Both the position numbers and the translations under genes were made by a program. From positions 1-20,964 of the IMG/VR virus record IMGVR_UViG_3300031823_000028: DNA of 20,964 nt. One strand, given 5' to 3'. The notes under the pieces were generated by a model. It was not told the origin of the DNA, made no database searches, and worked only from the letters and a program-made list of their open reading frames with translations. Positions 1-20,964 of this stretch are shown in pieces. Source of the stretch: a virus. Positions within the stretch are counted from its first letter, which is position 1, and each line of letters begins with the position of its first letter.

Positions 1-1899
1 GTCTTGCTTAAGAGTGGGACGGCGGCCCCACAAAACAAGGCCGCCGTCGAGCATGTCGCGCATAAACTTCGGATCGGATAGCAGTTGTGGTCCTTGTCGA
101 AGGAAGCGGCCGGTCAATAGATTGCCGGGATTGGAGGGAAGCGCCTTGCTCCAGACTACGCTGGCATGAATGAATGGGCTGTTCATGATCAGCGACATCG
201 GACGGTTTTTGACTTCCGTGATAAACTTGTCCCAGTTGTTGAACTTGCTGTCATCAATGGCTTTGATCATGTCCTTCCATTCGGACTTGATCTTCATCGG
301 AACCATAACGGGCTTGCCTTCGGAATCGATTTGGCCGGATGCAGTCTTGAACTCTCCCGGCATTTCGATCCACTTGGCTTCTTCGCCCTTTGGTGCTTCG
401 CCCTCTATCACCTGTGGATCGCCGATATCCTGGCCGAACTTCCTGACACCCTCAACCATATCGTGCGCGGCAATCGCTCGCTGCTGTCTCGCAAGTACAA
501 GCGGCAAGGTTCGAACGTTGCGGACCAACTCGACCTGATCGCCATACTTGGCTTTGGCCGCCGCTTCGCTTTCCTCGGCGGTCAGATACTTGCGTTGTTT
601 GAGGCTGCTGTCGGTCGTTCGAAACCGTCCGGTATCTCCAATGCTTACTTGTTCGCCCTTATCGATTCCGCTGAATAGCCGTGGAACATAATGCGGCAAG
701 CCCTCGTCCTTCACCATGCCCCGGTCGATCATCTGAAGGCGCGTCGTGATTGCGTGAGCCGACAACTCCTTGGCAATGGCAAGCTGTTTTGGATTGAGGG
801 TATCGAAGCCTGTATCCGGTATCCGCTCTCCAGTTCTGGCCATGACGCTTTCCTCGTCCATCGCCCGCCAGACATCTTCCTGCTCGCCCAAGTTTAGATT
901 GTCTTTGATATATTTGTCGTATCGATCATAATCCCACGTCACCCGGCGCAGCGCGCTCAGATATTCCGTCGTATAGCGAACGGCGTAGTCCGGCCCCATT
1001 GAGATAGGAGCAAGCGCACGCTGCACCCATTGTCCGGCATCGAACGCCTTGTCGCGCAACGATTGAAGATCGGAAATGATGCGTCCCGGTATCGAGACCG
1101 GCTGCACTTCCGGCGAGACCGGAGGAGGAAGGCTCTTCGGATCGGTGATATCGGCAGACAGCGAAGCCTTCGATGGCTCCGTGATTTCATGCTTCAGGAA
1201 AGCATCGCTTTGCGCATCGCTAACCGCTTCTGCGGGATGAACGCCGTCATCGGTCCACATACGCTTGAGATTGGCTTCTGCCTCCGGTGAACCAAGAACT
1301 TTAGCTGCGCTGGAAAAATCCTCTGCCTTCGGCAGACCGCCGATGGGCTGCGCCGAGACCTCGCCTTCGGGAGATATACGAACGCGCCCCAGCCGCAAAC
1401 CAGCCGCAGCCAGCGCGGACATGCCAAGGACTTCTGCGCCCTCCTTCGGAAAGCCTGTCTCTGCTTCGACAGCGCGACTACCGCTGCGGACGCCACCAAG
1501 CACCCATGATGCAAGCGCCTGCAATGGCCCCATCACGAGGCCCTGTATGCCTTCACGGGATTGCAACTTGCGCATCATCCGCTGGGCTTCGAACTTCGCA
1601 TCCTCCTTGCTGGCGCCCATTTCGAGCATGCGTTTTTCGATCTGCGTTCCGGTATCCTCGAAATCGTTCGGCGCGGTCCCGGCGATCTGACCGGGCGCAT
1701 TCAGCGTTTGCTGCACGCCCTCTTTGAAGAATGTCGCGGTGTCGTGCGCGTAGGTCTGGAAACCAGCATTGAGGCGATCAAGCGCGCCGCTATGGTCTAT
1801 TTCAGGCTCGGGGGCAGGAGGAGCGAATACTTCCGCATCCGTCATCTCCTTGGCTGGACCGGTTGGAGCAGAAGGGCCAAGGACTTCCGCATCGGACAT
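1..1899 (-). CDS. Large internal virion-type protein, C-terminus cut by window edge
   Basis: An uninterrupted frame of 633 codons runs from an ATG at 1899 to the first base of the window, so the C-terminus is missing. I infer a large internal virion (DNA ejection) protein, in the place of T7 gp16, from position: it is last of three genes after the tail tubular pair. No lytic transglycosylase motif is visible in the part present. Residues 1-30 contain an imperfect duplication, MSDAEVLGPSAP then MTDAEVFAPPAP. Hydrophobic stretches lie near residues 118-135 and 158-170. A motif LPHYVPRL at about 401-408 resembles motifs I associate with very large phage virion polyproteins. An in-frame GTG at 1908 overlaps the preceding stop as GTGA, so the true start may be three codons earlier. 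An ATG at 1845 touches AAGGAG with no spacing and is less likely. Confidence 0.72.
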   Translation of the reverse strand, partial: MSDAEVLGPSAPTGPAKEMTDAEVFAPPAPEPEIDHSGALDRLNAGFQTYAHDTATFFKEGVQQTLNAPGQIAGTAPNDFEDTGTQIEKRMLEMGASKEDAKFEAQRMMRKLQSREGIQGLVMGPLQALASWVLGGVRSGSRAVEAETGFPKEGAEVLGMSALAAAGLRLGRVRISPEGEVSAQPIGGLPKAEDFSSAAKVLGSPEAEANLKRMWTDDGVHPAEAVSDAQSDAFLKHEITEPSKASLSADITDPKSLPPPVSPEVQPVSIPGRIISDLQSLRDKAFDAGQWVQRALAPISMGPDYAVRYTTEYLSALRRVTWDYDRYDKYIKDNLNLGEQEDVWRAMDEESVMARTGERIPDTGFDTLNPKQLAIAKELSAHAITTRLQMIDRGMVKDEGLPHYVPRLFSGIDKGEQVSIGDTGRFRTTDSSLKQRKYLTAEESEAAAKAKYGDQVELVRNVRTLPLVLARQQRAIAAHDMVEGVRKFGQDIGDPQVIEGEAPKGEEAKWIEMPGEFKTASGQIDSEGKPVMVPMKIKSEWKDMIKAIDDSKFNNWDKFITEVKNRPMSLIMNSPFIHASVVWSKALPSNPGNLLTGRFLRQGPQLLSDPKFMRDMLDGGLVLWGRRPTLKQD

Positions 1900-1904
1900 T
1901 TCGG

Positions 1905-3533
1905 TCACGGGGTCACCCAGCCGGTTCCGGTCCAGCGCAATTTACCTTTCGGCGTCTCATAAAGTCCGGGCGTACGCTGGTCTGCCGGAGGAATGGCAGG
2001 CATCGCAGTCTCGCCCTTCTTTGGTGTGCCCTGCGTCTGTTTTTCGAAATCAAGTTTCTCCTGCATCGTGGGGCGATACAGGCTAATGCGTTCTGGCTTT
2101 CCGAGAAAATATTGCGAGGTAGGATCGTAAGCAAGATGGGGATCGAGCCCTTTGCTTTGCAGAAACCTTTCGACGCGATAGGCGTCCATTTCCGCCTTAT
2201 AAATTCCCTGCGCACCGAGAGGCGTAGGACTGCCGAGCTTCATTTCCGGATCAATTGTTGGTCCGAATTGCTTGAAGAATTCAGCGTGATCGCGCTTGAG
2301 GGAATCGCCTTCCGGGCGCTGCGTAATAGCCTTCTGTAATTCAAGCAACTCCTTTCCGTCCTGCTGGCTCAATTTATGGTCAGCCTGTGCGCGCAAAATT
2401 TCTATCTCGCTGGGAAACTTGTCAGGCGATGACATGCGCGTGAGGAGATCGCCGCGAACCGTTGGATCGGAGATGGCCGCTACCTCATGCTTCTGCTGGG
2501 TCTCGCCCCAATCCAACATTGTGCGTACCGTGGCGGCGGCGGCCGGAGCGTTCGGGTTCTTGCGTGCAAGGTCGAGCGTCTGGTTGAAGAACTTCGGATC
2601 GATGATCGGCTTGCCTGTCGGATCAAACGACACGTTATCGGTCATCACCTTGCTTGCGCCTTCGTGCACCGCAAGATCGGCCTGCTGACGCTGCAGCAGC
2701 GCGGCCTGCCTGTCCATCAGCGCATTCGACTTGGCCTGCGTTTGCGCGGCGCGCTGAAACATCTTCATTTCCGCGCCGTCGATATACTCTCCGTATTTCT
2801 TCTGGATAGCGCCGAGATCGACGTTCGGATTATTCGTGATCATCGATGATACCGCCGACTTCACGATGGCCTCGCGTCCCTTGAGAGCAAGCTCAGTCTT
2901 TACCCTCGCCGCCGTTTCTGCCGTGATATTCGGGCTGGAGTCGACGGTCGACCCCAGCGAATGATCGAGCATCATAATGGCGTTGTCGATCGAATGCGTG
3001 CTCGGATCAACCGCGACCGCGCTGGACAGGCCGTTAATGGTTTTGGCGGCATTGACGGTCGCGGCCTCGCCGGCCAGCGTTGACATCGTGGCCGTCGTCT
3101 TTTCGAACATATGATTGCGATAGGCATCGACGGAATGTTGCGCCCATGCCTGGCTTTTCTCGGTCGAGAAGCCTTGCTGGAACTGCTGGAGCGCCGGCTC
3201 CAGATTTTCCTGCAGGAACTTCTGCTGAACGCTGCGATCGTTCGGATCGGAGTTCTTGGCGATATCCTCCCACTCGGAGTTTTTCTGCGCCATGAATTGC
3301 GCGAAGTTCGCGGCGCCAGCGCTAATGTCTCGATGTGTGATATCGGCATCGACGACAGCACCAACATCGGTGATCGCACCCGCAATCCCGTGGCCCTCCT
3401 GTGCCTTGGCATCGGCCATCTGCTGGCCAAAGGCGGAGAGCCGCCGGGCCGCACCTTGCGCGGCGTCGATGCCGATTTCTGTCGGGGCAAGTCCGATGCC
3501 GGCAGGGGCCTCGTATGGTCTGATATTTGCCAT
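1905..3533 (-). CDS. Internal virion-type protein (T7 gp15-like by position)
   Basis: The 542-aa product is Ala/Gln/Asp-rich and strongly helical in character, with no signal peptide or membrane segment. The N-terminal 60 residues resemble phage internal proteins in style (RPYEAP start, then a helical AQGAARRLSAFGQQMADAKAQ stretch). The C-terminus ends in a short Gly/Trp-rich tail (GTPKKGETAMP, then WTGTGWVTP). It sits between a small gp14-like gene and a giant gp16-like gene, the usual place of the middle internal virion protein that helps form the ejection channel in T7-type phages. Its ATG overlaps the upstream stop by one base (TAATG), pointing to coupled translation. I recognise no specific domain; the role is inferred from gene order and composition. 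Confidence 0.72.
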   Translation of the reverse strand: MANIRPYEAPAGIGLAPTEIGIDAAQGAARRLSAFGQQMADAKAQEGHGIAGAITDVGAVVDADITHRDISAGAANFAQFMAQKNSEWEDIAKNSDPNDRSVQQKFLQENLEPALQQFQQGFSTEKSQAWAQHSVDAYRNHMFEKTTATMSTLAGEAATVNAAKTINGLSSAVAVDPSTHSIDNAIMMLDHSLGSTVDSSPNITAETAARVKTELALKGREAIVKSAVSSMITNNPNVDLGAIQKKYGEYIDGAEMKMFQRAAQTQAKSNALMDRQAALLQRQQADLAVHEGASKVMTDNVSFDPTGKPIIDPKFFNQTLDLARKNPNAPAAAATVRTMLDWGETQQKHEVAAISDPTVRGDLLTRMSSPDKFPSEIEILRAQADHKLSQQDGKELLELQKAITQRPEGDSLKRDHAEFFKQFGPTIDPEMKLGSPTPLGAQGIYKAEMDAYRVERFLQSKGLDPHLAYDPTSQYFLGKPERISLYRPTMQEKLDFEKQTQGTPKKGETAMPAIPPADQRTPGLYETPKGKLRWTGTGWVTP

Positions 3534-4078
3534 TATGCCAACGTCGCTATTCCGGCGATTGCCTTGATGCCGCCCGTGATATCCGCAAAGGTCGAGGCGT
3601 TGCCTTCCGCGTTGCCGGCGTTGTTCGCCGTTTCCTGCATCAGCTTGTCAGCCTGCGCCTGTTCGTTATAGCCGGCCTCGGTGATCAGGCCCTGCTGCCC
3701 GATCACGGCATGGCTCAGCGCCGATTGAGACGCGCTGTCCCGCAAGATATCCAGCGCCGATCCGCTCTGGGCAAAACCGGCTCCGGCCACGTCGGCCTGC
3801 ACACCGCCGATCGCAGCGGTGGCCTCGCGTGCCTGCTGCGCTTCCTTGATGTTGGTCGAGGTCTGCGTGAACTGCGCATTCCGGGTGGCGAGATCGGAGG
3901 CCAGGCCGTACTGCTGGCCCTCCAGATAATCGTTCTGCTGCTTGGCTTTGTCGCCTTCCGCCGCGAACAGGTCGGACACGCCGCCCGCGATGTCGCCGAA
4001 GGTCTTGTCGGACAGGCCACCGCCGAAACCGAGCAGACCGTTCGAACTGCCACCGAAATTATAAATCTGCGCTGCCAT
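3533..4078 (-). CDS. Small internal virion-type protein (T7 gp14-like by position)
   Basis: The 181-aa product starts with a Gly/Ser/Phe-rich segment (residues 7-35). A long polar helix rich in Ala, Gln and Asn follows (about 40-165), and the protein ends with a short hydrophobic tail (GGIKAIAGIATLA). This layout and size match small internal core or ejection proteins of podoviruses, which in T7 (gp14) insert into the outer membrane. The gene starts 2 nt after the tail tubular B stop and its own stop overlaps the next start. The identity is inferred from position and composition; no catalytic motif is present. Confidence 0.7.
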   Translation of the reverse strand: MAAQIYNFGGSSNGLLGFGGGLSDKTFGDIAGGVSDLFAAEGDKAKQQNDYLEGQQYGLASDLATRNAQFTQTSTNIKEAQQAREATAAIGGVQADVAGAGFAQSGSALDILRDSASQSALSHAVIGQQGLITEAGYNEQAQADKLMQETANNAGNAEGNASTFADITGGIKAIAGIATLA

Positions 4079-4080
4079 CG

Positions 4081-7000
4081 CTAACCCGCCGTTTCACGGT
4101 TGGAACTGACCGCAACAATCGTCGCCGGGAGCGGGCGCGACACGCGGAAACATGGTGACGCGCTGCGGGTGTAGTCGTCGCTGAAGCTGTCCCAGATGAT
4201 GCCGGAGAATGTCGTGAGCGCTGCCGGCGCGGTGGCCGGATTATTGGGATCGCTGCGCAGGTTGGCCGGCTTGAGGTGGTTGAAATCCCGCCCGAGCTGG
4301 AGACCCAGCGTATTCACCAATTGCACCGCGTATTCGTGCGCGCGGGCTATGGCGCCCAAGGCCGGACCGGCACGCGACCCGCTATCGGCCGGCATGATCG
4401 GCCGCACGATCTGGACGTCGCTATTGTAGGTGTAGCCGACGACGATCTGACTGGCCGCGCCTTGCGCAACCGCTTGCGTGAACAGACCGCGGCCCGGCCC
4501 GGCCGAAATGCCATCGCCGTAGGGCACGGTCACCACGCCCGCGGTACACTGGAAATCGGAATATGGCCTGCCCTCGCCGGTGTCACCGAGATCGAGACCG
4601 GCGCAGAACACTTGCACAAGCCCGGTGGTGGTGCCGCTGTTGCGGAACGGCAGCCCGCTCAATGTGACACCGGTAGTGCCGATCGTCACGGTGGGCGCCG
4701 CGCCGGCATCGAGGAACCATGAATCCGCCAGCGGGGTTGTCTCGTCCTGCACGTCGGTCAGGATTTCAACCCAGCGCTGTCCGGTGTTGGGATCGTTGGT
4801 GACCATGGTCAGAGCGTCGAGATTGCCATCGACCGATGGACCGGAACATATGCTTTCGACGATACGGCCCGAGCCTAGCGTGTGCCCGGCCCAGCCGTAG
4901 AACGTAGGCGGCTGCGATGACGCCAGCGAATCCCGCTTGTAGGTCATGCTGGCCCAGGAGCCGTCGGTCATGCGTGCCCACAGGATCGGATTGACCGCCG
5001 AAGTATAGGCCAATTCCGCCACGCCGGGCTTGGTGCGGATCGTCTTGTCGGCGAGGTTCGGCGCCGAGAATTTGCCGGAAAACACGTCGGGGAAATATTC
5101 CAGCAATTTGCGGGCAAAGCGCTGCACGAAAACCTTCGTGTGCTCGGTCCGAGCCGGCTGGATATTGGCACTTCCGTGATTGGTGACGTTGCGCGCGTCG
5201 ATGTTGAGAGCTGATATCGGCCCGGCGGTCGGGGCCAGCACCAGCCATTCGCCGGCCTGCGTTCCCATCAGCACGCCCTGCAGGTCCTGCATCATCCAGA
5301 AGATCGGATTCACGCCGTCGTCGTTGAGGGTATAGTCGAAAGCGTTCGCCGCCGTGACCTGGCCGTATTGGTCGGTCGGGGCCATATTGATCGCGCTGCC
5401 GGTGATGCCGTTGGCATAGCAGGCGTCAAAGCGGTTGGCTACGGCGCCGCCGAGCCACACCCGGCCGCCAACGTAGACACCACAGGTCGGCAGCGAGCCC
5501 GCCGTGTAAACCCCGAGCCGCCATGTCAGGATCGGATTAGTATAGAGCAGCGGCGGCCCGAGGATTTCGACATTGCAGCCCGCGCCGGTTCCGGTGCCGG
5601 TCGGGCTGTAGAACGAGAGCTGACCGATGATGTTGGTGAAGGTGTAGCCGGTGTAAACGGTGCCGCCACCAAATTGTGCGACGGTGACCTGTTCTACCCA
5701 GACATAAGCCCATGCCGTGGCTTGGTCTGACGATACGAGATTAGTGGTCGAGTTCGGATTGGTGAGCGCTCCGGATGTGGCGAGAAGCGTCCCGTCGGCG
5801 GAGTTGGCCGGCAGGGTTGCCTTGCCGCGCAAATTGAAGGTAACGCTGAAAACATCGGCGACTGTGGTGTTGCCGAAGGCGTCGGTCACCGTGCCCGTGG
5901 CGAAACCTGCATCGCTGGAAGGATAGAGCGCGGCATGCTGGATCGCCTGACCGCCGGAGAAATTCTTGCCGACATAGCTCGAGATCGTGATCTGGGACGT
6001 TGGGCCGAATGAGCCCGTCCCCGATATCGACAATTCTGCCGATGACGCCGCCGGCTGCGACAACACACCGTTGAACGCGCCGGCTAGGCCGCCCCCTCCC
6101 GTCATGGTGCCGATGCTGGTGTGACCCGATGGACTGATCGCGTTGGACAGCGACGTGATCTTGCCCCACGTCCATATCGCAGCGCCCTGCGGCACGAGTT
6201 GCCAATGCGTGAGATCGGACCCCGGCGGAAACCCGACATTGGCCCCGACCAGCGATTGCCAGTACGTCGTGGCGCCGTCCTCGCCGCTCGGATTGTAGGA
6301 GACGACCACGGGCACTGTCGCGGTCGATGCGGCATAGGTCGTGCCGTTGGCCCAATACGGCGGCTCGGAAAACAGCCGCATCAGCCGGCCGATGTCCGAG
6401 CCGAGAAAGCCCTTGCCGCCGTTGATCGCAGTAGAAGCGCTGGTTGCCGCCCACCACGGTGCGCCGCCGGATGGCGTGTTGCCGACGTTCTGGTCCTTCA
6501 GCGAAATGTAATTGGCGCTGGAATAGGTGACGATCGCGCCGACCGGATAGGCCGTGGTCGCAACGTAGCCCTGAAACGACAGCTCGATCGTGATCACGCC
6601 AGAGAGTGCGCCCGGCGTCGCCTCTACCCCGTCGGTGAAAGGATCGAGATAGGGGCCGTCGTTGAAGATGACCGGCCCGAGCGCGAACGTCGGATTCGAT
6701 CCGGGATTGATGGTCGCGACCAGGGCCTGCGACGGCACGGTCGGGGTCAGCAGGATCTGTGTGGTTCCGCCCTGCACCGGACGGATCGCAGCCCAACTTC
6801 CGTTGGTGTACGGCGTGGCGAGCGTGGCCCCTATGATGTTTGGACCGGAGCGAAACCGCAGATTGCCATCGGTGTGCTCCTCCGTGACGGGCGCAACGGA
6901 TTCGAAATCGAACCGGATCACCCGGCCCGGATTGCCGTTCAACGTGGTGCCGGCGAACATCGTGCCGGGCCTGCGGGTCCAGGGTCCGATCTCGACCGGG

Positions 7001-7116
7001 AAGGAATTCAGGCAGACACGCAGGCTTGTGCGAAAGTCCGGCTTGTCGAAACGGCCTTGTGCGGCCTGCGATAATTCGCCGCCGAGAAAATGGGGGACTG
7101 CAAATGCGGCTGCCAT
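4081..7116 (-). CDS. Tail tubular protein B (gp12-like) with carbohydrate-binding-like inserts
   Basis: The 1011-aa protein has the hallmark N-terminus of the gp12/tail-stabilisation family: a GGELSQAAQGRFD segment, then CLNSFPVEIGPWTRRPGT at about 35-52. A SDIGRLMRL segment follows near 240-248. The family forms the lower tail tube (nozzle) that contacts the cell surface. It is longer than T7 gp12 (about 794 aa). Part of the excess is two aromatic repeats at about 183-222 (TTAYPVGAIVTY...ANYISL...NTP...WW) and 254-306 (YWANGTTYAAS...TTYWQSL...HW). They resemble the CBM5/12 chitin-binding pattern of Tyr, Gly-x-x-V, Tyr, Pro and Trp. The gene begins 4 nt after the tail tubular A stop. The family call is firm; a glycan-binding role for the inserts is inference. 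Confidence 0.9.
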   Translation of the reverse strand: MAAAFAVPHFLGGELSQAAQGRFDKPDFRTSLRVCLNSFPVEIGPWTRRPGTMFAGTTLNGNPGRVIRFDFESVAPVTEEHTDGNLRFRSGPNIIGATLATPYTNGSWAAIRPVQGGTTQILLTPTVPSQALVATINPGSNPTFALGPVIFNDGPYLDPFTDGVEATPGALSGVITIELSFQGYVATTAYPVGAIVTYSSANYISLKDQNVGNTPSGGAPWWAATSASTAINGGKGFLGSDIGRLMRLFSEPPYWANGTTYAASTATVPVVVSYNPSGEDGATTYWQSLVGANVGFPPGSDLTHWQLVPQGAAIWTWGKITSLSNAISPSGHTSIGTMTGGGGLAGAFNGVLSQPAASSAELSISGTGSFGPTSQITISSYVGKNFSGGQAIQHAALYPSSDAGFATGTVTDAFGNTTVADVFSVTFNLRGKATLPANSADGTLLATSGALTNPNSTTNLVSSDQATAWAYVWVEQVTVAQFGGGTVYTGYTFTNIIGQLSFYSPTGTGTGAGCNVEILGPPLLYTNPILTWRLGVYTAGSLPTCGVYVGGRVWLGGAVANRFDACYANGITGSAINMAPTDQYGQVTAANAFDYTLNDDGVNPIFWMMQDLQGVLMGTQAGEWLVLAPTAGPISALNIDARNVTNHGSANIQPARTEHTKVFVQRFARKLLEYFPDVFSGKFSAPNLADKTIRTKPGVAELAYTSAVNPILWARMTDGSWASMTYKRDSLASSQPPTFYGWAGHTLGSGRIVESICSGPSVDGNLDALTMVTNDPNTGQRWVEILTDVQDETTPLADSWFLDAGAAPTVTIGTTGVTLSGLPFRNSGTTTGLVQVFCAGLDLGDTGEGRPYSDFQCTAGVVTVPYGDGISAGPGRGLFTQAVAQGAASQIVVGYTYNSDVQIVRPIMPADSGSRAGPALGAIARAHEYAVQLVNTLGLQLGRDFNHLKPANLRSDPNNPATAPAALTTFSGIIWDSFSDDYTRSASPCFRVSRPLPATIVAVSSNRETAG

Positions 7117-7120
7117 GGCA

Positions 7121-8431
7121 TCAGTACCGGACCGAGATCATCTCGTCCATCGGCGGGTCCTGGTAACCGACCTCGATCGCATTCGAAATCCGGGCCTCGC
7201 CCATGAACTGCTTGTAGGCCGCCGCGATGGTCTGTTGCTTCGCCGTGGATTGCGTCACGCTGGGGCAGATCTCGAAGGCGATGCGGGCGCCGAGCCCTTC
7301 GCAGAACATTGCGTCCATCAGGGAAACATCGACCACATCGGCGCCGAACCGGAACCGGATCGGGCCGGAATCGGTCGAGATCAGGTAGCCGCTCTCGAAA
7401 TCCCAATCGCGGAAGGTGTTGCCGCTGGGGCCGCCTAGCCATGTCGTTGTGCCCTTGGCATCCTGATAGCCGGCACGGAGGAACCCGGCCGGGAGCTTGA
7501 AGATGTTGCGGCTCGTCAAATCCGTGGATGGGCCGGTGCCGATCGGATACTGGATGTTGAGCGTGGTCAGCGCGACGCCCGAGGGCGAGCCGGTGCCGCC
7601 GATCAGGAGCCAGTTCATCGAACCGGTGCCGCCGGTGAATACCGAGGTCCATGGGTTGAGCACGCCGGTATTGGTCCAGTGCACGCCGCCGTCCAGCGTC
7701 GGGTCATGCCCGATATTGCCGGAGCCAACCGATTGGTAAATGATGCCGTCGGACCCGCCGACCTTGTTCCCCGCAGCATAGGTGGTGGCGATATTGAACA
7801 GCGCCGGCGCCAGGTCGGGCTCGTTGTTCATGTTGAAGTCGATCAGGCTGAGATACGCGACGCTCGCGAACGTCACCACCTGATCCTTGTAATAGGTGGT
7901 GGTCGCGCTGTACGGCGTCGCCGTTCCTGGCACGTCGGCATTGCCCGAGATCAGGCTGAGATAGACCAGTGCGGTCCCGGTGCCCGCCGTGGTGTAGACC
8001 ACCTCGCCCGCGCCATAGGCCGTGGTGCCTGACGCATCGTAAAGCGCGGCGGTCAGCGTCCCGAAATACGGCTCCCATAATGTGGTCAGCAGGGGATCGT
8101 TGCCGAGGTTGTCGGGGATGGTCGAGCGCCAGTAATTATTGCTCTGGTCGGCGACGATCGAGCCACGGAAATACGTGGTCAGCGGCGACCACAGCGACGG
8201 CACGATCAGCATGGTATTGCCGTCGATCGCGCGCAGCATGGCTTCCTTGATCGAGAACACCCATGAATTGCGCTTGAGTTCGGACTGTCGCAGCTTGTCG
8301 TAGCAGAAACTGATCTGGGCGGCTGCCGTGACCGAGGTATCGCCGAAACCCAACGCCGGATTCATCAGCGGCGAGCCGGTGTGCTGGCAGGCGCGTTGGC
8401 CGACATCAACCGGCGTGCGGAATGGGATCAT
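7121..8431 (-). CDS. Tail tubular protein A (gp11-like) with four tandem glycan-binding-like repeats
   Basis: The N-terminus (about 25-70, ALGFGDTSV...CYDKLRQSELKRNSWVFS) and the C-terminus (310-436) match tail tubular protein A of T7-like podoviruses. The C-terminal part contains FKLPAGFLRA, then DAMFCEGLGARIAFEI. The family forms the adaptor ring between portal and nozzle. T7 gp11 is 196 aa; this one is 436. The extra central region (about 81-252) consists of four imperfect modules of 35-45 residues: 81-121, 131-168, 173-209 and 211-252. Each carries TTY or TAY, a Gly/Val strand, a Tyr with Ser or Leu, an Asn-Pro loop and sometimes a closing Trp. They resemble CBM5/12 modules. No strong ribosome binding site is seen before the ATG, and the gene follows one copy of the repeated intergenic motif. 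Confidence 0.88.
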   Translation of the reverse strand: MIPFRTPVDVGQRACQHTGSPLMNPALGFGDTSVTAAAQISFCYDKLRQSELKRNSWVFSIKEAMLRAIDGNTMLIVPSLWSPLTTYFRGSIVADQSNNYWRSTIPDNLGNDPLLTTLWEPYFGTLTAALYDASGTTAYGAGEVVYTTAGTGTALVYLSLISGNADVPGTATPYSATTTYYKDQVVTFASVAYLSLIDFNMNNEPDLAPALFNIATTYAAGNKVGGSDGIIYQSVGSGNIGHDPTLDGGVHWTNTGVLNPWTSVFTGGTGSMNWLLIGGTGSPSGVALTTLNIQYPIGTGPSTDLTSRNIFKLPAGFLRAGYQDAKGTTTWLGGPSGNTFRDWDFESGYLISTDSGPIRFRFGADVVDVSLMDAMFCEGLGARIAFEICPSVTQSTAKQQTIAAAYKQFMGEARISNAIEVGYQDPPMDEMISVRY

Positions 8432-8458
8432 GCCGGGAAACTACGGCGGTGTGTCCTT

Positions 8459-8471
8459 TGAGCAACGCACG
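8459..8471 (-). promoter_or_regulatory. Repeated intergenic motif, copy A
   Basis: The coding strand reads CGTGCGTTGCTCA, starting one base after the stop of the signal-peptide gene and ending 27 bases before the ATG of tail tubular protein A. It shares 15 bases with copy C (plus strand TTTGAGCAACGCACG) and 14 with copy D (plus strand GCAACGCACGATCA). No good sigma70 -35/-10 pair surrounds it. It may be a phage-specific promoter element or an RNA processing site; function is inferred. Confidence 0.5.
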
Positions 8472-8472
8472 A

Positions 8473-8805
8473 TCAGCGCCAGCTTACCGTGACGTCAGGA
8501 GCGGCGACCGCGGTAACGATCGTCAGTCCGGTCCAGAATTGAACATCGTAGGTCCAGCATCCCGGCGTGGCGCTGGCATAGGAAGTGATGGTCCCGATCT
8601 TGGTGCCGCTGGCCGCCGTGTTGTCATAGATCGTGATGGTGCCGGTGGCGGCCGGTGTGTTGATGCAGACCGCATGCAGGGTCCCGGAACCGGATTTCAC
8701 AACCGTCGTGGCGTCGGTCGTGATATTCTGATACGAAAAGACCGATTGCTGCGCCCCGGCCGGGGCCGCAAGCAATGCGAGACAGAGGGCGAGGATGCGC
8801 CTCAT
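8473..8805 (-). CDS. Small exported protein of unknown function in the virion cluster
   Basis: The 110-aa protein opens with a textbook signal peptide: MRR, a hydrophobic core of about residues 4-14 (ILALCLALLAA), and a cleavage-like PAGA-QQ near residue 18. The mature part is Thr/Ser/Gly-rich and beta-like (SGSGTLHAVCINTPAATGTITIYD...SGTKIGTITS...YDVQFWTGLTIVT...DVTVSWR). That pattern is familiar from small uncharacterised phage proteins close to capsid genes, which usually lack a signal peptide. Two cysteines remain in the mature part, possibly forming a disulfide. It starts 3 nt after the upstream gene. It could be a periplasmic or envelope effector made late in infection, or a decoration protein that acquired a leader. 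The function is unknown. Confidence 0.75.
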   Translation of the reverse strand: MRRILALCLALLAAPAGAQQSVFSYQNITTDATTVVKSGSGTLHAVCINTPAATGTITIYDNTAASGTKIGTITSYASATPGCWTYDVQFWTGLTIVTAVAAPDVTVSWR

Positions 8806-8808
8806 TCG

Positions 8809-9066
8809 CTACACCAAAGGCGGCGGTGGCGTGGTGCCGGTGCGCGGCAGCAGGTTGGTCGCGGCGCCCCCGCCATTCTCGATCTGGCGGATAATCGTTT
8901 TCAGCATGATGACAATCTCGTGGTCCGAGATGTTCTTCGAGTTGCTGTCGGTGTTGTTGGCGCGCACCTCGACGTCGCCGGCGTTCGGCGCCAGCGTGCC
9001 GACCGTGAAATCCACCATCTGCATGCCGCCCTTGCCGTGCGGTATCGAGATCGAAAACGACGACAT
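8809..9066 (-). CDS. Hypothetical 85-aa phage protein
   Basis: The small protein has a beta-like N-terminal half (SSFSISIPHGKGGMQMVDFTVG...VEVRANN), a helix at about 46-63 (ISDHEIVIMLKTIIRQIE) and a Gly/Pro-rich tail. The ATG has AGGGG seven bases upstream. It lies between the capsid-adjacent 211-aa gene and the signal-peptide gene, only 3-9 nt from each, so it belongs to the capsid transcription unit. The helix could be a short multimerisation segment. No family is recognised and its function is unknown. Confidence 0.65.
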   Translation of the reverse strand: MSSFSISIPHGKGGMQMVDFTVGTLAPNAGDVEVRANNTDSNSKNISDHEIVIMLKTIIRQIENGGGAATNLLPRTGTTPPPPLV

Positions 9067-9075
9067 CGGCTACCC

Positions 9076-9711
9076 CTATGCCACCGCGTAACTAACGCGG
9101 GCGTAGATGTTGCAGGCCCCGCCGGTGGTGGCCCCGGTCGCGACATAAGCGAGCAGGTCGAACATGCCGCCGGGGTCGGCCGGATAGCCGCGGCCGTCGG
9201 TGAAGCCGAAGATCTGGTACAGCGGCAGGTTCGCGATGCCGCCGGTGAAGCTGTAGTTGGCGCCGAGGCCGTTGAATACCTCGTCGGTCGGGCCGAACGC
9301 CGCGGCCGAGGCCGACGGTTTGACCGTGCCGTACATCTTGTTCGGGCTGGAATAGGAGGCGATCGTGGTGGTGCCGCCGGTGTTGGCCGAGGTCGGGATC
9401 AGACCCTGCAGCCACTGCGGGGTGCCATCATCGGTCGAATCCGAGAACACCCAGCTGAGGTCGAGCGCCAGCGCGCCGGCAAGGTTCGGGCCGGCGTCGG
9501 TGAAGATGCTGACCGATTTGATCAGCGCGTAGGTCGGCACCCGGACCAGCTTATAGTAGGAGGCGGCCGACTGCAGTCCCGCCGCGGTGGCGGCGCAGTA
9601 ATCATCGACGCTTCCGGTGACGGTGGGGGCGCCCTGGCCGGCATTGCTGACCAGGATCGGGGTCGCGTCGAGGTTGATGAGCGAGGCGGATTTGACGATA
9701 TCGTTGGCCAT
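9076..9711 (-). CDS. Capsid-adjacent structural-type protein of unknown function
   Basis: The 211-aa product is rich in Ala, Gly, Thr, Ser and Tyr, has few charges, and reads as an all-beta virion protein. No signal peptide is present. The ATG is preceded by GGAG at a spacing of nine and lies 12 nt downstream of the major capsid gene stop, so the two are surely co-transcribed. Head-decoration, head-fibre or minor capsid proteins commonly occupy this position in podoviruses. I cannot assign a family, so the structural role is inferred from position and composition only. Confidence 0.7.
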   Translation of the reverse strand: MANDIVKSASLINLDATPILVSNAGQGAPTVTGSVDDYCAATAAGLQSAASYYKLVRVPTYALIKSVSIFTDAGPNLAGALALDLSWVFSDSTDDGTPQWLQGLIPTSANTGGTTTIASYSSPNKMYGTVKPSASAAAFGPTDEVFNGLGANYSFTGGIANLPLYQIFGFTDGRGYPADPGGMFDLLAYVATGATTGGACNIYARVSYAVA

Positions 9712-9723
9712 TTCTTGTCGCTC

Positions 9724-10665
9724 CTACGGGGTGATGTCCTGGCCGCTCGAATCGCTGCAAAGGATTGAAACCACCTTGCCGTTCTGCGTGCGGACCGGGC
9801 CGAACATGGTGCGCTGCGTGAGCTGCCAGGGTCGTCCCGACAGGTCGACGCGCTGATCGACGAAGCTCTCGATGTCCTTCCAGAGGCCCAGCGCCATGCC
9901 GGATTTCACGAAAACGAGGATGGTCCGGACGTTGGACGAAACCGAAAGGCGTTCCGATACCGCGATGTCCATGCCCAGGAAGCGGCGGACCCGGCCGTCG
10001 ACCAGCACGGGGCGCTCATTGAATTCGGTCGAAACCACCGTGGTCTGGTTGAGCAGATCGGCTTCCTGCTGGGAGCCGATGACGAGCGTCGGGGGGTCGC
10101 GCTCCAGATCGTTGTGGTAGTGCTGCAGGATACGCCGCGCCTCGATCAGCTTGGCCACGGTAAGGCCGGAAGCCGAGGTCGAGCCGAAGGTCGAGGCGAT
10201 CTGGAAATTGGTGGTCGAGAACGTGTCGGCGGCGAGGTTGCCGATGTCGGTCCCGATCTGCCGGGTGCCGGTGGTCGCGGTGATGATGCCGTCGTCGTAA
10301 TAGCGGTTGGTCGCCGCGGTCGCGGCCTGCATGTAGGCCGAGGTCGGGTCGACGATGGTCTGCAGCCGGTCATAATCGTCGATCAGTTCGACGATCTCGC
10401 CGGGCTGCGGCATCATCCAGGGACGGATCGAATAGGGATTGGTATGGCTGAGCGGCGAGAACCGGCCGAGCGGCGGTTTCATTGCAATCGATGAATACTG
10501 CGTGACGGCGGACGCCATCTTGCCGACCAAGTCGCCATAGACGGTGACCCGATCGCGCAGGACACTTTTTTCCTGCTGCAGCAACAGCTCGATATTGCTG
10601 GAATATTGGGCCGTGAAGTCGGGCGCGAGCCCGTAATTGGCGGTCGGATATGGAAAGCCAGCCAT
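9724..10665 (-). CDS. Major capsid protein
   Basis: The 313-aa product resembles the major capsid (HK97-fold type) of podoviruses with a PF12236-type portal. A helical N-terminal region (about 25-57) is followed by YYDDGIITATTG at 122-133, where related capsids carry a similar A-x-x-G-x-A-x-T-G segment. GRVRRFLGMDIAVSERL at about 224-240 is typical of the C-terminal part of the fold. The start chosen is the ATG at 10665, which has GGGGA six bases upstream. An in-frame ATG at 10692 lies inside an inverted repeat and lacks a ribosome binding site. A 239-nt untranslated region precedes the gene, so the capsid gene probably has its own promoter or leader. Confidence 0.88.
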   Translation of the reverse strand: MAGFPYPTANYGLAPDFTAQYSSNIELLLQQEKSVLRDRVTVYGDLVGKMASAVTQYSSIAMKPPLGRFSPLSHTNPYSIRPWMMPQPGEIVELIDDYDRLQTIVDPTSAYMQAATAATNRYYDDGIITATTGTRQIGTDIGNLAADTFSTTNFQIASTFGSTSASGLTVAKLIEARRILQHYHNDLERDPPTLVIGSQQEADLLNQTTVVSTEFNERPVLVDGRVRRFLGMDIAVSERLSVSSNVRTILVFVKSGMALGLWKDIESFVDQRVDLSGRPWQLTQRTMFGPVRTQNGKVVSILCSDSSGQDITP

Positions 10666-10677
10666 AGGTAATCCCCG

Positions 10678-10692
10678 TTGCATATCATGCAA
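10678..10692. repeat. Inverted repeat TTGCAT-N3-ATGCAA before the capsid ribosome binding site
   Basis: On the coding strand TTGCATGATATGCAA has perfect 6-bp arms around GAT and ends one base before the GGGGA ribosome binding site of the capsid gene. It could form a small hairpin in the mRNA leader that keeps the site exposed, or be a protein-binding dyad. Its role is inferred. Confidence 0.45.
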
Positions 10693-10754
10693 AGGCGCTT
10701 GCGCGCGGAGGACCTATGAGCTTGTCCGGGGCTGCCCGGGGCCTTGCGGTCGGC

Positions 10755-10775
10755 GGGTTCGCAATTGCGATACCC
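10755..10775. repeat. Long palindrome upstream of the capsid gene
   Basis: The centre is a perfect 12-bp palindrome, TCGCAATTGCGA (10759-10770). GGGT on the left and ACCC on the right extend it, with a single unpaired T at 10771. The arms are thus ten base pairs with one bulge. It lies in a non-coding gap about 90 nt upstream of the capsid start and could be an operator for a dimeric regulator. No U-run follows on either strand, so it is not a typical terminator. Confidence 0.5.
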
Positions 10776-10884
10776 ATGTCGGCTTATCCAGCTACGGGGC
10801 CGGGACTGCCCGACGGCGCTTATCCTTGCGGGGCGCCGCTACGCTCGGGTTCGGTGGCGGGAGAATTGGCCGCAATCGAATATC

Positions 10885-10897
10885 TGAGCAACGCACG
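10885..10897 (-). promoter_or_regulatory. Repeated intergenic motif, copy B
   Basis: The coding strand reads CGTGCGTTGCTCA, identical over 13 bases to copies A and C. It starts seven bases after the glycosyltransferase stop and lies about 219 nt upstream of the capsid ATG. The preceding bases form a short hairpin with it (GCACG-GCG-CGTGC). Orientation is the same as in all other copies. Confidence 0.5.
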
Positions 10898-10904
10898 CGC
10901 CGTG

Positions 10905-12299
10905 CTATTCGGCGGCCTGCGCAGTTCCCGTCGACAAAACACGATTGCCAAAATCAGCCAGCAGCCGCTTCAGCGGGTCAGACCAATCGAGCGGTTTGCT
11001 CTGCCGATAGATTACCATCGAATCGTACCAGCAGGTTTCGCTGGTCTGCTGCATCCATGGCCACAGCGCGTCGAACCGCACCAGGTTCCAGACCGGCTTG
11101 CCCATGGCGCCGGCGAGGTGGGCCACCGAGGTATCGACCGTGATGACCAGATCGAGGTGGTCGATGATGAAGGCGGTATCGGCGAAATCGGTCACGCCGG
11201 CCATCGGATCGGTCACGCCGAGATCGCGCATCGCGGCGTCGTCGTTGTGGCTCTGCTGCAGCGAATAGAGATTGACGCCGGGCCGGGCCAGCGGGCGCAC
11301 CAGCTGATCGAACGACAGGCTTTTCTGCCGAGCCGTATCGGCGACGTGGGGCTGCAGATCGCGCTTGCCCGAGGACCAGCAGACGCCGACGTTGAGGCCG
11401 AGCGGGAATTGGAGACGGAAGCCGCGGTCGGGGGGGCTGAGATAGCCGCCTTTGAGCGGGACGGTTTCCGGCGTCATGTCGACGAAGCCGGGGACGTCGA
11501 GCAGGGCGCATTGATAGTCTGGCCGGACCGGCGGTTCGTCGTACATCAGGATAACCTCAACGGGATGGCCGTAATACGGGTTGATGTAAAATGAGTCGCG
11601 CACCATCCGGAACATCGGTGGCCGTACCGCCAATATAATACGCGCTCCCATCCTCTTGATCGGTTCGGCAAACCTCAAACTCTGGATTTCATCGCCGAAC
11701 CCCTGTTCCGAGAACAGCAGAATGGTCTTGCCGCCCAATGGTTCACCGTTCCAGACCGGATAGTTCAGGCGCGGCGCGGGAGGGAAGCCGGGCGCGTTGA
11801 AGCGGTGGCGATAGTTCTTGAAGCCGGCCTTCCAATCACCGGTGGCCATCAGGGCCTGCCCGTAATTGACGCGGAGCTGGGCATTCTCGTGCTTGTCGAA
11901 TGGGAAGGCCCAGCGGTATTGCTCGACTGCTTCCCCGACTCGCATCATAGTGCAGAGCAAATTGCCGTAGTTGAAATACCCCTCGAAACTCTGCCGCTCA
12001 TGAAGCGACCGCCTGAAGCTTTCCTCAGCCTCGACGAACATCCGCGCCGACATGGCATCGATGCCGCGGTTGCACCAGAGATCGTAACGGCCGGGATCGG
12101 CCTTCAATGCGATGCCGTGATACAGCATGGCGTTGCGGTAGCGGCCGGCGTCGGATTCGATCCGGGCCAGCATCGCCGGCGCATCGGCCACGGTCGCGTC
12201 CTGCCGCATGATTTCCCAGCAGAGCGCGGCGGCCTCCTCGCGGCGACCGGCCCGCATCATCATCACGGCGGCGTCGAAGGCTTGAGCGGCGGTGCTCAT
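10905..12299 (-). CDS. TPR-glycosyltransferase (GT9-like) encoded in the head cassette
   Basis: The 464-aa protein has helical TPR-like repeats over roughly residues 1-170 (for example AEESFRRSLHERQSFEGYFNYGN and VNYGQALMATGDWKAGF). A GT-B glycosyltransferase domain related to ADP-heptose:LPS heptosyltransferases (GT9-like) follows. Its family landmarks are intact: LLFSEQGFGDEIQ at about 194-206, VGVCWSSG near 304-311, LYSLQQ near 344-349 and ITVDTSVAHLAGAMGKPVW at about 386-404. There is no signal peptide, so it should act in the cytoplasm. Its ATG overlaps the scaffold stop (ATGA), tying it to the late structural unit. Parts of the middle look lower in GC. Possible roles are glycosylating a virion protein or altering host surface glycan; the acceptor and donor are unknown. 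Confidence 0.88.
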   Translation of the reverse strand: MSTAAQAFDAAVMMMRAGRREEAAALCWEIMRQDATVADAPAMLARIESDAGRYRNAMLYHGIALKADPGRYDLWCNRGIDAMSARMFVEAEESFRRSLHERQSFEGYFNYGNLLCTMMRVGEAVEQYRWAFPFDKHENAQLRVNYGQALMATGDWKAGFKNYRHRFNAPGFPPAPRLNYPVWNGEPLGGKTILLFSEQGFGDEIQSLRFAEPIKRMGARIILAVRPPMFRMVRDSFYINPYYGHPVEVILMYDEPPVRPDYQCALLDVPGFVDMTPETVPLKGGYLSPPDRGFRLQFPLGLNVGVCWSSGKRDLQPHVADTARQKSLSFDQLVRPLARPGVNLYSLQQSHNDDAAMRDLGVTDPMAGVTDFADTAFIIDHLDLVITVDTSVAHLAGAMGKPVWNLVRFDALWPWMQQTSETCWYDSMVIYRQSKPLDWSDPLKRLLADFGNRVLSTGTAQAAE

Positions 12300-13237
12300 G
12301 CCGCGGCGCCACGGCGGCGGTTCAGCTCGGCCCCGGCGATCTTGTGCAGATCATCCCACTCGCGCTTGGCCGCGACTTCCTTGTCGGTCACCATCCGCTT
12401 ATAGAACGACTTGTCGGATTTCAACGCCTCGATCCTGGCGATGGCCTGATCGACCGACATGATCGTATCGCTGCCGGGAGGCGAGCCGGAGATCAGGCTG
12501 CCGGGCTCGCCCATCCTGGTCGAGATGGTGCGCAGCATTTCCATGGCGTAGGCGCCGCCGATGTGACCGCCGGCCGAAATGGCATCCCAGCCCTGTTTCG
12601 TCTGTTCCGGGGTGAGCCCGGCGGCCTTGCCGAGGTCCTCCAGCGCGCGCTGCGCAATCGCCGAATTATAGGTCTTGTTGGTGCCCCAATTCTTGTCGAG
12701 CACTTCCTGCTGGGCCTTCACGATCGCGGTGCGGTCGGCCAGCGCCGCTGCCTCGCGCGCCTCGTCGAATTTCACGATGCGGGTCGCGATCTCGCCGGCG
12801 CGGTCCTTCGGCACGCGGCCGTTGAGCATGGCGTCGCGCAACGCGTCGGCAAAGGCCGTGTCCAATTCCTTGCCATCGGCACGCTTCACCGCAGAGAGGT
12901 CGTAATCCTTGGCCTCGGCCGGCACGCCGATCCGATTCCAGTACGCCTTGATGTCGGTCTCCGCCGCGTTCGACTTTGGAATCCGGATCATTTCTTCCGG
13001 CGGGGCGCCGATGAAGCTTTCCGACTTGCGGTAGAAATCGGTCAGCTTGGTCGCGACCGCGATGGGATCGGCGGGATCGATGCCCTTGTTCTGCCAGAAG
13101 CCGACGGTGACCGAATCGATCTTGTCGCCGTACCATGGTGCGGCGGCAGCGCCGGCACCAGCCCCTGCTGCTGCACCGGCCGCCGCAGCTCCAGCGCCGG
13201 CTCCTGCGGCTGCCGCCGCTCCTGCTGTATCACCCAT
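12296..13237 (-). CDS. Capsid scaffolding protein
   Basis: The 313-aa product fits a podovirus scaffold. It is highly helical and charged, lies between the portal region and the capsid gene, and has a basic C-terminal end (KEVAAKREW...ELNRRRG) of the kind that docks on coat protein. Residues 4-33 form an Ala/Gly low-complexity tract. A PWYGDKIDSVTVGFWQNKG segment follows, a pattern I associate with phage scaffold-like proteins. The ATG at 13237 (MGDTAG) is chosen because AAGGAG lies nine bases upstream; the in-frame ATG at 13246 touches the AAGGAG with no spacing. It overlaps the upstream gene by eight bases and the downstream one by four. The scaffold call rests on position and composition. 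Confidence 0.75.
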   Translation of the reverse strand: MGDTAGAAAAAGAGAGAAAAGAAAGAGAGAAAAPWYGDKIDSVTVGFWQNKGIDPADPIAVATKLTDFYRKSESFIGAPPEEMIRIPKSNAAETDIKAYWNRIGVPAEAKDYDLSAVKRADGKELDTAFADALRDAMLNGRVPKDRAGEIATRIVKFDEAREAAALADRTAIVKAQQEVLDKNWGTNKTYNSAIAQRALEDLGKAAGLTPEQTKQGWDAISAGGHIGGAYAMEMLRTISTRMGEPGSLISGSPPGSDTIMSVDQAIARIEALKSDKSFYKRMVTDKEVAAKREWDDLHKIAGAELNRRRGAAA

Positions 13238-13541
13238 TGTCGTCATCTCCTTGTGTTCGTTGCAAACGGGCCGCGGCGCCGAGCAGCGCCGGGCGATAGA
13301 CATCTTCCAATTCGGTCGGCGACAGTTTCAGATGCTTGATGATGCGGAAGAACATGTCGCGCCGCCCGCTCATCCGGATCAGGCCGCGGTCACTGAGATC
13401 GTCGTTGTCGGCATCGAAGGCGCGCGAATAATTGGCGAGATCGACCAGCACGAGATGCGTCGCCGAGCCCTCCGGAAATGCGCTGCGATACGCGGACTGG
13501 CGGAAGCCGAGCTTCTGGGCGGCGGCGAGGAACATGTTCAT
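13230..13541 (-). CDS. Small phage protein resembling Bbp19-like domains
   Basis: The 103-aa helical product contains AFDADNDDLSDRGLIRMSGRRDMFFRIIKHLKL at about residues 41-73. This recalls the small Bbp19-like phage domain (Phe-Asp, then an acidic gap, Gly-Arg-Arg and a Leu/Ile-rich helix). Proteins of this type sit between portal and capsid genes in other podoviruses, and their function is unknown. The ATG overlaps the previous stop (ATGA) and the end overlaps the scaffold start. The family resemblance is from memory and tentative; that it is a real gene is well supported by the overlaps. Confidence 0.68.
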   Translation of the reverse strand: MNMFLAAAQKLGFRQSAYRSAFPEGSATHLVLVDLANYSRAFDADNDDLSDRGLIRMSGRRDMFFRIIKHLKLSPTELEDVYRPALLGAAARLQRTQGDDDNG

Positions 13542-13759
13542 GGCGCAGTTGCCCGGCGCGACTTTCTCAGCTTGCGCCCTTCAGAGATTGCAGCCGCAGA
13601 TTCCCATGCGTCCTGTCCCTCGACGCAATGGTCTGCAACTTGATTCAATTGTTCGTCGGTCATCTCGAAATCACTTGCAGAATTGCGAGCGAACTGAAGC
13701 GCCCATTCGATTATTTCTCGGGCATCTGACGCGCGAACTTTCGTTTTGATCCGGATCAT
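13538..13759 (-). CDS. Hypothetical 73-aa phage protein
   Basis: The ATG at 13759 overlaps the upstream stop as ATGA, which decides the start; the protein begins MIRIKTKVRAS. It is helical, with EIIEWALQFARN and TDEQLNQVADHCVEGQDAWESAAAI segments and a basic tail (RKLRKSRRA). The DNA is lower in GC (hand counts of three sequence lines gave 47-57 percent) than many neighbouring lines, hinting at separate acquisition. I recognise no family. It sits in the run of small genes between portal and scaffold. Confidence 0.65.
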   Translation of the reverse strand: MIRIKTKVRASDAREIIEWALQFARNSASDFEMTDEQLNQVADHCVEGQDAWESAAAISEGRKLRKSRRATAP

Positions 13760-14172
13760 GACGCCAGCTTCTCCGCCTTGCGCTTGTCGGAGGCGACCCA
13801 TTTCTGCAGCACCGCGAACATCTCCTCGCGGTCGCGGTCATCGAGCTTCAACTGATCGGCGAGCTTGCGCACCGCCATGATGAAGGATTGCTCGGTGCCG
13901 ATCTGGGCCACCACCTTCGAGCCGTCGCGCTCGATCATGTCGCAGACGATGTTGCCGCCCTCGTCGATATGGGCGTAGCTCGTAAAGAACGGCCGGTCGA
14001 AATCGACGAAGCCCGGGAACGTGACCTGCATCAGCGTCGTCAGTACGGCCGGATATTCCTTGGCGAGCGCGACGATCACGACCTTGCGCAGCTTGCCGGT
14101 AGAGTGGCGCAGCGCCTTGCTCTGCCACATCTCGCGGATTTCGTCGGCGTGCTTTTTGGCGGTCAGGCTCAC
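13756..14172 (-). CDS. Hypothetical phage protein between portal and scaffold (GTG start)
   Basis: I place the start at a GTG (14172) that overlaps the stop of the 53-aa gene as GTGA, with GGAGG eleven bases upstream, giving 138 aa. An ATG at 14229 in the same frame would add 19 residues that overlap the upstream gene, and it has no evident ribosome binding site. The product has basic N-terminal helices (LTAKKHADEIREMWQ), a mixed beta core (FPGFVDFDRPFFTSYAHIDEGGNIVCDMIE) and a helical C-terminus (DDRDREEMFAVLQKWVASDKRKAEKL). No family or catalytic motif is recognised. Its conserved position suggests a morphogenesis accessory role. Confidence 0.7.
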   Translation of the reverse strand: MSLTAKKHADEIREMWQSKALRHSTGKLRKVVIVALAKEYPAVLTTLMQVTFPGFVDFDRPFFTSYAHIDEGGNIVCDMIERDGSKVVAQIGTEQSFIMAVRKLADQLKLDDRDREEMFAVLQKWVASDKRKAEKLAS

Positions 14173-14330
14173 TTCGCGAACATCCTCCAGCTCTTGGTAG
14201 GATTGAAGCCGCGCAAGCGCCAGCCCCATTTCGTCAGGAATGCACGCATCTCGATATGCCGATACGCCGTGCCAGGCTTACCTTGTTCTGCCGATGGTTT
14301 GATGGTGCGGTTAAGGCGGCGAAGGGACAT
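14169..14330 (-). CDS. Small basic 53-aa protein, coupled between portal and next gene
   Basis: This short frame begins at an ATG with AAGGA six bases upstream, placed directly after the portal stop. It ends in a GTGA overlap with the following gene. The product is strongly basic and Trp-rich (MSLRRLNRTIKPS...YRHIEMRAFLTKWGW...NPTKSWRMFAK), suggesting nucleic acid binding or a small structural role. Precise spacing on both sides is the main evidence that it is translated. No family is recognised. Confidence 0.6.
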   Translation of the reverse strand: MSLRRLNRTIKPSAEQGKPGTAYRHIEMRAFLTKWGWRLRGFNPTKSWRMFAK

Positions 14331-14342
14331 ATTGTTTCCTTT

Positions 14343-16073
14343 TCACATCGGGCTCATCGGGGCTTGCGGCTGCGGGCCGGCGGTGGGCGGGGCTTTGCTG
14401 GCCGCTGCCTGGGCCTTAAGCATTGCGGCCTGCGCCGGCATAGCGTTGATCTGCTGCTGGCGCTCGGCCTGTCGCGCGCGGTTCTTCTGTTTCGCCGCGA
14501 TCTCCTGCGGGGTGGCGGAATGGCTGACCGGCATCTCGTTGATCTCGCCGGCATCGGGAATGATACGGTCGAATGCGAAGTAGTCGTAGACGCTGGAATC
14601 CTGCGAGTTGATCGCAACCTGATGGGCGATGTCAAGGGTGCGCAACGTGCCGGCGATCTGGCTCGACCTCGCCTGCAGCGCCAGCGGCGAGGTGTCGGTG
14701 ATCTCGGGGAACTGCCTTGCCTCGCGCAGCACCTGCGGCATCGCGGGCAGGATGGCACCGTTGCGGTTGCGCAACCGATCGAGCACGCTGAGTTCGCGCG
14801 GCACCAGCCCGCCGACATATTCGCTGTGCTGCCGGCCCAGCGTCGGCGCGACCAGCATGGCGCGCTCGTTGATCAGCTCGGTCACTTGCGTCGCCGTCAT
14901 ATTCGGGTTCTGCATCAAGGTCTTGAACAACGGGGTCAGGAAGATGTTCTCGACGATGCCGCGCTCCTCCTGCATCATTTCAAGCGTGATCTTGATGTCG
15001 CCGGTGGGCAGGACGTGCACCATCGGCTTGCCGTCCGGATTGACGCCGCCCGGATTCTTGGCGCCGGGCCGCATATCGAAATCCACCAGCCCGTCGTCCG
15101 GGGTGAGCAGCACGGGATCGCTGGCGCGGTGGCCGGTCTTGAGAAACACGCCCTTTTGCAGGTTGAGCGTTTTCGCGCTGGGCAGGCAGATCTGCAGCGG
15201 ACCGCGGCCGTACACCTCGCCCGGGGTCTGGTCGTATCTCGATACCGCATAGGGGAACGTGCGATAGCCGCTTTCCGGCGCGACGAAACACTGGCCCTCG
15301 ATCGAGACATACCAGGATACGAACGGCATCGATTTGTGGTCGATACGCTCAGGGTCGTAATCCTGCCCGCGCGGCATCACGCAATGCAGGAACTGGAACG
15401 GGGTTTGCAGGTTTTGCTCCAGCGCGGGCCGCAACATGGCGGGGAACCAGTCCTCGCCGAACTTCTCCATGGCCTGCGCCGCGGTCAGGCGGAACCACCT
15501 GACGATCGTGGTCACCACGCCCTGGTGGTTCTCGGCAAAGAAGCATTCGCCCAGCGGCACCGCCTTGTAGCGCAGGCCGCTTCCGGGATGCCAGCGCTGA
15601 TCCAGCGCGTCGACATACATGATCGAGTTGCCGAAGCCGGCAAGAGACTGCCAGTTGGAGAAGTTCTGGCCATGGAAATTGCCGCTGCTGCGATAGCGAT
15701 AATCGAACAGGGTCTTGCGCAGATCGTCGCAATACTGCCGCACTCCGCGCTGCTTCATCAGGTAGTCGTCAAACTCGACGCCCTGCCATAGCCGGTTTTT
15801 CGGAGTGATCAGCGAATCGGCAATCGCGCAGAACTGATGTATGGCCAGCGCCACGGTGGCGTCGACCTGCAGCTGGGTCTTTTTCATGCCCGGGAAATTA
15901 TAGCTGCCGTAGAAGAACGTGTTGCGGCTGGTCGGCAGCCCGATCGCGGCCGCCTCTTCCCATTGGCCCGCGAATATGTTGCGGTAGTTCTGCAGCTCGG
16001 AAAACAGTTTCAGCACGAGCCTGACGTCATCCTGCTCGTCCGGGTCGATCAGGCGCGGCGCGTAGAAGGCCAT
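14343..16073 (-). CDS. Portal / head-to-tail connector protein
   Basis: The 576-aa product matches the podovirus head-to-tail connecting family (Pfam PF12236 type). It opens with a helical segment (DVRLVLKLFSELQNYRNIFAGQWEEAA), followed by NTFFYGSYNFPGMKKTQLQVDATVALAIHQFCAIADSLITPKNRLW at about 51-96. Later come YGRGPLQICLPSAKTLN (about 289-305) and TATQVTELINERAMLVAPTLGRQ near 400-422. About twelve copies form the ring at the capsid vertex through which DNA is packaged and ejected. The C-terminal 70 residues are Gln/Ala/Pro-rich, as in T7-type portals. The gene starts 6 nt after a small upstream gene. The call is firm. Confidence 0.92.
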   Translation of the reverse strand: MAFYAPRLIDPDEQDDVRLVLKLFSELQNYRNIFAGQWEEAAAIGLPTSRNTFFYGSYNFPGMKKTQLQVDATVALAIHQFCAIADSLITPKNRLWQGVEFDDYLMKQRGVRQYCDDLRKTLFDYRYRSSGNFHGQNFSNWQSLAGFGNSIMYVDALDQRWHPGSGLRYKAVPLGECFFAENHQGVVTTIVRWFRLTAAQAMEKFGEDWFPAMLRPALEQNLQTPFQFLHCVMPRGQDYDPERIDHKSMPFVSWYVSIEGQCFVAPESGYRTFPYAVSRYDQTPGEVYGRGPLQICLPSAKTLNLQKGVFLKTGHRASDPVLLTPDDGLVDFDMRPGAKNPGGVNPDGKPMVHVLPTGDIKITLEMMQEERGIVENIFLTPLFKTLMQNPNMTATQVTELINERAMLVAPTLGRQHSEYVGGLVPRELSVLDRLRNRNGAILPAMPQVLREARQFPEITDTSPLALQARSSQIAGTLRTLDIAHQVAINSQDSSVYDYFAFDRIIPDAGEINEMPVSHSATPQEIAAKQKNRARQAERQQQINAMPAQAAMLKAQAAASKAPPTAGPQPQAPMSPM

Positions 16074-16079
16074 TTCAGC

Positions 16080-16274
16080 TCAACTCGTGGAAAGAGCTGC
16101 TCCATAGTCCGGAGCGAGGGACGACATGCCGATCGGAAGCTGCTTCGAGGCAGCCATGGCGGCGAGCCGCTTTTTGCGCGCCTCCTCGGTTTCGCCACTG
16201 ACCTGATCGCCTATCGACATCGTACCCATCAGGGCAGACGCGCCGGGAACCGGCATTGTCATCTGGCCCGCCAT
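16080..16274 (-). CDS. Small 64-aa phage protein upstream of portal
   Basis: The start is decided by a TGATG overlap: the ATG at 16274 shares one base with the stop of the preceding gene. The product opens with a Met/Pro/Gly-rich stretch (MAGQMTMPVPGASALMGTM). A charged helix (ETEEARKKRLAAMAASKQL) and a Ser/Ala-rich tail follow. Such tiny Met-rich proteins are often found directly before phage portal genes, with unknown function. Translation is probably coupled to the upstream gene because no strong ribosome binding site is present. Confidence 0.6.
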   Translation of the reverse strand: MAGQMTMPVPGASALMGTMSIGDQVSGETEEARKKRLAAMAASKQLPIGMSSLAPDYGAALSTS

Positions 16275-16684
16275 CAGCGCGCGACCTTGGCGGCCCTGCC
16301 GCGTCGGCGCCGCCATTGCTCGCGCATGTCGGTCGGGTTCTTGTCCTGGTTGACCTTGAGCTGGGCCTGCATCCGCTTCAGGTCCTCGGCGTAGTTCTCG
16401 TCGCCGCTGGGATGGCCGTCGCGCGGGCCATGCCAGCGGATGAAGGCGTCGACCGACTGCTGGGTCATATTGCCCGGCGAACCGCGGCCCTGCTCGATCC
16501 GGTAGCCCCGCTTGTCCTTGGGCGCGTCGACCCCGAACACGTTGGCGTCGACCGCATCGAAATGCCTCTCGATGAAATCGGGCGGCAACTGCCCGGCGTC
16601 GATCTGGGCCTGCATCAGCTCCAGCTCTTCCATGCTCTGGTTGATAGATGGCGGTCGCAGCGGGTCCATGCGGGTCTCGACCAT
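16274..16684 (-). CDS. Hypothetical 136-aa phage protein
   Basis: The product has an acidic helical N-terminus (SMEELELMQAQIDAGQLPPDFIERHFDAVDANVFG). A middle segment, KRGYRIEQGRGSPGNMTQQSVDAFIRWHG, follows, and the tail is very basic (REQWRRRRGRAAKVAR). The tail could bind nucleic acid. The gene begins 2 nt after the 126-aa gene and overlaps the next by one base, so the three small genes and the portal form one unit. I recognise no family. It may be an assembly or packaging accessory protein, which is inference from position. Confidence 0.68.
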   Translation of the reverse strand: MVETRMDPLRPPSINQSMEELELMQAQIDAGQLPPDFIERHFDAVDANVFGVDAPKDKRGYRIEQGRGSPGNMTQQSVDAFIRWHGPRDGHPSGDENYAEDLKRMQAQLKVNQDKNPTDMREQWRRRRGRAAKVAR

Positions 16685-16686
16685 GG

Positions 16687-17067
16687 TCAGGCATCCTGCC
16701 TTTGAGATTCGGCGCCAGGGTGGTCGACCAGTTTGTGCTGCTCGATTTCCTTGTGCGCGTTTTCCAGCGCCGTCACGGCGCCCCGGTGCGCGGCATCGGC
16801 CGCGGCGAGCAGACCTGCCTTGTGCGACACATCATTTTCCAGCACGACCAGCCGTTCCAGCTTGGCGTGCAACGCCTTGACGTCATCGGGCAGATGATGG
16901 CGCGGCGCACCGCTGCCGTCCTCGAGTTTGCCGGCGATGCGCGGCGTGCCCTCGCCCATGTGCCTGTCCTCGAATTCGCGGAGCTGAACAGCCGCAGTGG
17001 GCCTCGCTGGCTGATCGTCCATGCGATTGACCGCGCCGGGCTCCATTTTGAATTCCTGTTCGGCCAT
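16687..17067 (-). CDS. Hypothetical coiled-coil protein, first gene of the portal unit
   Basis: The ATG at 17067 (MAEQEFKMEPG) has GGAG eight bases upstream; the same frame extends further 5' but that part overlaps a terminator and the end of the terminase gene. The 126-aa product has a disordered N-terminal half rich in Pro and charged residues. A coiled-coil-like C-terminal half follows (VKALHAKLERLVVLENDVSHKAGLL...AVTALENAHKEIEQHKL). Its ribosome binding site directly follows the U-run of an intrinsic terminator, so readthrough may control it. The function is unknown. Confidence 0.68.
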   Translation of the reverse strand: MAEQEFKMEPGAVNRMDDQPARPTAAVQLREFEDRHMGEGTPRIAGKLEDGSGAPRHHLPDDVKALHAKLERLVVLENDVSHKAGLLAAADAAHRGAVTALENAHKEIEQHKLVDHPGAESQRQDA

Positions 17068-17078
17068 CTGAATTCTCC

Positions 17079-17119
17079 AAAAAGGCGGCGGGATCAGGCT
17101 TGTCCGGTCGATCCCGCCG
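17079..17119 (-). terminator. Intrinsic terminator between terminase and portal units
   Basis: On the coding strand a perfect 10-bp stem, CGGCGGGATC/GATCCCGCCG, closes a 14-nt loop and is followed by CC and five T residues. The run of T lies immediately before the GGAG ribosome binding site of the 126-aa gene. On the other strand no T-run follows, so it acts leftward. It should stop transcripts coming from the terminase genes, and also any starting at motif copy C, unless antitermination occurs. Confidence 0.8.
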
Positions 17120-17190
17120 TGAGGTGGTAAGCCCAAGGGGATAATCCGGCTCGGAGACCGGCGCGCGGAAACTGTGCTTGACGTGGCATT

Positions 17191-17203
17191 TGAGCAACGC
17201 ACG
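17191..17203 (-). promoter_or_regulatory. Repeated intergenic motif, copy C
   Basis: CGTGCGTTGCTCA on the coding strand starts at the base right after the large terminase stop codon. With copy A it shares 15 contiguous bases, and further matches follow (AAA, then G and CAC). It is flanked by ACGTG/CACGT, so a weak hairpin is possible. It lies about 70 nt before the intrinsic terminator and 123 nt before the next start codon. Confidence 0.5.
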
Positions 17204-18751
17204 TTAGAACAGCTGATATTCCCCGCCGGGATGGTTCGAAGTTCCGATCGCAAAATTCGACATACCGGGCACCGCGGTGCGGCGGAACGACACGCCGGCC
17301 AGCGGCGCTTTGGCAAACCGGATGTCCATCACGAGCTGGCGGGTTGCGGAAAGAATATCGTCGTCGACCTTGACCACGAGGCCCTTTTCGCGGTGATAGC
17401 CCTGGTATTCGTCGAACCATTCGAACAGGTGCTCGGCCACCTTGAGCCGGCCGGTGGCGAGCCGCGACTGCATCTCGTCGATCCCGTTCTCGAAGGTGAA
17501 GCCGCCGCCGGCGAAGGTGGCGTGGCTGGGCCGCATGTTGAGCCCGAGCTTCTTGTAGACCTGAGCGACCGTGGCGCCGTCGATGATCGAGCCGCCGCGG
17601 CCGCCGTCGTGGGGCCAGGCGCACAGCGCCTCCCACATCGGATGTTTCTTCATCGCCGCGACATGGGTCGAGGCCAGCCCCAGCATGCGCTCGGTGTGCA
17701 CGACGTGGATCACGTCGGCGTCGCGGTCCCAGCAGCCCAGCACGGCAGCGAACGGATGGCCGGAGGTCAGCGATCCCGAGTGCCGGAAGTCGAGCCCCCA
17801 CATCCATGGCCAGTAGGGCGGCACCGTGGCCGGGTCCATCCGCTCGGAGATCTGCAGCTTCGGCGTATCGAACACGGCGCCCTCGCCCTGCAGGTCGGCG
17901 CCGAACGCCCGGGTCTCACGCTCGTTGGCCGGGAAGCTGGCGATGATGCCGGGGATTTCCTCGTCAGGGATGTGGCCGCCCTTGCTGACCGCGGCGTCCC
18001 AGATCGTCATCAGGATTTCCCGCATCGAGGGCCCAAGCTTCTGCTTGAACCGCTTGCGTAGCGGCGAGAGCCCGAGCAGCGGGGTCAGCGACGAGATGAT
18101 CTTGCCCTGCGTGGTGACCATGCGCGCCAGCACCTCGCCGTAGATCGAGGCGTCGGTGCGGCTGATATCCTCGTCGAGCAGCACCTCGTCGGTCGGTTCG
18201 CCCTGGAACGCGGTGCGGCCCTGCTCATAGGTCTTGAACCGCAGCACCGCCTTGCCGCCGGTCTCGCGGCGCAGGTTGGCCGTGTCGACCAGACCTGAGA
18301 CGTTGCGCGACATCAGGGGCTTGCCGACGATGGAGTCCAGCGGCAGCAGCCCGGTTCCCATGTCGCCGTCGGCCACGGAACCCATCAGTTTCAACTGGAT
18401 GTTGTCGCGCACCTTGACCGCTTCCGTCGAGGCGCACCAGCCCAGCCATTCCATCGGCCGTTCGATCGCGGCAGGCGGTTTCAGGAACTGCCGCCCGTGA
18501 TACCAGGTGGGATACATGGCCAGCGCGTCCATCGCGATCTGAGCGCCGCCGGCATGCGTTTTTCCATTTTGATTCCCTGCGCGCAGCATGATCTCGCGCT
18601 CGAGCGCATTGTGGAACTCGCGCTGCTTGTCGTTCGGCCGATAGAAATCCAGCCGGCAGTATTTCTTGCGGTACTGCTCGTTGGTCAGCATCCGCTGCTG
18701 GTGCCGGCGGATTTCGTTGGGGTCGGGGCCTTCTTCAAGATCGTCGGTCAT
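17204..18751 (-). CDS. terL: Terminase large subunit
   Basis: The 515-aa product is the ATPase-nuclease motor that packages DNA through the portal. A Walker A-type loop, GNQNGKT, is at 59-65 and a Walker B VLLDED at 190-195. A coupling-type SSLTPLLG is at 220-227. The nuclease part has WGLDF at 318-322, WPHDGG near 379-384 and DDDIL at 463-467, giving the acidic residues expected of an RNase H-like domain. The start at 18751 is chosen because its ATG overlaps the preceding stop (ATGA); a frame start at 18787 would overlap 40 bases. The Walker A loop, with Asn-Gln-Asn before GKT, deviates from the classic P-loop, a known feature of some terminases. Confidence 0.93.
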   Translation of the reverse strand: MTDDLEEGPDPNEIRRHQQRMLTNEQYRKKYCRLDFYRPNDKQREFHNALEREIMLRAGNQNGKTHAGGAQIAMDALAMYPTWYHGRQFLKPPAAIERPMEWLGWCASTEAVKVRDNIQLKLMGSVADGDMGTGLLPLDSIVGKPLMSRNVSGLVDTANLRRETGGKAVLRFKTYEQGRTAFQGEPTDEVLLDEDISRTDASIYGEVLARMVTTQGKIISSLTPLLGLSPLRKRFKQKLGPSMREILMTIWDAAVSKGGHIPDEEIPGIIASFPANERETRAFGADLQGEGAVFDTPKLQISERMDPATVPPYWPWMWGLDFRHSGSLTSGHPFAAVLGCWDRDADVIHVVHTERMLGLASTHVAAMKKHPMWEALCAWPHDGGRGGSIIDGATVAQVYKKLGLNMRPSHATFAGGGFTFENGIDEMQSRLATGRLKVAEHLFEWFDEYQGYHREKGLVVKVDDDILSATRQLVMDIRFAKAPLAGVSFRRTAVPGMSNFAIGTSNHPGGEYQLF

Positions 18752-19047
18752 GCACGGACTTTTGAGCGCAGCCGGTAGCGCGCGCATATCGCCTTGCCGT
18801 TATCCGTCCAACTATCGGCCTGCGCTTGCGTGCACTCCGCGCAATATCGATATGTCATCATGCCGTCCGTTTGCCAGAGCATCGCAAGGCTTCTGCCCGT
18901 TGTGCCGGGCTCGACGTTGCCGCCGCAGACGTGACACTGATTGACCTTGCGAAATTTGACGAGCTTATCGCTCATCTCGCGGTCGCCTTGATCTCCGAAG
19001 TCCCCTTCGAACGGATTGTATTTCAGCGCCTCCGAAAGGCTGGTCAT
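18748..19047 (-). CDS. Small zinc-ribbon-like protein between terS and terL
   Basis: The 99-aa protein has two Cys pairs, CHVC at 38-41 and CAEC at 69-72, separated by 27 residues, which should bind one zinc ion. A basic segment precedes the first pair (KLVKFRKVNQ) and another ends the protein (CARYRLRSKVRA), suggesting nucleic acid contact. It overlaps terS and terL at both ends by ATGA junctions, so it is co-translated with the packaging motor. It could be a packaging accessory or a small regulator. It lacks the conserved His/Asn set of an HNH nuclease, so I do not call it one. Confidence 0.72.
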   Translation of the reverse strand: MTSLSEALKYNPFEGDFGDQGDREMSDKLVKFRKVNQCHVCGGNVEPGTTGRSLAMLWQTDGMMTYRYCAECTQAQADSWTDNGKAICARYRLRSKVRA

Positions 19048-19598
19048 CGGTTCACTGTCCCCTCAATCACCTTCTGCTCCCGCCGCCCATCCCGCTCCGC
19101 CAGCATCTTCTCGTACCGCTCCAACCCGGAATAGCCGAATATCTGCTCCAGCTTGGCCCTCGGCACCTCCAGCGCGAGATACCGCGCCAGATCATCCACC
19201 GCCGCGTCGGTGTGGTTCACCGTGACCTCGCCGCTGTGGTTGACGTCGATCGTGCTGCGCTCGCCCAGCCCGCCCTGCGACAGCACCGCCTTGACCATCG
19301 TGGCATGATCCCGGTGCTTTGGGTTCGAAATCATGTCCTCCGCGGCCAGCACCGCCGGCATCAGCAGCCCCCCGAAATACGTGGTCGCCACCTCCCGCAT
19401 CGCCTCGATCACCCGCTTGCGATGCCGCAGCGCATGCCCGCGCACCCGGATCGCCCCGGTCCCGGTATCCTCAAACCCGGCCCGCCGCGCCGCCTCCGTG
19501 GCGTCCTTGCCGCCCTGTTCCAGAAACGCCAGCACCCACACCCGCTCCTGCGGCGTGCAAGCCAGCATCTTCGGCCCAAGCTCCTTCAAAAGCTCCAT
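19044..19598 (-). CDS. terS: Terminase small subunit
   Basis: The 184-aa product has the family's N-terminal DNA-binding region: TPQERVWVLAFLEQGGKDATEAARRAGF at about 15-42, with a helix-turn-helix in the DATEAARRAGF part and a basic helix RVRGHALRHRKRVIEAM after it. A central oligomerisation-type helix and a charged C-terminus (AEIRDGRREQ-like, ending EGTVNR) follow. It recognises viral DNA and recruits the large subunit. I use the ATG at 19598; a TTG at 19616 in the same frame would add six residues, and neither has a strong ribosome binding site. It starts a three-gene overlapping packaging cassette downstream of a regulatory gap. Confidence 0.85.
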   Translation of the reverse strand: MELLKELGPKMLACTPQERVWVLAFLEQGGKDATEAARRAGFEDTGTGAIRVRGHALRHRKRVIEAMREVATTYFGGLLMPAVLAAEDMISNPKHRDHATMVKAVLSQGGLGERSTIDVNHSGEVTVNHTDAAVDDLARYLALEVPRAKLEQIFGYSGLERYEKMLAERDGRREQKVIEGTVNR

Positions 19599-19625
19599 AA
19601 ACCGACCATGCTTCAACTGTTATCG

Positions 19626-19638
19626 GCTGCAACGCACG
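19626..19638 (-). promoter_or_regulatory. Repeated intergenic motif, copy D (10-base core)
   Basis: The coding strand carries the core CGTGCGTTGC followed by AGC instead of TCA. It shares 14 contiguous bases with copy A (plus strand GCAACGCACGATCA). It lies 27 bases before the terS ATG, nearly the same spacing as copy A to its gene, and directly follows an inverted repeat. Confidence 0.42.
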
Positions 19639-19639
19639 A

Positions 19640-19666
19640 TCACGCCCGGATCAGAACTGGGCGTGA
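19640..19666. repeat. Perfect 8-bp inverted repeat upstream of terS
   Basis: TCACGCCC (19640-19647) and GGGCGTGA (19659-19666) form perfect 8-bp arms around an 11-nt loop. No T-run follows on either strand, so it is not a canonical terminator. It directly abuts motif copy D, so it may be part of the same control element or a binding site for a dimeric protein. Confidence 0.55.
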
Positions 19667-19742
19667 CTAATATGCAACAGTGTTTGGAGTGAAACCGCGA
19701 AAGATTGGGAAAACGTCGATGATCGCGAGGCCGCCAGGTTTT

Positions 19743-19764
19743 CCCCTACCCCACCACCCTCCCC
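19743..19764 (-). other. G-quadruplex motif upstream of terS
   Basis: The minus (coding) strand has four G-runs of 4, 3, 4 and 4, separated by loops of 1 (A), 4 (TGGT) and 2 (TA) bases, which meets the usual quadruplex rule. It would form in the non-template strand or in the RNA leader of the packaging genes. Formation is predicted from sequence only. Confidence 0.55.
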
Positions 19765-19903
19765 GGTCTTTTGCCTGGTCGAGCACTACATTTCGCCGGC
19801 AATCCACGTTTCGCCAGCTCAGTCATCGCGCAATCCATAACAATATCAATAGGTTGGTTTGATTACCACGGTGATGGCCTCAGACTGAACAAATATGACC
19901 GAT

Positions 19904-19917
19904 CTGATATGTATCAA
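19904..19917. promoter_or_regulatory. FNR/FixK-like dyad
   Basis: On the minus strand TTGATACATATCAG matches the FNR/FixK consensus TTGAT-N4-ATCAA at nine of ten positions, with TGATA/TATCA arms. It lies 11 bases after the stop of the 54-aa gene, and its TTGATA half could also serve as a -35 element, with a weak TATTTG 16 bases on. A single imperfect match may be chance. Confidence 0.25.
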
Positions 19918-19928
19918 AACGGACCTAG

Positions 19929-20093
19929 TTATCGGTGTTTAGGTAGTGATGAGCTCTTCCTCCGCATTTCCTCCATGGAAGCCGTGAGCCGTTCAATCTC
20001 GTCGGCAGCGGCCCGCATCAGCCTACATTCCTCAGACCCACCAGTACCAGCGTATTCGCGTAGTTGCTTCTCGATGTCCGACTCATCGCTCAT
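19929..20093 (-). CDS. Hypothetical 54-aa coiled-coil protein
   Basis: The ATG at 20093 has GAGGTG six bases upstream and begins MSDESDIEKQLREYAG. The same frame could start at 20258, but the extra 55 residues have an odd composition and a poor ribosome binding site, so I reject the longer form. The product is acidic at the start, then helical (LMRAAADEIERLTASMEEMRRK), the pattern of many small phage proteins with an AADEIERL heptad segment. The 173 nt between it and the upstream gene hold no other convincing feature. The function is unknown. Confidence 0.6.
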   Translation of the reverse strand: MSDESDIEKQLREYAGTGGSEECRLMRAAADEIERLTASMEEMRRKSSSLPKHR

Positions 20094-20266
20094 GCTGTCA
20101 CCTCGCCCTGTTTGCGTACTGTAAAGCGGCTGTCCGGTGTAGAGGTTGCCCTTGCAGCACGCCGTCTCGTTGGGACTGTGCTGGCTGCCTCGACTTGTGG
20201 CACCTCGGATGGCCTCTTCCTTCCCGGTGCTGCGTGGCACTGTTTCTGCACCATACATATTACGCT

Positions 20267-20875
20267 CTAAGGTATGTAGGGTGCGGGATTAGTGCCACCG
20301 GTTGATTTGCGCCTGCGGAACCAAGTTCGGCGGCTGATCCCAAGGACTTCCCATGGCTTGCCGGCTTTGGGCTTGCGGGGACGTCGGGCTGCATCTCTAG
20401 CGGCTCGTTTGGCTTTGGCGCGGATCAGGCGCTGCGCCTTGGCGCAGTCGATGGCGCCGATGGTCTTGATCTTGAGTTCGGAGCGCTTGGCGTCGGTCAG
20501 GCGGATTTTCCAGGCCAGTTTGTCGGCCCCCCATTTGATCGGGCATTCGACCACCTCGGATATCAGGCGCTCAAGATCGCGCGGGGTGACCCACGGGGCG
20601 TAGGCCGCACACCAGACCGTGACGCGTCGCGGGGTGTCCGGAAGGCCGCCCAGGTGGTGCGCGAATAGGCGGACAGTGGAATAGCCGGCATCGCTGGCCT
20701 CGAGTTCGGCGCCGGCGCCGTTCCAGTCGTGCAGCCATCGGGTGAGCTCGGAGAGGCGAATCGCAGCCATGGCGCGCGATCGGTTGCCGAGCTTCGCCAG
20801 CTTGCGGCGGTAGCGCTTGGCGATCTCATATTTGCGCGCCGCGACCTGCGCTGGCGTCGGCCTTCGATTTGGCAT
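20267..20875 (-). CDS. Uncharacterised rhizobial-type DNA-binding-like protein
   Basis: The 202-aa protein is very basic at its N-terminus (RRPTPAQVAARKYEIAKRYRRKLAK). It contains WKIRLTDAKRSELKIKTIGAIDC near 121-143, then a Lys/Arg-rich linker, and ends with GKPWEVLGISRRTWFRRRK, a homeodomain-like helix-turn-helix signature. This arrangement (IGAxD, basic linker, PWExxGISRRTWxRRR) is one I associate with uncharacterised proteins on rhizobial plasmids, integrative elements and prophages, and it supports an alphaproteobacterial source. No clear ribosome binding site precedes the ATG. It may be a regulator or replication accessory; the role is unknown. Confidence 0.72.
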   Translation of the reverse strand: MPNRRPTPAQVAARKYEIAKRYRRKLAKLGNRSRAMAAIRLSELTRWLHDWNGAGAELEASDAGYSTVRLFAHHLGGLPDTPRRVTVWCAAYAPWVTPRDLERLISEVVECPIKWGADKLAWKIRLTDAKRSELKIKTIGAIDCAKAQRLIRAKAKRAARDAARRPRKPKAGKPWEVLGISRRTWFRRRKSTGGTNPAPYIP

Positions 20876-20964
20876 CGAAGCAGGCTATCAGGTTCGGTTT
20901 ATTTTGGAATGGCTATTTCATTGATCTGGGCTGGAGCATGTACCAGCGGTGCGCCCAGTCTTGC

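Follow-up and report, generated by a model that had tools for sequence, protein, structure and literature searches.

CBM5/12-like modules inserted in the tail adaptor and nozzle proteins of a BcepC6B/BPP-1-like podovirus

The adaptor and nozzle of podovirus tails are usually viewed as plain conduits, and contact with the host is assigned to fibres and spikes. Domain inserts in phage tail proteins are already known, as are CBM5/12-like repeats in tail fibres; our search, which covered open-access papers, found no report of CBM modules built into the adaptor or nozzle of a podovirus. Among characterised phages, the nearest relatives of the tail proteins described here, A and B, are those of Burkholderia phage BcepC6B, the uncultured phage MW202898 and Pelagibacter phage Skadi-1, which are also the characterised phages nearest to the structural block of this virus; the BcepC6B record itself draws the comparison with Bordetella BPP-1. 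These proteins have the same core and the same gene neighbourhood but carry no modules, the A proteins being 190-207 aa long and the B proteins 743-850 aa. The core fold of A resembles those of T7 gp11, KP32 TTPA and the Carin-1 connector (Z 16-12), from which A differs by about 180 extra residues, the four modules. The core of B resembles T7 gp12 and the Carin-1 nozzle (Z 36-25), from which B differs by two modules and a further beta-rich insert.

The tail adaptor and nozzle genes and their surroundings

We analysed a viral record of 20,964 bases (the window, meaning this whole stretch of DNA), a fragment of a BcepC6B/BPP-1-like podovirus. Its minus strand encodes, in order, terminase, portal, a scaffold-like gene, the major capsid protein, small proteins, A, B and internal virion proteins. 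The virus carrying the modules is a soil-type virus of bacteria. Host assignment was rejected, since the genome scan yielded a single match, a 6.3-kb contig from a Planctomycetota MAG that is possibly a misbinned phage. Note that the capsid gene and the scaffold-like gene are separated by a TPR and glycosyltransferase-9-like gene (10905-12299, minus strand). Several virion-region genes, including spike- or fibre-like genes of relatives, have N-termini resembling Sec signal peptides (e.g. MRRILALCLALLAAPAGAQQ and MKQIIRAIAFIAALLPSIAAAQQ), namely window 8473-8805 (-), L073:12866-15421 (-), L076:4140-5330 (-), L077:2679-4577 (-), L008:3439-4947 and L101:2353-4617. A GRxGxGxGPxQAIP-like stretch common to several of these genes follows the signal-peptide-like N-terminus. 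A tail spike with a signal peptide is odd.

The names tail tubular A and B, given in the preliminary description, agree with the structure matches, which are of the T7 gp11 and gp12 types. The AlphaFold2 model of A (mean pLDDT 84) has the helical pair and beta core of the dodecameric adaptor, and its best PDB matches were the Carin-1 connector (Z 16.2, 185 residues aligned, rmsd 4.1), LME-1 (15.4) and T7 gp11 (Z about 12). The flanks of the insert are the part that superposes on these adaptors, and residues 308-436 match phrog_394 (tail). As had been proposed, A is more than twice as long as T7 gp11, with 436 aa against 190-196 aa for the PDB chains and 190-207 aa for the module-free relatives. 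The model of B (pLDDT 83) has the nozzle fold across the whole chain, and matched Carin-1 with Z 35.9 (659 aligned, rmsd 3.0) and T7 gp12 with Z about 25.

Table 1. Features of the A and B genes in the window
Feature	Residues	Position	Strand	Remarks
Protein A, T7 gp11-type tail adaptor (tail tubular protein A)		7121..8431	-	436 aa; insert of about 180 residues with four modules
A module 1	80-120	8072..8194	-	module profile E 2e-17
A module 2	133-174	7910..8035	-	module profile E 1e-9; B-only profile weak, E 0.0024
A module 3	173-213	7793..7915	-	module profile E 2e-15; B-only profile E 5e-12
A module 4	211-253	7673..7801	-	module profile E 4e-14
Protein B, T7 gp12-type tail nozzle (tail tubular protein B)		4081..7116	-	1011 aa; phrog_376 tail
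B module 1	184-223	6448..6567	-	module profile E 3e-12; A-only profile E 4e-9
B module 2	255-306	6199..6354	-	module profile E 2e-8; A-only profile weak, E 0.0034
Further beta-rich insert in B	about 326-515	5572..6141	-	about 190 residues; no counterpart in MW202898, BcepC6B or Skadi-1 (alignment)

The beta-rich insert of B keeps a conserved 'SSYVGKNYSGA...YPSSD.GF...LRGK..AP...DGTLLG' pattern. A known carbohydrate-binding domain was rejected for this insert, for which the PDB sequence search gave no match and the Pfam search a weak match in one member. B proteins also vary elsewhere. After residue 95, most relatives (L003, L012, L023) have about 85 additional residues that the window protein lacks; the lengths of L037, L038 and L063 suggest that they lack this stretch too, and the module-free MW202898 has a comparable one. 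In related contigs, B is a single frame of 1522 aa (L029), is split into frames of 721 and 350 aa (L028) or is cut to 718 aa (L027), the broken frames of the last two reflecting a sequencing error or else a gene that is truly split. A further contig carries two adjacent, tandem A-like adaptor genes (L208:3394-4426 and 4429-5788), the second very divergent.

One module type with a CBM5/12 fold in both proteins

Four modules in residues 81-252 of A and two in residues 183-306 of B had been proposed from the sequence. These six stretches seeded an iterated module search of IMG/VR homologues (48 of A, 52 of B), and the resulting profile placed the modules at residues 80-253 of A and at residues 184-223 and 255-306 of B. 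A single module type of about 41 residues is thus common to A, with four copies, and B, with two. As a guard against circularity, profiles were rebuilt from the A modules alone and from the B modules alone, with boundaries still taken from the joint search. The A-only profile matched 51 of 53 B proteins and the B-only profile 50 of 50 A proteins, with a best E of 0.004-0.01 for reversed or shuffled decoys; note that B module 2 (E 0.0034) and A module 2 (E 0.0024) of the window are marginal in these cross-gene profiles. When the A-module and B-module profiles were compared with each other, the probability was 99 and the E value 2.7e-18. These reciprocal results support the proposal that the A and B modules are related and share ancestry. 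The repeats in A and B are real and old, and the reversed and shuffled decoys led us to reject a chance motif or low complexity. In the 17 viral records scanned, eight of them longer than 40 kb, only the A and B genes contained modules.

The proposed likeness to CBM5/12 was borne out by both the HMM search and structure prediction. PF02839 (CBM_5_12) matched 44 of 62 non-redundant single modules (E up to 0.1), with almost no other Pfam match. The proteins of the window stay below the curated cut-off of 26.2 bits (17.2 bits for B, at its module 1), which is passed in whole-protein scans of the relatives L061 (B, 32.4), L012 (B, 26.5) and L049 (A, 33.6). The top solved structure for the module profile was the chitin-binding domain of chitinase A1 (1ed7, E 1.9e-6); behind it ranked a dioxygenase domain, chitin deacetylases, chitinases and some phage tail fibres. 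The chitin-binding domain of chitinase C and residues 209-257 of the predicted A model superpose with Z 8.0 and rmsd 1.1 over 45 residues, and the model agrees with the chitinase C, chitinase B and deacetylase domains with rmsd 1.1-1.6 over 42-46 residues, although this agreement is only partly independent of the sequence match, because the training set of AlphaFold2 contained such structures. It is extremely improbable that the inserts represent normal beta-strands of the tube or a motif arisen by chance: the decoy-controlled profiles, the Pfam and PDB matches, the module-free relatives with the same core and the superposition on chitinase domains all speak against it. Measured against the refuting conditions of the preliminary description, the inserts differ from plain tube strands and show module similarity, but lack aromatics at the binding positions.

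This last point was addressed in 283 modules aligned to chitinase A1, whose numbering is used here. The core aromatics W656, Y662, Y675 and W696 are aromatic in 96-100% of the modules. By contrast, the positions that bind chitin in known members, Trp687 and 679-682, have lost their aromatic character: the Trp687 position is aromatic in 3% of the modules and most often holds Asn, Asp, His or Gln, and for positions 679, 681 and 682 the shares are 0%, 4% and 0%. Of the exposed aromatic ligand residues ChiA1 Trp687 and chitinase B Trp479 and Tyr481, the latter two mapped onto the modules by hand, the aligned positions are aromatic in 3%, 0% and 4% of the 283. The preliminary description had raised an exposed aromatic binding face in its refuting conditions; a canonical glycan-binding face of this kind is not supported, with 3% at Trp687 and 0-4% at 679-682. 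Asn occupies position 682 in 268 of the 283 modules and in all six modules of the window, and the ligand positions are replaced by a "YxSLxxxNxGNxP" pattern. Since this pattern also occurs in modules of phage tail fibres and of Campylobacter phages, the modules represent a phage-type branch of the CBM5/12 fold and not a quirk of this tail.

Insertion, copy number and age of the modules

Alignment with the module-free relatives placed the insert of A after about residue 72 of the core, and showed that B is interrupted twice around 'GFLGSDIGRLMRLF...WTWGKI'. Compared with MW202898 and Skadi-1, B module 2 is set in the loop between 'GRLMRLFSEP' and 'AIWTWGKI'. In a tree of the A core, built without the inserts, one branch with 100/100 support divides 106 module-bearing from 29 module-free proteins. 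Copy number ranges from 1 to 7 among the bearers, with at least 29 changes on the tree (classes: none, 1-2, 3, 4, and 5 or more). Since T7-like adaptors have no modules, these were probably gained rather than lost. The chitin-binding-type fold was apparently built into A and B once.

The many changes in copy number would be expected if the modules were a tolerated decoration, small self-folding units that duplication and insertion add to surface loops with little functional effect. In support of this, the 550-residue A proteins of L049, L030 and L031 carry two further modules inside module 3, which they split, and extra modules occur at other sites in the B proteins of L012, L019, L029, L034 and L065. 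We consider this explanation unlikely, however, since no reversion to zero modules is seen among the 106 module-bearing adaptors of the tree, and since the identity within a slot across genomes is 0.54-0.65 (about 0.3 between slots), which is unexpected for neutral passengers. The module slots are ancient.

Duplication and shuffling of modules between the adjacent genes had also been suggested. The shared ancestry of the A and B modules stands, and in 25 of 28 genomes A module 3 is the one nearest to B module 1. Recent shuffling between A and B was rejected, as B modules are no closer to the A modules of their own genome than to those of other genomes (66.2 vs 66.6; 1255 of 2000 permutations were as high). 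At the DNA level, the direct repeats of 4081-8431 are short and do not exceed 83% similarity; the duplications are therefore old, and recent DNA-level duplication was rejected as well. Finally, the mean pairwise identity of the modules is 0.58-0.64, compared with 0.53 for the N- and C-terminal adaptor core. With conservation on a par with the core, the modules are not rapidly evolving receptor parts.

Possible roles of the modules and comparison with known systems

The explanation that we place first, tentatively and at somewhat less than even chances, is that the modules mostly make protein contacts. The CBM5/12-fold modules would occupy surface loops of the adaptor ring (A) and of the nozzle (B) of the short tail, and with the stoichiometry of T7 (12 A and 6 B) about 60 modules per virion would form an outer collar. 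We infer this outside position because the modules would be too bulky for the DNA channel. There, they would brace the adaptor against the nozzle, and their surface may provide a docking site for tail spikes, any glycan binding being accessory. Protein contacts are favoured because the module surface, without the aromatics that usually bind chitin, shows the same conservation as the core. In support of a collar or docking role, the modules are confined, in the 17 viral records, to the A and B genes while the genomes examined have separate spike- or fibre-like genes. Such genes were found in three long relatives, and for this reason we rejected the possibility that the modules substitute for the spike. 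The docking role would also fit with the presence of this module type in phage tail fibres and in the Campylobacter phage protein F341_109. A likeness of F341_109 to the baseplate adaptors to which tail fibres attach has been reported (PMC10877375) from comparison in silico; a part of F341_109 other than the module may be responsible for it. Against a collar or docking role, at least 29 changes in copy number are unusual for a tight structural part, and relatives in CBM5/12 mostly bind glycans, and the conserved Ser and Asn may form a non-canonical site.

Another possibility, which we rank second, could be accessory glycan adhesion, in which a non-canonical site rich in Asn and Ser binds a widely shared host sugar (capsule, LPS core, peptidoglycan or exopolysaccharide), many weak sites summing to strong binding around the tail. 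The clear CBM5/12 fold, the frequency of this module type in phage tail fibres and the conservation of the polar residues S677 and N682 are all consistent with it, and the KP32 tail tubular protein A, which has no such module, has been reported to act on the capsule (PMC5440376). However, the chitin-binding positions are aromatic in only 0-4% of the modules, the modules are conserved like the tube core instead of diversifying, and separate spikes exist, one of them pectate-lyase-like in sequence by eye. We therefore regard glycan adhesion as possible but less probable than collar or docking contacts, with tolerated decoration third, and hold none of the three with high confidence. It is doubtful that the tail wall is itself a sugar-gripping collar, in which about 60 CBM5/12 modules of the phage type, gripping through a novel non-aromatic site, would act beside or before the spikes in a large uncultured group of soil podoviruses.

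Whatever their role, a CBM5/12 fold, built into both adaptor and nozzle, has been kept in more than 100 related viruses while its copy number shifted many times. This natural series, from 0 to 7 modules on one core, offers a test of adhesion or spike docking by the tail wall. Similar adaptors may already sit unannotated in databases: in BFVD, uncultured phage proteins such as A0A6J5LNM8 (492 aa, ChiA1_BD domain) gave a structural match to most of A over 444 alignment columns, though with a low TM-score of 0.27. Our results also indicate that a CBM5/12 label on a phage protein does not alone imply glycan binding.

Compared with described CBM5/12 domains, such as those of chitinase A1 from Bacillus circulans (1ed7) and chitinase B from Serratia, the modules have the same fold of about 41 residues (rmsd 1.1-1.2 over 45 to chitinases) and share W/Y656, Y662, G665, V668, Y/W675, P689 and W696, but lack the aromatics at 679-682 and Trp687, and their ligand loop is two residues shorter, with a near-invariant Asn. 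The CBM5/12-like repeats of phage tail fibres, those of Caulobacter S2B, Tunturi_3, Campylobacter F358 and F341 and the Pseudoalteromonas H6/1 tailspike, have the same phage-type YxSxxxxNxGNxP in most of those read. These phage repeats sit in fibres, spikes and small proteins, whereas the modules of the window lie inside the adaptor and the nozzle.

Follow-up and report, generated by a model that had tools for sequence, protein, structure and literature searches.

How do the structural genes of a phage come to be transcribed when a hairpin resembling a terminator abuts the ribosome binding site of the first of them? This question arises in a virus record of 20,964 bases, the whole of which we call the window (the same stretch is also numbered L001 in our set of loci). 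There the structural genes all lie on the minus strand, with the assignment of the small terminase being probable, and the 136 bases between the gene for the large terminase subunit and the gene for a 126-aa protein contain both a promoter-like motif, here called motif C, and the hairpin. Our analysis, made on sequence, inclines us to think that a leaky terminator yields a leader or small RNA at this place, that read-through yields the structural mRNA, and that the unit comes from, or imitates, a phage-borne alphaR8 gene. Positions 14000-20964 of the window gave no nucleotide similarity to named phages, and a nucleotide search of named phages with the leader returned only short, unconvincing matches. 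The features needed in what follows are these:

17204 to 18787, minus strand: gene for the terminase large subunit (PF03237 and PF17289), adjoining the hairpin unit on its upstream side
17194 to 17202, minus strand: -35-like half of motif C, GTGCGTTGC, part of a motif whose two boxes keep a fixed distance in relatives
17168 to 17174, minus strand: -10-like half of motif C, CAGTTTC, assigned by spacing (relatives' consensus CACSTTC, spacer 17)
17161 to 17164 (about 17162), minus strand: predicted transcription start of promoter C, placed by the leaderless-ATG offset
17146 to 17161, minus strand: CCGG-TCTCCGAG-CCGG, a possible weak hairpin located where alphaR8 has one
17120 to 17145, minus strand: C-rich linker ATTATCCCCTTGGGCTTACCACCTCA, at the place of the relatives' anti-Shine-Dalgarno (anti-SD) core, which is TTTCCTCCC and then GACT
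17086 to 17119, minus strand: terminator stem-loop with GGACAAG in its loop (RNAfold and shuffle test)
17079 to 17083, minus strand: T5 tract, with CC between it and the stem
17075 to 17078, minus strand: Shine-Dalgarno (SD) sequence GGAG of the 126-aa gene, beginning one base past the T5 tract
16687 to 17067, minus strand: the 126-aa gene (ATG at 17067), first gene 3' of the terminator
14343 to 16073, minus strand: portal (head-tail connector) gene (PF12236), downstream in the same direction
10692-9724, minus strand: major capsid protein gene

The sequence-only reading had described a perfect 10-bp stem with a T5 tract ending where GGAG starts, and the coordinates bear this out on the minus strand: the 5' arm CGGCGGGATC (17119-17110) and the 3' arm GATCCCGCCG (17095-17086) enclose a 14-nt loop (17109-17096), and RNAfold lengthens the perfect 10-bp stem to 11 pairs. 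Of 300 dinucleotide shuffles, 1 had a perfect 10-bp stem with T5 and 26 had an 8-bp stem with T4, and when both strands were scanned this was the sole perfect stem of at least 8 bp in the window with T4 or longer at most 3 nt away. A stock terminator scanner missed the hairpin because its loop limit is 8. The window has one other perfect hairpin of at least 10 bp, at position 18, with no T-run after it. An RNA running from the predicted start as far as the last T, 84 nt in all, is more stably folded than its shuffles (z -2.2), with the stem as the stable part. We conclude that the hairpin is most likely a Rho-independent terminator, at which a short RNA from a late phage promoter ahead of the portal and capsid genes comes to an end. 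That it is a strong one, as had been said, is doubtful, because CC parts the stem from the T-run and just five T's precede GG.

The same reading held that no space is left for a promoter 3' of the hairpin, and indeed neither the promoter motif nor a sigma-70-like site was found in the interval between the hairpin and the 126-aa gene. It also placed motif C upstream of the hairpin; this copy is real, and its strand has four copies in all of a bipartite promoter made of GTGCGTTGC, a 17-nt spacer and a CACSTTC-like box. The longer string CGTGCGTTGCTC occurs exactly three times in the window, on the minus strand only and outside genes, at 17203, 10897 and 8471; a fourth GTGCGTTGC begins at 19637 (minus), and the plus strand has no copy. 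Among 214 distinct GT[GA]CGTTG[CT] sites from 170 loci and the window, a second box stands at a fixed distance: CACSTTC has its spacer peak at 17 (42 sites), TTC falls at offset 32 in 63 sites, and ATG falls at offsets 40 and 41 in 31 sites each. Since part of the 170 loci were fetched by the two-box pattern itself, the 127 sites in loci fetched by terminase are the cleaner test; there 52 sites have an ATG at offset 38-43, while two control intervals of the same width yield 7 and 8. To judge from these spacings, the motif is a -35/-10-like promoter that often gives a leaderless mRNA.

Two further copies in the window, at 8470 (ATG 8431) and 19637 (ATG 19598), both show an offset of 39, and the small terminase gene starting at 19598 and a 436-aa tail gene starting at 8431 (both minus) probably have leaderless mRNAs. 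Copy C has no ATG at the corresponding offset, and its RNA would therefore carry a leader, with a predicted start near 17162, a stem from about +44 and the last T at about +84. The leader has no ATG 5' of the hairpin, such as attenuation by a leader peptide would call for. What polymerase would read this promoter? A T7-type system was rejected for the relatives searched: the single-subunit RNA polymerase domain PF00940 was found in 0 of 15 relatives, with the T7 control detected, and the host polymerase is therefore the likely one. The sigma-factor domain PF08281 gave weak matches below cut-off in 3 of 16 records.

If motif C is a promoter, transcription of the 126-aa gene must pass through the terminator, because no room for another promoter is left downstream. 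This much of the earlier proposal of obligatory read-through stands, while dedicated antitermination, its other half, has gained no evidence. Antitermination is possible, but a dedicated antiterminator is not needed, as a leaky terminator would suffice.

Searches with the terminase gave 35 viral loci and one contig from a metagenome-assembled genome (MAG), and a wider search added its best 80 loci, partly overlapping with these. In a set of 32 loci (31 from the first group plus the window, including the near-identical L012/L013, L023/L033 and L024/L025/L028) the motif lies near the terminase end in 27; the terminase strand carries 91 copies of it and the opposite strand 5. A terminator-like hairpin, at a fixed score, follows the motif in 12 of the 27 loci, compared with 37 of 1500 random pieces. 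The stem itself, whose conservation had been put forward as a check, differs among the window, L002, L021 and L022, which have a GGACAAG loop in common. All 30 units examined, which were picked by hand, lie between terminase and portal on the same strand as far as the contigs reach (those of L003, L028 and L074 stop before the portal), and by tblastn homologues of the 126-aa gene often come after the unit. L216, fetched through the core pattern alone, nonetheless shows promoter, terminase and portal at their usual places. In at least three relatives (L003, L043 and L067) a second promoter stands 3' of the terminator, which indicates that the unit can stand independently of the gene.

These layouts resemble a known family of bacterial small RNAs, a likeness that the sequence-only reading had not anticipated, any more than the second promoters. 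The alphaR8 family (MmgR, SisA-D; RF00519) shows the same combination of own promoter, weak hairpin, C-rich stretch and Rho-independent terminator, and its defining features, in a published account, are the terminator and a single-stranded UUUCCUCCCU 3' of the weak hairpin (PMC12559287). The account also has host copies mostly adjoining a gene for N-formyl glutamate amidohydrolase, and Caulobacter SisA, a member of the family, repressing many mRNAs, among them one for a TonB-dependent receptor (PMC12559287). Many phage units, among the matches listed, carry an anti-SD core of TTTCCTCCC followed by GACT. One relative, L043, matches the Rfam model RF00519 (suhB/MmgR, alphaR8) at 51.7 bits, above the threshold of 41; L068 (38.6), L078 (30.7), L216 (27.8), L152 (26.8) and L025 (26.7) score under it, and the unit-bearing L067, L022, L024, L166, L098, L053, L072, L034 and L006 gave no RF00519 match up to an E-value of 1. 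Moreover, copies like suhB/MmgR lie unannotated in Bradyrhizobium phages: that in ppBeUSDA76-1 (L295) passes the RF00519 threshold with 62.8 bits, and those in BDU-MI-1 (L294; 37.0 bits) and ppBeUSDA76-2 (L296; 34.8 bits) fall below it.

A second family appears in one relative only, where positions 3784-3924 of L003 match RF02356 (BjrC1505) at 47.4 bits, below the curated threshold of 50; the match lies at the same phage locus, from which it follows that various host-type sRNAs may have occupied this position, and the window has no such match. Beyond the units described here, alphaR8-like cores with a terminator lie upstream of the capsid gene in L191 (near 2344) and L201 (near 1111), whose capsid protein is 29% identical. 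Another 104 distinct alphaR8-like cores without this promoter occur in viral contigs (L171-L285), some of which are perhaps host flanks of proviruses or integration sites.

Does the window's own copy belong to the family? Like alphaR8 it has a terminator, with a stem of 10-11 bp and T5. At the place of the weak hairpin stands CCGG-N8-CCGG, a possible hairpin that has comparable ones in relatives (in L074 it reads CCGG-TCTCTTAG-CCGG) but is not part of the window's minimum-energy fold. In contrast to the relatives, with their core and one match above the Rfam threshold, the window leader lacks the defining 10-mer UUUCCUCCCU and reads UUAUCCCCUU and CCACCUCAC instead. The nearest relative by terminase, L006 (78%), has an intermediate form of the leader with CACTCCCGTGAACTTG. 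Rfam gave no match at gathering threshold over the whole window and, in 17030-17230, found no right-strand family with the E-value limit relaxed to 10, RF00519 with its 41-bit threshold included. A seed profile from 22 sequences, one of which (L296) was dropped by the core pattern, places its best spot in the window leader only within the top 0.4% of window positions.

We also compared the window with a covariance model, R2, built from 17 phage copies with the window left out and with its structure read from column pairing; an earlier model, R1, was dropped in its favour, as it had 3 pairs only and stems misaligned by MAFFT. R2 hits the window at this hairpin alone (17.0 bits, E 0.0028, or 0.086 over 57 sources), and the hit covers model positions 41-84, which are the terminator half. 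Because other GC-rich stems reach 14-20 bits on their reverse strands with the model, this match speaks for a terminator of like shape and is no proof of descent. In the R2 alignment 76.6% of cells are paired and 13 are doubly changed, values that no shuffle attained, and we take this covariation as moderate support only, because sliding the partners by +2 gives an equal score (0.202 against 0.201 unshifted). By sequence, then, the window's unit is alphaR8-like in layout and place, and not a demonstrated member of alphaR8. It differs from the known family, too, in lying inside a late phage operon with its terminator touching the next SD.

How would such a unit work? Promoter C would initiate RNA near 17162, just past the terminase gene, and the hairpin of 10-11 bp with its T5 tract would stop part of the transcripts once they are about 84 nt long, and these would be a short leader or small RNA. 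The remaining polymerases would read on into an mRNA that encodes the 126-aa protein and probably extends over the portal region; we expect such leakage because the U-tract is short, stands behind CC and runs straight into the SD. The unit would descend from, or imitate, the phage-borne alphaR8 (MmgR/SisA/suhB) sRNA gene of sister phages, in which the short RNA would act as an anti-SD sRNA, and the anti-SD seed would have drifted in the window's copy.

The loop of the hairpin adds a second element to this picture. Of GGA[CT]AAG the window has 7 copies on its minus strand and none on the plus strand. Of these, 2 are in genes; among the 5 outside listed genes, one belongs to the terminator loop, three precede the major capsid gene in its leader, and the last, at 232, is close to the end of the record, in a region without genes on the list used. 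GGACAAG is the loop in the window, L002, L021 and L022, and the related GACAAGC, among the matches listed, stands in the terminator region of these four and of L086 and L152. It stands in the terminator region of none of 105 alphaR8-like cores without the promoter, and because of this absence we regard the loop as a trait of this phage group. The capsid gene leader (window 10896-10693, minus) combines promoter copy B with three hairpin-like GGA[CT]AAG units; immediately 5' of it lies a glycosyltransferase-9/TPR-like gene (10905-12299, minus). Upstream of 43 distinct capsid genes the wider pattern GG[AG][CT]A[AC]G gives 97 units against 2 on the reverse complement, with at least 2 units in 32 of the 43 regions. 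Such capsid leaders in L021, L043, L067, L086 and L087 had no Rfam match at gathering threshold, and the units are possibly a new tandem-hairpin RNA element.

Since the loop is shared by both leaders, there is room for a common phage RNA-binding factor, and this would also suit a different account of the locus, in which promoter C and the early terminator form a regulated attenuator of the late operon, relieved by a phage antitermination factor, with the short RNA a by-product. In phage lambda the late promoter pR' gives a short leader (6S RNA) that ends at the early terminator tR', and Q antitermination carries transcription into the late genes. The window would follow the same plan of late promoter, short leader, early terminator and read-through into late genes: a late promoter stands closely 5' of a terminator and before late genes, as in a Q-type attenuator, with the predicted start about 44 nt 5' of the hairpin and read-through obligatory. 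In L014, L024 and L034, moreover, the core and the terminator's 5' arm could, as read by eye, form pairs, but a core rich in C and an arm rich in G would be expected to do so by default. Unlike lambda, the terminator here abuts the first SD, and L003, L043 and L067 can restart from their second promoter rather than read through. We consider this attenuator unlikely.

Another account makes the hairpin the 5' hairpin of the structural mRNA, protecting or processing its end or tuning access to the SD, with the U-run incidental. Among 21 short leaders of relatives, 6 have a stem of at least 6 ending at the SD, against 2.6% of shuffles, and several relatives without a terminator retain a hairpin overlapping the same SD (in L008 a stem without U-tract), for which reason control of SD access, which had also been suggested, stays a reading of the locus. 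A loop shared by the window, L002, L021 and L022 despite different stems fits as well. On the other hand, when window 17060-17162 is folded, a 2-bp pairing is all that holds the SD, and L003, L043 and L067 keep stem and T-run where, owing to the second promoter, a promoter and no SD comes next. This too strikes us as improbable. That the hairpin is a plain terminator of the terminase operon without regulatory role, the structural genes being fed by leak-through, agrees with its position immediately 3' of the terminase genes and is very improbable indeed, as a new promoter copy before the hairpin would be pointless for a mere insulator and as relatives have a conserved core and sRNA matches.

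We return to the leaky terminator with its short RNA. Phage-encoded sRNAs that act in the host sRNA network are known, and AsxR and AgvB are described as sponges in the same account (PMC12559287). Those two act on host sRNAs, whereas the relatives here match an alphaproteobacterial anti-SD sRNA and the unit doubles as an mRNA leader. Our literature search, thin in subscription journals, found no report of host-like alphaR8 sRNAs in phages. More generally, and with a good deal of doubt, we put forward the idea that a clade of podovirus-like soil phages may carry a host-type anti-SD sRNA gene in the leader of its portal and capsid genes, that one leaky terminator may decide between sRNA and mRNA, and that a factor recognizing GGAYAAG may link the capsid hairpins to it. 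The named Bradyrhizobium phages with unannotated copies make the idea of a phage alphaR8 testable in culture. If it is true, a phage could act on the host's anti-SD regulon late in infection, and this action would be coupled to the expression of its own structural genes.
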